The notes beneath the pieces are model-generated. The model was not told the DNA's origin, did no database searches, and saw only the letters and a program-made list of their open reading frames with translations. A stretch of 55,818 nucleotides of DNA from Pseudomonadota bacterium. GTDB taxonomy: Bacteria; Pseudomonadota; Alphaproteobacteria; Rhizobiales; Beijerinckiaceae. The translations under genes were made by a program, and so were the position numbers. The stretch lies in assembly GCA_021780435.1 (NCBI GenBank), contig JAJXYV010000017.1:1-55818 (forward strand), written 5' to 3'. Positions 1-55,818 of the stretch are shown here, one piece after another; position 1 is the stretch's first letter, and every line of letters begins with the position of its first letter.

Positions 1-2
1 AT

Positions 3-179
3 TTCGAAGGCGCCATGCGCGCGCTCGCGAAATTGCGCGCGCCGGTCGATTCCTTCTTCGACAAGGTCACGGTCAATTCCGAAAACCCCGACCTGCGCCG
101 CAACCGCCTGCAAATGCTCGCGCAACTGCGCCGCGCCATCCACCTCGTCGCCGATTTCTCCAAGATCGGCGGGGCGTAA
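3..179 (+). CDS. glyS: Glycyl-tRNA synthetase beta subunit, C-terminal end (partial)
   Basis: This is the last 58 codons of an ORF that enters from the left edge, ending at a TAA. The translation contains FFDKVTVN followed by an Arg-rich helix ending in ADFSKIGG, the typical C-terminus of the GlyS anticodon-binding (DALR-like) domain. GlyS pairs with GlyQ in the bacterial alpha2-beta2 enzyme that charges tRNA-Gly. The catalytic part and partner gene lie outside the window. The call rests on this short tail only, but the FFDKV motif with its spacing to the stop is characteristic of the family. Confidence 0.85.
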
Positions 180-387
180 AACCCTTCTCCCCACATGGCG
201 TCTGATTGACCGCCCCATGGGAAGAAGGGAGCCCCCGTCCCATATCGGGACTTTGCCCGCCCTGGCCCTGGTAACCGACCCTCAAGCCTAACACGCGATA
301 ACCATAAGGCCGTTCGCGCGCATCCTGCGTCTCGACCGGCGTTCTTGGCGGCGACGCTGTTTCGGTCGGTTGGGCGTGGGAAAGCCT

Positions 388-1629
388 ATGCGTTTGGTGC
401 GGCGTCTGGCGCATTTCTCCTTGTCGCGAGTGATCTGGGCCTTGCAGGTGGCGACGCCCTGGGCGCTCGGCGCCGGCCTTGTCCTGTCCTTCACCGCGGA
501 CGCCGGCCAGGAAATTCCCTCGGGGGCCTCGACGGCGCTGCTCTCCTCCCGCAACGCCGCCGTCATGCCTGCGCGGATCGCGCCTGAGGCGACGACATTC
601 GCGGCCGATTTCGGCGCCCGCTCCGGGCGCGGGCTCTTGCATGTGGCGAGCCTCGAACTGGGCGCGCCAGAACTGCTTGCCGCGCCATCGGACGAAGCCG
701 AACCGCGCGCAGACCTGAAACGGAACGCCAAGGTCTTTCCCGAGATCGACCGCCGCCACAAGGGCGACCCCTTGGTCGGGCTGCGCCCGACCATCGATGG
801 CAGGCTGCGCCAAAAAGGCGCGATCGCCCGCCTGCGCGCCGACATCCTGACCTTCGAACAGGACGAAAGCGGTCTCGCCTCGACTTTTTCACCCGCCGAG
901 GGCGCCGCGCCCGGCCCCGAATCGGTCGCGAGCTTCGAAGCCTGGGACGAGGCCGACGCGCCCGTGACCCAGCCCAGTATGACGGATTCCTCGCCCGCGT
1001 CGGGCGGCGGCGCCCTGACCATGCGCCCCGCCGCTCTCGCGGAACGGATCGCGCAGGGCGCGACGCCCGCCGTGCCGCGCGCGGCCGCGCTCGCCTCCAA
1101 CACGCCTTTCGCCGACGACCAGCGGCCCGTCGAGGCCAATCTCTCCGTCGTCACGCGCGGCGAACATGGCCCCCCGCCCGGTTGGGGCGAAAGGCGTGAC
1201 TATCTCGCTCTCATCCCACCGGATCGGCTCGAATCGGAGAAGCGCTGCCTCGCCCAGGCGATCTATTTCGAGGCGCGCAGCGAACCGGAAGCGGGACAAG
1301 CCGCCGTCGCCCAGGTCATCCTCAATCGCATGACCTCCGGCCTCTATCCTTCGACGATTTGCGGCGTCGTCTTCCAGAATCGCAGCCGTTATCACGCCTG
1401 CCAATTCTCCTTCGCCTGCGAAGGCCGGTCACTGCGCATCCGCGAGGCCGAAGCCTGGACGCAAGCGACACGTGTCGCCGACGACGTGCTCGCCGGAAAG
1501 ACCTGGCTCTCCGATATCGGCGCTGCGACCCATTATCACGCCAATTATGTGCGGCCGCGCTGGGCGCGGTCGCTCAAGAAGACGGACGTGATCGGCAAGC
1601 ACATTTTCTATCGGCTCAAATCCGGCTGA
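388..1629 (+). CDS. Cell wall hydrolase, SleB-like (Hydrolase_2 family)
   Basis: The 413-residue product probably degrades peptidoglycan in the periplasm. The C-terminal ~130 residues carry the SleB/Hydrolase_2 signature: CLAQAIYFEARSEP with the catalytic-type Glu, AQVILNRM, the FSFACEG stretch and THYHANYVRPRW near the end. A hydrophobic segment near residues 20-35 looks like a signal peptide or anchor. About 230 residues of low-complexity Ala/Pro/Arg sequence separate it from the domain. I chose the ATG at 388 over a TTG at 370 because it directly precedes the hydrophobic N-terminus. In alphaproteobacteria this family acts in vegetative wall remodelling rather than spore germination. The substrate bond is not determined here. 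Confidence 0.85.
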   Translation: MRLVRRLAHFSLSRVIWALQVATPWALGAGLVLSFTADAGQEIPSGASTALLSSRNAAVMPARIAPEATTFAADFGARSGRGLLHVASLELGAPELLAAPSDEAEPRADLKRNAKVFPEIDRRHKGDPLVGLRPTIDGRLRQKGAIARLRADILTFEQDESGLASTFSPAEGAAPGPESVASFEAWDEADAPVTQPSMTDSSPASGGGALTMRPAALAERIAQGATPAVPRAAALASNTPFADDQRPVEANLSVVTRGEHGPPPGWGERRDYLALIPPDRLESEKRCLAQAIYFEARSEPEAGQAAVAQVILNRMTSGLYPSTICGVVFQNRSRYHACQFSFACEGRSLRIREAEAWTQATRVADDVLAGKTWLSDIGAATHYHANYVRPRWARSLKKTDVIGKHIFYRLKSG

Positions 1630-1635
1630 ACGATA

Positions 1636-2037
1636 TCACTCGGCCGGCTCCAGCGCTTTGTCGATTTCGGCTTCCATTTCCTTCGGTTCAGGCTTGCGCG
1701 CCGGTCCCGGAAGATCCTTGAGGCTGACCATCACGCCCGGGCCGAGCCGGCACAATGTGGCGCGAACGCCGTTATCGAAGGCGATGCCGTCATGATAGAG
1801 CCCCTCGTCGCAATAGATGAAGGTCGCCTCCTCGGTCTCCTTGACCCCAAGCGTCTTCTGCGTTTCGAGCGCGAGATTTTCGAGCAGCAACCGGCTGCCG
1901 CAGGCGAGGCAGATCGCCGTCGCGGCGCTTTCGGGCGCGGTCAGCCCGATCGATCCGCTGGGAAACTGGGTCGTGACATAGACCTCGCCTTCCCGCGCCG
2001 GCCGCGATTCATACATTTCGAGCGAATAGTCACACAT
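1636..2037 (-). CDS. Conserved hypothetical protein with CxxC motif
   Basis: A 133-residue soluble protein beginning MCDYSLEMYESRPAREGE. It has a single CLACG motif near residue 44 that could bind a metal or form a disulfide, and a charged C-terminal tail. There is no signal peptide or membrane segment. I do not recognise a named domain; the N-terminal sequence looks like a family found in Rhizobiales, but that is from memory. It converges with the SleB-like hydrolase, with only 6 bases between the stops, and has codon use like its neighbours. Its function is unknown. Confidence 0.6.
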   Translation of the reverse strand: MCDYSLEMYESRPAREGEVYVTTQFPSGSIGLTAPESAATAICLACGSRLLLENLALETQKTLGVKETEEATFIYCDEGLYHDGIAFDNGVRATLCRLGPGVMVSLKDLPGPARKPEPKEMEAEIDKALEPAE

Positions 2038-2234
2038 GGCTTGCTCCCTGAGGTGAGCACAGCCTCGTCACCAAGACAGTTTCGGCCGCGGCGGCCTTCT
2101 GCGTCGTGATTTTTCGGGCGGTTCGTCGGGACGAGGCGCAACGGCGACCGCCCTTTGTAACGAACTAAAGACATTGCGCCGCGAAAAGTTCCCTGGCCTT
2201 CGGCCTTATTTTCAGGCGCCGCCAAAAATGCTCA

Positions 2235-2265
2235 CAAAAAAGGCGCGCCCGCGAAGGCGCGCCTT
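2235..2265 (-). terminator. Rho-independent terminator after the L,D-transpeptidase
   Basis: A 10-bp perfect stem, AAGGCGCGCC paired with GGCGCGCCTT around a 6-base loop, lies 36 bases past the transpeptidase stop. Read on the minus strand it is followed by a run of Ts (the A run at 2235-2240 on the plus strand). Both stem and U-tract are present, so this is a strong intrinsic terminator for the minus-strand gene. Confidence 0.85.
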
Positions 2266-2300
2266 GTTTCCTTTTGCCGAGAACGAAGCCCCGGCGAGCG

Positions 2301-3221
2301 TCAACGCACGACGACGGGCGTGCCCTTGGCGACGCGGCTGTACAGGTCGATCACATCGGCATTGTGCATGCGGATGCAGCCCGAAGATGCGGCGTGGCCG
2401 ATAGAGGACGGCTCATTGGTGCCGTGGATCCGGAACAACGTGTCCTTGTTGCCTTGGAACAGATAGAGCGCGCGGGCGCCGAGCGGATTGGAGAGGCTGC
2501 CGTCCATATGTTCCGGCAACTCGGGCCGGCGCTCCAGCATTTCCGGCGGCGGCGTCCAGCCCGGCCAATAGGATTTGCGGCCGATGGTCGCCTCTCCCTT
2601 CCAGGCGAAGCCCTGCTTGCCGACCGCGATGCCGTATTGCATGGCCCTGCCGTCTCCGAGCGAAAGGTAAAGCTTGCGCTGGGCGGTATTGATCGTGATC
2701 GTGCCGGCCGGCTCGCCGGTCGGATCGACGACTTCCTTCTGCGTCTTGAACTTGTAGTTCACTTCGGGGTCGAGATTGACCGGCGTGGAATAATTCGGGT
2801 CGGCGTCGGGCGGCAGGACAGCGGCGTCGACGCCGCCGTGGCCATAGCCGCCGTCGAGCGACGAATTATGAGAGGCGAGATCCACCACCGCGCCGTCTTC
2901 CTCCTCCGGCAGGCGCTGGCGCGCCGCCTGTTGACGGACCGGTTGCGGCTCCGGCTGGGGATCGCCCCACCAGAACGGCGAATTCTGCCGGGGCTGAGCC
3001 GGCTGCTGCTGCGCCGCCTGATGCTGCTTGTTGTGGCGCTGCTGCCCGGGCTGGACGCGCTGCTGCTGTTGCTGCGGCTGCTGGTCGCCGAAGGGAAACC
3101 AGAATTGCGCCTGAGCCGGAGGCGCCGCAAGAACAGGCGCCAGGAGCAGGGCGGCCAGCAGGGTGTAACGGACTCTCGAATCGAGAGATTGTGCAGGGGA
3201 GGATTTTGAAGGGGAGGACAT
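2301..3221 (-). CDS. L,D-transpeptidase (YkuD/ErfK family), exported
   Basis: This 306-residue periplasmic enzyme is expected to form 3-3 peptidoglycan cross-links or attach proteins to peptidoglycan. A signal peptide is visible (hydrophobic residues ~18-33, then PPAQAQ). A Gln/Pro-rich linker (residues ~40-95) precedes the YkuD domain, which has [10 protein letters not shown] and the catalytic SSGCIRMHN motif with the active-site Cys near residue 280. Length and layout match the alphaproteobacterial ErfK/YbiS type. The gene is monocistronic, has its own terminator, and has a GGAAC-N16-CGTT promoter match upstream. That suggests control by the general stress sigma factor EcfG. Confidence 0.92.
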
Positions 3222-3276
3222 GGCGATCCATTCCTATGCGCGCGCGGCGCGCCAGAGTGCTGGTCTTTATTTGCGA

Positions 3277-3301
3277 AACGAGACCGCCTTTGTAAAGTTC
3301 C
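3277..3301 (-). promoter_or_regulatory. EcfG-type (general stress response) promoter
   Basis: On the minus strand GGAAC (3301-3297) is separated by exactly 16 bases from CGTT (3280-3277). This matches the alphaproteobacterial EcfG sigma factor consensus GGAAC-N16/17-CGTT. A start site about 8-10 bases downstream would give a leader of roughly 45 bases before the L,D-transpeptidase ATG at 3221. This is a motif match only; the window contains no ecfG, nepR or phyR. Confidence 0.6.
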
Positions 3302-3347
3302 TTCCCGCTGGCGCCGGGGCGCCGAAGACTTCTAATCAATCAGTGTA

Positions 3348-4232
3348 TCATGTTTTCAACACCGCGCAGGCGCCGCCCGCGCGTTCGATCGCCGTGCAGA
3401 GCGCCTGGGCCTGGGCGCGGGTCTGGGCCGGCGCGCGCACCCGCCAGAACCGTGCAAAGCCGCGTCCCGGCGCCCTCTTGCCGATCACCATCGGTTCGCC
3501 GTCGCCAAGCAGGGCCGCGAATTTCCGGTGCGCCCGCTCATAGGCGGCGAGCGCGGCGCGCTTGTTGAACGAGCCGGAAAGCTGCACCCCCCAGGGCGCG
3601 GTGAGGGTCGAGCCGGCGAATTGCTCCGGCTCGCGAATCCGAATCGCCTCCGCCGTGGCGAGGCAGGTCGCGGGCTGCGCGAATTCGGCGTCGAGCCTGG
3701 CCGCCGCCGCCCCGTCGCGCCAGTCCTCCGCCGGGTGGCGGGTGACGATTTCGACATAGCTCTGGGTTTCGAACGGCAGGCCGCCGGAGCCCGCCAACCA
3801 GTTGGCGACCCGCTGCGGCCCGCCGTTGTATGCCGCCGCCGCAAGGCCAAGATTGCCGAAACGCGCACGCAGGTCCGACAGCAACTCCGCCGCCTTGGGG
3901 ATCGCCTGTTCGGGATCGAAGGGATCGGCGAGGCCGCGCTCGACCGCCGTGCCCGGCATGAACTGGGCGATTCCCCGCGCGCCGGCCGGGCTGACAACGC
4001 GCGGACGAAACGAGCTCTCGCGCCAGATCAGACGGGTCAGGAAGGACGGCGGCAGCTGGCGCGCCGCGGCGGCCTGTTCGATCATGCGGCAGACTTCCGC
4101 CTTCAGATCGCCATGCGTCTCGGCCTGCGCCGCCGCGGGGGGCGTTCCTCGGACCGCATTCTCGACCGCGGCCGGCCACGCTGGCGCGGCCAGCGTCAAA
4201 AGCGACGCGACGACCGCTGCGCCCCAACGCAT
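3348..4232 (-). CDS. Lytic murein transglycosylase (SLT family) with SPOR-like C-terminus
   Basis: The 294-residue product should cleave the MurNAc-GlcNAc bond of peptidoglycan. After a signal peptide (MRWGAAVVASLLTLAAPAW) comes an SLT domain with LIWRESSFRP (catalytic Glu), SPAGARGIAQFMPGTA and AAAYNGGPQRV. The last ~80 residues contain WGVQLSGSFNK and FWRVRAPAQTRAQA, resembling a SPOR peptidoglycan-binding fold with paired Cys. I chose the ATG at 4232 because it gives a clean signal peptide. Starts at 4307 and 4421 are in frame, but the latter would overlap the divergent RND gene. Membrane attachment is not evident. Confidence 0.85.
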   Translation of the reverse strand: MRWGAAVVASLLTLAAPAWPAAVENAVRGTPPAAAQAETHGDLKAEVCRMIEQAAAARQLPPSFLTRLIWRESSFRPRVVSPAGARGIAQFMPGTAVERGLADPFDPEQAIPKAAELLSDLRARFGNLGLAAAAYNGGPQRVANWLAGSGGLPFETQSYVEIVTRHPAEDWRDGAAAARLDAEFAQPATCLATAEAIRIREPEQFAGSTLTAPWGVQLSGSFNKRAALAAYERAHRKFAALLGDGEPMVIGKRAPGRGFARFWRVRAPAQTRAQAQALCTAIERAGGACAVLKT

Positions 4233-4383
4233 GCGCGCGCGCAAATTCGCTCTTGCAGCCGAAGGCGCTGTGCTTCGCACGAAAATTCGCCAATTTTGCA
4301 AGCGCATAGTCCGAGCAGAGACGAAAGCCCGCGGCGACACGGCCTGGCTTTCGCGGCGATCCCGAACAAAGACAGAGCGTTTC

Positions 4384-7300
4384 ATGGGCCTGGTGCGTTT
4401 CGCCTTACGTTTCCCGCACACGTTCTACGTGCTTGCGGCGCTGATTCTGTTTCTCGGCGGCATCGCCATCAAGACCATGCCGTCCGACATTTTTCCGGAA
4501 ATCCGCATCCCCGTGGTGACGGTCATCTGGCAATATACCGGATTGAGCACGCCGGAAATGGAGCAGCGCGTCAGCACCTACAGCCAATACGCGATCAGCT
4601 CGAACGTGAACGGCATCAAGAACATCGAGGCGCAGACGCTCAACGGCCTCTCGGTGCAGAAGATCTACTTCCAGCCCGACGTCAATCTCGACCTCGCCAT
4701 TTCCCAGATCATCGCGGCGACCAATTTCATCCGCGTCCTGATGCCGGCCGGCATGCAGGCGCCGGTGGTCGTGCAATATAACGCGTCGAGCGTGCCGGTG
4801 CTCCAGCTCAGCCTCAGCTCCGACACGATGAACGAACAGCAGCTTTACGATTACGGCATCTATCGCGTGCGCCAGGGCCTTGCGCCCGTGCCCGGCGTCA
4901 CCCTGCCGACCCCCGCCGGCGGCAAATATCGCCAGATCATGGTCGATATCGACCCCGACAAGCTCGCCGCGCGCGGCCTGACTCCGCTCGACGTCGTCAA
5001 CGCCGTCAACGCCCAAAACCTCACCTTGCCCTCGGGCGCGGCCAAGCTCGGCAATTCCCAATATGTCGTGCGCACCAACGCCACGCCCGCCTCGATCGCC
5101 GAACTCAACGACATCCCGGTCAAGAACATCAACGGCGCGATGGTCTTCGTGCGCGACATCGGCCAGGTCCATGACGGCTGGCAGGTTCAGCAGAACATCG
5201 TCCGCGAGGACGGCAAGCGCTCGGTCCTGCTCTCCATCATCAAGAACGGCAACGCCTCGACGCTCGCCGTGGTCGACGGCGTGCGCAACGCCCTCAAGAC
5301 CCTGCGCGCCGCCGCGCCGCCGGGGCTCAAGATCGGCGAATTGCTCGATCAATCGGTCTTCGTCCGCGACGCGGTGACCGGCGTCGTCCGCGAGGGCCTG
5401 ATCGCTGGCGCGCTCACCGCCTTGATGATCCTGCTGTTCCTGCGCTCCTGGCGCTCGACGCTGGTGGTGATGGTGTCGATCCCGCTGTCGATCCTGTCCT
5501 CGCTGGTCGTGCTCTCGGCGCTCGGCCATACGCTCAACACAATGACGCTTGGCGGCCTCGCGCTGGCGGTCGGCATTCTGGTCGACGATTCCACCGTCAC
5601 CATCGAGAACACCCATCGCCTGCTGACCGAGGAAAAGAAGCCGCTGGCCTTCGCCACCCTGCATGGCGCGGCGGGCATTGCGATCCCGACGCTCGTCTCG
5701 ACCATCGCCATCTGCTGCGTCTTCACGTCCGTGGTCTTCCTCGACGGGCCGGCGAAATATCTGTTCACGCCGCTCGGCCTCGCCGTGGTCTTCGCCATGC
5801 TGGCGTCCTACGCCCTATCGCGCACGCTCACCCCGGTGATGATCGGCGTCCTGCTGAAGGGCGAACGCCATGACGACGAGGCGCCGCGCGGCTTCTTCGG
5901 CCGCATCAGCCACGGTTTCGAGACCTCCTTCGAGAACATGCGCACGAGTTATATCGAGCTCCTGCAAGCGCTGCTCGCCCGGCGCATCGTCGTTCCCATC
6001 GTCTTCGTCGCGATCCTCGGCGTCGCGGGCGTGTTGTTCACCCTCGTCGGGCGTGATTTCTTCCCCATCATCGACAGCGGCCAGATCCAGCTTCATGTCC
6101 GCGCGCCCGCCGCAACCCGGATCGAAGCGACGGAAGCTCTGTTCCAGCAGGTCGAGGACAAGATCCGCGAAATCATTCCCGAAGCCGAACGCGAGCGCAT
6201 CGTGGACAATATCGGCCTGCCCGCGCGTTCCTACAATCTCGCCTTTTCCGACGGTTCGACCATCGGCGCCAACGACGGAGTCATCGTCGTCGCGCTGAAG
6301 GACGGCCATGCGCCGACGCAGAGCTATATCGACAAGCTGCGGCTCGTCCTGCGCCACGATTTCCCGCAGGCCCTGTTCTATTTCCAGCCCGCCGACATGG
6401 TGACGCAGATCCTTAATTTCGGTCTGCCGGCGCAGATCGACATCCGCGCGGTCGGCTATGACCGCGCCAACAATCTCGCCGTGGCGAAAGAGATCCGCGA
6501 ACGCCTCGCCGCCACGCCGGGCTTCGCCGACGTGCATCTCCAGCAGGAGACCGACGCCCCCGCGCTGCTGGCCTCGATCGACCGCGCCCGCGCCCTCCAA
6601 CTCGGGCTCGACGCCAGCTCCATCGCCAATAACCTCAATGTCGCGCTCAGTTCGTCCGAGCAGGTGTCGCCGAATTTCTGGACCGACCCGAAATCCGGCA
6701 TTCCCTATTTCTTCGCGGTCCAGGCGCCGGAGCGCACGATCGCCTCGCTCGACGACCTGAAGAACATTCCGGTTTCGGCCGCCATGAGCGGCGGAAACGG
6801 CCCGCCCGTGCCCGGGCTCCTGTCCAATGTCGCCCAGTTCACGCGCGATTCGATCGCGACCAATTCCAACCAGAGCAATATCCAGCCGGTCTACGAGGTT
6901 TACGCCAGCCTGCAGGGGATCGACCTCGGAACCGCCTCGCGCGAACTGGACCGGATCGCCGCGGACCTGAGCCCGCGACTGAAGCCCGGCAACCATATCG
7001 AGGTCGTCGGCCAGATCCAGTCGATGCGCGATTCCTTCCGCAACCTCGGGATCGGTCTGCTCTTCGCCGCGGTTCTGGTCTATTTTCTGATGGTGGTGAA
7101 TTATCAGAATTTCGGCGATCCCTTCGTGGTGATCCTCGCCTTGCCGGCAACCTTCTGCGGGATCCTGGCCATGCTCTTCGTCACCGGCTCGACCCTCAAC
7201 GTGCCCTCGCTGATGGGGGCGATCATGGCGGTCGGCGTCGCTTCGGCGAATTCGATCCTGCTGGTCACTTTCGCCCGCGAGCGCCAGCTCGACGGCGCCT

Positions 7301-7569
7301 CGTCCTTCGAGGCGGCGATCGAGGCGGGCCATACCCGAATCCGGCCAGTGCTGATGACGGCGGCCGCGATGATCGTCGGCATGGTCCCCATGGCGATCGG
7401 CGGCCCCGGCGAGGAACAGAATGCGGTGCTCGCCCGCGCCGTCATCGGCGGCCTGCTTTTCGCGACGCCGACGACCCTCCTGATCGTGCCCTGGCTCTTT
7501 GCCTGGCTGCGGCGCGGCAATGACGGCAAGCCGGCGCACGGCGTCTTCCCCGAGGCGGAACTGACATGA
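4384..7569 (+). CDS. RND efflux pump permease (AcrB/AcrD/AcrF superfamily)
   Basis: A 1061-residue inner-membrane proton-driven transporter of the tripartite RND class. The N-terminal transmembrane helix is followed by IFPEIRIPVVTV, two large periplasmic loops and two groups of helices. Helix 4 holds GILVDDSTVTIEN, whose Asp pair corresponds to the AcrB proton-relay residues. In helix 10 the AcrB lysine of the SAKNAIL motif is absent; the sequence reads ASANSILLV, so this belongs to a different subfamily and its substrate cannot be predicted. The stop overlaps the start of the adaptor gene (ATGA). No outer-membrane channel gene is adjacent. Confidence 0.93.
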   Translation: MGLVRFALRFPHTFYVLAALILFLGGIAIKTMPSDIFPEIRIPVVTVIWQYTGLSTPEMEQRVSTYSQYAISSNVNGIKNIEAQTLNGLSVQKIYFQPDVNLDLAISQIIAATNFIRVLMPAGMQAPVVVQYNASSVPVLQLSLSSDTMNEQQLYDYGIYRVRQGLAPVPGVTLPTPAGGKYRQIMVDIDPDKLAARGLTPLDVVNAVNAQNLTLPSGAAKLGNSQYVVRTNATPASIAELNDIPVKNINGAMVFVRDIGQVHDGWQVQQNIVREDGKRSVLLSIIKNGNASTLAVVDGVRNALKTLRAAAPPGLKIGELLDQSVFVRDAVTGVVREGLIAGALTALMILLFLRSWRSTLVVMVSIPLSILSSLVVLSALGHTLNTMTLGGLALAVGILVDDSTVTIENTHRLLTEEKKPLAFATLHGAAGIAIPTLVSTIAICCVFTSVVFLDGPAKYLFTPLGLAVVFAMLASYALSRTLTPVMIGVLLKGERHDDEAPRGFFGRISHGFETSFENMRTSYIELLQALLARRIVVPIVFVAILGVAGVLFTLVGRDFFPIIDSGQIQLHVRAPAATRIEATEALFQQVEDKIREIIPEAERERIVDNIGLPARSYNLAFSDGSTIGANDGVIVVALKDGHAPTQSYIDKLRLVLRHDFPQALFYFQPADMVTQILNFGLPAQIDIRAVGYDRANNLAVAKEIRERLAATPGFADVHLQQETDAPALLASIDRARALQLGLDASSIANNLNVALSSSEQVSPNFWTDPKSGIPYFFAVQAPERTIASLDDLKNIPVSAAMSGGNGPPVPGLLSNVAQFTRDSIATNSNQSNIQPVYEVYASLQGIDLGTASRELDRIAADLSPRLKPGNHIEVVGQIQSMRDSFRNLGIGLLFAAVLVYFLMVVNYQNFGDPFVVILALPATFCGILAMLFVTGSTLNVPSLMGAIMAVGVASANSILLVTFARERQLDGASSFEAAIEAGHTRIRPVLMTAAAMIVGMVPMAIGGPGEEQNAVLARAVIGGLLFATPTTLLIVPWLFAWLRRGNDGKPAHGVFPEAELT

Positions 7570-8855
7570 ACGAAGCCTTTCCCAATCCCATGCGCGGCGA
7601 TCATCCCGCGGCGGATCGCCACAGCGAACTGGGTTGCAGCTGGCGCCCACCGGACCCCGGCCAATGCGACCGGAAAGAGGCGGAGCGCCACGCGGCGGCG
7701 CGACGGCGCTTTGGCCTTCTCGTCGCGACGGCGCTCGTCGCCGGTCTCGCCTGGGGATTCGCGCAGAATCGCGCAGCGCGCCTCGCCGCCGAGGAAGCGA
7801 ACCGGCAATTCCGCGACGTCACGCAGATCGTCCGCGTCGCGGAAGTCGCGCCTGCCCCCGGCGTCATTGCGATCACCCTGCCCGGCAACACCCTGGCCTT
7901 CGCGGCGGCGGATATTTATGCGCGCGCCAATGGCTATGTCGACAAGCGCAATGTCGACATCGGCGATCACGTCAAGGCCGGCGACGTGCTGGCCGTTCTC
8001 GCCGCGCCGGAACTCGACCACCAGATCGCCCAGGCCGAGGCCGCGATCGCCCAGGCCAAGGCCAATGTGCGGCAGAACGACGCCAACGCGAAGCTGGCGG
8101 CGGCGACCAATTCCCGCAGCGCCGTTCTGGTGAAGCAGGGCTGGGTGACCGCCGAACAGGGTGACATCGACCGGCTGACCGAGCAAGCCCGCAAGGAGGC
8201 TTTGGCCGCAGCCCAGGCCAACGACGCCGCACAGAACGACGCCCTGCGCGTCCTCAAGCAGCAGCGGGACTATCTGACCGTTGTCGCGCCTTTCGACGGC
8301 GTCGTCACCCAGCGCGCGGTCGATGTCGGCTCGCTGGTGCAGAACGGCGCGACCTTGATGTTCAACCTGCAGAACACGAACGTGATCCGCGTCCAGGTCT
8401 ATGTCCCGCAGGATCAGGCTTTTGGCCTCGCGCCGGGAGTCGATGTCGCCGTTCGCGTCCCCGAACAGCCTGATCAGGCCTTCGCGGGCAAGATCACGCG
8501 CATTTCGGAATCGTTGCAGCAAGGCACGCGCACCCTGCTCGCCGAGGCCGACATTCCCAATTCGGACGGACGGCTCAGGGCGGGCGTCTATTGCCAGGTG
8601 GAGCTGAAAATTCCGCGCGCATCGCCCCGTCTCGCCATCCCCGCCGACGCGCTGATCTTCAATCGCGCCGGGACCCAGGTCGCGGTGGCGGACAATGGCG
8701 TCGCCCGCCTGCGCAGGATTTCGATCGCGCGCGATTTCGGAACGTCGATCGAAACCGCCTCAGGCCTCCAGCCGGGCGACAAAGTGATCCTCAACCCCGC
8801 CGCCGATCTCGCCGACGGGCAGAAGATCGAGATCGCGGAGAAGGCGACAAAGTAA
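7566..8855 (+). CDS. RND efflux membrane fusion protein (periplasmic adaptor)
   Basis: A 429-residue adaptor linking the RND pump to an outer-membrane channel. It has a cytoplasmic ~45-residue N-terminus, one hydrophobic anchor near residues 48-66, a biotinyl-lipoyl half motif (GYVDKRNVDIGDHVKAG), an alpha-helical hairpin rich in Ala/Gln (~155-235), the second lipoyl half (VVAPFDGVVTQRAVDVGSLV) and a beta-barrel/MP domain. Start and pump stop overlap in ATGA, implying translational coupling. The order is pump then adaptor, the reverse of acrAB. Confidence 0.92.
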   Translation: MNEAFPNPMRGDHPAADRHSELGCSWRPPDPGQCDRKEAERHAAARRRFGLLVATALVAGLAWGFAQNRAARLAAEEANRQFRDVTQIVRVAEVAPAPGVIAITLPGNTLAFAAADIYARANGYVDKRNVDIGDHVKAGDVLAVLAAPELDHQIAQAEAAIAQAKANVRQNDANAKLAAATNSRSAVLVKQGWVTAEQGDIDRLTEQARKEALAAAQANDAAQNDALRVLKQQRDYLTVVAPFDGVVTQRAVDVGSLVQNGATLMFNLQNTNVIRVQVYVPQDQAFGLAPGVDVAVRVPEQPDQAFAGKITRISESLQQGTRTLLAEADIPNSDGRLRAGVYCQVELKIPRASPRLAIPADALIFNRAGTQVAVADNGVARLRRISIARDFGTSIETASGLQPGDKVILNPAADLADGQKIEIAEKATK

Positions 8856-8862
8856 CGCCCAC

Positions 8863-8878
8863 TCCCCGAAACAGGGGA
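8863..8878. terminator. Small hairpin between convergent genes
   Basis: TCCCC and GGGGA flank a 6-base loop in the 28-base gap between the adaptor stop and the convergent acyltransferase stop. There is no T run on either strand, so termination here is only suggested by position. Confidence 0.25.
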
Positions 8879-8883
8879 ACGGA

Positions 8884-10134
8884 TCATTCCGCCGCCTGCA
8901 CGCGGCGCGCCGCCATCGCGCGCCGACGCCCCCGAATATCGTCCGTCGCCGCTTCCGGTTTGGCTTCGCGGCGCGCGGCGATGGCGTTGAAATAGCGCCG
9001 CGCCGGTTTTTCGACGAAGCGGAAGGTGAGGCTCGACATGGCGAGGATCAGCCCGACATAGACCGCGACCACCAGCATGATCATCAGCGGCCCGTGGCGA
9101 TAGACCTCGGCGATATAGGCGCCGCCGTCCGCCCCCGGAACGGCATGGAGGCCGAGCCAGCCCTTCTTGCCGACGAAAGACGCGGCGCGGCCCAGCACAT
9201 GAAGCAGCAGGAAGGTGTGGACGAGATAGATCGAATAGGACCATTCGCCGATGGCGTGCAGCGGCGGCGTCAGCAGAAGGCGTGAAAACGGGCCTTTCTG
9301 ATGCGCATAGACGAGCGTCGTCGCGCTGAACAGGATCGGGGTGAGCGCGAAGAGCCAGAACCACGGCGAGAAGGTCACAAAGGCGACCGCGACGACGGTG
9401 AGGACGACCTCCCAGATCGAGACGGCGCGCGTGGAAAGGCGCCCGAAGGGATCGAAGCCGCCGGCGCGCAGGCGCTGCGCCAGCACGCCGCAGAAAAAGC
9501 CGTAGATGCAGCGCAGCAGGCCGAAGTCGTAGCTCATCGCGTGCGAATAGCGCGTCGCCCAGAGCGTCGCGGCGCCGCCGGCGACCGCGAGGATCGCCAT
9601 GGTCCAGGTCTTGTCGCGGAGGCTCGCCTCCTCCGACTCGCTGCGGCGCAGCGGCAGGATCATGACAAGGCAGAACAGCAGATTGACATAGAATTCGACG
9701 CTGATGCTCCAGGCCGGGAAATTCCAGGTCAGCCGGTCGTGAATTCCAAGAGACTGGATCAGCAGCAGGTTCGACAGCAGCGCCGGGATCGAATTCTCAT
9801 TGGTGAAGGGCTGGGCCAGCACCGCCGCGCCATGGCGGACCGCGATCCATTTGGCGGCCTCCGCCGCGACCAGCAGGCTCAGTATAAAGAAATGCAGGGG
9901 ATACATGCGTCCGAAGCGGCGGATGGCGAAAGCCCAACCGCCGCCTTGAAACGCCAGCTTGTCGAAAAAGGCGTGGGCGATCACAAAGCCGGAGAGGACA
10001 AAGAAAAAATCGACGAAAGCGAAGGCGTGGCCGATGAATTCGGGCGGCGTGACCTTCATCGATTCGTAAAGATGAACCAAGGCGACCGTCAGGGCGCAAA
10101 GCCCGCGCAGACCGTCGAGAGCGCGAAATCGCAT
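8884..10134 (-). CDS. Acyltransferase family 3 membrane protein (OafA/YrhL-like)
   Basis: A 416-residue integral membrane protein that probably transfers an acyl group to a cell-surface glycan. The N-terminus RALDGLRGLCALTVALVHL is the family signature, followed by FFVLSGFVIAHAFF and RFGRMYPLHFF. About ten hydrophobic helices run through the protein, with EWSYSIYLVHTFLLLH in the last third. I chose the ATG at 10134 because AGGAG lies 8 bases upstream and it directly precedes the conserved motif. It is the third gene of a minus-strand operon with a GNAT protein and a glycosyltransferase, supporting polysaccharide modification. The acceptor is unknown. Confidence 0.88.
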   Translation of the reverse strand: MRFRALDGLRGLCALTVALVHLYESMKVTPPEFIGHAFAFVDFFFVLSGFVIAHAFFDKLAFQGGGWAFAIRRFGRMYPLHFFILSLLVAAEAAKWIAVRHGAAVLAQPFTNENSIPALLSNLLLIQSLGIHDRLTWNFPAWSISVEFYVNLLFCLVMILPLRRSESEEASLRDKTWTMAILAVAGGAATLWATRYSHAMSYDFGLLRCIYGFFCGVLAQRLRAGGFDPFGRLSTRAVSIWEVVLTVVAVAFVTFSPWFWLFALTPILFSATTLVYAHQKGPFSRLLLTPPLHAIGEWSYSIYLVHTFLLLHVLGRAASFVGKKGWLGLHAVPGADGGAYIAEVYRHGPLMIMLVVAVYVGLILAMSSLTFRFVEKPARRYFNAIAARREAKPEAATDDIRGRRRAMAARRVQAAE

Positions 10135-10159
10135 TACGTTGCTCCTGTGTCGCCGGCGC

Positions 10160-11317
10160 TCACGCCCCGGCCGGTTCGCCCACTTCCTGTTCCTCGGGCC
10201 CATCCTCGGCTTCGGGCGCCGGAGCGCCGCCGCGCAGCTTGCGCATGGCGGCGAGCGCCAACCGGCCGCGCAGCCCCGCGCTCACCGAATAGAAGCCTTC
10301 CGAGGCGATCATTTCCGGACGGAAACGCGTCTTCGAGCGATCGACGCCCGACGAAAGGTTGACCAGCGCGACGCCGTGCTCATGCGCCCATTGCAGCACC
10401 TCGGCCATCAGGGTCGTCATGATGCTGTACGGTCCGTAATCGGGATCGTAGCCGGAGAAATAGAGATACAATTCGTCGCCCAGCGCGAAACCGAGACGCA
10501 CCGCGACGATCTTCCCGCCAACCCTGATCTCGAAAATGCGCAGGTCGCCGGCGCGCGCCATCTGCGCGCAATAATCGTCGAGGAAAGCGCGCGCCCCTTC
10601 GCCTTCGAACACATTGGGATGGCGGGCCACATCGGTCATGGCGGCGCGCCGGCCGTGGAGGTCGTAAAAGGTCTTGAGACCTTCCTCGGCCTGTTGCGGC
10701 TCGGTCGAAACGTGGAATTCGATCTCGACGCCGGCCGCCTTGAGGTCGTTGCGGCTCTTGCGCAAGTGCTTGCGGGTCTTCTTGGGCAGAGCGGCGTGGA
10801 AGGCTTCCCAGCTCTCCCGCATGATCAGGCAGGAGTCGATATCCTCGAGCGTCGCCTGCCGCTCGCCCTGTTCAAGAGCGCAGGCGCCGGGCGCGAGGCC
10901 GCGCCACTGCACCAGATCGTGCTCCTTGCGCGCGCGCAGATGGGCGGCGAGCGCGCGGCCGGCCTCGCTCAGGTTCTCGCGCCGGCAAAGCGGGCCGCGC
11001 AATTGGGTGACATAGGCGTCGGCGCCGAAGAACTGCATTTCGCGCACCAGCGCCGGGCCGAAGCCGGGCCGGCTGGTCAGCATCATCGGCGCGACGGCGA
11101 CCAGCGCGCCCGCCTCGTCGCGCAAGGCGAAGACCCGCATGTCGTGGCGGCTGGACAGGCTGCGGCGGCTCCCGAAATGGCGCCACCAGGTCATCTGCCA
11201 GGCCGGCGATTTGGAAGGCGTGCGCGGCGAGCATTGCGCGAAAAGCGCCTGCCATTCCGGCGCGAGCGCCTGGAGCGCGTCGAAGGTGTCGAGCGTTTCG
11301 ATCCTAAGCATAAGCAT
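10160..11317 (-). CDS. GNAT-family protein, CelD/BcsL type
   Basis: A 385-residue soluble protein of the CelD/BcsL (Acetyltransf_6, FemAB-like) group, often found in exopolysaccharide and cellulose loci. Visible blocks are WQALFAQCS near the N-terminus, KKTRKHLRKSRNDL near residues 178-191, YDLHGRRAAM, and YLYFSGYDPDYGPYS followed by LMAEVLQWAHEHG, the usual C-terminal acetyl-CoA fold segment. Its start overlaps the end of the upstream glycosyltransferase by 14 bases; an ATG at 11311 is an equally good start. The acetylated substrate is unknown. Confidence 0.82.
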   Translation of the reverse strand: MLMLRIETLDTFDALQALAPEWQALFAQCSPRTPSKSPAWQMTWWRHFGSRRSLSSRHDMRVFALRDEAGALVAVAPMMLTSRPGFGPALVREMQFFGADAYVTQLRGPLCRRENLSEAGRALAAHLRARKEHDLVQWRGLAPGACALEQGERQATLEDIDSCLIMRESWEAFHAALPKKTRKHLRKSRNDLKAAGVEIEFHVSTEPQQAEEGLKTFYDLHGRRAAMTDVARHPNVFEGEGARAFLDDYCAQMARAGDLRIFEIRVGGKIVAVRLGFALGDELYLYFSGYDPDYGPYSIMTTLMAEVLQWAHEHGVALVNLSSGVDRSKTRFRPEMIASEGFYSVSAGLRGRLALAAMRKLRGGAPAPEAEDGPEEQEVGEPAGA

Positions 11318-12113
11318 GGAGCCGATCCAGAATCTTGGCGAAAGTTTTCAGGGCGAAGAAATCCACGGCGCCATGTTCGCGCCGGTAGCGCGAATGGATC
11401 GCCCGATAGGAGGACTCGATCAGCGGCTGGCGATCGGGCAGTCGCATCAGCGAGGGGCCGATGCGGTAATGGATCGAGGTCCGATCCAGCACACAGGCGC
11501 CGGAATGACGGATCGCCCGGGCGAAAAAGTCGACGTCCTCGGCGAGCGAGGGTTCCGGATCGAAGCCCCCGATCGCCTCGACGCAGGATCGGCGCACCAT
11601 GCCGGCGCTGCAAATCAGCAGGGTGCGTTGGAAGAACATCGCGGCGGAAAGCCCGAGCTTCGGCCCCATCCCGCTGTATTTCCGGGCGCGGCGGAAGGCG
11701 GCGTCGAAGAAATCGCGCTCGGCGCTGACATCCATTTCGCCGAAGGGCTCGACCTTGCCGAAGACCACGCCGATGTCGGGGCGCTGTGCGAAAACCTTGA
11801 GCGCCTCCGCGTAATAGCCCTCTGGCGCCAGATCGTCGTCGTCGAGGAAATGGATGATGTCGGCGCTCGCGCGCCGGAAGCCGTGATTGCGCACGATGGC
11901 CGGCCGGCCGCCGGTCGGCGCCGGCGAACGCCAATAGGCGACGCCCCGATCGGCGTAGCGCCGGACGACCGCCTCGGCGCTCCCCTGCGGGCAATCATCG
12001 ACGACGAGGATTTCGCAGGCCGCGCCCTTTTGGGCGAGCACGCTCTCGATCGCCGCCGCCAAAGGTTCTGGACGACGAAATGTCGGAATAACGACCGAAA
12101 TATCCGGTTTCAT
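11304..12113 (-). CDS. Glycosyltransferase family 2
   Basis: A 269-residue GT-A fold enzyme. ISVVIPTFRRPEPLAAAIESVLAQ opens the Rossmann-like domain, ILVVDDCPQGS carries the first Asp pair, and IIHFLDDDDLAPEGY holds the metal-binding DxD-type motif near residue 92. WRSPAPTGGRPAIVRNHGF is typical of nucleotide-sugar binding in this family. It is the first gene of the minus-strand surface-glycan operon and overlaps the next gene. No membrane segment is present, so it probably acts at the cytoplasmic face. Donor and acceptor are unknown. Confidence 0.88.
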   Translation of the reverse strand: MKPDISVVIPTFRRPEPLAAAIESVLAQKGAACEILVVDDCPQGSAEAVVRRYADRGVAYWRSPAPTGGRPAIVRNHGFRRASADIIHFLDDDDLAPEGYYAEALKVFAQRPDIGVVFGKVEPFGEMDVSAERDFFDAAFRRARKYSGMGPKLGLSAAMFFQRTLLICSAGMVRRSCVEAIGGFDPEPSLAEDVDFFARAIRHSGACVLDRTSIHYRIGPSLMRLPDRQPLIESSYRAIHSRYRREHGAVDFFALKTFAKILDRLHAYA

Positions 12114-12365
12114 GCGCCTCGCTCACGCCAATCGGACACGATATCGAAAGAACAGATATCTTATAGTTCAGTTCTTCATTTCATCCAATTATACACAGTC
12201 TGAAATAAGCGCAATTTTTAAGCAACTTTTATAAATAGTCATCTCAGTGTGAATTTTATTGGTTAAATTTTTTAACTTTTATTTGTTACTTTAAACAATG
12301 AGTGGACAATGGTTGCAACGCCAAGCCCCTATCGCCCACCGCCTTTCGGCTTGCATTTGGACACG
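12114..12365. other. Low-GC intergenic island with a palindrome
   Basis: This stretch separates the glycosyltransferase start from the LexA-type box. Counting bases at 12181-12300 gives 29 G+C in 120 (about 24%), against a strongly GC-rich surrounding. GTTAAA-TTT-TTTAAC at 12262-12276 is a perfect interrupted palindrome that could be an operator or a binding site for an AT-rich-DNA protein. No convincing gene is present; short ORFs here lack coding character. The composition suggests foreign origin or a nucleoid-protein binding region. Confidence 0.6.
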
Positions 12366-12380
12366 GAACAAAATAGGAAC
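12366..12380. promoter_or_regulatory. LexA-type SOS box (GAAC-N7-GAAC)
   Basis: The plus strand reads GAAC (12366-12369), seven bases AAAATAG, then GAAC (12377-12380). Read on the other strand this is GTTC-CTATTTT-GTTC, an exact match to the alphaproteobacterial LexA operator GTTC-N7-GTTC. It sits 33 bases before the ATG of the small gene at 12414, where it could block a promoter. A similar box with the same T-rich core precedes rmuC in this window. LexA binding is inferred from the motif. Confidence 0.65.
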
Positions 12381-12413
12381 ATGCAGAATGTCCCTTATGC
12401 CTCGGAGGCGCCT

Positions 12414-12674
12414 ATGGCGCAAAGCCTGCCCCTCACCCTCCACAATGGCGGCGAGCAGCCGTTGCCCGCCGACTGGCGCCATCTGCTCGATCTTCTGCCC
12501 GAAGACCTGCGCGACCTCTATGAGGAGCGCGCCGCGCTCATCGAATATGACGGCGGCGAGAAGCGCGCGACGGCGGAGCGCCGCGCCTTCGAATGCGTGA
12601 TGGAAGGGGCGGATCGCGCTTTCTGGGGACGATTGGGCGCGGCGGCTGGCGAAAAACGTGCGGCTATGACCTGA
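12414..12674 (+). CDS. Small acidic protein of unknown function, upstream of the DNA methyltransferase
   Basis: The 86-residue product starts MAQSLPLTLHNGG. I chose this start because GGAGG at 12404-12408 is 5 bases upstream; an in-frame ATG at 12381 lies against the LexA-type box with poor ribosome-site spacing. The core LLPEDLRDLYEERAALIEYD, then GGEKRATAERRAFE, is helical and charged. Similar ERAA-EYDGG-AERRA stretches occur, as I recall, in plasmid and phage-associated proteins, so an accessory role is possible. There is no Cys pair, signal or membrane helix. The methyltransferase follows after 34 bases, so the two are probably cotranscribed. Confidence 0.65.
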   Translation: MAQSLPLTLHNGGEQPLPADWRHLLDLLPEDLRDLYEERAALIEYDGGEKRATAERRAFECVMEGADRAFWGRLGAAAGEKRAAMT

Positions 12675-12708
12675 TGGAAGGCATGATTCTTTCCGGCAAC
12701 CCGCCCCG

Positions 12709-13899
12709 ATGCCTCGACCGCTGACCTTTTACGAATTCTTCGCCGGCGGCGGCATGGCCCGCGGCGGGCTCGGCGCCGGCTGGACCTGCCTGTTCGCCAA
12801 TGACATCGACCCAGAAAAAGCGGCCGCCTATCGCGCCAACTGGGGCGGCGAGGAACTCGTCTGCGGCGATCTCGGGGCCATCGCAGCGCGCCTGATCCCC
12901 GGCGAGGCCGATCTCGCCTGGGCTTCCTTCCCCTGCCAGGACCTGTCGCTTGCCGGCGGCGGCCGAGGCATGGGCGCCGCCGACGCCGAGGTGAAGACCC
13001 GCAGCGGCGCTTTCTGGCTGTTCCATGAGAAGGTGCGCGCCTTGCGCGCGCAAGGCCGGGCGCCGCGCGCCATCGTGCTGGAAAATGTCGTCGGCGTTCT
13101 CACGTCGCACGGCAGGCGCGACTTTTGCGCCCTGGTCGGGGCTCTGGACGAGATCGGATACCGGGTTGGCGCGCTCATCCTGGACGCGCGCTGGTTCACG
13201 CCGCAATCGCGGCCGCGCGTCTTTTTCGTGGCCTTGCAAAAGGCCCTGTTCGCCGCCCTGCCATCCGACGGAGCGGGCCTCCTTGCCACGCAGGCCGATC
13301 CCCTCTGGTCGTCGCCCTCCCTGATCGCGGCGCACGCGGCCCTGCCCGCAGGTCTCGCGGCCGATTGGGTCTGGTGGCGCCTGCCCGAACCGCCACGGCG
13401 CAACGCCGACCTGATCGACCTGCTGGAAGACGACCCCGCCGACGCGCCCTGGCGCTCGCAGGCCGCGACCGAGCGATTGCTGGCGTTGATGGCGCCTGCC
13501 CATCGCGGAAAGATCGCCAAGATGCAGGCGGGAGGCGAACGGGCGATCGGCGCGGTCTACCGGCGCACCCGCATGGACGAGAACGGCGTCAAGAAACAGC
13601 GGGCGGAGGCGCGTTTCGACGGCCTGGCCGGTTGCCTGCGCACGCCGGGCGGCGGCAGCTCGCGCCAGACGATCATGGAGGTTCGCGGCGAAACGATCCG
13701 AACCCGGCTGCTTTCGCCGCGCGAAGCGGCCCGGCTGATGGGCCTTGCAGACTCCTACAAACTCCCGAAAGGCGCGGGCGCAGCCTATAAATTATGCGGC
13801 GATGGCCTTTGCGCGCCGGCGGTCCGCCATCTTGCGGAACATCTCCTTCAGCCGCTGTTGGGCGCCATGGCGGCGAAGGATCTCGCAGCTGCGGAATAA
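12709..13899 (+). CDS. DNA (cytosine-5-)-methyltransferase, solitary
   Basis: This 396-residue enzyme methylates cytosine C5 in DNA using S-adenosylmethionine. The ordered C5 motifs are visible: I, FYEFFAGGGMARGGLG near residue 7; IV, SFPCQDLSLAGGG near 72 with the catalytic Cys; VI, IVLENVVGVL near 124; VIII, FTPQSRPRVFFVA near 163; IX, LLSPREAARLMGL; and X, GDGLCAPAVRHLAEHL near the C-terminus. The target-recognition region between VIII and IX is ~170 residues. No restriction endonuclease or Vsr gene is adjacent, so it is an orphan enzyme. Low-GC DNA on both sides and the LexA-type box upstream suggest an acquired, possibly damage-induced cassette. The recognition sequence cannot be predicted. 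Confidence 0.92.
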   Translation: MPRPLTFYEFFAGGGMARGGLGAGWTCLFANDIDPEKAAAYRANWGGEELVCGDLGAIAARLIPGEADLAWASFPCQDLSLAGGGRGMGAADAEVKTRSGAFWLFHEKVRALRAQGRAPRAIVLENVVGVLTSHGRRDFCALVGALDEIGYRVGALILDARWFTPQSRPRVFFVALQKALFAALPSDGAGLLATQADPLWSSPSLIAAHAALPAGLAADWVWWRLPEPPRRNADLIDLLEDDPADAPWRSQAATERLLALMAPAHRGKIAKMQAGGERAIGAVYRRTRMDENGVKKQRAEARFDGLAGCLRTPGGGSSRQTIMEVRGETIRTRLLSPREAARLMGLADSYKLPKGAGAAYKLCGDGLCAPAVRHLAEHLLQPLLGAMAAKDLAAAE

Positions 13900-14016
13900 G
13901 CCTTCGCGCCTGCGAAAGTAATTCCCTGCCGCATCCATGTCTTTTTTCGGCCCGGAAAGAAAAAACGCCAAATTCAGCTATTGCCATCGACGCTCCTGAG
14001 CCTTAATAAAGCCATA

Positions 14017-14031
14017 TTAACGCTTCGTTAA
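14017..14031. promoter_or_regulatory. CtrA-type box (TTAA-N7-TTAA)
   Basis: TTAA (14017-14020), CGCTTCG, TTAA (14028-14031) matches the CtrA master-regulator consensus TTAA-N7-TTAA and is also a perfect palindrome. It lies in the 260-base non-coding, low-GC stretch (about 38-45% GC at 13981-14100 by count) between the methyltransferase and the small gene at 14160. That stretch otherwise contains no recognisable gene. The box is about 130 bases upstream of that ATG. Confidence 0.5.
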
Positions 14032-14159
14032 ATCCAGCTCTTGACCCTGACAGGATATTCTTCGAAAAAAACATTTTTGCCGCTTACGCATAATCTGATC
14101 GTCATATTGTTTTGCTATAGCGCTCCCGTCGCGAAGGCGTGGCGCACCAAGAGATTTTC

Positions 14160-14396
14160 ATGAACCTCTATCATTTCCAGATGATCGACCCGACCGGGGC
14201 GCGCCGCGACCTCAAGTCGCTGCGTCTCGCCGACATCGGCGCGATCTGGCGGGAAATAGACGATTTGACCTCGGATCAGGCGCGCGGCGGGCAAATCCGA
14301 GTCACCAATGAAGCCGGCGGCATCGTCGTCCTCGTCGGCGTCTCCACCGCCCGCAGCCTGCAGGCCCGCGGTCTCGCCGCACGCGCCGCCGCCTGA
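14160..14396 (+). CDS. Small conserved-type protein (DUF6894-like, uncertain)
   Basis: A 78-residue protein starting MNLYHFQMIDPTGARRDLKS. The layout, a beta-strand start, 'D-G/x-R-D' turn, helix and a V/I-rich strand (RVTNEAGGIVVLVGVSTARSL), resembles the small DUF6894-type proteins common in Rhizobiales. The match is from pattern memory and is not certain. I chose this ATG over one seven codons upstream because AAGAG precedes it at a reasonable distance. It has no cysteine and no signal peptide. The role is unknown. Confidence 0.55.
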   Translation: MNLYHFQMIDPTGARRDLKSLRLADIGAIWREIDDLTSDQARGGQIRVTNEAGGIVVLVGVSTARSLQARGLAARAAA

Positions 14397-14465
14397 TCCC
14401 TGCCGGGCCGGCTCGTCGAAAAATTGTTCTCGACGCCGCGCCGCCGCCAAGGCAAATTCTCAGCC

Positions 14466-14858
14466 ATGTACAGCGCGACCACCTTCGACATCAAAATCAC
14501 CGCCACGCCAAATTTCGCGCCGGAGCGCAGCGATCCGGCCATGGAACGCTTTTTCTGGACCTATACGATCGAGATCGCCAATCATGGCGACATCCAGGTC
14601 CAGCTGCTCGAGCGCTTCTGGCGCATCACAGACGCCAACGGCAAGGTCGAGACCGTGCAGGGACCAGGCGTCGTCGGCGAGACGCCGATCATCGAACCGG
14701 GCGACAGCTTCAGCTATACGTCCGGTTGCAGCTTGACCACTGCCTCGGGCCTCATGTCGGGCTCCTATCGCATGGTGGACGCCAACGGCCACGCCTTCGA
14801 TGTCGAGATCCCCGCCTTTTCCCTCGACAGCCCCATGGAGCGCCGGGTTCTCAACTGA
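14466..14858 (+). CDS. apaG: ApaG protein
   Basis: The 130-residue product has the single ApaG (DUF525) fibronectin-III-like domain. FFWTYTIEIANHGDIQVQLLERFWRITDANG is followed by VQGPGVVGETPIIEPGDSFSYTSGCSL and MSGSYRMVD, matching the family along its length. ApaG was linked genetically to cobalt resistance and magnesium efflux in enterobacteria, but its biochemical role is unclear. I chose the ATG at 14466 because the family begins near this Met; an upstream ATG at 14424 adds 14 Arg-rich residues. It precedes argE by about 115 bases. Confidence 0.93.
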   Translation: MYSATTFDIKITATPNFAPERSDPAMERFFWTYTIEIANHGDIQVQLLERFWRITDANGKVETVQGPGVVGETPIIEPGDSFSYTSGCSLTTASGLMSGSYRMVDANGHAFDVEIPAFSLDSPMERRVLN

Positions 14859-14974
14859 TCCGGCCCGTCATCCGCCCGTCGCGTCGCCGGGTCAGGCTGC
14901 CCACGCGTTTCATGTCCCGAGGCGTCGGCTCTGGCCCGATTGATGCAAGGAAGGAAAGGCGAGGACAGCCGCGA

Positions 14975-16150
14975 ATGATCCAATTTTCCGCCGATTCCAC
15001 GCTCGACCGGGCGATCGCGCTGCTCGAACGGCTCGTCGCCTTCGACACAGAATCGTCGCGCAGCAATCTGCCCCTGATCGATTTCGTCGAAGATTACCTA
15101 CTCGGGCTGGGCGCGCGCTTCACCCGCGTTCCCAATGCGGCGGGCGACAAGGCCGCGCTGTTCGCAACCTTCGGCCCGACGGTCGACGGCGGCGTCGTTC
15201 TCTCCGGCCATACCGACGTCGTGCCGGTGACCGGCCAGAAATGGACCTCGCCGCCCTTCGTCCTGCGGCGGGACGGCGACCGCCTCTATGGCCGCGGGAC
15301 CTGCGACATGAAGGGCTTTGACGCCATTTGCCTCGCCATGGCCGCGGAATTCATGGCCGCGCCCCTGAAAAAGCCGATCCACATCCTGCTGAGCTATGAC
15401 GAGGAAACAACCTGCGCCGGTTGCCTCGATGCGATCGCGCGGCTCGGCCACGACCTGCCGCGCCCGGCGCTGGCGGTGATCGGCGAGCCGACCCTGATGG
15501 AAGTCGCCGATTCCCACAAGAGCGTCGCCACTTATCGCACCACGGTCATCGGCCACGAGGCCCATTCATCGAAGCCGTGGCTCGGCGTCAGCGCGGTGCA
15601 TGTCGCCTGCGAACTGGTCGGGGCGCTGGAACGGATCGGGCGCGAACTGGAGGCCGACCGCGATCCGCACGGCCGGTTTGAACCGGCTTTCTCAACCATC
15701 CATGTCGGCGTCATCCAGGGCGGCACGGCGCGCAACATCATGGCGCGGCAATGCGACTTCTTCTGGGAGTTCCGGGGCCTGCCGCAGACGCCGCGCGACC
15801 GCGCCCTGGAAAAATTCGAGGCTTTTTGCGCGGCGCTCGCCGCCGAACGGTTCAGGAATTTCCCCAATGCGAAGATCGAAACCTTCGTCGAGACCGAAGC
15901 GCCCGGCCTGAGCGCCGAACCCGACTCCCCCGCCGCGACCCTGGCGATGGCGCTCGCCCGCGCCAATCGCACGATCGCCGTGCCCTATGCGACCGAAGCC
16001 GGCCAGTTTCAGGCCGCCGGCATGCCGGCGGTCATCTGCGGACCGGGCAGCATCGACCAGGCCCACCAGCCCGATGAATTCATCGACATCGCCCAGCTCG
16101 CGGAAGGCGTCGCCTTCCTGCGCCGCCTCGCCGGGCAGATGTCGATCTGA
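14975..16150 (+). CDS. argE: Acetylornithine deacetylase (M20 peptidase family)
   Basis: A 391-residue cytosolic zinc hydrolase predicted to convert N-acetylornithine to ornithine in arginine synthesis. Metal-site blocks are SGHTDVVPV near residue 80, YGRGTCDMKGFDA near 107 (bridging Asp), and LSYDEETTCAGCLD near 140 with the catalytic Glu. GEPTLMEVADSHKS and the dimerisation region with GHEAHSSKP follow. The C-terminal IDQAHQPDEFID supplies the last His. Length and the YDEET motif fit ArgE better than DapE. No other arg genes are adjacent. Confidence 0.9.
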   Translation: MIQFSADSTLDRAIALLERLVAFDTESSRSNLPLIDFVEDYLLGLGARFTRVPNAAGDKAALFATFGPTVDGGVVLSGHTDVVPVTGQKWTSPPFVLRRDGDRLYGRGTCDMKGFDAICLAMAAEFMAAPLKKPIHILLSYDEETTCAGCLDAIARLGHDLPRPALAVIGEPTLMEVADSHKSVATYRTTVIGHEAHSSKPWLGVSAVHVACELVGALERIGRELEADRDPHGRFEPAFSTIHVGVIQGGTARNIMARQCDFFWEFRGLPQTPRDRALEKFEAFCAALAAERFRNFPNAKIETFVETEAPGLSAEPDSPAATLAMALARANRTIAVPYATEAGQFQAAGMPAVICGPGSIDQAHQPDEFIDIAQLAEGVAFLRRLAGQMSI

Positions 16151-16157
16151 ACCCGCG

Positions 16158-17597
16158 CTACTGCGCGTGCTTGCCGTCCTCGGCGATGAAGGCGAGGCGC
16201 AACATGTTGGTCGCGCCCGGCGTGCCGAAGGGGACGCCGGCGATGATCAATATGCGGTCGCCCGGCGAGGCGAGCCCCAGGCGCACCGCGAATTTGCAGG
16301 CGCGATCGGCCATATCGTCGACGTCGTGAGCATCCTTGGTGATCACCGATTCCACGCCCCAGACCGGCGTCAGCCGCCGCGCCGTGTCGCGAATGGGCGT
16401 CAGCGCCAGGATCGGCGCACGGGGCCGCTCGCGCGCGACGCGCAAAGCCGTGGCGCCCGAGGACGTCCAGGCGACGATCGCCTTGAGATCGAGCGTCTCC
16501 GCCATGTCGCGCGCGGCGACGGCCACCGCGTCGGCGCCGGTCTGCTCGGGCACAGAACGCTGGGCCGCGATGATCGAGCGATAGACGATCTCCTGCTCGA
16601 CCTCTTCGGCGATGCGGTTCATCATCGTCACGGATTCGAAAGGATATTTGCCCGAGGCGCTTTCCGCCGAGAGCATGATGGCGTCGCCGCCCTCGAAGAC
16701 CGCCGTCGCGACGTCCGACACTTCGGCGCGGGTCGGCGCAGGCGCCGAGATCATGCTTTCCAGCATTTGCGTCGCCACCACCACCGGACGGCCGAGCCGG
16801 CGGCCTTCGCGGGTGATGCGCTTCTGCAGGCCCGGCACCTTTTCCAGCGGCATTTCGACGCCCAGGTCGCCGCGCGCGACCATCAGCGCGTCGGCCGCCA
16901 CCATGATCTCGTCGAGCCGCGAAATGGCCTGCGGCTTTTCGATCTTCGCCAGGACCTTGGCGCGGTCGCCGGCGATGCGCTTGACCTCGAGCACGTCCTT
17001 GGCGCGCTGCACGAAGGACAGCGCGACCCAGTCCACCCCGGTCTCGAGCGCGGCTTCGAGATCGACCCGGTCCTTGTCCGTCAGCGCGGCGACCGCGATT
17101 TCGGTGTCCGGCAGGCTCACGCCCTTGCGATTGGAAATGCGGCCGCCGACATCGACCTTGGCGATGGCGTGGTCGCCCTCGGCCTGGACGACATGGAGGC
17201 GCAATTTACCGTCGTCGATCAGCAGCTTGTGGCCCGGGGCCAGCGCCGAAAGGATTTCCGGATGGGGCAGGCAGACGCGGCTGGCGTCGCCCGGCGTCGG
17301 GTCCGAATCGAAAGTGAATTTCTGGCCGACGAAGAGATCGACGCCGCCGCCCGCAAAGGTCCCGACGCGCAGCTTCGGTCCCTGCAGATCGACCAGCACG
17401 CCGATCGGACGTCCGACCTTCTCTTCCACCGACCGGATCATGGCGACCGTCTCGCGCATGGCCTCGGGATTGGCGTGGCTCATGTTGATCCGGAAGACGT
17501 CGGCGCCGGCGCGCCAAAGCTTTTCGATCGAAGCCTCGTCATTGGAGGCCGGCCCGAGCGTGGCCAATATTTTGCAGCGGCGACGGCGCCTGTCCAT
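16158..17597 (-). CDS. pyk: Pyruvate kinase
   Basis: A 479-residue glycolytic enzyme making pyruvate and ATP from phosphoenolpyruvate. KILATLGPASNDEASI opens the barrel, FRINMSHA and VDLQGPKLRVG follow, and the B domain inserts after that. KIEKPQAISRLDEIM and MVARGDLGVEMPLEKVPGLQK carry the metal-binding Glu and Asp, and ATQMLESMISAPAPTRAEVSDVA is the active-site signature. The ATG is preceded by GGGAGG at good spacing. It follows the DUF1036 gene on the minus strand in the same arrangement seen in many Rhizobiales. Confidence 0.96.
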   Translation of the reverse strand: MDRRRRRCKILATLGPASNDEASIEKLWRAGADVFRINMSHANPEAMRETVAMIRSVEEKVGRPIGVLVDLQGPKLRVGTFAGGGVDLFVGQKFTFDSDPTPGDASRVCLPHPEILSALAPGHKLLIDDGKLRLHVVQAEGDHAIAKVDVGGRISNRKGVSLPDTEIAVAALTDKDRVDLEAALETGVDWVALSFVQRAKDVLEVKRIAGDRAKVLAKIEKPQAISRLDEIMVAADALMVARGDLGVEMPLEKVPGLQKRITREGRRLGRPVVVATQMLESMISAPAPTRAEVSDVATAVFEGGDAIMLSAESASGKYPFESVTMMNRIAEEVEQEIVYRSIIAAQRSVPEQTGADAVAVAARDMAETLDLKAIVAWTSSGATALRVARERPRAPILALTPIRDTARRLTPVWGVESVITKDAHDVDDMADRACKFAVRLGLASPGDRILIIAGVPFGTPGATNMLRLAFIAEDGKHAQ

Positions 17598-17628
17598 GTT
17601 CCCTCCCGAAATTCCAGATTCGTGGCGT

Positions 17629-18060
17629 TTAGTGTGGCGGAGTCGGATCGGTCAGCTGGACCGTCCAGTTCTTGGCGTCCTTGCCGGTGTCGACTTCGAA
17701 GAAACCGGATCGGTCGAAGCCGCGCACGAAACAATCCTCGCGGCCATCGATGCGGAATTCGCGGTCGCGCGTGCACATGAAGGCCTTGCCCTTCCATTCG
17801 CCGCCGCGCTCGTCGATCGCATAGACATAATAATATTGAGCGGCGAGCGGGCCGCGCAGCAGCGTCTCGCAATTGCTGGGCTTGATGTTCCACCAGCCCT
17901 CGCTGACCCAATTCGCGCCGTTCGTATACGCGAGAGCGACGCTGACACGGGCGCTGGAATTGTTGCAAAGGCGAAAATCGGCGCGCGCGGGCGCGGCGCA
18001 AAAGGCGAGAAACGCGACCAGACCGACGGCCGGCCCGAAAAAAACAGATGTCGGCTTCAT
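17629..18060 (-). CDS. Exported DUF1036 protein
   Basis: The 143-residue product has a signal peptide (hydrophobic residues ~10-25, then APARADF) and one DUF1036 domain. The pattern is FRLCNNSSARVSVALAYTNG, then WWNIKPSNCETLLRGPLAAQYYYVYA, then FMCTRDREFRIDGREDCF, with four or more conserved Cys that could form disulfides in the periplasm. The molecular role of the family is unknown. It lies 31 bases upstream of pyk in the same direction and is divergent from the N-formylglutamate amidohydrolase. Confidence 0.88.
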   Translation of the reverse strand: MKPTSVFFGPAVGLVAFLAFCAAPARADFRLCNNSSARVSVALAYTNGANWVSEGWWNIKPSNCETLLRGPLAAQYYYVYAIDERGGEWKGKAFMCTRDREFRIDGREDCFVRGFDRSGFFEVDTGKDAKNWTVQLTDPTPPH

Positions 18061-18214
18061 CGGCCTCCTTCTCCGGCTCTGAGTCTAAAGCAGAACTTGA
18101 CTCGCATTTGCTTGGCCGGCGCGCCAGTGTCTTTTAACGATATTGCCCCACCGCGTCGATGCGCTTTAGATTAGAATTTCACTTCACGACGGATTTTTGT
18201 CGCACCCCTTGAAA

Positions 18215-19039
18215 ATGACCCCAGACGCCCGGACCGCCGGCGATATGTTCGCCTTCCCGCCCTTCGACCTGATCGAGGGCGCGGCGGCTCAGCGGTTGAT
18301 CCTGTTCTGCGATCACGCCCGCAACGCCTTGCCGCCCGAATATGGCGAGCTCGGTCTCTGCCGCGACGCGCTCCAGCGCCATATCGCCTATGACATCGGC
18401 GCCGAACAGGTGACGCGCCGCCTTGCGGCGCTGACCGGGGCGTCCGCCGCGCTGGCGCTTTTTTCGCGGCTGCTGATCGATCCGAATCGGGGCGAGGACG
18501 ATCCGACCCTCGTCATGAGGCTGTCCGATCGCGCGCTCATCCCGGGAAACGCCCGGATCGGCGCCGAAGAAATCGAGCGGCGCATCGAAAGATATTGGCG
18601 GCCCTATCGCCGCGCCTGCGCCGCGCTCATCGATTCGGCGCTCGGGCGCGGCGAGGTTCCGGTCCTGCTCGGACTCCATTCCTTCACGCCTTCTTTCCAT
18701 GGCCGGGCGCGGCCCTGGCAGGTCGGGGTGCTTTGGGACAGCGACCCCCGCCTCGCCTCGCCGCTGATCGAGGCCCTGCGGGCGGAAGGCCTCGTCGTCG
18801 GCGACAATGCGCCTTATGACGGCGCGCTGCTCGGCGACAGCATGTATGAGCATTCGACCCGGCGCGGCCTTCCCGGCGCTCTCATCGAAATCCGCCAGGA
18901 TCTGGTCGAGACGCCGGCGCAATGCGACGTCTGGGCCGCGCGCCTCGCCCGCCTCCTGCCGCCGATCCTCGTCCGGGAAGAAACCCGCCGCACCGCCTAT
19001 TTCGGCTCGCGCGCGGACCCGAACGCGACCCCGGCTTGA
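18215..19039 (+). CDS. N-formylglutamate amidohydrolase family protein
   Basis: A 274-residue cytosolic hydrolase of the FGase family, which releases formate from N-formylglutamate at the end of one histidine-degradation route. ILFCDHARNALP near the N-terminus and HIAYDIGAEQ, SRLLIDPNRGEDD, and LGLHSFTP with GVLWDSDPRL provide the conserved acidic and His residues. I chose the ATG at 18215 over an in-frame TTG at 18197 that lacks a ribosome site. No hut genes are nearby, and the family is broad, so the substrate could differ. gapR follows after 63 bases. Confidence 0.85.
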   Translation: MTPDARTAGDMFAFPPFDLIEGAAAQRLILFCDHARNALPPEYGELGLCRDALQRHIAYDIGAEQVTRRLAALTGASAALALFSRLLIDPNRGEDDPTLVMRLSDRALIPGNARIGAEEIERRIERYWRPYRRACAALIDSALGRGEVPVLLGLHSFTPSFHGRARPWQVGVLWDSDPRLASPLIEALRAEGLVVGDNAPYDGALLGDSMYEHSTRRGLPGALIEIRQDLVETPAQCDVWAARLARLLPPILVREETRRTAYFGSRADPNATPA

Positions 19040-19102
19040 CGCCCGGCGCGCGCTGGTTCAATTCAGGGTCCCAATTTTTCCCGAACATCACACAGGCAGG
19101 AC

Positions 19103-19345
19103 ATGGGCGCGAATACGCTGGACGGCGGCCATCTGAAGAGCTTCATCGAGCGCATCGAGCGCCTCGAAGAGGAAAAGAAGGCGATCGCCGAAGACATCAA
19201 GGACGTTTACGCCGAGGCCAAGGGCAACGGCTACGACATCAAGATCATGCGGAAAGTTGTCTCGATCCGCAAACAGGACGCCGCCAAGCGGCGCGAGGAG
19301 GAGGAAATCCTCGACCTGTATCTCTCGGCCTTGGGCGAGGGCTGA
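19103..19345 (+). CDS. gapR: GapR-family nucleoid-associated protein (DUF2312/UPF0335)
   Basis: An 80-residue all-helical protein matching DUF2312 over its whole length: [28 protein letters not shown] forms the long first helix and [17 protein letters not shown] the basic DNA-contacting part. In Caulobacter the family member GapR is an essential nucleoid protein that encloses AT-rich, overtwisted DNA and supports replication. The sequence is near the family consensus. It is probably cotranscribed with the upstream amidohydrolase. Confidence 0.93.
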
Positions 19346-19452
19346 TTTTCGATTTTGCATGAGCGCGCTTGCCGCGGCGGAAAGCCGCAGGACATTGTCG
19401 CGGCAAGACCTGCGCTCTACATCGGACGCAATCCTCAGTCAGGAGCGTCCCC

Positions 19453-20547
19453 ATGACCGCACAATCCGATTCGAAGCTTTTTCAGTCTTACGACCTGGGC
19501 GAGATGCGCCTCGCCAACCGCATCGTCATGGCCCCGCTGACGCGCAACCGCGCCACGCCGGGAACCGACGCCCCCAACGACCTGACGGTTGAATATTACC
19601 GGCAGCGCGCGAGCGCCGGCCTGATCGTCACCGAAGCTTCGCAGATCTCGCGACAGGGCCAGGGCTATCTGCAGACGCCCGGCATTTACAGCGCCGAACA
19701 GATCGAGGGCTGGCGCCGCGTCACCGACGCCATCCACGCGGCCGACGGCAAGGTCTTCATCCAGCTCTGGCATGTCGGCCGCGTCTCCCATGTCTCGCTG
19801 CAGCCGGGCGGCGGCGCGCCGGTCGCGCCCTCAGCGATTCGCGCGAACACCCGGACCTACATTGCCGGCGGCTTCGCCGAAACGTCCGAGCCGCGCGCCC
19901 TGGAAACCAGCGAAATCGCGGGCGTTGTCGCCGATTACGCCCGCGCCGCGGAAAACGCCGTGGCCGCCGGATTCGACGGCGTCGAGATCCACGCCGCCAA
20001 TGGCTATCTGCTCGACCAGTTCCAGAAGGACGGCTCGAACCATCGCACGGACGCCTATGGCGGCTCGATCGAGAACCGCTGCCGGCTGACGCTCGAAGTC
20101 GCCGACGCCATCGCCAAAATCCTGCCCCCGGGCCGGATCGGCATCAGGCTCTCGCCGGTCAGCCCGGCGAACGACGTCAGCGACAGCCATCCGCAGGCGG
20201 TCTTCGATTATCTCGTGCGCCAGCTCGACGCCCGCAGCCTCGCCTATATCCATGTGATCGAAGGCGCGACCCAGGGCGCGCGCGACATCGCCCCCTTCGA
20301 TTACGCGGCCCTGCGAAAGGCGTTCCGCGGCGCCTATATGGCCAACAACAGCTACGACCGGTCCCTGGCGATCGAGACGGTCGAGACCGGCGCCGCCGAT
20401 CTCGTCGCTTTCGGCCGGCCCTTCATCGCCAATCCCGATCTCGTCGAGCGCCTGCGCCGCGACGCGCCGCTCAATCCGCCGGACGCCAAGACCTTCTTCG
20501 GCGGCGGCGCCGAGGGTTACACGGATTATCCGAGCCTCGTGGCCTGA
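19453..20547 (+). CDS. Alkene reductase, Old Yellow Enzyme family
   Basis: A 364-residue FMN-dependent NAD(P)H oxidoreductase. RIVMAPLTRNRATPG (FMN contacts), GLIVTEASQISRQGQGY, IQLWHVGRVSH, and the barrel signature IHAANGYLLDQFQKDGSN are diagnostic, followed by RTDAYGGSIENRCR. Active-site His and Asn of the HAAN motif are present. Members reduce electrophilic double bonds, nitro compounds or nitrate esters, so the natural substrate is undefined. AGGAG at 19441-19445 sits 7 bases before the ATG and fixes the start against longer in-frame options. Confidence 0.94.
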   Translation: MTAQSDSKLFQSYDLGEMRLANRIVMAPLTRNRATPGTDAPNDLTVEYYRQRASAGLIVTEASQISRQGQGYLQTPGIYSAEQIEGWRRVTDAIHAADGKVFIQLWHVGRVSHVSLQPGGGAPVAPSAIRANTRTYIAGGFAETSEPRALETSEIAGVVADYARAAENAVAAGFDGVEIHAANGYLLDQFQKDGSNHRTDAYGGSIENRCRLTLEVADAIAKILPPGRIGIRLSPVSPANDVSDSHPQAVFDYLVRQLDARSLAYIHVIEGATQGARDIAPFDYAALRKAFRGAYMANNSYDRSLAIETVETGAADLVAFGRPFIANPDLVERLRRDAPLNPPDAKTFFGGGAEGYTDYPSLVA

Positions 20548-20572
20548 GCGACGCGGTGACGGTAAGGCTCCT

Positions 20573-20580
20573 TTAACCAT
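20573..20580 (+). promoter_or_regulatory. Candidate CtrA second-type motif (TTAACCAT)
   Basis: TTAACCAT occurs once in the 91-base gap between the Old Yellow Enzyme gene and the beta-barrel gene. In Caulobacter an 8-mer TTAACCAT was reported as an alternative CtrA-associated motif beside TTAA-N7-TTAA. A second TTAA follows at 20587-20590, but with 10 bases between. An 8-base match is weak evidence on its own. Confidence 0.3.
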
Positions 20581-20591
20581 AAATCCTTAAC

Positions 20592-20636
20592 GCTGGCCTC
20601 ATGCGCGGCGCCTCGCCGCCGCGCCGCGAGGCCAGC
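20592..20636 (+). repeat. Strong inverted repeat directly before the beta-barrel gene
   Basis: GCTGGCCTC (20592-20600) pairs perfectly with GAGGCCAGC (20628-20636). Inside, GCGCGGCG (20603-20610) pairs with CGCCGCGC (20617-20624) around a 6-base loop. The hairpin ends two bases before the TTG start at 20639 and is not followed by a T run, so it looks more like an RNA leader structure than a terminator. Confidence 0.6.
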
Positions 20637-20642
20637 ATTTGA
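20601..20642 (+). CDS. Possible 13-codon leader ORF
   Basis: ATG at 20601 reads MRGASPPRREASI and stops at TGA 20640-20642, which overlaps the TTG start of the beta-barrel gene (TTGA). The overlap would allow translational coupling. No Shine-Dalgarno sequence is evident before this ATG and the whole ORF lies inside the hairpin, so its translation is uncertain. Confidence 0.3.
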   Translation: MRGASPPRREASI

Positions 20643-22315
20643 CCGTCGAAAAGCGCCGCGAGCCCGACACTCCCTGCGCGCGATCGCCTTGCGATCGCGG
20701 GGCGGCGCGCGCCCTCGGCTCGCTGGCCTTGCTGGCGGCGCTCTTCGCCCCGGCGCAGGCGCAAAACCTGGACCTCCGGCCGACCGACGAACCCTACGAA
20801 TCCGCGCCGGTCGCCCGCCCCGGCGCCGGCTCGCCCCTGCCGCCGGACTCCATCCCGTCAACGACGACGCCCCTGCCCGGCGACTATTACCCCGAACCTT
20901 CCGGCATGGCGCCCTCGGCGGCGGCGGCCAATTACGGAAAGCCGCGCCCTTTCAAGCCGAAGCCGAAATCGAACAAGAAGCCGAACGCCCATCCCCTGCC
21001 CGAGCTGGCGCCCTATCCGACATCGGCCGAGGCGCGGCGCAAGAACAAGCTTGGCCTGCGCACAGATACGATCGACCCAGCTTTGCTGACGCCGGCGCCG
21101 ACAACGGCCATGCCGGCGCCGATCCCGGCCCATCCGAAGCCCAAGCCCGACCTCGACCCCTTCGCGCCGATCGGCTTCGACGCCGGCCCGTTGCGCGCCC
21201 ACGCCTACGCCGAAACAGACTTCGGCTATAATTCCAATCCCAACCAGGCCTCGCCCGGAACGGCCAATCTGCGGGGCTCAAGCTTCCTGCGCGAGGAAAT
21301 GGGACTTTCCGGCGTTTCCGACTGGTCGAACAATTCCTTCGTCGGCAATATGCGGCTCGGCTACGACGAATTTTTCCGCACGCCGAGCGCCAACGCCCCC
21401 GACGGCGACGGCAAGTTCCTGGCCCGGATCGACGTCGCCCGCGACACCAAGATCAATATCGACGGCAACTATATGCTGTCGACCCAGTACCAGACTTCGC
21501 CGAACCTCTATAACAACGGCGCCTCGACCCAACTGGCGTCGCGGCCCTTGATCGCGACCTATGGCGGCGGACTCGGCGTGAGCCAGGACTTCAACCGCAT
21601 CGAACTGACCCTGCGCGGCTCCTTCGAGCGCAATTACTGGGCCGACGCCCATTTCGCCAACGGCTCGACCCAATATCTGTCACGCGATTCCTATGACGAC
21701 TACGGCTTGAGCCTCAAGGCGAGCTATGCGGCGACGCCCGACGTCCAGCCCTTCGTTCTCGCCGCCGTTGACGACCGCATCCACGACGCGGAATTCGGCA
21801 GCACCGGCTACGCCCGCAACAACACGGGCGTCGCGGTGACGGCGGGCTCGACCTTTCTGTTCACCCATCTGCTGACGGGATCGGCCTCGGGTGGCTATGA
21901 AGACCGGAGCTACCAGGACCCGCGCCTCGCCAATCTGCGTGGCCCCATCTTCGACATTTCGCTGATCTGGACGCCGACGCCGCTGACCAAGGTGACCCTG
22001 CGCAGCCTGACGACGCTGTACGAGACGACGGTTCCTGCGGCCTCGGGCGAAATCAGCCGCAGCACGAGCCTCGAAATCGCCCATGCCCTACGCCGCGATC
22101 TCACGATCACGGCGTCGGGGAGCGTCGAATTCGACACCTATCCGGGCTATCCGCTGAACCAGACCTATTATACAGCCGGCCTCAAGGCGGAATACAAGCT
22201 CACGCGCGCCATCGTGCTCAAGGGCGCCTATATGTGGCAGCGCATGATCTCGAACCAGCAGGGCTCGGACTTTACCGCCAACATCCTGACCGTCGGCCTG
22301 CGGCTGCAGCAATAG
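20639..22315 (+). CDS. Outer-membrane beta-barrel protein (putative beta-barrel porin 2 type)
   Basis: A 558-residue protein with a hydrophobic export segment (RALGSLALLAALFAPAQAQ), then a ~150-residue Pro-rich region. From about residue 185 there is a long series of alternating strands with aromatic girdles (FGYNSNPNQ, FVGNMRLGYDEFF, YSAT-like strands) typical of the BBP2 class linked to polysaccharide export or surface display. The terminal strand ends LTVGLRLQQ. The only in-frame start before the signal peptide is TTG at 20639, since an in-frame stop lies at 20588. It precedes galU on the opposite strand. Cargo is unknown. Confidence 0.75.
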   Translation: MTVEKRREPDTPCARSPCDRGAARALGSLALLAALFAPAQAQNLDLRPTDEPYESAPVARPGAGSPLPPDSIPSTTTPLPGDYYPEPSGMAPSAAAANYGKPRPFKPKPKSNKKPNAHPLPELAPYPTSAEARRKNKLGLRTDTIDPALLTPAPTTAMPAPIPAHPKPKPDLDPFAPIGFDAGPLRAHAYAETDFGYNSNPNQASPGTANLRGSSFLREEMGLSGVSDWSNNSFVGNMRLGYDEFFRTPSANAPDGDGKFLARIDVARDTKINIDGNYMLSTQYQTSPNLYNNGASTQLASRPLIATYGGGLGVSQDFNRIELTLRGSFERNYWADAHFANGSTQYLSRDSYDDYGLSLKASYAATPDVQPFVLAAVDDRIHDAEFGSTGYARNNTGVAVTAGSTFLFTHLLTGSASGGYEDRSYQDPRLANLRGPIFDISLIWTPTPLTKVTLRSLTTLYETTVPAASGEISRSTSLEIAHALRRDLTITASGSVEFDTYPGYPLNQTYYTAGLKAEYKLTRAIVLKGAYMWQRMISNQQGSDFTANILTVGLRLQQ

Positions 22316-22331
22316 ATGCGCCGGCGAGGCC

Positions 22332-23222
22332 TCAAAGGCTGCCGACGATCCGCTTCAGCTCGGCGCGGAACCCCGGCTCAATGTCCGGCCGCGCCAAGGC
22401 AAAGGCGACATTGGCGGCGAGGAAGCCGATTTTCGAGCCGGTGTCATAGGTCTTGCCGTCGAAATGGCGGGCGAAGAATTTCTGGGCGCCGGCCAGTTCG
22501 ATCATCGAATCGGTGAGCTGGATCTCGCCGCCCGCGCCCTTCTGGCCCTTGCCGAGCAGGTCGAAAATTTCGGGCTGCAACACATAGCGCCCGGAAATGA
22601 TGTAATTCGAGGGCGCGGTTCCCTTCGGCGGTTTCTCCACCATGCCGGTGATTTCGAAAGCCGCGCCATGATCCTGGCCCTTGGCGACCACGCCATACTG
22701 GTGGGTCTCGCCCATCGGGACCTGCTCGACGGCGATGACATTGCCGCCAAGCTCGTCATAGCTGTCGATGCACTGCTGGAGGCAGCGCTTTCCGCCCGCC
22801 CCCGGAAGCGTGATCATGTCGGGCAGGAGCACGGCGAAAGGCTCGTCGTCGATGACTTCGCGGGCGCACCAGATGGCGTGGCCGAGGCCGAGCGGCTCCT
22901 GCTGGCGGGTGAAGCTGGTGGCGCCGGCCGCCGGCAGCGCCGCGCGCAAATCCTCGAGCTCCTTCATCTTGCCTCGGCGGCGCAGGGTTTCCTCAAGCTC
23001 GTAGGCGACGTCGAAATGGTCCTCGATCACCGCCTTGTTGCGGCCGGTGACGAAGATGAAATGTTCGATGCCCGCCTCGCGCGCCTCCTCGACGCAATGC
23101 TGCAGGACCGGGCGGTCGACGACGGTCAACATTTCCTTGGGAACGGTCTTGGTGGCCGGCAGGACGCGCGTGCCAAGGCCCGCGACAGGGAAAACCGCTT
23201 TACGAACAGGCTTTTTCGACAT
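22332..23222 (-). CDS. galU: UTP-glucose-1-phosphate uridylyltransferase
   Basis: The 296-residue cytosolic enzyme makes UDP-glucose for glycans and osmoadaptation. [23 protein letters not shown] is the nucleotide-binding signature. [37 protein letters not shown] (the catalytic-metal Asp), GMVEKPP and [10 protein letters not shown] complete the GalU pattern. I chose the ATG at 23222; the longer ORF begins with a TTG at 23258. The UDP-glucose 4-epimerase gene galE is divergent from it across a 190-base gap, consistent with a shared UDP-sugar role. Confidence 0.95.
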
Positions 23223-23412
23223 GGTGGATTCGCTTTTGGAGGATTGGCTTTTGGGCAATGACGGAAATTCGTGACGAGACGGCGCCTTTTAGCACCGGAG
23301 GATTTCTTGCGCCAAGACCCGTTAAAATTCGTCTATTTGATTTTCGTCCCTTCGTTCGGCGCAATTTGTGGGTTAAGAGGGCGCGCAGACTCCCGAAACG
23401 GCAGGATGAAAG

Positions 23413-24414
23413 ATGACCGTTCTCGTGACCGGCGGCGCCGGCTATATCGGCTCGCACATGGCCTATGAACTGATCGACGCCGGCGAAAAGGTCGTCGTGC
23501 TCGACAATCTCTCGACGGGCCGGCGCGCCTCGGTCCCGCCGCGGGCCGAACTCGTCATCGGCGATTTCGGTGATGAGACCCATGTCAGGGATCTCATCAA
23601 CAGCCGCAAGATCCAGTCCATCATCCATTTCGCCGCCAAGATCGTGGTGCCGGAATCGGTCGCGGACCCTCTCGGCTATTATCGGAACAACACGGCCTCC
23701 GCCCGCAGCCTGCTCGCCAATGCGGTCGAGAACGGCGTCAAGCATTTCATCTTTTCCTCCACCGCCGCCGTCTATGGCGAGCCCGAACAGAATCCGGTCA
23801 CGGAAGACGAGAGCCTGAAACCGGTTTCGCCTTATGGCCGCTCGAAGCTGATGGTCGAATGGATGCTGGAAGACGTCGCCCGCGCCCATGACCTCCGCTA
23901 TGTGGCGCTGCGCTATTTCAACGTCGCCGGCGCCGATCCGAAGGGCCGCACCGGCCAGTCCACCCCCAACGCCACCCATCTGATCAAGGTCGCCGTCCAG
24001 GCGGCGCTCGGCCTGCGGCCCGGCATGGAGGTCTTCGGCGCCGATTATCCCACGCCCGACGGCTCCTGCCTGCGCGATTACATCCAGGTCACCGATCTCG
24101 TCCGCGCCCATATGGACGCCCTGCGCCATTTGCGCGCGGGGGGCGAGAGTCTCGTCTGCAACTGCGGCTACAAGCGCGGCTATTCGGTGCTGGAAGTGAT
24201 CGAGACGGTGAAAAAGGTCTCGGGCGTCGATTTTCCGGTCAAGATTTCGGGCCGGCGTCCCGGCGACCCCGCGGCCATCGTCGCCGCCAACGAGCGCGCC
24301 CGGGAATGGCTGGGCTGGACGCCGATCCACGACAATCTGGAAGAGATTGTCCGCCAGGCGCTCGCCTGGGAGAAGAAGCTCATGGCGGAAAAGAAGGAAG
24401 CGGCCGAGGCCTGA
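23413..24414 (+). CDS. galE: UDP-glucose 4-epimerase
   Basis: A 333-residue extended short-chain dehydrogenase that interconverts UDP-glucose and UDP-galactose with bound NAD. VTGGAGYIGSHMAYEL is the NAD site, FSSTAAVYGEP gives the catalytic Ser, and PYGRSKLMVEWML carries the YxxxK pair. RYFNVAGADP and the C-terminal ANERAREWLGW are family features. AGGA at 23403-23406 is 6 bases before the ATG. Its product feeds surface polysaccharides, fitting the glycosyltransferase genes elsewhere in the window. Confidence 0.95.
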   Translation: MTVLVTGGAGYIGSHMAYELIDAGEKVVVLDNLSTGRRASVPPRAELVIGDFGDETHVRDLINSRKIQSIIHFAAKIVVPESVADPLGYYRNNTASARSLLANAVENGVKHFIFSSTAAVYGEPEQNPVTEDESLKPVSPYGRSKLMVEWMLEDVARAHDLRYVALRYFNVAGADPKGRTGQSTPNATHLIKVAVQAALGLRPGMEVFGADYPTPDGSCLRDYIQVTDLVRAHMDALRHLRAGGESLVCNCGYKRGYSVLEVIETVKKVSGVDFPVKISGRRPGDPAAIVAANERAREWLGWTPIHDNLEEIVRQALAWEKKLMAEKKEAAEA

Positions 24415-24431
24415 CGGGGGCCGCGCCCGCA

Positions 24432-24448
24432 GGCGGCGCAGCGCCGCC
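24432..24448. terminator. GC hairpin between convergent galE and methyltransferase
   Basis: GGCGGCG and CGCCGCC flank a 3-base loop within the 40-base gap between two convergent stops. Position suits a bidirectional terminator, but neither strand has a T run. Confidence 0.35.
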
Positions 24449-24454
24449 GGCCGC

Positions 24455-25285
24455 CTATCGGCGCTGCGCCAGGAGCTGAACCGGCGTGATCGCGCCGGTC
24501 TCGAGACCCGCATGCATGTTCGCGACCTTTTGCGGCGCATCCTTCCCCATGACGATATGAAGGCCGAGCGGCGGCGGCCCTCCAGCGGCGAGACGCGCCT
24601 TCAGAGCCCTGAAGAATTCCAGGGCGAAGTCGCGTTTGCCCGTCTCCTCCAGAACGTCGAACCCGCTGGCGTCCAAGGCTTCGCGATAGTCCGTGGGCGA
24701 CCCGACAAAGGACGTCGTTTCATCGCTCGCCCAGGCGACCGGATAGGTCAGCGGCTCTCGGCCGCTTCGCATGACGTCATAGACGACCAGAAAGCCGCCC
24801 GGCTTCATCACCCGCGCGATTTCGGAAAAGAGCGCCGCCTTGTCGGCGATGTTCATGCCGACATGCAGCATGGTGGCGCGGTCGAAGCTCGACTCTGCAT
24901 AGGGCGTGGCGAGCGCGCTCGCGACCTTGAGGCTGATGCGTCCGTCGAGGCCCAGATGGCGGTTCAGCTTCTCGCCGACCTCGACAAACTCCGGCGTGAT
25001 ATCCACGCCCGCAACCTCGCAGCCATGGGCGCTCGCGAGAAAACGAGCGGTTCCGCCCAGACCGCACCCAATATCCAGAACCTTCAGTCCCGGACGAAGC
25101 CTCAGTTGCTCGGCAACGGCCCTCGTCGCGGCGCGGCCGCCCAAATGGAACTCGTCCACGCTGGCGAGTTGATCGATCTCCGTGGCCTCGGACACATTCC
25201 TGAGCGCGGCCAGGCCGGCGAGGATCGCGCTTTCCAGCGTCCCGTGCGTATAATGCCCGGCGACCTGCTGCTCTATCGACCCCAT
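24455..25285 (-). CDS. SAM-dependent methyltransferase (class I)
   Basis: A 276-residue soluble Rossmann-fold methyltransferase. VLDIGCGLGGTARFLA near residue 70 is motif I, EVAGVDITPEFVEV holds the acidic residue binding SAM ribose, and RVMKPGGFLVVYD is motif post-III. The N-terminal VAGHYTHGTLESAILAGL and the sequence overall resemble small-molecule or sarcosine/glycine-type N-methyltransferases, but the substrate is undefined. I chose the ATG at 25285 because AGGAGA lies 9 bases upstream. It is divergent from the decayed HxlR-type regulator, which probably once controlled it. Confidence 0.82.
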   Translation of the reverse strand: MGSIEQQVAGHYTHGTLESAILAGLAALRNVSEATEIDQLASVDEFHLGGRAATRAVAEQLRLRPGLKVLDIGCGLGGTARFLASAHGCEVAGVDITPEFVEVGEKLNRHLGLDGRISLKVASALATPYAESSFDRATMLHVGMNIADKAALFSEIARVMKPGGFLVVYDVMRSGREPLTYPVAWASDETTSFVGSPTDYREALDASGFDVLEETGKRDFALEFFRALKARLAAGGPPPLGLHIVMGKDAPQKVANMHAGLETGAITPVQLLAQRR

Positions 25286-25408
25286 GGCTGGGTCTCCTCT
25301 CCTGATGAGCCGGAAGCCTCGACGGGCTTCCGGGCGCAAGCTAACGCCGCCCCTTGCCGCAATTCCACTCCTGATTCTGTAGTGCGGCCGCGGCCAAAAT
25401 GCGGCACA

Positions 25409-26039
25409 ATGCCTGGCATGAAATCCTATGGTCAGTTCTGTTCCATCGCCAAGGCGCTCGAGGTCGTGGGCGAAAGATGGACTCTGCTGATCCCGCGAGA
25501 GCTGATCTGCGGCGGCTCGCGGTTCAACGAGATCCATCATGGCGCGGGGCCGGCTGGAAGACGATGATTTCGACCCCGACCTTCTGATGTGGGACATCCG
25601 ACGGCGCATCGCTGTGGAGAAGCTTCCGCCGGAACGGATTTGCCTGTGCTTCGCCTTCACCAACGCGCCCCAGGAAAAAGCGTCCTACTGGCTCCTCGGG
25701 TCTTCGGACGGCGTGGAGCTTTGCGTGACGGACCCGGGACATGACGTGGACCTGTTCATCACGACCGACGTCCGAACCATGACGCGGGTCTGGAACGGCG
25801 ACCTGCCCCTCGCGGAAAAGATCGAGGACGGTTCGATCGACCTGCATGGTCAAACCAGTCTGCGTAGAAAATTCCCATCCTGGCTGCAGCTCGGCATATT
25901 TGCCCATGTCGCGCCCGCCGTCGACGGCGGGATGAGGCGGGAATCCGAACCTCCAGCGATCAGCCCGCCTCCCGCTCCGTCGCCTGAAGAGCCCAATCCA
26001 GATAGGCCGGGTCGCCGGCAAGGATCGGCAGCGCGATGA
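25409..26039 (+). pseudogene. HxlR-family transcriptional regulator, broken by internal deletion and frameshift
   Basis: Reading frame 1 from 25409/25418 gives KSYGQFCSIAKALEVVGERW then RFNEIHHG, the start of an HxlR winged-helix protein, and stops at 25567. A second frame, open from ATG 25539, continues with FDPDLLMWDIRRRI, the C-terminal SCP2-like region (VELCVTDPGHDVDLFIT, LRRKFPSWLQLG) that normally lies about 70-80 residues later in one protein. The recognition helix and wing are missing and the frame is shifted at the joint (about 25545-25565). The last ~35 codons of the second frame run antisense to cutA and are not conserved-looking. The C-terminal fragment could still be translated alone. 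Confidence 0.75.
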
Positions 26040-26292
26040 TTTCCGGCGTTTCATAACTATGCATTTCGCGGATCGCGGCGGCGATGGCGATGAAATCTTC
26101 CCGGCGCGCCTTGGCCGAGAGCAGATATTCCTTCTCCTTGGCTGGCGCGCCCTTCCAGACATAAAGGCTTTTCACCGGCGCGATCTGGACGCAGGCGGCG
26201 AGTTTCCGCTCAACCAGAGCCTCGGCCATGTCCTCGGCGCGGATCTCGTCGTCGATCGTTGTCTGCACGAGGCAGAAACCGCTCATATCCAT
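25960..26292 (-). CDS. cutA: Divalent-cation tolerance protein CutA
   Basis: A 110-residue ferredoxin-like protein matching CutA over its full length: CLVQTTIDDEIRAEDMAEALVERKLAACVQIAPVKS, then YVWKGAPAKEKEYLLSAKARREDF and HSYETPEIIALPI. Family proteins form tight trimers; the link to copper tolerance is genetic and the true role is unsettled. A second in-frame ATG at 26286 overlaps the hemH stop (ATGA) and may be the real start. It is translationally coupled to hemH in a two-gene operon. Confidence 0.93.
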   Translation of the reverse strand: MDMSGFCLVQTTIDDEIRAEDMAEALVERKLAACVQIAPVKSLYVWKGAPAKEKEYLLSAKARREDFIAIAAAIREMHSYETPEIIALPILAGDPAYLDWALQATEREAG

Positions 26293-27323
26293 CCCGAAAC
26301 CTCCGTCCGAACCACGTCGGCGATGACGTCCATTCCGCCGACGCTATCGTTCAGACATGGCAAGAGAGCGAAATCCTCGCCGCCGGCCTCGACAAAGGCG
26401 CGGCGGTTCTCGACGCCGAGCTCCTCCAGCGTTTCCAGACAATCCGCGAAAAAGCCCGGCGCGATCACGGCGATCTTCTTCACGCCCTGCGCCGGCAGCG
26501 CCTTCACCGTGTCGATCGTATAGGGCTTGAGCCATTCCTTCGGCCCGAAGCGCGACTGGAAGGTCATGAACAGCCTGTCGCCAAGGCCCGTCGCCTCGCC
26601 GAGCAGCCGGGTCGTCTTGGCGCAATGGCAATAATAGGGGTCGCCCTTATCGAAATAATCCTGCGGAATGCCGTGCCAGGACACGACGATTTTCTCCGGG
26701 GCGAAATCGAGACGCTGAAGCCCCTGCTGCAGCGAATCCGCGACCGCCTTGATATAGGCGGGGCGATCGTAAAAGGGCGCGGCGATGCGCAAGGCCGGCT
26801 GCCAGCGCACGGCTTTCAGGGCGTCGAAGGCGCAATCCGCCACGGTGGCGCTGGTCGCCGCGCAATATTGCGGATAGAGCGGGACGACCAGCAGCCGGTC
26901 GCAGCCCTGCGCCTGCAGCGCCGCGATGCGCGAGGCCATCGAAGGGTCGCCATAGCGCATGGCCCAGTCCACGACGATTCTTTCGCCGCCGGCGCCGAAA
27001 CCGCCGCCAGCAATGCGCTGCGCAAGCCTCTCCGCCTGCGAACGGGTGATGGTCTTGAGCGGCCCCTCGTCGCGCTCCCTGTTCCAGATGGCGGCATAGT
27101 CCCGCCCCTTGCGCGCCGGCCGCGTGGTGAGGATCACCAGATGGAGCAGCGGCAGCCAGAGCGCGCGCGACGTCTCGATCACCCGGCGGTCGGACAGGAA
27201 TTCCGCGAGATAGCGGCGCATCGGCCAATAGCTGGTCCCTTCGGGCGTGCCGAGATTGACGAGAAGAACGCCGATCCTGCCATGCGCGACGGGCGGATGG
27301 GCGAAGGGCTGGGCTATCGGCAT
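26283..27323 (-). CDS. hemH: Ferrochelatase
   Basis: The 346-residue enzyme inserts Fe2+ into protoporphyrin IX, the last step of heme synthesis, at the inner membrane. IGVLLVNLGTPEGTSY opens the family. VVPLYPQYCAATSATV, IVVSWHGIPQDYFDKGDPY (the catalytic His is in SWHG), and FQSRFGPKEWLKPYT are the conserved blocks, with PGFFADCLETLEELG near the end. I chose the ATG at 27323; the ORF extends to a TTG at 27377. It is divergent from hemN, with a FixK/FNR-type box between them. Confidence 0.95.
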   Translation of the reverse strand: MPIAQPFAHPPVAHGRIGVLLVNLGTPEGTSYWPMRRYLAEFLSDRRVIETSRALWLPLLHLVILTTRPARKGRDYAAIWNRERDEGPLKTITRSQAERLAQRIAGGGFGAGGERIVVDWAMRYGDPSMASRIAALQAQGCDRLLVVPLYPQYCAATSATVADCAFDALKAVRWQPALRIAAPFYDRPAYIKAVADSLQQGLQRLDFAPEKIVVSWHGIPQDYFDKGDPYYCHCAKTTRLLGEATGLGDRLFMTFQSRFGPKEWLKPYTIDTVKALPAQGVKKIAVIAPGFFADCLETLEELGVENRRAFVEAGGEDFALLPCLNDSVGGMDVIADVVRTEVSGWI

Positions 27324-27382
27324 CAAGAACCTCGAAAGTTGTATGGTTTCCTTAGCATCGGGCGCGGCGACGCCCAATGAAT

Positions 27383-27396
27383 TTGATCCCCGTCAA
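27383..27396. promoter_or_regulatory. FixK/FNR-type box
   Basis: TTGATCCCCGTCAA fits TTGA-N6-TCAA exactly, the consensus for FixK2/FnrL-type regulators. It is centred 41.5 bases before the hemN ATG and about 66 bases before the hemH ATG. It lies in the only intergenic gap between two heme genes, one of them an anaerobic oxidase-type enzyme commonly under FNR/FixK control. Which promoter it serves cannot be told from sequence. Confidence 0.6.
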
Positions 27397-27430
27397 AGTG
27401 GCGCTTCGTTATACGTGCCAGAAGGCAGGC

Positions 27431-28783
27431 ATGAGCGCTCTCCCGTCACATCTGGTTCTGGCTGAAAAATCGGTTCCTCGCTACACGAGCTATCCGACCG
27501 CCCCTCATTTTTCCGACGCCGTCGGGCCGGAGCAATATGCCGCCTGGCTTGCGGCCTTGCCGGCGGACACGCGCCTGTCCCTTTATCTCCACGTGCCGTT
27601 CTGCCGCGAGCTGTGCACCTATTGCGGCTGCCACACCCGGGCGACCAAGCGCAACGAGCCGCTCCACGCCTATTCCGAGACGCTGGCCCACGAGATCGCC
27701 CTGGTGGCCAAGGCCTCACCGGCCCGCAAGGTCATCCACGCCCATTGGGGCGGCGGCACGCCCAGCCTTCTCGGCGGCGAAAGACTGCGCGAACTGACCG
27801 ACATGCTGCGCGGCCATTTCGACTTCGCGCCGGAGGCCGAAGTCTCGATCGAGCTCGACCCGCGCTATGTCGATGGCGATCTGGCGCCCGCGCTCTTCGC
27901 CGCCGGCTTCAACCGCGTCAGCCTGGGCGTGCAGGATTTCAATCCGCATGTCCAGAAAGCCATCGGCCGCATCCAGCCGTTCGAGGCGGTCGAACGCGCG
28001 GTAAACGTGTTGCGCGTCGCCGGCTTCCGCGCCATCAATCTCGACCTGATGTACGGCCTGCCCTTCCAGACCGAGGACGACGTCATCCATACCGCCGAAC
28101 TCGCGGCCTCATTGGCCCCGAGCCGGCTAGCCATTTTCGGCTATGCCCACGCGCCCTGGTTCGCCAAGAGGCAGCAACTGATCGACGCCGCCGCCCTTCC
28201 GGGCGCGGCGGAGCGCCTGCGCCAGGCCGCGACCGCGCAGCGCACGCTGACCGAAAAAGGCTATGTCGCGATCGGGCTCGACCATTTCGCCTTGCCGGAC
28301 GACCCGATGGCCGTCGCCCAGCGCGGAGGCAAGCTGCGCCGCAATTTCCAGGGCTATACGGTCGATCAGGCTGACGCCTTGCTGCCCTTCGGCGCCTCCT
28401 CGATCGGCCGCCTCCCCCAGGGGTACGTCCAGAACGCCGCCGATGTCGGGGGCTGGCGCCGGGCGATCGAATCCGATCGTTTCGCCACCATCAAGGGCGT
28501 CGCCTTTAGCCGCGACGACCTCGCCCGCGCGGCGGTGATCGAGCGGCTGATGTGCGATTTCTCGGTCGATTACGGCGCGATCGCGGAAAAGATGCTCGGC
28601 GACGCGGCGGCCTTCGACGCGGCGCAAGAGGATTTGGCGCATCTGATCGAGGAGGGCGTTGCGACCCAGGCGGGGCGGCGGGTCTCGATCACCGAGGCCG
28701 GACGCCCCTTCATGCGACTCGTCGCGGCGGCCTTCGACGCCTATCTGCCGGCTCGCGCCGCCCGCCACAGCGTGGCGGTCTGA
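27431..28783 (+). CDS. hemN: Oxygen-independent coproporphyrinogen III oxidase
   Basis: A 450-residue radical-SAM enzyme that makes protoporphyrinogen IX from coproporphyrinogen III without oxygen. VPRYTSYPTAPHF is the HemN N-terminal hallmark, and LHVPFCRELCTYCGCHT carries the CxxxCxxC cluster motif with the extra Cys of true HemN. HWGGGTPSLL, ELDPRYV, NLDLMYGLPFQT and GLDHFALPDDP follow in family order. GAAGG at 27421-27425 lies 5 bases before the ATG. The FixK/FNR-type box upstream suggests oxygen-dependent expression. Confidence 0.96.
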   Translation: MSALPSHLVLAEKSVPRYTSYPTAPHFSDAVGPEQYAAWLAALPADTRLSLYLHVPFCRELCTYCGCHTRATKRNEPLHAYSETLAHEIALVAKASPARKVIHAHWGGGTPSLLGGERLRELTDMLRGHFDFAPEAEVSIELDPRYVDGDLAPALFAAGFNRVSLGVQDFNPHVQKAIGRIQPFEAVERAVNVLRVAGFRAINLDLMYGLPFQTEDDVIHTAELAASLAPSRLAIFGYAHAPWFAKRQQLIDAAALPGAAERLRQAATAQRTLTEKGYVAIGLDHFALPDDPMAVAQRGGKLRRNFQGYTVDQADALLPFGASSIGRLPQGYVQNAADVGGWRRAIESDRFATIKGVAFSRDDLARAAVIERLMCDFSVDYGAIAEKMLGDAAAFDAAQEDLAHLIEEGVATQAGRRVSITEAGRPFMRLVAAAFDAYLPARAARHSVAV

Positions 28784-29049
28784 CGCGTTTTACCTGCACG
28801 GACCATCGTTCCGCCTCCGAAAAATCAGGAAAGGCGGGACGCAGCGCCTTGCCTTCAGGCCCCGGCGAAGGGCACATTGCGCCCATGTCGCGGGGATGAA
28901 CCGAAGCGACGGCGGAGTGTTTCAGCCGAAACCGTGCCTTTCTGACCTCGTCCATGATCCGCCGTCCGGTTGGCGAACCGGCCGTCCGCTCCATTCATAG
29001 GGATCGAGAAGCCGAAGCCTGGCCATCCCCGATCTCGACAGGTTGTGCG

Positions 29050-29709
29050 ATGCGTGTTTTGCTCGTCGAAGACGATGCAATGATCGGCAAGGGACTGGTC
29101 ACGGCGCTTGCCGCCGCGGGCATGTCGGTCGACTGGGTCCGGGATGGCGCACAGGCGGAGTCTGCCGTGCATGAGCAGGGCTACGCGATCGTCCTGCTCG
29201 ACCTGGGATTGCCGCACGCCAATGGATTCGAAGTTCTGCAAGCCGCCCGGCGCGAAGGAATCGATACGCCCGTGCTCATCATCACGGCGCGCGACCATGT
29301 CGACGACCGCGTCGCCGGGCTCGATCTCGGCGCCGACGATTATCTCGTCAAACCGTTCGAAACACGCGAACTGCTGGCGCGCATGCGGGCGCTGGTCCGG
29401 CGCCGGGCCGGGCAGGCCACATCCTCGCTCGTCGCCGGCGCGCTGGAGCTCGACACCGAAACCCACGAATTGTCGTCCGGGACGATCAGGGAGGTTCTGC
29501 CGGCGCGGGAATACGCCCTGATGCTTGCGCTTTTCGAACGTCCCGGACGTATTCTCTCCCGCGCGCAGATCGAGGACCGCATTTATGGGTGGGGCGAGGA
29601 GGTCGAGAGCAACGCGGTCGATGTCCTCATCCACTCGATCCGGCGCAAGTTCGGCAAAGGCGTCATTCTCAATGTCCGGGGCGCGGGATGGATGGTCGCA
29701 AAATCATGA
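29050..29709 (+). CDS. Response regulator, OmpR/PhoB class
   Basis: A 219-residue two-component regulator. The receiver domain (~1-115) has VEDDAMIGKG, the phosphoacceptor Asp in VLLDLGLP near residue 51, the conserved Thr/Ala pair in IITARDHVDDR, and LVKPFETREL with the Lys. The C-terminal ~95 residues are a winged helix ending NVRGAGWMV. It resembles the QseB/PmrA group. Its stop overlaps the sensor kinase start (ATGA). The 266-base gap before it holds no recognisable gene. Confidence 0.94.
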   Translation: MRVLLVEDDAMIGKGLVTALAAAGMSVDWVRDGAQAESAVHEQGYAIVLLDLGLPHANGFEVLQAARREGIDTPVLIITARDHVDDRVAGLDLGADDYLVKPFETRELLARMRALVRRRAGQATSSLVAGALELDTETHELSSGTIREVLPAREYALMLALFERPGRILSRAQIEDRIYGWGEEVESNAVDVLIHSIRRKFGKGVILNVRGAGWMVAKS

Positions 29710-31028
29710 CAGGCTCGCTGCGCGGCGCCGCCCTGATCTGGATGACCGCGTTGCTCACACTGGTCGGGCTCGCCGCCATGGTCGTCGCCTATGTCTATGC
29801 GCGAAGCGAGGCCGCCGAATTCCTTGACGGCCAGCTCCGCCAGATCGCGCTGAATGTCGGAACCGGCCCGGCGCTGGCGGCGGGCCCGGCGGAAGACCTT
29901 GATCCAGAAGATCACGTCGCGGTCACGATCTGGGACAGCGCCGGCCGCGCGGTCCATCAATCCCCCCCCAACACGCTCATACCACGCCAGGCAAGGCCGG
30001 GCTTCGCCAATGTCACGGCGGGCGGCGAGTCGTGGCGGGTTTACACCATTGGCGATGATGTCCGGACCGTGCAGGTCGCCCAGCACGAGACCGTTCGCGC
30101 CGAAATCGCGGACAGCGCGGCGCTGAGCGCGGCGGCGCCGATCCTGATCGTCATTCCGCTCTCGTGGCTGGTGGTCGGATGGGCCATGAACCGCATGATC
30201 AAGCGCCTGAACGGGCTCGCGGAAGAAATCGCCGCGCGCAGCGCGACGGCGCGAGAACCGATCCTGCTCGACGGCGTCCCTGCCGAGGTCAGGCCCCTTG
30301 CGGAAAGCCTGAATGGGCTCATCGGACGTCTTCAGGCCTCCATCGCCGCGCAAAGGCGCTTCCTTGCGGATGCGGCGCATGAATTGCGCACCCCGCTCGC
30401 CGCCATGCAAATCCAGATCGGCAATCTCGCGGGCGCCGACCGCGCGGATCGCGACGAGCGGGTGGCGGCGCTCGCGGCGGGGGTGAAGCGCGCGGGCGCA
30501 TTGGTCAACCAGCTGCTCGACCTCGCGCGGCTCGACGAATCGGCTCCCGTCACAAACGAGCGTTTCCAGCTCGGCGCGCTCCTCCTCGATTGTGTCGCCG
30601 ATTCCGCGCCGCTGGCGGAAGAAAAGGGCGTCGAGATCGGAACCGATTTCGACACGGACGCCACAATCCGGGGCGTCGAGCAGGAGATTCGTTCCCTGTT
30701 CGTCAATCTGATCGACAACGCCATCCGATACACGCCGGAGGGCGGAACGGTCGATGTCGCGCTTTTCCTGCAGGAGAACCGCCCGGTGGTCGAAATCGTC
30801 GATACGGGGCCGGGCTTGCCCAAGGGCGCAGAAACCCGCATTTTCGACCGCTTCTACCGCGGCGCGCCCCAGGACGCGCCGGGAACGGGCCTCGGTCTGG
30901 CGATCGCGCGCCGCATCGCCGAACGCCATGGCTTCGACCTGAGCGTCGAAAATCGTGCGGACGGCGCCAGCGGAGTCGTCGCGCGGGTCGTCATGCCGGC
31001 GGAGGCCAATCGTTTCGGCGCGTCCTAA
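29706..31028 (+). CDS. Sensor histidine kinase
   Basis: The 440-residue inner-membrane partner of the preceding regulator. One transmembrane helix is near residues 8-28 and another near 142-162, enclosing a ~110-residue periplasmic sensor region without a recognised domain. The H-box FLADAAHELRTPLAAMQIQ contains the phosphorylated His. The ATPase has LFVNLIDNAIRYTPEGG (N box), EIVDTGPGLP (G1) and GTGLGLAIARR (G2). The signal is unknown. PepSY-domain and multi-span membrane proteins encoded just downstream are likely targets or co-sensors. Confidence 0.95.
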   Translation: MTGSLRGAALIWMTALLTLVGLAAMVVAYVYARSEAAEFLDGQLRQIALNVGTGPALAAGPAEDLDPEDHVAVTIWDSAGRAVHQSPPNTLIPRQARPGFANVTAGGESWRVYTIGDDVRTVQVAQHETVRAEIADSAALSAAAPILIVIPLSWLVVGWAMNRMIKRLNGLAEEIAARSATAREPILLDGVPAEVRPLAESLNGLIGRLQASIAAQRRFLADAAHELRTPLAAMQIQIGNLAGADRADRDERVAALAAGVKRAGALVNQLLDLARLDESAPVTNERFQLGALLLDCVADSAPLAEEKGVEIGTDFDTDATIRGVEQEIRSLFVNLIDNAIRYTPEGGTVDVALFLQENRPVVEIVDTGPGLPKGAETRIFDRFYRGAPQDAPGTGLGLAIARRIAERHGFDLSVENRADGASGVVARVVMPAEANRFGAS

Positions 31029-31108
31029 TTCGCCCCTAATTCTCCCGTCGGATAACGGCAAGGCGCGGAGCGTTCGCGCAATTCGCCGGGGGGCGAATGG
31101 AGAAAGAC

Positions 31109-31423
31109 ATGAAAATGAAGTCGCAAAGTCTCGGATTGATCGCCATGGTCGCGATCCTTCCGGCGCTTGCAGCGCCGGCGCTGGCCTTTACCGGCCAGAA
31201 GCTCGCGGGCGAAGCCAAAATCAGCATCGACGAGGCGCGGGCGATCGCCCTGAAGGCCCATCCGGGCAAGATCACGGACGAAGAGCTCGAACGCGAGGGC
31301 GGCGGCACAGGCCTGCGCTATTCCTTCGACATCAAGGCCGGCGGCGCGACTCAGGAAGTCGGCGTGGACGCGCGAACGGGCAAGGTCCTCGAAAACGCGC
31401 CGGAAGGGCCGCATCCGGACTGA
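31109..31423 (+). CDS. Exported PepSY-domain protein
   Basis: The 104-residue periplasmic protein has a signal peptide (LGLIAMVAILPALAAPALA) and one PepSY-type domain: KISIDEARAIALKAHPGKITDEELE, then YSFDIKAGGATQEVGVDARTGKVL. PepSY domains are short inhibitory or binding modules. I chose the ATG at 31109 because GGAG precedes it by about 6 bases; ATGs at 31097 and 31115 are possible. A strong terminator-like hairpin follows at once. Genes like this often sit beside QseB/PmrA-type systems. Confidence 0.85.
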   Translation: MKMKSQSLGLIAMVAILPALAAPALAFTGQKLAGEAKISIDEARAIALKAHPGKITDEELEREGGGTGLRYSFDIKAGGATQEVGVDARTGKVLENAPEGPHPD

Positions 31424-31443
31424 GCGCCAGCCGAATCGCCTTG

Positions 31444-31474
31444 CCTGCCTCCGCCCATAGCGGAGGCAGGTTTT
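31444..31474 (+). terminator. Intrinsic terminator or attenuator inside the operon
   Basis: CCTGCCTCCGC (31444-31454) pairs perfectly with GCGGAGGCAGG (31460-31470) around a 5-base loop and is followed by TTTT. It lies between the PepSY gene and the next membrane-protein gene, with only a few bases before that gene's ribosome site. It may end most transcripts and give lower expression of the downstream gene. Confidence 0.8.
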
Positions 31475-31493
31475 CGAAATGATGAGGAATGTC

Positions 31494-32267
31494 ATGGACG
31501 ACGCCCGACACGCGGCTTTGAGCAAGGTTCCCGAGGTCACGCTCGGCTTCTGGATCGTCAAGGTGCTCGCGACGACGCTCGGCGAGACCGGCGGCGACGC
31601 CGTCACCATGTCGATGAACCTCGGCTATGCCATCGGAACCTTGATCTTTGCCGGCCTTTTCCTGGTGGCGGCGATCGCCCAGACCGGAGCGAAAAAGTTC
31701 AATCCCTATCTCTATTGGCTGACGATCGTGGCCACGACCACGGTCGGGACGACCATGGCGGATCTGGCCGACCGATCGCTGGGGATCGGCTATGCCGGCG
31801 GGTCGTCGCTGCTGTTGGCGCTGCTGCTCGGTTCGCTGGCGGTGTGGCGCTGGTCGGAAGGCAGCGTGTCAGTGGCCACCGTGACGACGCCGCGGGTCGA
31901 AGGCTTCTACTGGACGACGATCCTGTTTTCGCAAACGCTCGGCACGGCGCTGGGCGACTGGATGGCCGACACCAACGGCCTTGGTTTCGGCGGCGGCGCC
32001 ATGGTTTTCGGCGCCGCGATCCTCGTGGTCGCCGCGCTCTATTTTTTCACCGGCCTTTCCCGCGTCGCCTTGTTCTGGGCCGCCTTCATCCTGACCCGGC
32101 CGCTGGGCGCCACAGTGGGCGACCTCCTCGACAAGCCGCACGACCTCGGCGGCTTTGGCTTGAGCCGCTATTATGCGTCAGCCGTGCTGATCGTCGCGAT
32201 CCTCGCCTTGATCGTCCTTTTTCCGCAGCGGGCGGGGTCGCATCCCTCGGGCCAGACGACAGCCTGA
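31494..32267 (+). CDS. Multi-span membrane protein, COG4705-like, with four internal repeats
   Basis: A 257-residue hydrophobic protein with about eight predicted membrane segments. A 17-residue pattern (aromatic-Trp, eight mostly hydrophobic residues, Leu/Val-Gly, then usually Gly-Asp) occurs four times. The copies are FWIVKVLATTLGETGGD, YWLTIVATTTVGTTMAD, YWTTILFSQTLGTALGD and FWAAFILTRPLGATVGD, spaced 55, 65 and 55 residues apart. I chose the ATG at 31494 because AGGA lies 5 bases before it; ATGs at 31479 and 31482 are also in frame. I recognise the family only as uncharacterised COG4705. The conserved Asp in each repeat could line a pore or bind a cation. The two-component system upstream suggests regulated expression. 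Confidence 0.75.
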   Translation: MDDARHAALSKVPEVTLGFWIVKVLATTLGETGGDAVTMSMNLGYAIGTLIFAGLFLVAAIAQTGAKKFNPYLYWLTIVATTTVGTTMADLADRSLGIGYAGGSSLLLALLLGSLAVWRWSEGSVSVATVTTPRVEGFYWTTILFSQTLGTALGDWMADTNGLGFGGGAMVFGAAILVVAALYFFTGLSRVALFWAAFILTRPLGATVGDLLDKPHDLGGFGLSRYYASAVLIVAILALIVLFPQRAGSHPSGQTTA

Positions 32268-32306
32268 CGAACTTGCGCCCACAAGGCCAAGCGCAACGAA
32301 CGCGTC

Positions 32307-32909
32307 TCAGATCCTTTGGCCTTCGACCTGACGCTGGAGCTGGTCCGCCGCCTTGCGAAGGTCCTCGTTCTGCGGATCAAAATCCAGCGCGCGCCGCAGG
32401 ATCTGGAGCGCCGGCTCATTGCGGCCTTCCGCGGACATCAGGGTCGCCAGATCGCTCATGACCAGGAAATTGCGCGGGTCGATGGTCAAGGCATGATCGA
32501 GGTCGAGCATGGCGCCCTCGCCGTCGCCCTGGATCAGCGCCGACTGCGCCCGCCGCCGCCAGGCCAGGCTCCAATCCGGATAAATCTGGACGATGCGGTC
32601 GAGGAGCGACGCGGCCTGGGCGCCCATTTCCGCCTTGAGCAGGCTTTCGGCCCGCGCCATCAGGAGATTGGCGGTCGGCGAGCCGGTGTGCGCCCAAAGC
32701 TTTTCGATCGCCGCGCGGACCGGCGCGGCGGCGTCCGGATCGGGCGCCTCGCGCAATCTCTTGAACAGATCGTCGAGCGCCTTTTTTCGCAGCTCATCCG
32801 GGCTGGCCTGAACGGCGTCCGGCGCCATCTTGCCCTCGTTGGCGCGAGACGGCGCCGTGAAGGACAGGCTTGCGATCATGAGGGACAAGAGCAGAAGGCG
32901 CGGCGACAT
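32307..32909 (-). CDS. Exported tetratricopeptide-repeat protein
   Basis: A 200-residue protein with a signal peptide (LLLLSLMIASLSFTAPSRA) and several TPR units. The clearest is WSLAWRRRAQSALIQGDGEGAMLDLDHALTIDPRN, followed by a second ending ALDFDPQNEDL. It probably scaffolds protein contacts in the periplasm. No catalytic motif is seen. It converges with the COG4705-like gene and is upstream of nothing obviously related. Confidence 0.8.
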   Translation of the reverse strand: MSPRLLLLSLMIASLSFTAPSRANEGKMAPDAVQASPDELRKKALDDLFKRLREAPDPDAAAPVRAAIEKLWAHTGSPTANLLMARAESLLKAEMGAQAASLLDRIVQIYPDWSLAWRRRAQSALIQGDGEGAMLDLDHALTIDPRNFLVMSDLATLMSAEGRNEPALQILRRALDFDPQNEDLRKAADQLQRQVEGQRI

Positions 32910-32951
32910 CGAGCAATTAAAGCCGATTTCGGCCCGGCCGCCAATGCCGTC

Positions 32952-33380
32952 TCAGCCGCCCAGCCTTTCCAAGGTAAGAGGATCGCGAAGGCCGCCGCAA
33001 TATGTGTCGATCGCCTGCGCAAAAGCCGGCTCCTGCGGCGCGGCGCGCTCGAAAAGCGTCATCGACGAGCGGAACTTCATCCGGTCGGGATCGCCGAAAA
33101 TATCGAGCAGCGAACGGCCCTCGACTCGATTGACCAGATCGACGCATTCCCTCAGGCGCGTCCCCAAAATTGGGTGGGCGAGAAAGGCGCGCGCCTCGTC
33201 GAGCGAAGACAGAGCGTAGAATTGCGCCATCGGGCTGAAGCCGAGCCCTTCGATCTGGGGAAAGATGAACCACATCCAGTGGCTGCGCTTGCTGCCGGCG
33301 CGCAATTCGGCGCGTACGGCCTCATAGACGCTGTCTTGCGCCTCTATGAAACGTTGCAGGTTGAAAGGATCGTTCGTCAT
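32952..33380 (-). CDS. DUF1810 family protein
   Basis: A 142-residue soluble protein matching DUF1810 along its length: FNLQRFIEAQDSVYEAVRAEL, then SHWMWFIFPQIEGLG, then YALSSLDEARAFLAHPILGTRL and DIFGDPDRMKFRSSMTLF. The His-Trp-Met-Trp-Phe-Phe-Pro-Gln core is the family hallmark. Function is unknown; a distant relation to NADAR/YbiA-type folds has been noted for similar proteins. It stands alone between a terminator and the TPR gene. Confidence 0.9.
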   Translation of the reverse strand: MTNDPFNLQRFIEAQDSVYEAVRAELRAGSKRSHWMWFIFPQIEGLGFSPMAQFYALSSLDEARAFLAHPILGTRLRECVDLVNRVEGRSLLDIFGDPDRMKFRSSMTLFERAAPQEPAFAQAIDTYCGGLRDPLTLERLGG

Positions 33381-33403
33381 ACGCGATTAGCCTGCCGCAA
33401 AAG

Positions 33404-33432
33404 CAAAGCCCCGGCGCGAGGCCGGGGCTTTG
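33404..33432 (-). terminator. Rho-independent terminator of rpmJ
   Basis: CAAAGCCCCGGC (33404-33415) pairs perfectly with GCCGGGGCTTTG (33421-33432) around a 5-base loop. On the minus strand a T-rich GCTTTTGC follows. It sits 31 bases past the rpmJ stop and before DUF1810 on the same strand. Confidence 0.85.
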
Positions 33433-33462
33433 AAGCTTCAAACGTCTCAGCGCTCGAAAAGA

Positions 33463-33588
33463 TCAGCCCTGGCGGGCCTTGTAGCGCTTCTGAGTCTTGT
33501 TGATGATATAGACGCGGCCCTTGCGACGAACGAGCTGGTTGTCGCGGTGACGCGTGCGCAAGGACTTGAGCGAGTTGCGGACTTTCAT
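33463..33588 (-). CDS. rpmJ: 50S ribosomal protein L36
   Basis: A 41-residue basic protein reading [20 protein letters not shown] and ending [13 protein letters not shown]. It is the zinc-free (C-minus) type, lacking the CxxC-CxxxxH metal site of classical L36, as usual in alphaproteobacteria. L36 binds 23S rRNA late in large-subunit assembly. The gene stands alone, outside the spc operon, with its own terminator. Confidence 0.97.
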
Positions 33589-33694
33589 GACTAACCCCGG
33601 AAACAATTGGCCGGGGTTCTCCCTCAGCCGGAAATTGGAGCCGGTCCTATGCCAAATTTACGCTCCGCAATCAAGCCCTGAACGCCAATAATCG

Positions 33695-33891
33695 TCATCC
33701 GCCGCCCGGATCGGACTCGATATCCTCTTCGCCTTGTGCGGGCAGCATGCCGCAGCCCGGACAGGCGTCGTAATTGATCAGCTCCGGTCGGTCGTGCGGG
33801 CCGGCCGGCCGGCCGGGGGCATGTGCTCGAATTTCGCGTCCATCGCCGCTTCGTGCGGAAGATCCTGTTTCTGGACGTCGAGCAGAGCCAT
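33695..33891 (-). pseudogene. Small CxxC protein, apparently frameshifted
   Basis: From ATG at 33891 the frame reads MALLDVQKQDLPHEAAMDAK, then FEHMPPAGRPARTTDRS and stops after 37 codons. In another frame the text continues PELINYDACPGCGMLPAQGE and ends DPGGG at 33695. Restoring one base in the C/G-rich tract near 33806-33825 (CCCCC followed by GGCC repeats) would join both parts into a ~65-residue protein with a CPGCG metal-type motif. Either the gene is broken, the sequence has an indel error, or there is slippage. Function unknown. Confidence 0.5.
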
Positions 33892-34070
33892 GATCGGCTC
33901 CTGCTGCTGAGGCCCGAACTTATTTGCCCATAATATAAGCATAGATGAAAAATTGGGCCGATGGTAATAAAACAGATTCCTGGCGCTTTGGCAGCGTGGT
34001 AAATCGTCCCGCCGCACAAGGTCGCGCCTCGGTCCTAGCCGCGCCGCGCCGTGGAGGCTAAAAGCGGCTC

Positions 34071-35252
34071 ATGACTTTTCCCGAGAGCGATTCCCCGATA
34101 CGCGCGCCGCGCATCAGGCGCGTCGTTCTGGCGGATTTCCGTTCCTATGGCGCGCTCGATCTGCGGGTCGGCGCGAATATCGCCGCGCTCGCGGGGGACA
34201 ATGGCGCGGGCAAGACCAATCTGCTCGAAGCCCTGTCGCTATTCACCCCCGGGCGAGGGTTGCGCCGCGCCGAACTCGCCGACCTCGCCCGCGAGGGCGG
34301 AAGCGGTGGATTTGCCGTGTCGCTCGAACTGACCGGCGAGGCCGGCGGACCTCTGCAACTCGGCACAGGGGCGGAGCGCTCGCCGGAAGGCGGCGCGCAG
34401 AAGAAGTTCCGGATCGACCGCGAGCCCGTCGCCTCGCCGCGCGCCTTTGCCGACCATGTCCGCATCGTCTGGCTCACGCCGGCGATGGACGGGCTGTTTT
34501 CCGGCCCCGCCGGCGACCGCCGTCGTTTCCTCGACCGGCTGGTGCTGGCGGTGGACAGCGAACATGGCGCTCGCGTCAATGCGCTGGAGCGCGCCCTGCG
34601 CAACCGCAACCGCCTGCTCGAGGAGCGGCGCGGCGAAAAAATCTGGCTCGACGCCGCCGAACGCGAGATCGCCGAACTGGGCGTGGCGGTCGCCGCCGCC
34701 CGGCGCGAAACGGCGGTGCGCCTCGCCGCCCTGATCGCGGCAGGGCGAGACGACCAGTCGCCTTTCCCTTGGGCCGAACTCGCGCTCGAAGGCGAGATTG
34801 ACCTTCTGGTCGCCGAGCGTCCGGCGCTCGAGGCCGAGGACCTGTACCGCGCCTTGCTGCGCGACAACCGCGCCCGCGACGCCGCCGCCGGGCGGACTTT
34901 GATCGGACCCCAGGCCAGCGACCTGATCGTGCGCCACGGCCCCAAGCAATGCGAGGCTCGCCGCGCCTCGACCGGCGAGCAGAAGGCGCTTCTGGTCGGG
35001 CTGGTGCTGGCCCATGCGAAACTCGTTGCGGCGATGAGCGGCATCGCGCCTCTGGTTCTGCTCGATGAGATCGCCGCCCATTTCGACCCGCGCCGCCGCC
35101 GCGCCTTGTTCGATGCGCTGGCGGCGCTCGGCGGCCAGGTCTGGATGACGGGCGCCGACATCGGCCTGTTCGACGATCTGCGCGGACGCGCCGATCTTTT
35201 CGCCGTGGCCTCGGGCCAGATCGCGCCGCTGTCGCGCGCGGAGGCGCCGTGA
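34071..35252 (+). CDS. recF: DNA replication and repair protein RecF
   Basis: A 393-residue SMC-like ATPase that loads RecA at gaps with RecO and RecR (recR is also in this window). LADFRSYGALDLRVG starts the family; ALAGDNGAGKTNLLEALSLFTPGRGLR is the Walker A region; FRIDREPV, VVWLTP-like IVWLTPAMDGLFSGPAGDRRRFLDRLVL follow. STGEQKALLVGLVLAHA is the signature motif and LVLLDEIAAHFD the Walker B. It overlaps recQ by four bases (GTGA) instead of lying in the dnaA-dnaN-gyrB cluster. Confidence 0.95.
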   Translation: MTFPESDSPIRAPRIRRVVLADFRSYGALDLRVGANIAALAGDNGAGKTNLLEALSLFTPGRGLRRAELADLAREGGSGGFAVSLELTGEAGGPLQLGTGAERSPEGGAQKKFRIDREPVASPRAFADHVRIVWLTPAMDGLFSGPAGDRRRFLDRLVLAVDSEHGARVNALERALRNRNRLLEERRGEKIWLDAAEREIAELGVAVAAARRETAVRLAALIAAGRDDQSPFPWAELALEGEIDLLVAERPALEAEDLYRALLRDNRARDAAAGRTLIGPQASDLIVRHGPKQCEARRASTGEQKALLVGLVLAHAKLVAAMSGIAPLVLLDEIAAHFDPRRRRALFDALAALGGQVWMTGADIGLFDDLRGRADLFAVASGQIAPLSRAEAP

Positions 35253-37057
35253 CGAATCTCGCCGCCGCCCGCAAGGCGCTCAAGACAATCTTCGGCTTCG
35301 ACGATTTCCGCCCCGGCCAGGAAGAAATCGTCGAGGCGATCCTTTCCGGCGCGCCGGTGCTCGCCGTCATGCCGACCGGCTCGGGCAAGAGCCTGTGCTA
35401 TCAACTCCCCGCGTTGCTCGACGACGGGCTCACCCTGGTCGTCTCGCCCTTGATCGCCTTGATGCGCGACCAGGTCGGGCAATTGCGCGAGCTGGGCGTC
35501 GCCGCCGCCACGCTCAATTCCCTCACCGGCGAGGACGAGGCGACGCAGATCTGGCGCGATATTCGCGGCGGCGCGCTCAAGCTGCTCTATGTCTCGCCGG
35601 AGCGCCTCGCCCTGGACGGCCTGACCGAGGCGCTCTCGCGCATAAGCGTGAGTCGGATCGCGGTGGACGAAGCCCATTGCATCTGCGAATGGGGCCATGA
35701 TTTCCGCCCCGAATATCGGCTGATCCGCAACAGTGTGGAAAAGATCGGCCCGGCGCCGATCGTCGCCTTCACCGCGACCGCCGACGACGCCATGCGCGCC
35801 GAGATCGCCGAACGCCTGTTCGACCGCCCGCCGCAAATCTTCGTCCATTCCTTCGACCGGCCTAATATTTCGCTCGCCTTCGCCGCCAAGGACCAGCCCC
35901 GCAAGCAATTGCAGCGCTTTCTGAGCTCCCGCCGGGGCAAAAGCGGCATCGTCTATTGCGCCTCGCGCGCCGGGACCGAACGCCTCGCCGATTTCTTCGC
36001 CGAACAGGGCTTCGAGACCGTCGTCTATCACGCCGGGCTCGATCAGGCGCGGCGCAACGCCAATCAGGACCGTTTCCTGCGCGAGGACGGCGTGATCGCC
36101 TTCGCCACCGTGGCCTTCGGCATGGGGGTCAACAAGCCCGACGTGCGCTTCGTCGTCCATGCCGACATGCCGTCGAGCATCGAGAGCTATTACCAGGAAA
36201 TCGGCCGCGCTGGCCGCGACGGCCTGCCGGCGGAAGCCTTCACGCTCTATGGGCTTGAGGACATGGCGCTGCGCCGCCGCCAGATCGACGAGAAGGACCT
36301 GGCCGAAGAACGCCGGCGCTTCGAACATCAGCGCTTCTCGGCGCTCGCGGCCCTGTGCGAGGCAGCCGCCTGCCGGCGCCAGATTCTTTTGGCCCATTTC
36401 AACGAAGACGCGCCGCCCTGCGGGTCCTGCGACGTCTGCCGCGGCGAAATCCACACCCGCGACGGAACGCTCGAGGCGCAGAAGGCGCTCGCCGCCGTCT
36501 ATCGCACCGGCCAGCGCTTCGGCCTGAATTATCTCTCCGACCTGCTGATCGGCGCCGACAGCGACGCCTTGCGGCGCAACGGCCATGACGCGTTGAAAAC
36601 CTTCGGCGTCGGGGCCGATCGCGGCAAGCAGGACTGGGCTTCGACCTTTCGCCAACTGTTCGCCGCCGGCGCCTTGCGCGCGGCCAGCGCCGAACATGGC
36701 GGCTTCGCCCTGACCGAAAAAGGCGAAGCGATTTTACGCGGACGCGAAACCTTCCTGCTGCGCGCCGACCCGCCGCGCGAAAAAGGTTCGGGCAGAACCC
36801 AACGCCAGCCAAGCCGCGCTGGCGAGGGGGCGGGCGAGAACAGGATTTTCGAAGCCTTGCGCGAAGTGCGGCGCGACATCGCGAAGGAGCAGGGCCTCGC
36901 GGCCTATATGGTCTTCGCCGACCGCACCTTGCTGGAAATGGCGGAGCAGCGCCCGGCGACGCTGGACGAATTGCGTGGCGTCCATGGCGTCGGCGAGCGC
37001 AAGATCGCGCTCTATGGCGAGGTCTTTCTGGAGGCGATCGCGCGGGCGTGCGGTTAG
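35249..37057 (+). CDS. recQ: ATP-dependent DNA helicase RecQ
   Basis: A 602-residue superfamily 2 3'-5' helicase. FRPGQEEIVEAIL, VMPTGSGKSLCYQLPAL (motif I), VDEAHCICEWGHDFRPEY (motif II and aromatic loop), FTATADDAM, and QEIGRAGRDGLPAEA (motif VI) are present. A zinc site with CRRQILLAHFNED then CGSCDVC lies near residue 375-395, followed by the RQC winged helix and a C-terminal HRDC domain (DLRGVHGVGERKIALYGE-like). The start is GTG, overlapping the recF stop, implying coupling. No LexA box is seen in front of this pair. Confidence 0.95.
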   Translation: MTNLAAARKALKTIFGFDDFRPGQEEIVEAILSGAPVLAVMPTGSGKSLCYQLPALLDDGLTLVVSPLIALMRDQVGQLRELGVAAATLNSLTGEDEATQIWRDIRGGALKLLYVSPERLALDGLTEALSRISVSRIAVDEAHCICEWGHDFRPEYRLIRNSVEKIGPAPIVAFTATADDAMRAEIAERLFDRPPQIFVHSFDRPNISLAFAAKDQPRKQLQRFLSSRRGKSGIVYCASRAGTERLADFFAEQGFETVVYHAGLDQARRNANQDRFLREDGVIAFATVAFGMGVNKPDVRFVVHADMPSSIESYYQEIGRAGRDGLPAEAFTLYGLEDMALRRRQIDEKDLAEERRRFEHQRFSALAALCEAAACRRQILLAHFNEDAPPCGSCDVCRGEIHTRDGTLEAQKALAAVYRTGQRFGLNYLSDLLIGADSDALRRNGHDALKTFGVGADRGKQDWASTFRQLFAAGALRAASAEHGGFALTEKGEAILRGRETFLLRADPPREKGSGRTQRQPSRAGEGAGENRIFEALREVRRDIAKEQGLAAYMVFADRTLLEMAEQRPATLDELRGVHGVGERKIALYGEVFLEAIARACG

Positions 37058-37123
37058 CGCCCCCACGTCCACGTCGCCTTCCGCCGCGAGGGGAGAAGGA
37101 AGAGACTCAGGGCGCGCTGGCCG

Positions 37124-37390
37124 TCAGTGCAAGCTCACCGTCGCGAGTTGATGCTCCCAGGCGTTGGCGACCGCGGCGTCCTTGCTGTCGGCGAGCACGA
37201 TCGGCTCGCCATTGGCGCCGACCAGCGCGAAAAGCTGCATGCCGGGCTTCAGCCCCTGAACCTGCGGGAACAGCGCCTGCGCTTCTTCCGACTTCATCGG
37301 CCGGACATAGGCGATGGCGCCCTCGCCGAGATGGGCGAACTGATCGGGAGTCAGCGGCCCGTGCGCCACATGTTCAAATTCGTTGGTCAT
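37124..37390 (-). CDS. DUF1150 family protein
   Basis: An 88-residue protein beginning MTNEFEHVAHGPLTPDQFAH, then LGEGAIAYVRPMKSEEAQALFP and LFALVGANGEPIVLADSKDAAVANAW. It matches DUF1150, small proteins typically next to hsp20 genes in Rhizobiales. I chose the ATG at 37390 over one 14 codons upstream. Function is unknown; placement 56 bases after hsp20 on the same strand suggests co-induction by heat. Confidence 0.88.
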   Translation of the reverse strand: MTNEFEHVAHGPLTPDQFAHLGEGAIAYVRPMKSEEAQALFPQVQGLKPGMQLFALVGANGEPIVLADSKDAAVANAWEHQLATVSLH

Positions 37391-37446
37391 CGTCTTCACC
37401 CTTTCTGCGCTCTCTCCTGAGACGCGCCCCATGTGCGGACCAAGGT

Positions 37447-37875
37447 TCAGCTCCGCACTGTGATCTCGATATTCTTGACGATCCGTTCCGGTTCGGGCCG
37501 GACCAAATCGACCGACAGCAAGCCATCAGCCAGATCGGCGCCGAGAACCTGCATTCCCTCCGCGAGGAGGAAACTGCGCTGAAACTGGCGCGCCGCGATG
37601 CCGCGATGGAGGAATTGGCGTTCCCGGTCGTCCTGCTGGCGCCCGCGGATCACCAACTGGCCCTCCTCGAGGGTGATCGCCAGCTGGTCGCGAGTGAAAC
37701 CCGCAACCGCGAGGGTGATGCGCAACCGCTCCGGCAGGTTGTCCTCGCGCTGCAATCGCTCGATATTGTATGGAGGATAGCCGTCTGAAGCGGTGCGCGT
37801 GACGCGCTCCAAGGCCTTCTCAATCTCATCGAAGCCCAAAAGGAAGGGCGAGTTCATCAAGGTCGGTCGCGACAT
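37447..37875 (-). CDS. Small heat shock protein, Hsp20/IbpA family
   Basis: The 142-residue ATP-independent chaperone has an IbpA-type N-terminus (PFLLGFDEIEKALERV, then GYPPYNIERL) and an alpha-crystallin domain (LRITLAVAGFTRDQLAITLEEGQLVIRG, FLHRGIAARQFQRSFLLAEGMQVLGADLADGLLSVDL). The C-terminal tail is short, with an IEI tripeptide that docks oligomers. A sigma-32-type promoter lies upstream, and the leader could mask its ribosome site at low temperature. DUF1150 follows. Confidence 0.94.
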   Translation of the reverse strand: MSRPTLMNSPFLLGFDEIEKALERVTRTASDGYPPYNIERLQREDNLPERLRITLAVAGFTRDQLAITLEEGQLVIRGRQQDDRERQFLHRGIAARQFQRSFLLAEGMQVLGADLADGLLSVDLVRPEPERIVKNIEITVRS

Positions 37876-37940
37876 TTCGAAGCCCTTTCAGGCGCCTCGT
37901 GGAGTCGAGGGCCCGAAGCGCCCCCACGGCTATCGCCGCA
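37876..37940 (-). promoter_or_regulatory. hsp20 5' leader, possible RNA thermometer
   Basis: On the minus strand the ribosome site AAAGGG has AGGGC (37886-37882) complementary to GCCCT (37912-37908). Between them CCTCG and CGAGG form a nested hairpin, flanked by GGCGC and GCGCC. Rhizobial hsp20 leaders often fold as ROSE-type thermosensors. This pairing is compatible, but the exact ROSE consensus was not confirmed. Confidence 0.35.
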
Positions 37941-37946
37941 GGTTGG

Positions 37947-37975
37947 ATATGGCGTCGCGAATTTTTCTTTTCAAG
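37947..37975 (-). promoter_or_regulatory. Sigma-32 (RpoH) promoter of hsp20
   Basis: On the minus strand CTTGAAA (37975-37969), then 14 bases, then CGCCATAT (37954-37947). This matches the heat-shock consensus CTTGAAA-N11-16-CCCCATNT in all but one or two positions. Transcription would start near 37940, about 65 bases before the hsp20 ATG. Confidence 0.7.
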
Positions 37976-38024
37976 AGCGCCGCGCCCGGCGCCCGAAACG
38001 CCAAAGCCGTAATTCGCGACGACC

Positions 38025-39020
38025 TCAGAGCATCGAGGGCAGGACGCGATCCGGCGGGCGATGGCCGTCCATGAAGGTCTTCACATTGATGATGACCTTC
38101 TCGCCCATGTCGATACGGCCTTCGATCGTCGCCGAGCCCATGTGCGGCAGCAAGGTGACCTTGCCTTGCTGGGCGAGCGCGAGGAGCCGCGGCGATGTCG
38201 CGGGCTCGTGCTCGAACACATCGAGGCCGGCGCCGGCGAGTTCGCCCGCCTCCAGCATGCGGATCAAGGCGTTCTGGTCGATGATCTCGCCGCGCGCGGT
38301 GTTGACGATGATCGCATCGGGATGGAGATGCTTCAGCCGGCGCGCCGAAAGCAGATGAAAGGTCGCCGGGGTCTGCGGGCAATTGATCGAAAGGATGTCG
38401 ACGCGCCCCAGCATCTGGTCGAGGGATTCGTAAAAGGTCGCCCCAAGCTCCTGCTCTATCGCCGGAGCGACCGGACGGCGGTTGTGGTAGGCGATCGAGA
38501 GGCCGAAGGCCCGGGCGCGGCGGGCCACCGCCTGGCCGATCCGCCCCATGCCGACGATGCCGAGGCGTTTTCCGGTGATCCGGCGACCCAGCATCCAGGT
38601 GGGCGACCAGCCGGCCCAATGGCCGGAGACCACGGCGCCGGCGCCTTCGACGATGCGGCGGGACACGGCGATGATCATGCCCATCGTCATGTCGGCCGTG
38701 TCTTCGGTCAGCACGCCCGGCGTGTTGGTCACGGTGATGCCGCGCCGCAGCGCCGAGGTCACGTCGATATTGTCGACGCCATTGCCAAAATTGGCGATCA
38801 GCTTGAGCCTTTCGCCCGCCTGGGCGACGAGATGCGCGTCGATGCGGTCGGTGATCGTCGGAACGAGGACATCGGCGGTGCGGATCGCCTCGGCGAGTTG
38901 GGCCGGCGTCATCGGAGAATCTGTTTCATTGAAGCGCGCGTCGAACAATTCGCTCATGCGCGCCTCGACCGGTTGGGGAAGCTTGCGGGTGACGATGACG
39001 AGCGGCTTCGCTTTGTCCAT
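38025..39020 (-). CDS. D-2-hydroxyacid dehydrogenase (glyoxylate/hydroxypyruvate reductase type)
   Basis: A 331-residue NAD(P)-dependent dehydrogenase. The Rossmann motif is LGIVGMGRIGQAVARRARAFG near residue 155. The catalytic Arg, Glu and His are expected in NFGNGVDNIDV..., NTARGEIIDQNAL, and LLPHMGSAT. Glyoxylate/hydroxypyruvate reductases of methylotrophic and other Hyphomicrobiales look like this, but the substrate is not proven. It is divergent from the SH3 gene. The last codons end with VLPSML. Confidence 0.88.
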   Translation of the reverse strand: MDKAKPLVIVTRKLPQPVEARMSELFDARFNETDSPMTPAQLAEAIRTADVLVPTITDRIDAHLVAQAGERLKLIANFGNGVDNIDVTSALRRGITVTNTPGVLTEDTADMTMGMIIAVSRRIVEGAGAVVSGHWAGWSPTWMLGRRITGKRLGIVGMGRIGQAVARRARAFGLSIAYHNRRPVAPAIEQELGATFYESLDQMLGRVDILSINCPQTPATFHLLSARRLKHLHPDAIIVNTARGEIIDQNALIRMLEAGELAGAGLDVFEHEPATSPRLLALAQQGKVTLLPHMGSATIEGRIDMGEKVIINVKTFMDGHRPPDRVLPSML

Positions 39021-39233
39021 GGATTTCCCGTTTCTCCCTGCGCGGGCCGCCGGAAGGCTCGCCCCGGTTTAAACCTGCCGTTAACGACGATCGGGCGAGA
39101 TAGATCCGACGATCATTATTCCGGGCGCCCGCCGCTTCAGCTTCCTAGCAGATGCCTTGGCAAAAACAAGGACGGCGATCCGGCGGCTCTCCCGGACAAG
39201 GCGCCCCGGCGCAGGATACAGAAAGACGGCGAC

Positions 39234-39803
39234 ATGACGCTCCTGCCGCAGCAATTTCCGCCTGTTTCGAAGCTTTTTCCTGCTGTTATGAGGGCTTTTG
39301 CCGTCCCGTTCATGGCCCTTGCCTTGTTTGTCGCCGTTGCGCCAGCCCAGGCGCAGCAAGTTGTGGGTCCGGTCACCGGCCTGCCGGTGCCACGCTATGT
39401 CAGCCTAAAGTCGGATCACGTGAATTTGCGTGAGGGACCTTCGAAGGATCACGCCACCAAATGGATCTATCAGCGCGCCGGCCTGCCGGTGGAGATCACC
39501 GCTGAATTCGAGACCTGGCGGCGAATCCGTGATTCGGAAGGCGCGGAGGGCTGGGTCCTGCATTCCTTGCTGTCCGGCAAGCGCACCGCCCTGATCGCCC
39601 CCTGGAAAAAGGACGCCCTGCCCTTCCCTTTGCGCTCGGGGCCGAGCGAAAACGCGGACGCCATCGCCCGCCTCGCGCCGGGCGTCATCGCCAGCGTCAA
39701 GACCTGCGACGGAAGCTGGTGCCGCCTGAAGATTGGCGGTTATGACGGCTATATGGCGCAGACCAATCTCTGGGGCGTCTATCCCGGCGAAAAGGTCGAA
39801 TAG
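39234..39803 (+). CDS. Exported protein with two SH3-like domains
   Basis: A 189-residue protein with a signal peptide (FMALALFVAVAPAQAQ). The first bacterial SH3 domain spans ~60-125 (VSLKSDHVNLREGPSKDHATKWIY, then AEGWVLHSLLSGKR), the second ~125-185 (FPLRSGPSENADAIARLAPG, then YMAQTNLWGVYPGE). Such modules bind peptidoglycan or stabilise cell-wall enzymes. An internal ATG at 39288 would also give a signal peptide. It is convergent with the chagasin-like gene, 5 bases apart. Confidence 0.85.
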   Translation: MTLLPQQFPPVSKLFPAVMRAFAVPFMALALFVAVAPAQAQQVVGPVTGLPVPRYVSLKSDHVNLREGPSKDHATKWIYQRAGLPVEITAEFETWRRIRDSEGAEGWVLHSLLSGKRTALIAPWKKDALPFPLRSGPSENADAIARLAPGVIASVKTCDGSWCRLKIGGYDGYMAQTNLWGVYPGEKVE

Positions 39804-39808
39804 CAGGC

Positions 39809-40183
39809 TCAGCGCGCTTCAATGCGGAATTCCAGCCTTTGCGCGGCAGAGGCCGCGCCTTCCCAAGGCCGTCCATTCGTGGCGCGGATCGTCAAAGGCC
39901 CGGCCCGCCGGATCGTGAGCGCGATCTCGCGCGTTCCCGGCGCCCCGACGAGGCTGCTTTTCGCCGCCCGATGGCGGGAAAGGATCGACGCCGCGCCTGG
40001 AGGATCGACCGCGACCGACCAGACATAGCCGGTCGAGGGATTTTCCTTGAGCCGCAACTCGATCGTCTCGCCAACGGCGGCGGCGCGCGCCATTCCCGCG
40101 TCGCCCTCGGTCAGGATGGCGCCCGCCCGCGCCCCCTGAGCGAGGGAAAGGGCCGAAATCGCCGCCAAGACCAGCCGCCGCAT
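39809..40183 (-). CDS. Chagasin-like protease inhibitor (I42 family)
   Basis: The 124-residue exported protein has a short signal peptide (MRRLVLAAISALSLAQGARA) and an I42 fold. The inhibitory loops are visible as LKENPSTGYVW and a second loop with TNGRPWEG; the NPTTGY-type and RPW-type motifs contact the active site of papain-like cysteine peptidases. Targets in bacteria are unclear. It lies 23 bases after truA on the same strand and may be cotranscribed with def-fmt-truA. I chose the ATG at 40183 for its signal peptide. Confidence 0.8.
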   Translation of the reverse strand: MRRLVLAAISALSLAQGARAGAILTEGDAGMARAAAVGETIELRLKENPSTGYVWSVAVDPPGAASILSRHRAAKSSLVGAPGTREIALTIRRAGPLTIRATNGRPWEGAASAAQRLEFRIEAR

Positions 40184-40206
40184 TGCTTCCCCCGTTTCTC
40201 GCCGGG

Positions 40207-40944
40207 TCAGTAATCGACGGCGATCAGGTAAAGCCCCGCGGCGGGGGCGACCTGGCCACAGCGGGCGCGGTCGCAGGAGTCGAGCGCGGCCTTCAGATCG
40301 GCGGCGCTCCATTTGCCCGAACCGACATGCTCCAGCGAGCCGACCATGGAGCGCACCTGGCGGTGGAGAAAGGCGCGGGCGCTGGCGTAGACATGGATCT
40401 CGTCGCCCTCGCGGACCACGTCGAGCCGGTCGAGCGTGCGAACCGGATTGTCGGCCTGGCATTCGGAATCGCGGAAGGTCGAGAAATCGTGGCGGCCGAC
40501 CAGAAGCTGCGCCGCCTCGTCCATGGCGCCGGCGTCGAGCCGGCGCTTGACCAGCCAGGCGCGGCCAAAATCGAAAGTCAGCGGCGCGCGGCGATTGACG
40601 ATGCGGTAGCGATAATGGCGGGCTTTCGCCGAAAAGCGGGCGTCGAAGGCGTCGTCCGCCGCCTCGACCTCGAGGATCGCGACCTTTTCCGGCCGCATCT
40701 GGGCGTTCAGGGCCTCACGCAGCTTGTCAGGCCGCCATTCCCGCGACAGATCGACATGGCCGACCTGAGCCGCGGCGTGAACGCCGGCGTCGGTGCGCCC
40801 GGCGCCGCGCAGGCCGCCCGGGCTTGGGTCCAGCCGCCCCAGCGCGCGCTCGATGACTTCCTGGACCGAGAGCCCATTGGCCTGCCGCTGCCAACCGACA
40901 TAATCGCTCCCATCATATTCGATGACGAGCTTATAGCGGGGCAT
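40207..40944 (-). CDS. truA: tRNA pseudouridine(38-40) synthase TruA
   Basis: A 245-residue enzyme modifying U38-U40 in tRNA anticodon arms. [20 protein letters not shown] opens the family. [18 protein letters not shown] contains the catalytic Asp near residue 52. [19 protein letters not shown] and [36 protein letters not shown] follow. Its start overlaps the fmt end by 14 bases, indicating coupling. Confidence 0.95.
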
Positions 40945-41881
40945 GTTCGGCTTGGCTCAGGACGCCGCCGACGCTGAGGCGCGCGCCGCGAAAAAACTCC
41001 TCTCCCGAGACGGGGCCACGTCCCGCGCGCTGGACTTCCAGCAGGCGGATCGCGCCCTCGCCGCAGGCGACGCGCGGTGAGGCGTCGAGAATTTCGCCAG
41101 ATTTTCCCGCGCCGTCGGCCAGGGACGCGCGCAGGACCTTCACCCGTTCCGGCCCCTTGCCGAAATCAGCCTCGAAAAAGGCGCCCGGAAAGGGCGAGAG
41201 GCCGCGGATCAGATTGTGAAGCTCCGCCGCCGGACGCGCGAAATCGACGCGGGCCTCGGCCTTGTCGATCTTTTTCGCGTAGAGCACGCCGTCTCCGGCT
41301 TGCGGCTGGAATTGCAGTCCGCCCCGCTCCAGCGCCGCCAGCGCCCGGCCGATCAGGTCGGCGCCGAGGGCCGAGAGCCGGTCATGGGCCTGGCCCGCCG
41401 TCATGTCGGGCGTGATCACAAGTTTTTCGGCCATGGCGACGGGGCCGGTGTCGAGCCCCTCCTCCATCTGCATCACTTCGACGCCGGTTTCGCGGTCGCC
41501 GGCCATGACCGCGCGCTGGATCGGCGCCGCGCCGCGCCAGCGCGGCAGAAGCGAGGCATGGAGATTGAGGCAGCCGAATTTCGGCGCGTCGAGCACCGGC
41601 TTGGGCAGGATCAGGCCGTAAGCCACAACCACGGCGACGTCGGCCTCGAAGGCCTGGAATTCCGTGATCGTCTCCGGCTCGCGGAAGTTCTTCGGCGTCA
41701 GGACCTTGAGGCCATATTTTTCCGCCGCCGCCTGGACGGGCGAGGGGGTCAACTCCAGCCCGCGCCGCCCGGCCGGTTTCGGCGCGCGCGTATAGACTGC
41801 GACGATCTCATGGCCGCGGCCAAAGATTTCGGCGAGCGGCGCCAACGCGAAATCCGGCGTGCCCATGAAGATGACGCGCAT
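40931..41881 (-). CDS. fmt: Methionyl-tRNA formyltransferase
   Basis: The 316-residue enzyme formylates initiator Met-tRNA using 10-formyltetrahydrofolate. [16 protein letters not shown] begins the hydrolase domain; [17 protein letters not shown] with the Asn-His catalytic pair and [17 protein letters not shown] are diagnostic. [13 protein letters not shown] and the C-terminal OB-like domain complete it. def lies 3 bases upstream and truA overlaps downstream. Confidence 0.96.
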
Positions 41882-41884
41882 GGA

Positions 41885-42439
41885 TCAGCCCAGCTTCTCG
41901 CGGATTTCCGGGCCGCGAGGCGTGGCGGGCTCATTGAGCCGCGAGGCTTTCGCGAATTTCTTGATCGCGCGCTCGCGCTTCAGCCGCGAGAGATGGTCGA
42001 TGAACAATTTGCCGTCGAGATGGTCGATCTCATGCTGGAGGCAGGTGGCGAGCAGGCCCTCGGCCTCGATCTCGCGACGCTCGTTGTTGCGGTCGAGGAA
42101 GCGCACGCGGACCTTCGCCGGGCGGCTCACCTCCTCGTAATAATCCGGGATCGAGAGGCAGCCTTCCTCATAGACGGAGGCGTCCTCCGACCGTTCGAGG
42201 ATTTCCGGATCGGCGAAGCATTGCGGCGCCGGCGGATCGTCCTTCTTGGCGAGATCGATGACGATCACCCTTTTGGCGACGCCGATCTGGATCGCGGCGA
42301 GTCCGATGCCCGGCGCGTCATACATCGTCTCCAGCATGTCATCCATCAGCGCGCGCACCTCGTCATCGACGACGCCGACATTTTCGCTGGCGGCGCGCAG
42401 GCGCGGATCGGGCAGGCACAGGATCGGACGGATAGCCAT
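41885..42439 (-). CDS. def: Peptide deformylase
   Basis: A 184-residue metalloenzyme that removes the N-formyl group from new proteins. GIGLAAIQIGVAKRV (motif 1), EEGCLSIPDYYEEVSRP (motif 2 with metal-binding Cys) and CLQHEIDHLDGKLF (motif 3, HEIDH) are all present. First gene of the def-fmt-truA operon. The C-terminal ~25 residues are charged and variable. Confidence 0.96.
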   Translation of the reverse strand: MAIRPILCLPDPRLRAASENVGVVDDEVRALMDDMLETMYDAPGIGLAAIQIGVAKRVIVIDLAKKDDPPAPQCFADPEILERSEDASVYEEGCLSIPDYYEEVSRPAKVRVRFLDRNNERREIEAEGLLATCLQHEIDHLDGKLFIDHLSRLKRERAIKKFAKASRLNEPATPRGPEIREKLG

Positions 42440-42527
42440 GAAAAATCAACTCTCGAGGATTTGTCGAAATGAGATAAGGGCGCGCGCGGGACGCGTCAAA
42501 TGGGCTTTGCAAAGAATCGCCTGATAT

Positions 42528-42542
42528 GTTCTATTTTTGTTC
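42528..42542. promoter_or_regulatory. LexA-type SOS box of rmuC
   Basis: GTTC-TATTTTT-GTTC (42528-42542) is an exact GTTC-N7-GTTC operator and overlaps a plausible -10 (TCTATT) placed 17 bases after TTGCAA at 42507-42512. It lies 24 bases before the rmuC ATG. The operator-like box argues for the ATG at 42567 rather than the in-frame TTG at 42537 inside it. Confidence 0.7.
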
Positions 42543-42566
42543 ATTGATTCCTGCTTCGATCGCCCC

Positions 42567-43676
42567 ATGACCGACCGCATTCTGTTCGAAATCCTCGATT
42601 TTCCGGTCACTGCCTATGAGCTGGCGGGGGCGCTCGTCCTGCTGGCCCTGTTCGCGCTCGCCTTTTTCGCGCGCGGCGGGCGGCGGGCGCAAGAGGAGGC
42701 GCAGATGGCGGCGCTTTCGCGCGCTCATGCGGAAATGGCGGGGCGGCTGCAAACGCTCGCCGAGATCCTCGGCGGCCGCCAGGCCGATTTCGCCCGCACC
42801 GTCGCGGAAAAGCTCGATTCCTCGGCCCATCGGGTCAATGAACGGCTGGAGACTTCGGCGCGCGCCACCCTGGTCAATCTGAGCGCGCTCAATGAAAGGC
42901 TCGCCCTGATCGACGCCGCCCAGGCGCGGCTGGCCGGCCTGACCGAGGAAGTGGTCGGCCTCAAGGACGTTCTCGCCAACAAGCAGGCGCGGGGCGCTTT
43001 CGGCCAGGGACGGATGGAGGCGATCATCCGCGACGCCTTGCCGGCGAACGCCTACGCCTTCCAAAAGACGCTCTCGACCGGCGCGCGGCCCGATTGCGCC
43101 CTGAAACTGCCCGGCGACGACAAGATCCTGGCCATCGACGCCAAATTTCCGCTCGAGGCCTTCACCGCCTTGAAGGAAGCAGGCGACGAGGGGGCGAAAA
43201 AGGCCGCGCAGGCGCGCGTGCGCGCCGATCTCGGCAAACATGTCAAGGACGTGTCCGAGCGTTATCTCCTGCCCGGCGAGACCCAGGACGTGGCGATCCT
43301 CTTCGTCCCCTCGGAGTCCCTGTTCGCCGAATTGCACGAGCATTTCGACGACGTCATCCAGAAGGCCCATCGCGCCCGGGTGCTGATCGTCTCGCCCTCG
43401 CTGCTGCTCATGGCGATCCAGGTTCTGCAGGCCTTGGTCCGCGACGCCCTCGTGCGCGACCAGGCCCATGTCATTCAGGCCGAGACGCGCCGCCTCGTCG
43501 AGGACGTGGCGCGCCTGCGCCAGCGGGTCTTGAAGCTCGACAGCCATTTCCGCCAATCGCAGGAGGACGTCGCCGCAATCCTGACCTCATCGGAAAAGAT
43601 CGCTCGGACCGGTGAGCGCATCGACCGCATCGATTTTTCGAACGACAAGCCGGATTTCCTGACCGCGGCCCAATAA
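42567..43676 (+). CDS. rmuC: DNA recombination protein RmuC
   Basis: A 369-residue protein with a membrane-anchor helix (ELAGALVLLALFALAFFARGG), a coiled-coil region rich in Ala/Leu/Glu (~35-130), then the RmuC nuclease-like domain (ALPGDDKILAIDAKFPLEAF, FVPSESLFAELHEHFDDVI, and the VLIVSPSLLLMAIQVL block). RmuC limits rearrangements at inverted repeats and is a PD-(D/E)xK-type protein. The LexA-type box supports SOS control. Confidence 0.93.
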   Translation: MTDRILFEILDFPVTAYELAGALVLLALFALAFFARGGRRAQEEAQMAALSRAHAEMAGRLQTLAEILGGRQADFARTVAEKLDSSAHRVNERLETSARATLVNLSALNERLALIDAAQARLAGLTEEVVGLKDVLANKQARGAFGQGRMEAIIRDALPANAYAFQKTLSTGARPDCALKLPGDDKILAIDAKFPLEAFTALKEAGDEGAKKAAQARVRADLGKHVKDVSERYLLPGETQDVAILFVPSESLFAELHEHFDDVIQKAHRARVLIVSPSLLLMAIQVLQALVRDALVRDQAHVIQAETRRLVEDVARLRQRVLKLDSHFRQSQEDVAAILTSSEKIARTGERIDRIDFSNDKPDFLTAAQ

Positions 43677-43683
43677 GGCGCGC

Positions 43684-44289
43684 TCACAAATCCGTCCGGC
43701 TGCGCAGCGCCGCCGCGAGCGTGCCTTCATCCAGATAATCCAGCTCGCCGCCGACCGGCACGCCATGGGCGAGGCGCGTGCATTTTACTGAAAAGGGCGC
43801 AAGAAGCTCTGTCACGTAATGAGCCGTCGTCTGGCCATCGACCGTGGCGTTGACCGCCAGAATGACTTCCTTGACCCCGCCCGCGGCGACGCGCCCGACG
43901 AGACCCGCGATATTGAGGTCGTCGGGCCCGACGCCGTCGAGCGGCGACAAGGCGCCGCCGAGCACGTGATATTTCGCGCTCAGCGCCCCGGCGCGCTCCA
44001 GCGCCCAGAGGTCGCCCACGGTTTCGACCACGACGATCACGCTCGCGTCGCGCCGCGGATCGGCGCAGATGCTGCAAGGATCGCAGGTGTCGATATTGCC
44101 GCAGACGGAACAGGCGACGATCTTCTCCTTGGCCACGCGCATCGCCTCGGCGAGCGGGCCAAGCAGTTCCTCACGCTTGCGGATCAGATGCAGGGCGGCG
44201 CGCCGCGCCGAGCGCGGCCCGAGGCCCGGAAGGCGGGCCAGCAACTGGATCAGCCGCTCGATCTCCGGCCCGGCGACGCGTTCCGCCAT
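43684..44289 (-). CDS. recR: Recombination protein RecR
   Basis: A 201-residue protein that works with RecF/RecO to load RecA at gaps. [24 protein letters not shown] is the helix-hairpin-helix, [16 protein letters not shown] the zinc finger, and [13 protein letters not shown] starts the Toprim domain, ending with [38 protein letters not shown]. Convergent with rmuC, 7 bases between stops; third gene downstream of dnaX-ybaB. Confidence 0.96.
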
Positions 44290-44372
44290 TTGAATACCTT
44301 AGGAATCACACCAACGGCGCCAGGAGCGACGGCGACCATCGGCCCGCCACGCCAAGGCGCGGAAGGCAACGA

Positions 44373-44693
44373 CTAAAACGGCAGCTTCATTCCCGCGGGC
44401 AGGCCGAGGCCGGCGGTCATGCCCTTCATCTTTTCTTCCAGCAAGGCCTCGGCCTTGCGCCGCGCGTCGGCATGGGCGGCGACGATCAGATCCTCGAGAA
44501 TTTCCTTCTCGTCTTCCCTGATCAACGACGGATCGATCGAAAGGCCCTGCAGCGCTCCCTTTGCGGTGAGCGTGACCTTCACCAGCCCGCCGCCGGAAAG
44601 CCCCTCGACCGTGACATTGTCGAGCTCGGCCTGCATTTCGGCCATTTTGGCCTGCATGGCGCCGGCCTTTTTCATCAAACCCATGATGTCCAT
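44373..44693 (-). CDS. YbaB/EbfC nucleoid-associated protein
   Basis: A 106-residue dimeric DNA-binding protein: MGLMKKAGAMQAKMAEMQAEL (helical N-terminus), VTVEGLSGGGLVKVTLTAKG (sheet), DPSLIREDEKEILEDLIVAAHADARRKAE. The ATG follows directly after the dnaX TGA. The dnaX-ybaB-recR order is near-universal in bacteria. Its role in recombination or gene regulation is not settled. Confidence 0.94.
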   Translation of the reverse strand: MDIMGLMKKAGAMQAKMAEMQAELDNVTVEGLSGGGLVKVTLTAKGALQGLSIDPSLIREDEKEILEDLIVAAHADARRKAEALLEEKMKGMTAGLGLPAGMKLPF

Positions 44694-46556
44694 TCAGAAA
44701 TCCTCGTCTTCGGATTCGTCGATATAGGCGACCTCTTCGCTCGCCGCCTCCGGCGCCGCCGGGGGGGCTGCCGGCGCCGATTCCGCGTCGCCGCCGCTTA
44801 TGCCGACAATCGCCGCGCCGGGAAAGAGCTCCAGCGCCGCGCGCACGAAGGGATGGGCCTGCAACCCGACCCGCCGCTCGTTCTCGCGGGCCTCGGCCTG
44901 TTCGGCGAGGCTCGGCGCGCCTTCCGCCGAGGAGAGCGCGACCATCCAGCGCTGTCCGGTCCAGTCCTGCAATTTGCGGGCGAGCTGGGGCGCAAGGGCG
45001 GGCGACCCGCCGGGCGCCAGCGAAAATTCGAGCACGCCGGATTCGAAACGCACAAGGCGCACGTCGCGCTCAAGCGCCGTCTTCATCTGGATGTCGCGCT
45101 TCTCGCCCGCCAGAGCGACGAGTTCAGCGAACGTCCGGACGACGAGCGCCGGCGCGCTTGCCGCCGTCGGAGCCGGCGCCGGCGAAGGCGCGGGGATGGC
45201 GGGCGCTGCGGCGAGGCGCGGCGCCGCGCGCAAGGCGGCGGAAGGCCCCGGCGCCGACGGCGGAGAGGCGCCGTTCGACGGCCCGCGCGGGACCCCGGCC
45301 GGCGCAGAAGCGAGCCGTTTCAGGGCGTCCTCGGGCGTGGGGAGATCGGCGGCATAGGCGAGCCGCACCAGAACCATGTCGGCGGCGGGCAAAGGCCGCG
45401 GCGAGTCCTTCACCTCCTCAACGCCCTTGAGCAGGATCTGCCAGGCGCGCGACAGCGCGGACATCGAAAGGTTCTGCGCGAAAAAGCCGCCGCGCTCGCG
45501 CTCGACCTCGGTCGCGGAGGGGTCGACGACCGAGGGCGCGATCTTGGTCTTGGTGACGAAATGGACGAAGGAGGCAAGATCGACGAGGACCTGAGCCGGG
45601 TCCGCGCCGGCGTCATATTGCTCCTTGAGATTGGCCAGGGACCCGGCGATATCGCCCTTCATGACGCTTTCGAACAGGTCGATCACCCGCGAGCGGTCGG
45701 CGAGGCCGAGCATCAGGCGCAGGGCTTCGACCCCGACGGCCGAGCCCGCGCCGTGGGCGATCGCCTGATCGAGCAGAGACAGGGCGTCGCGCACCGATCC
45801 TTCCGAGGCGCGGGCGATCAAGGCGAGCGAATCATGCTCGATCTCGACCTTTTCCTTGTCGCAGATCATGGCGAGATGGCGGACCAGGGCCTCGGTCTCG
45901 ACCCGGCGCAGGTCGAAACGCAGGCAGCGCGAGCGCACGGTCACCGGGACCTTCTCGATTTCCGTCGTGGCGAACAGGAACTTGACGTGTTCCGGCGGCT
46001 CTTCGAGCGTTTTCAGCAGGCCGTTGAAGGCCGACTTCGAGAGCATGTGGACTTCGTCGATGATATAGACCTTGGTCCGCGCCATCACCGGCTTGTAGCG
46101 CGCGCTGTCCACGATTTCGCGGATGTCGTCGATGCTGGTGTGGGAGGCCGCGTCCATCTCGATCACGTCGACATGCCGCGATTCCATGATCGCCTGGCAA
46201 TGGACGCCGATCTCGTCCATGTGGATGGTCGGCCTGTTGACGGCGGGCCTGCCGTCGCGCGCCGGCAATTCGTAATTGAAGGCGCGGGCGAGAATGCGCG
46301 CCGTGGTGGTCTTGCCGACCCCGCGCACGCCCGTCAGCATATAGGCCTGGTGGATGCGGCCGATCTCGAAGGCGTTGGACAGGGTGCGGACCATCGGCTC
46401 CTGGCCGATCAGGTCTTCGAAGCGCGACGGACGATATTTTCGCGCCAGGACGCGATAGACGCCCGGCGGCTTTTCCGGCGCCGGGCTCGACGGCGCGTCG
46501 GTGAACAGGGCGCCGGACTGGCTTTCGCTCGGATTTGGCGCGGAATCGTCGATCAT
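44694..46556 (-). CDS. dnaX: DNA polymerase III subunit tau/gamma
   Basis: A 620-residue clamp-loader ATPase. The AAA+ core has LTGVRGVGKTTTARILARAFN (Walker A), VYIIDEVHMLSKSAFNGLLKTLEEPP (Walker B) and FATTEIEKVPVTVRSRCLRF (sensor 1). The usual four-Cys zinc module is reduced to a single Cys in GVHCQAIMESRHVDVIEMD. A Pro/Ala-rich linker (~430-475) precedes the tau-specific C-terminal domain. I chose the ATG at 46556 after the Arg-rich stretch. The SRP RNA gene is just upstream. Confidence 0.94.
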   Translation of the reverse strand: MIDDSAPNPSESQSGALFTDAPSSPAPEKPPGVYRVLARKYRPSRFEDLIGQEPMVRTLSNAFEIGRIHQAYMLTGVRGVGKTTTARILARAFNYELPARDGRPAVNRPTIHMDEIGVHCQAIMESRHVDVIEMDAASHTSIDDIREIVDSARYKPVMARTKVYIIDEVHMLSKSAFNGLLKTLEEPPEHVKFLFATTEIEKVPVTVRSRCLRFDLRRVETEALVRHLAMICDKEKVEIEHDSLALIARASEGSVRDALSLLDQAIAHGAGSAVGVEALRLMLGLADRSRVIDLFESVMKGDIAGSLANLKEQYDAGADPAQVLVDLASFVHFVTKTKIAPSVVDPSATEVERERGGFFAQNLSMSALSRAWQILLKGVEEVKDSPRPLPAADMVLVRLAYAADLPTPEDALKRLASAPAGVPRGPSNGASPPSAPGPSAALRAAPRLAAAPAIPAPSPAPAPTAASAPALVVRTFAELVALAGEKRDIQMKTALERDVRLVRFESGVLEFSLAPGGSPALAPQLARKLQDWTGQRWMVALSSAEGAPSLAEQAEARENERRVGLQAHPFVRAALELFPGAAIVGISGGDAESAPAAPPAAPEAASEEVAYIDESEDEDF

Positions 46557-46668
46557 CGAACCGCCGTGAGAAGGCGCCAGCGGTCGTCGGGCGCGCGAAC
46601 CAGAACCTTTTCGCAAGACCGCGTAGCGACCCGCGGAATGCGACCCGCCGGGCGAAGCCGCAAAAGTA

Positions 46669-46761
46669 GGAGGTTGGACGAAGACCCGCCCATTCTCGTT
46701 AGGGCTGCTTCCTTCCGGACCTGACCCGGTTGGCGAGTGGAACGTCCACCGCCAACCTCCC
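46669..46761 (-). ncRNA. ffs: Signal recognition particle RNA (small, 4.5S-type)
   Basis: The minus strand carries the universal apical motif GGTCAGGTCCGGAAGGAAGC (loop residues) followed by AGCCC. The ends GGAGGTTGG and CCAACCTCC are complementary and close the long hairpin, giving about 93 nucleotides without an Alu domain. The RNA binds Ffh to target membrane proteins. It lies about 110 bases before dnaX on the same strand, a frequent alphaproteobacterial arrangement. Ends are placed by the base-paired termini and may shift a few bases. Confidence 0.93.
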
Positions 46762-46915
46762 GACGCCTATTTGGACCATCGAGGGTCTTTATGCAAGGGG
46801 CGCGGCAATTCGGGAAAGCGGAATTCCGGCGCAAAGACACGACGCGGCGCATGCGCCGAAGCTGTGGTATCGTGCAAGGCGGGTTCGACGCCGCGATACG
46901 CCGGGAGGCTGCGAA

Positions 46916-47764
46916 ATGGGCAAGAAAGACAAGAAGCATCGCGAAATCGACGCCGAGGCCAAATCCATCGGCGGCAAGCTCTCCAACAAGCTTTACGAGA
47001 AGGAGCTGGCCAGGCTCCATGTCGAACTCGTGAAACTCCAGCAATGGGTCGTGGCCAAGGGCCTCAAGGTCTGCATCATTTTCGAAGGACGCGACGGCGC
47101 CGGCAAGGGCGGCTGCATCAAGGCGATCACCGAGCGCGTCAGCCCGCGCGTCTTCCGCGTCGTCGCGCTGCCCGCGCCGACCGAGCGACAGAAGTCGCAG
47201 ATGTACATCCAGCGCTATATCGAGCATTTCCCCGCCGCCGGCGAGGTCGTGATCTTCGACCGCTCCTGGTACAATCGCCCGGGCGTCGAGCGGGTCATGG
47301 GCTTCGCCACCGATGAACAGGTCGAGCGCTTTCTGCTGATGGCCCCAGCTGTCGAGAGGGCCATGATCGAAGCGGGGATCATCCTGCTGAAATACTGGCT
47401 TGAGGTCAGCATGGAGGAGCAGGAGCGCCGCCTCGAAGCGCGCATCGACGACGGCCGCAAGATCTGGAAGCTCTCGCCGATGGACCTGAAGAGCTTCAGC
47501 AAATGGTACGATTATTCCCGCGCCCGCGACGCCATGTTCGCGGCCACCGACACCTCCTGGGGTCCCTGGTATGTCCTGCGCTCCGACGACAAGAAGCGGG
47601 CGCGGCTCAATGTGATCTCGCATCTGCTGAAGCACATTCCCTACGAGGACGTGCCGCGCGACAAGGTGAAACTGCCGAAGCGCGAGGGACCCAAGGGCTA
47701 TGTCGAGCCGGACTATCCATACAAATATGTGACCGAACACGATTGGGGCGTGGAAAAGGCCTAA
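46916..47764 (+). CDS. ppk2: Polyphosphate kinase 2 family protein
   Basis: A 282-residue cytosolic enzyme using polyphosphate to phosphorylate nucleotides. IIFEGRDGAGKGGCIKAITER is Walker A, VVIFDRSWYNRPGVERVMGF is the Walker B/lid region, and ARDAMFAATDTSWGPWYVLRSDDKKRAR is family typical. The N-terminus is a short charged extension. CCGGGAGG precedes the ATG. It overlaps the convergent putA end by four bases (stops CTAA). Class I or III activity cannot be told apart. Confidence 0.92.
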   Translation: MGKKDKKHREIDAEAKSIGGKLSNKLYEKELARLHVELVKLQQWVVAKGLKVCIIFEGRDGAGKGGCIKAITERVSPRVFRVVALPAPTERQKSQMYIQRYIEHFPAAGEVVIFDRSWYNRPGVERVMGFATDEQVERFLLMAPAVERAMIEAGIILLKYWLEVSMEEQERRLEARIDDGRKIWKLSPMDLKSFSKWYDYSRARDAMFAATDTSWGPWYVLRSDDKKRARLNVISHLLKHIPYEDVPRDKVKLPKREGPKGYVEPDYPYKYVTEHDWGVEKA

Positions 47765-50748
47765 TCCTCCATCGACAGGAGGCCGGCGTCGCCGCCGAGC
47801 GACGCCGTGTTCACGGTCAGCGTGGTTTCGCGGGTGAAACGGCGCAGATAATCCGGCCCGCCGGCCTTTGGGCCGCTCCCGCTCAGGCCGAAGCCGCCGA
47901 AAGGCTGGCTGCCGACCACCGCGCCGATCATGTTGCGGTTGACATAGATATTCCCGGCCGGCGCCCGGCGCGCGAGTTCGGCGATGCGCCCGTCGATCCG
48001 GCTGTGCAGGCCGAGAGTCAGGCCATAGCCCGACGCCGCGATCTCGTCGATCAGATCCGAAAAGCCTTCCGCCCGCCAGCTCGTCACATGGAGCACGGGG
48101 CCGAAGATTTCGCGCGTCAGGTCGCGCGGCGAGTCGAGCCGCACGATATGGGGCGCGACGAAGTTCCCGCTCTTGGGCGCCGCGCCGGCATAGAGAACGC
48201 GCCCCTCGGCGGTGCGGCCCGCGAGATAGGCCTCGAGCGCCGCTTTCGCTGCGGCGTCGATGACCGGGCCGATATGGGTGGCGACCTCGCGCGGATCGCC
48301 GATGCGCAATTCGCGCGCCGCGCCGATCAGCATGTCGAGCGCGGGCGCGTAAATATCCTCCTGCAGGCAGAGCAGGCGCAGCGCCGAACAGCGTTGGCCG
48401 GCGGAGCGGAAGGCCGAGGCCAGGACGTCGTCGGTCACCTGCTCCAGCAGGGCGGTCGAATCGACGATCATCGCATTGATCCCGCCCGTCTCGGCGATCA
48501 GCGGAACGATCGGGCCGCCGCGCGCGGCCAGGGCGCGCTGGATCGACTGCGCGGTCTCGACCGAGCCGGTGAAGGCGACGCCCGCCGCGCGCGGATCCGC
48601 AACCAGCGCCGCGCCGACAGCGCCGTCGCCGGGGGCGCAGACCAGCGCGCCGTCGGGCAAGCCCGCCGCCGCAAACAATTGCGCCGCGACAAGGGCGATG
48701 CGCGGCGTCTGTTCCGCCGGCTTGGCGACCACGCAATTTCCCGCCGCCAGCGCCGCCGCGATCTGGCCGGAAAAAATGGCGAGCGGGAAGTTCCACGGCG
48801 AAATGCAGACAAAAACGCCGCGCCCGTGTCGGCGCAGAAGATTGTCCTCGCCGGTCACGCCGGGCAGCGGCAAGGCGGCGCAAATCTTTTTCGCCTCGGC
48901 TGCATAATAGCGGCATAAATCCGCCGCCTCGCGGACTTCGGCAAGACAATCGTCGAGCGTCTTTCCCGCTTCCTCATGCAGGAGAGCGATCAGCCTGCCG
49001 CGTTCGGATTCGACGAGGTCGGCGACGCGCAGCAGAATATCGGCGCGCCGTGCCACCGGCGTCCCGCTCCAGGCCGGGAAGGCCTCTTGCGCGCGCACGA
49101 GAGCGGTCTCGGCCTCGACGGCATGCGGAACGATGGCGTCCGCAGCGCCCCGATGCGGCGCGATCTCGGCGAGAAGGCCCGCCAGCGCCGCGCGGTCGCC
49201 GAATTCGACGCCCGCGGAGTTCTTGCGCTCCGGCGCGAAAAGATCGCGTGGCAAAGGCAGGCGGCTATGACGGGCGCGGCCCGAGGCGCGCAAAATGTCC
49301 AGCGGATCGGCGAGAAGGTCCGTTTCCGAAATCTCTGGCTCGGCGGCGCGCGCGACGAAAGAGGTATTGGCGCCGTTTTCGATCAGGCGCCGCACCAGAT
49401 AGGCGAGCAGGTCGCGGTGAGGCCCGACCGGCGCATAGACGCGGCAGGCGACGCCCGAATGCTGACGCAGCGCCTCATGCAAGGCCTCGCCCATGCCATG
49501 GAGGCGCTGAAATTCGTAATCCCGGCGCCCGCGCGCCCGGGCGACGATCGACGCCGCGGTCAGCGCATTATGGGTGGCGAATTGCGGAAAGACGTGACTC
49601 GCCGCCAGCAACCGGTCGGCGCAGGCGAGGTAATTCAGGTCGGTCATCGCCTTGCGGGTGAAGACCGGATAATCCGCCAGCCCCCGCTCCTGCGCCCGCT
49701 TGATCTCGCTGTCCCAATAGGCGCCTTTGACGAGGCGCATCGTCACCCGCCGGCCGAAACGGCGCGCCAGTTCCGCGACATGGTCGATCACCGCGCCCGC
49801 ACGCTTCTGATAGGCCTGGACCGCAACGCCGAAGCCTTCCCAGCCTGCAAGCGAAGGATCGGCGAGGACGCGCCCGATGACGTCGAGCGACAATTCCAGC
49901 CGGTCGGCCTCCTCGGCGTCCACCGTGAGCCCGATATCCTGTTCCCTGGCGAGACCCGCCAACTCCCGCAAGCGCGGAGCAAGTTCGGCGCGGACCCGCT
50001 CGTTGGCGATCGCCTCATAGCGCGGGTGAAGCGCCGACAGCTTGACCGAAATCCCCGGCCTTCGCGGGGGGCCTTCGCCTTCAGCCGCCTCGCCGATTGC
50101 CTGGATCGCATGCGCATAGGCCTCGAAATGCGCGCGCGCGTCCTGCGCCGTGCGCGCCCCCTCCCCCAGCATGTCGAAGGAATGGAGGTCTTTCCGGCAA
50201 GCCGGCGATTTCGCGCGGGCAAGGGCCGCGTGAATCGTGTCGCCGAAGACAAAATGGCCGCCGAGAAGGCGCAACGCCTGACGCGCGGCGGTGCGCAAGG
50301 CCGGGGCGCCTAAACGCCGCGCCAGACCGGCGACGACCGGGCGCGGCGAGAATTCGGCTTCGACCAGCCGCGCCGACAGGCCCAAGGCGAAAGCGCAGGC
50401 CTGGATCAGCGGCGCGTCGGAACGCAGCGCGTGACCTTCGAAATCGCCTGCCGCGAGCTTGTCGGCGAGCAGTAGATCGGCCGTCGGATTGTCGGGCGCC
50501 CGCGCGAGCGCTTCGGCCAAGGCCATGACCGCGAGACCCTCGCGCGACGACAGCCGGAATTCGCGCAGGAAATCCTCGACCCCGACGACGCCGGGCGGTC
50601 GCGAACGGATCGCGCCCAGCAATCGTGCAGCGAGGGCGGTTTCCGCCGCGCGGAGATCGTCGCGCGACGGCGCCGCCAGCCACAGGCGGGCGAAATCCTC
50701 GTCGGGCGGAGCATAGGGCGCCGAAAAGGCATTGCTTTCGTCGGTCAT
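47761..50748 (-). CDS. putA: Bifunctional proline dehydrogenase/glutamate-semialdehyde dehydrogenase
   Basis: A 995-residue flavoenzyme oxidising proline to glutamate. The PRODH barrel (~130-470) has SVKLSALHPRYE, DAEEADRLELSLDV, YQKRAGAVIDH, RLVKGAYWDSEIK and HNALTAASI with the FAD/proline contacts. The ALDH domain (~510-985) has SPWNFPLAIFSGQIAAALAAGN, FTGSVETAQ, AETGGINAMIVDSTA and the catalytic Cys in SAGQRCSALRLL. No ribbon-helix-helix DNA-binding region is present at the N-terminus, so it is the non-autoregulatory type. It has no adjacent putP or putR. Confidence 0.95.
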   Translation of the reverse strand: MTDESNAFSAPYAPPDEDFARLWLAAPSRDDLRAAETALAARLLGAIRSRPPGVVGVEDFLREFRLSSREGLAVMALAEALARAPDNPTADLLLADKLAAGDFEGHALRSDAPLIQACAFALGLSARLVEAEFSPRPVVAGLARRLGAPALRTAARQALRLLGGHFVFGDTIHAALARAKSPACRKDLHSFDMLGEGARTAQDARAHFEAYAHAIQAIGEAAEGEGPPRRPGISVKLSALHPRYEAIANERVRAELAPRLRELAGLAREQDIGLTVDAEEADRLELSLDVIGRVLADPSLAGWEGFGVAVQAYQKRAGAVIDHVAELARRFGRRVTMRLVKGAYWDSEIKRAQERGLADYPVFTRKAMTDLNYLACADRLLAASHVFPQFATHNALTAASIVARARGRRDYEFQRLHGMGEALHEALRQHSGVACRVYAPVGPHRDLLAYLVRRLIENGANTSFVARAAEPEISETDLLADPLDILRASGRARHSRLPLPRDLFAPERKNSAGVEFGDRAALAGLLAEIAPHRGAADAIVPHAVEAETALVRAQEAFPAWSGTPVARRADILLRVADLVESERGRLIALLHEEAGKTLDDCLAEVREAADLCRYYAAEAKKICAALPLPGVTGEDNLLRRHGRGVFVCISPWNFPLAIFSGQIAAALAAGNCVVAKPAEQTPRIALVAAQLFAAAGLPDGALVCAPGDGAVGAALVADPRAAGVAFTGSVETAQSIQRALAARGGPIVPLIAETGGINAMIVDSTALLEQVTDDVLASAFRSAGQRCSALRLLCLQEDIYAPALDMLIGAARELRIGDPREVATHIGPVIDAAAKAALEAYLAGRTAEGRVLYAGAAPKSGNFVAPHIVRLDSPRDLTREIFGPVLHVTSWRAEGFSDLIDEIAASGYGLTLGLHSRIDGRIAELARRAPAGNIYVNRNMIGAVVGSQPFGGFGLSGSGPKAGGPDYLRRFTRETTLTVNTASLGGDAGLLSMED

Positions 50749-50830
50749 GCGCGCCCGCCCGCAGATTGAGCCGGCGCCATGATAGCAGATTCGCAGAGGG
50801 CCGCGCGGCGTGAGCGCAGCCCCGAAACGA

Positions 50831-52729
50831 TCAGTCGGCGGCGACGACCTGACGATCGCGCAGATAGTTCACGATGCGCTCGGCCATCTTTTCGGCGCTT
50901 CCATCGTCGGGCGTCAGGACGATTTCGGCGTTTTCCGGCCGTTCATAGGGCTGGTCGACGCCGGTGAAATTCTTGATCTCGCCCGCGAGCGCCCGCTTGT
51001 AGAGCCCTTTGTGGTCGCGCTGGATGCAGACCTCCAGCGGCGTGTCGACAAAAATCTCGACGAATTCGCCAGGGTCGAGCAGTTCGCGCACCATGCGCCG
51101 CTCGGCCTCGAAGGGCGAGATGAAGGAGGACAGGACGATCAGGCCGGCGTCCACCATCAATTTCGACACTTCGCCGACGCGGCGGATGTTCTCGACGCGG
51201 TCCGCGTCGGTGAAGCCGAGATCGCGGTTGAGGCCATGGCGCAGATTGTCGCCGTCGAGCGTGATCGTATGGGCGTGCTGCCCGGCGAGCTTCATTTCCA
51301 CCAGATTGGCGACCGTGGATTTGCCTGAACCGGAAAGCCCGGTAAACCACAGCACGACCGGCTTCTGTTGCTTCAAGGCGGAGCGGACCTCCTTGGTCAC
51401 GCTCATGTGCTGGAGATGAACATTGCTGGCGCGCCGCAGGGGGAAGGCGATCGTGCCGATCGCCACCGTCGCGTTGGTCGTGCGGTCGATCAGCAGAAAG
51501 GCGCCGCTGTTGCGAAAATGTTCGAAGGGATCGATGCAGAGCGCCCGGGTCGTCGAAATGTTGCAGAAGCCGATCTCGTTGAGGCGCAGCGTTTTCGCCG
51601 CCATTTTCTCCTGGTTCGAGATGTTCAGCCGGTGCTTGATCTCGGTCACGCTCGCCGGGACGGTGCGGCCGTTGACCTTGATGAAATAGGAACGGCCGGG
51701 CAGCAGCTTTTCCGCGCCCATCCAGAACAGGTGGGCGGCGAATTGCTCGACGACCACGGGACGATCCGCGACATGGCAGATCACGTCGCCACGGGTGGCG
51801 TCGATCTCCTCGGTGAAAACGAGCGTCACCGAGTCATTGGCTTCGGCGCTCTCGCGATCGCCGTCCATGGTGACGATGCGCGCGACATGGGTGGTAAGGC
51901 CGGTGTCGGCGATGCAGATTTCGTCGCCGACCCTGACCCGCCCCGACATGACGGTTCCGCTCATGCCGCGGAAGTCAAGATTGGGCCGGTTGACCCATTG
52001 GATCGGGAAGCGCAGGGGCGCATCGACCGCTTCGTCCGCGACATCGATCGTTTCGAGATAATCGAGGAGGCAAGGGCCCTGATGCCAGGGCATATAGGTC
52101 GAACGCGCGGTGACATTGGCGCCAAAACGCGCCGACATCGGGATCGCGACGAGGGTTCGAAACCCCATGCCGCTGGCGTGCCGGGAGAAGTCGGTCACAA
52201 TGGCGTTGAACACCGCCTCGTTGTAATTGACCATGTCCATCTTGTTGATGGCCAGCACGACATGGCGGATGCCAAGCATGGACACGAGCGCCATGTGGCG
52301 CAGGGTCTGGTCGAGAACGCCCTTGCGGGCGTCGATGAGCAGGATCGCCAGGTCGCAATTGGCGGCGCCGGTCGCCATATTGCGGGTATATTGCTCGTGT
52401 CCGGGCGTATCCGCGATGATGAAGGAGCGCCGGTCAGTCGAAAAATAGCGATAGGCGACATCGATCGTGATGCCCTGCTGCTGCTCGGCTTCGAGGCCGT
52501 CAACGAGCAAGGCGAGGTCGAGGTCGTCGCCGGTTGTGCCGAATTTGCGCGAATCGCGCTCGAGCGTGACGAGTTGATCGTCCGGCACGAGGCCGCGATC
52601 GTAAAGGATGCGTCCGATCAGCGTGGACTTGCCGTCATCGACCGAGCCGCAGGTGAGCAGGCGCAGGGTCGGAAGCCCCATGGAATCGTCACTGTCGCGC
52701 GCCGGGATTTTTCTCATCGAACGGGTCAT
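50831..52729 (-). CDS. cysNC: Fused sulfate adenylyltransferase large subunit/adenylylsulfate kinase
   Basis: A 632-residue two-domain protein. The CysN GTPase part has [19 protein letters not shown] near residue 25, [12 protein letters not shown], and [11 protein letters not shown]; it drives APS formation with CysD. The C-terminal CysC kinase starts near 455 with [17 protein letters not shown] and makes [19 protein letters not shown] and [14 protein letters not shown] are family blocks. The ATG overlaps the cysD stop (TGATG). NodQ-type proteins share this architecture. No cysH/cysI is seen here. Confidence 0.95.
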
Positions 52730-53631
52730 CAGAAATATCCCTCGCGCTTCTTCTTTTCCATCGAGCCCGATTCGTCGGCGTCGATCAGGCGCCCCTGGCG
52801 CTCCGAGAGGTGGGAAAGGCGCAATTCCTCGATGATGTCGTCCACAGTCTCGGCGTTCGATTCGATCGCGCCGGTCAGCGGATAGCAGCCAAGCGTCCGG
52901 AAACGTGACAGGATCATGTCCGGGACTTCGCCGAAATGAAGCGGCAGGCGGTCGTCGTCGACCATGATCAGCACGCCGTCCCGTTTCACCAGCGGCCGCC
53001 TCCTGGCGAAATAGAGATCGACCACAGGGATGTTCTCGGCGGCGATATAGGTCCAGACGTCCATTTCCGTCCAGTTGGACAGAGGGAAGACGCGCATGGA
53101 TTCGCCCGGCGCGATCCGCGTGTTGAACAGGCGGCGCAGTTCGGGGCGCTGGTTGCGCGGATCCCAGGCATGGGCGGCGTTGCGATGCGAGAAAAAGCGC
53201 TCCTTGGCTCGGCTTTTCTCTTCGTCGCGCCGCGCGCCGCCGATCGCCGCGTCGAATTTCCACTTGTCGAGCGCCTGGCGCAGGGATTCCGTCTTCATGA
53301 CCTGGGTATGGACGGACGAGCCGCTCGCGATCGGCGAAATCCCGCGGGCGACGCCATCCTGATTGACATGCACGATCAGATTGAGGCCCATACGCTGGGC
53401 GGTCTCGTCGCGAAAGGCGATCATTTCCCGGAATTTCCACGTCGTGTCGACATGGAGCAGCGGAAAGGGCGGCTTCGAAGGATAGAAGGCCTTCATGGCC
53501 AGATGCAGCATCACGCTCGAATCCTTGCCGATCGAATAGAGCATGACGGGATTTTGAAATTCGGCGGCGGTTTCCCGAAGAATGTAAATCGATTCAGCTT
53601 CCAACTGACGCAGATGCTCTGAAATCGCCAT
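52729..53631 (-). CDS. cysD: Sulfate adenylyltransferase small subunit
   Basis: A 300-residue ATP pyrophosphatase-fold enzyme adenylating sulfate. [23 protein letters not shown] is the P-loop-like SxGKDS motif; [33 protein letters not shown] and [17 protein letters not shown] are conserved. I chose the ATG at 53631 because it gives the standard 300 residues; the ORF extends to 53793 with Arg-rich sequence. First gene of a cysD-cysNC operon. The 210-base gap upstream holds an ATTTCCG-CGGAAAT hairpin but no recognisable gene. Confidence 0.95.
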
Positions 53632-53841
53632 AGATTCCGCCTTCCAATCCGGCTCCACCGAAGAATCGTCACGAACCTGCGCAAGATGCGTTCCGGCACT
53701 TCTGCGGCGGCGCTTGCGCAAGACGAACGCCTTGTCCGACCGGCCCTGCGAATTCAATGCTATAAAGCATAAACGTGTCCACGCCGCCTGCAAATTTCCG
53801 CTTCGGAAATCCCGGGTTTTGGACTGCTTTCGCGGCCTGTC

Positions 53842-55818
53842 TCAGGCGTCCGCCGTCGATCCTGCCAGATCGTGCGCAAATTGGCGCAATTCGTCATGCA
53901 GCCGCGCGGCGTCCTGCGCGAGAGCCAGATCGAGAACGCGGCCATATCGATAATGGCGCACGCGTTCGACGGGCGCGCCGAGGTCGAAGACCGCCAGCGG
54001 CGCCTCGAGCGACATCAATTCCTCGCAGACATAGGAAAAGGTTTCCGGCCAGATCGAAGGAAACAGGCAGACGGTGATCTGCGCGCTTTCGATCAGGGAC
54101 GGAAGTTCATCCGGCGTGTAGCGGCCGGTCACTTTGAAATTTTTCAAGGCGACAGGTCTGTCGATCTCGCCGATCACCGTCAGCGCCGCCGAGGGGTCGC
54201 GCTCGGACATGTCGGACGCAAGAGCCCGGACGATCTCGGAACCCTTCTGCGGGCCGATCGCGCCGACCACGCCGATATGAAGATCGCCCCCTTTCCCGAA
54301 GGCCGGCAATCGATCGAACTTAACCTTGAGCTTGTGCGGCCGCACCCGAATCTTCGAGGCGACGTCGGGATAGACCGCGCAGACATGGGTCCGGCTGTCT
54401 TCGGAGAAACAGAGAATCTCTTCCGAAAGCCGCAGGAATCTCCCCCAGCCCTCGCGCCAGGCGCCGATGGTCGACTTTCCCGGATTTGCAGCGAAATGGT
54501 TTTCCGAAAGACAGGCTTCACAAGCCGCCCGGCTCGGCAACGCGCAATAGCGACTTTCATTGGAAAGCAGAGTGTAAGACGGACAAAGCGGATAAAAATC
54601 GTGGACAGGAACGATCAGACGCGCGCCAGTTCGCTCTTTCAGCTCGGCGAGCAAGGCAAGAACCTGCAGTGGCCGCTCCGAACTGACGATGCTGTTGACG
54701 ACGATCTGTTCGACCTTGGTCAGCTCAAACAGCGTCCTGAGATCATCGAGGCGCGAAATCTGCATCCTGAAACGCGACGCGCCGAAGGCGAATTCCATCA
54801 GGAACAGGCGATCCTCCATTTCGACCGCCGAACGGCCGCCGATCAGAAAGGTCAGAACCGGATGGCCCAGGGCGACCAGTTCGTTGATCTGATCCCTCCG
54901 GTAATCGTTCGCGCCGCCGCCGAGTTGGTGATCGACGAAGAAATGCGCCGGACGATCCGCCTCCCGACAAGCGATGACGATCGACAGGATTTCGCGCAAA
55001 GGACGCAGCGGATCGCGGTTGCAATAGGCGTCGACGTCGGCAAGATATCTCGGATAGCGCCGCGCGACCTCGTTGAGGCTGTTCTGCCGCAATTCGGCGC
55101 GGGTCGCGCTTTCGAACGTTCCGCCATGCTTGTGATAGGCGAAGAGATCGGGCGCGATGACATTCTTGTAGCCACGCGCCTCGGCGCGGAGGCACCAGTC
55201 ATTTTCTTCGCCATAGCCGCGCCGGAACGCCACTTCGTCGAAGGGACCGATTTCAAGCCAGAGCGACCGCCTCACCGCCATGCAGAAGCCGACGCCCGAA
55301 GGAAGCCGGACGTCGATTTCGCCGAGGCGCACATGCTGGAACCATTGGTCGATCCGGTCGACGTCAATCCCGCCATAGATCGGATTATCGACGCAGAATT
55401 CCGGGAACGAACAGACGGTCGCGGCGTTGGAGAACGGCGTGACGCTGGCGATCTTCGCATCCGCCGCCAGCGGCGCCATAATCCGTTCGAGCCAAAGGGG
55501 CGGAACGATCACGTCCGTGTTCAACAGGACGAAATCCCGTTCGGCGATTTCCGCCGCGCGGTTGACGGCGCCGACGAAGCCTTGGTTTTCCTCGAGCCTG
55601 ATCAGCTCCACATTGGGCCGTCTCGCGGCGAAAAGCCGCAGCCTTTCGATCATCGCTCGATCCTGGTTGCCGTTATCGACCAGGATCACACGGTGTATCT
55701 CCGCCGTGTTGCGCTCGAGACTCTCGAAGAGCGGATCGAGATATTGCAGGCAGTTGTATGCCGGTATGATGATGTCGACCGGCCCGGCCAGAGCCGGACA
55801 GGGCAGCGGCGCGGGCGC
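53842..55818 (-). CDS. Two-domain glycosyltransferase (GT2 plus GT4-like), 5' partial
   Basis: The ORF runs off the right edge, leaving 658 codons. The N-terminal part is a GT2 domain: VDIIIPAYNCLQYLDPLFES, VILVDNGNQDRAM, then FVLLNTDVIVPPLWLER with the DxD-type Asp, and GYGEENDWCLRAEARGYKN. From about residue 280 a second region resembles a GT-B family 4 enzyme: FFVDHQLGGGANDYRRDQINEL, VVGAIGPQKGSEIVRALA, and LPSLIESAQITVCLFPSIWPETFSYVCEEL, the donor-binding C-terminal motif. Such fused proteins build O-antigen or capsule chains. Donors are unknown. Confidence 0.85.
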   Translation of the reverse strand, partial: APAPLPCPALAGPVDIIIPAYNCLQYLDPLFESLERNTAEIHRVILVDNGNQDRAMIERLRLFAARRPNVELIRLEENQGFVGAVNRAAEIAERDFVLLNTDVIVPPLWLERIMAPLAADAKIASVTPFSNAATVCSFPEFCVDNPIYGGIDVDRIDQWFQHVRLGEIDVRLPSGVGFCMAVRRSLWLEIGPFDEVAFRRGYGEENDWCLRAEARGYKNVIAPDLFAYHKHGGTFESATRAELRQNSLNEVARRYPRYLADVDAYCNRDPLRPLREILSIVIACREADRPAHFFVDHQLGGGANDYRRDQINELVALGHPVLTFLIGGRSAVEMEDRLFLMEFAFGASRFRMQISRLDDLRTLFELTKVEQIVVNSIVSSERPLQVLALLAELKERTGARLIVPVHDFYPLCPSYTLLSNESRYCALPSRAACEACLSENHFAANPGKSTIGAWREGWGRFLRLSEEILCFSEDSRTHVCAVYPDVASKIRVRPHKLKVKFDRLPAFGKGGDLHIGVVGAIGPQKGSEIVRALASDMSERDPSAALTVIGEIDRPVALKNFKVTGRYTPDELPSLIESAQITVCLFPSIWPETFSYVCEELMSLEAPLAVFDLGAPVERVRHYRYGRVLDLALAQDAARLHDELRQFAHDLAGSTADA

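Follow-up and report, generated by a model that had tools for sequence, protein, structure and literature searches.

A predicted SOS operon of a small protein and a solitary C5 cytosine methyltransferase in Rhodoblastus

The window (the whole 55,818-nucleotide stretch of DNA that was analyzed) corresponds to contig C213 in a draft genome of 3.18 Mb that is 93% complete, and it carries on one strand a gene for an 86-residue protein followed, 34 bases past its stop codon, by a gene for a C5 cytosine DNA methyltransferase (Table 1). An earlier note, made from the sequence alone, had described a perfect GAAC-N7-GAAC operator before an 86-residue gene with a good ribosome-binding site and, 34 bases later, a complete methyltransferase; all of these elements were recovered here, and the second gene was assigned by Pfam to DNA_methylase with an E value of 7.8e-40. 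Alternative starts of the small gene at 12309 and 12381 were ruled out, the start at 12414 behind GGAGG being kept across the genus, in which a single genome (G005) has TTG at the position of the ATG. Separately, a stretch resembling TGATTC lies in the gap between the two genes (12675-12708) and is found again in most aligned loci, and no ribosome-binding site is evident at the methyltransferase start; the two genes may be translationally coupled, or the gap may hold a second site of control. Beyond the operon on its 3' side lie an 85-residue frame (14139-14396) with a sub-threshold DUF6894 match (E 0.011) and then a gene identified by Pfam as ApaG.

Table 1. Features of the predicted operon and of the comparison locus in the window
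Feature	Position	Strand	Evidence and conservation
-35-like element TTGCAT (putative role)	12351-12356	+	TTG..TT invariant in gapless register of 11 genomes
LexA-type operator GAAC-AAAATAG-GAAC (GAACAAAATAGGAAC)	12366-12380	+	Kept in 11/11 genus genomes
-10-like element TAGGAA (genus: TANGAA; putative role)	12374-12379	+	Within the operator, 17 bp past the -35-like element
Ribosome-binding site GGAGG	12404-12408	+	Sequence; GGAGG-type site recurs in aligned loci
86-residue protein	12414-12674 (including stop)	+	No family match; predicted helical; 11/11 genus genomes
Solitary C5 cytosine DNA methyltransferase, 396 residues	12709-13899	+	Pfam PF00145; TIGR00675; HhaI-like fold; 11/11 genus genomes
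Second LexA-type operator	42528-42542	-	Plus strand reads GTTC-TATTTTT-GTTC; begins 39 bp 5' of the ATG of rmuC
rmuC, for comparison (same predicted regulon)	42567-43676	+	Pfam RmuC, E 4.2e-54

The window is DNA of the purple bacterium Rhodoblastus. Close relatives of the 86-residue protein were found at nine loci of named records, seven of them in Rhodoblastus (R. acidophilus, R. sphagnicola, and Rhodoblastus sp.) and two in bins named only as Proteobacteria. Comparisons within the genus used 11 Rhodoblastus genomes, every one of which carries both the small gene and the methyltransferase, and the two genes evolve with median dN/dS values of 0.29 (purifying selection on the small gene) and 0.24 (methyltransferase, over 55 pairs). 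Among the matches listed, the ApaG gene 3' of the operon is common to seven of the 11 compared loci, one 5' neighbor gene is likewise common to seven, and three loci have both. The sharing of these flanking genes by subsets of the genus fits an old chromosomal locus that was rearranged later.

The earlier note had proposed that a genuine box would be conserved in relatives keeping the two genes, and box and genes indeed occur together in all 11 Rhodoblastus genomes. The genus form of the box is GAACAAA[A/G]TANGAAC, in which the eight bases of the arms and the spacer's AAA.TA are kept throughout, and its end lies 30-33 bp 5' of the small-gene start in each genome. In the gapless register of the 11 genomes, mean pairwise identity is 100% in the arms and 82% in the spacer, as against 56% in the bases immediately upstream, 26% in those 21-60 bp away, and about 40% on the downstream side; among the 90 columns that flank the box, six do not vary, namely TTG..TT upstream and the A directly after the box. 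The combined layout, TTGNNT-N17-TANGAA plus the box, resembles a sigma-70-like promoter whose -10 element and part of whose spacer would be covered by the box. As a pattern, promoter plus box gave 26 matches in the 11 genomes versus one for a reversed control, and these fall by sequence into three sets: the operon (11), sites resembling one that lies 5' of a purC-like gene in the window's genome (11, one per genome), and sites resembling those before a regulator gene (four). The bare motif GAAC-N7-GAAC, on the other hand, is not above chance, either in the window (two found versus 1.54 expected, with 47 of 100 shuffles reaching two) or genome-wide (88 versus 77 for the reversed control pattern). 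We therefore regard the box as above chance because of its place and its conservation in all 11 genomes, by which a chance origin was ruled out, and draw no support from the bare motif counts.

The LexA consensus of Caulobacter is cited as GTTC-N7-GTTC (PMC12907096), and the operator of the operon fits this LexA (SOS) form and lies at the promoter. A single LexA gene is encoded in each of the 11 Rhodoblastus genomes, that of the window's genome with both LexA domains by Pfam, and GAAC-N7-GAAC begins 102-115 bp 5' of lexA in all of them. A similar operator had also been pointed out before rmuC, and it was found at the expected place in the window (Table 1), with the same box type beginning 39-56 bp 5' of the aligned rmuC start in 11 of 11 genomes. 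Further, 19 box loci were inspected in the window's genome: the lexA locus and 18 more, chosen by eye among the 88 boxes because their spacers are A/T-rich. In addition to lexA and rmuC, genes read by eye as uvrA/ssb, uvrD, and imuA stand beside boxes; several others of the 19 loci resemble chance. The reading of the box as an SOS-type operator thus holds up across the genus, and LexA control of the small gene and methyltransferase is, as judged from these sequence comparisons, very likely.

Conservation alone is insufficient proof of SOS control, because the purC-like site, too, is kept in every one of the 11 genomes. In the window's genome, this site (L105, C110:3987-4016) is a GAAC-N7-GAAC with promoter-like spacing, about 120-150 bp 5' of a purC-like gene, which was read from translation in one genome. 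Such a comparable pattern, together with the chance-level counts of the bare motif, would suit the view that the box at the operon is some other conserved promoter element, reading GAAC-N7-GAAC by coincidence, and that the operon is not damage-induced; however, neither arm varies and their spacing is exact, the box lies over the promoter as a repressor site would, and lexA and rmuC carry the same box type in all 11 genomes, and we consider this view very unlikely. Two further observations concern the boxes themselves. In four of the 11 genomes, a box with promoter spacing stands before a helix-turn-helix regulator with an S24-like end (L099, L101, L124, and G001:C59:74264-74293), the names of these regulators, like that of the purC-like gene, coming from reading of translations. 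In the window's genome, a box letter-identical to that of the operon lies just 5' of a glutathione S-transferase-like gene (L076, C147:2591-2605).

The first gene behind the box encodes a protein for which no family was found in Pfam, NCBIfam, or PADLOC. Its structural model is helical and of low confidence (pLDDT 65), and a fold search with that model gave no match (best E 1.6); weak PHROG matches (E 0.038 and 0.13) were left out of the argument. The best-conserved stretch of the protein is YEERAALIE.DGGEKR, and this core was also detected (E up to 0.01) in 17 of the 396 other genomes searched within the order. Among these 17 loci, two yielded no frame, 10 had their neighbors listed, and six were scanned with Pfam (seven frames); DUF927 or DUF3987 genes were present at four of the six scanned loci, one of which also has a phage portal gene, and two of four scanned core-bearing proteins have a sub-threshold TubC_N-like start. 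In the loci inspected, the core-bearing proteins outside the genus do not lie beside this methyltransferase, and the core was not seen by pattern in 13 loci of related methyltransferases outside the genus. Searches of phage and plasmid collections returned nothing for the 86-residue protein at E values up to 1. A mobile-element ancestry of the protein is plausible, because core-bearing loci contain DUF927/DUF3987 genes and, in one case, a phage portal gene.

These properties bear on what the small protein might do. That it might be a partner or inhibitor of the methyltransferase is a guess. It could itself be the SOS effector (e.g., an inhibitor of division, of a nuclease, or of another enzyme), with the methyltransferase as a passenger or restrained by it, and its place as first gene behind the box with a good ribosome-binding site, its presence in all 11 genomes, and its conserved core would fit such a role. 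Set against this are the lack of an informative family or fold match, a model with pLDDT of only 65, and the occurrence of the core, in the loci inspected, in proteins that are not beside this methyltransferase, and we rate an effector role for the small protein as quite unlikely.

For the methyltransferase, besides the Pfam match, TIGR00675 scores above its cut-off, HhaI is matched both in sequence profile and in fold, and PADLOC gives DruM as the best match (E 3.7e-146) alongside Type II models. The stretches PC, ENV, and QSRPR are those we take to be its catalytic C5 methyltransferase motifs, and the columns FPCQ, ENV, and SRPR are invariant in an alignment of 18 methyltransferases, one per genome, drawn from the 25 genomes with a strong match. 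Those 25 (match below 1e-100) were found among 100 searched genomes and comprise the 11 Rhodoblastus genomes and 14 other genera, the best match in the next genome being 4e-24. Outside the genus, the 700 bp upstream of the related methyltransferase was scanned at 13 of 14 loci (the gene was not located in L025) and contained one perfect box (L014, at -191), which we discount because the genome rate predicts about 0.25 such boxes (hand-worked), i.e., near chance.

Relatives of the methyltransferase are also carried by phages (335 records, best 52% identity) and plasmids (139 records, best 54% identity), and this leads to the main rival in function. The promoter, small gene, and methyltransferase may together be a domesticated module that came from a prophage or another mobile, integrative element, in which SOS induction shielded the element's DNA from restriction by the host, and may now be a fixed anti-restriction relic, of use when SOS accompanies prophage, gene-transfer-agent, or conjugative activity; control would be identical to that of an SOS operon of the cell and function different. 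The recurrence of the small-protein core in 17 of 396 other genomes, with DUF927/DUF3987 genes at four of six scanned loci and a phage portal gene at one, speaks for such an origin as do the phage and plasmid relatives of the enzyme. The small protein, however, has no match in the phage and plasmid collections, and the operon has the marks of an old chromosomal locus, being present in all 11 genomes, under purifying selection, and with neighbors shared by subsets of the genus. On this balance, a mobile-element function is possible, and we consider it somewhat unlikely.

A further line of evidence, which goes beyond the earlier note and bears on the likely function, is the association of this methyltransferase family with vsr. 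All 25 methyltransferase-bearing genomes have a vsr gene, versus 22 of the 75 others (Fisher p 6e-11, kinship ignored), and, counted by genera, in 15 of 15 with the methyltransferase versus 21 of 68 without (p 5e-7, kinship again ignored). In 13 of the 14 other genera, vsr lies 3' of the methyltransferase and shares its strand; the two matches are at most about 62 bp apart in 10 genera and separated by a gap of 0.8-0.95 kb in three, while in the 14th (G093) it is on a different contig. The longer gaps hold a GIY-YIG gene in two genera and, in one, a DUF4928 gene, which is a Type II restriction enzyme in PADLOC. Burkholderia phage AH2 carries an uninterrupted series of methyltransferase, one gene without assignment, GIY-YIG, and Vsr.

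The claim that the methyltransferase has no restriction partner stood for the immediate neighborhood and for the two partner types searched: no restriction nuclease was recognized adjoining the Rhodoblastus gene, and searches for the two partner types, GIY-YIG and DUF4928, gave no match in any of the 11 genomes. As a check of sensitivity on small sequence sets, the GIY-YIG query recovered a relative of 28% identity. Vsr itself is encoded in all 11 Rhodoblastus genomes over the family cut-off (PF03852) and is unlinked to the methyltransferase; the vsr loci share a PHA_gran_rgn-like gene (10 of 11) and a fumarate-hydratase-like gene (nine of 11), one example of each having been assigned by Pfam. 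None of these 11 unlinked vsr loci has a box (L149 with little upstream DNA), and vsr was thereby rejected as a second SOS gene. One vsr copy (L153, G010:C141:17579-17779) has an internal stop codon, the methyltransferase frame of the same genome being open, and this species may have lost Vsr yet keep the methyltransferase.

Phylogenies were built for both proteins. In the Vsr tree (30 rows, without one G001 paralogue and G010), the 10 Rhodoblastus sequences cluster as a single clade (100/99); the wider group around it (99/98) has eight more rows, all of them methyltransferase-linked Vsr. In the methyltransferase tree (27 rows, without G033) the Rhodoblastus enzymes are likewise one clade (100/100). 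Several inner groups are common to both trees (G002-G004; G001, G006, G005, and G009). Beyond the genus the two trees disagree, the nearest methyltransferase being that of G029 (94/91), whose Vsr lies outside the 99/98 group. From these patterns we infer that the methyltransferase-vsr pair was split before Rhodoblastus diversified, and the LexA promoter and small gene were presumably gained by the methyltransferase in the same interval.

Taken together, we think it likely that the two genes form an operon in the Rhodoblastus SOS regulon, in which a solitary methyltransferase of a Vsr-associated family has been rewired under LexA together with a small gene. Before the genus diversified, the enzyme would have lost its nuclease partner, or never had one, and it would have been separated from its vsr and brought under LexA along with the small gene. 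In undamaged cells, LexA on the box would cover the -10 element and part of the spacer and repress the operon; upon DNA damage, LexA cleavage would permit synthesis of the 86-residue protein and the methyltransferase. The enzyme would then methylate cytosines at its own motif, and the surviving, box-less Vsr would probably repair T:G mismatches arising from 5-methylcytosine, so that in this genus Vsr would be present at all times and the methyltransferase would be raised by damage. LexA binding, damage induction, methylation activity, and service of this enzyme's sites by Vsr are all predictions of this model, under which the DNA methylation of Rhodoblastus probably changes upon DNA damage. 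In the open literature that we could search, no account was found of a LexA-controlled C5 methyltransferase encoded on a chromosome. If the model is true, DNA damage changes the cell's 5mC pattern, and SOS is tied, through Vsr, to mutation at methylated cytosines.

Several known systems share parts of this arrangement. In Escherichia coli, the C5 methyltransferase Dcm is paired in one operon with Vsr, which mends T:G mismatches, whereas the Rhodoblastus pair is unlinked and a LexA-type box stands on the methyltransferase. Type II restriction-modification plus Vsr clusters, as in the other genera and phage AH2, have a methyltransferase of the same family (52-63% identity) and the same or a related Vsr, but some of them carry GIY-YIG or DUF4928 genes, which have no match in Rhodoblastus. 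Although DruM of Druantia is the best PADLOC match of the methyltransferase, the neighbor genes identified are of other kinds. DpnA of Streptococcus pneumoniae, a methyltransferase of adenine, offers a likeness in control. As described in PMC3573125, it is competence-induced, its substrate is single-stranded DNA, and its restriction partner is active; as predicted for the Rhodoblastus operon, a methyltransferase is here made under a stress-linked program.

Caulobacter crescentus, whose methyltransferase ScmA has the motif YGCCGGCR, offers another likeness. According to the account in PMC12907096, deleting the solitary methyltransferase gene scmA switches on SOS through VsrA, whose gene is unlinked to scmA, damage-induced, and has a LexA box inside it, and that paper proposes that VsrA breaks DNA when ScmA is absent. 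As in Rhodoblastus, an alphaproteobacterial solitary C5 methyltransferase is found with a Vsr-like endonuclease encoded elsewhere, an SOS link (in Rhodoblastus a predicted one), and the GTTC-N7-GTTC motif (PMC12907096). By analogy, a self-correcting loop can be imagined in which falling methylation would let Vsr break DNA, the ensuing SOS response would cleave LexA, and the methyltransferase would restore the sites; the SOS response would then sense how far the cell's own DNA is methylated, and methyltransferase and Vsr would be retained together in the manner of an addiction module. We regard this loop as unlikely, because VsrA and the Rhodoblastus Vsr differ in family, VsrA being a DUF559 protein (PMC12907096) and the Rhodoblastus Vsr matching PF03852, because the breaks made by VsrA are themselves a proposal, and because the vsr of G010 is interrupted. 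The two systems differ in what SOS-type control acts on, which as described is vsrA in Caulobacter (PMC12907096) and, by the position of the box, the methyltransferase and not vsr in Rhodoblastus. With methyltransferase and Vsr at separate loci and control opposite to that in Caulobacter, the persistence of solitary cytosine methyltransferases would become directly testable in named strains such as Rhodoblastus acidophilus.
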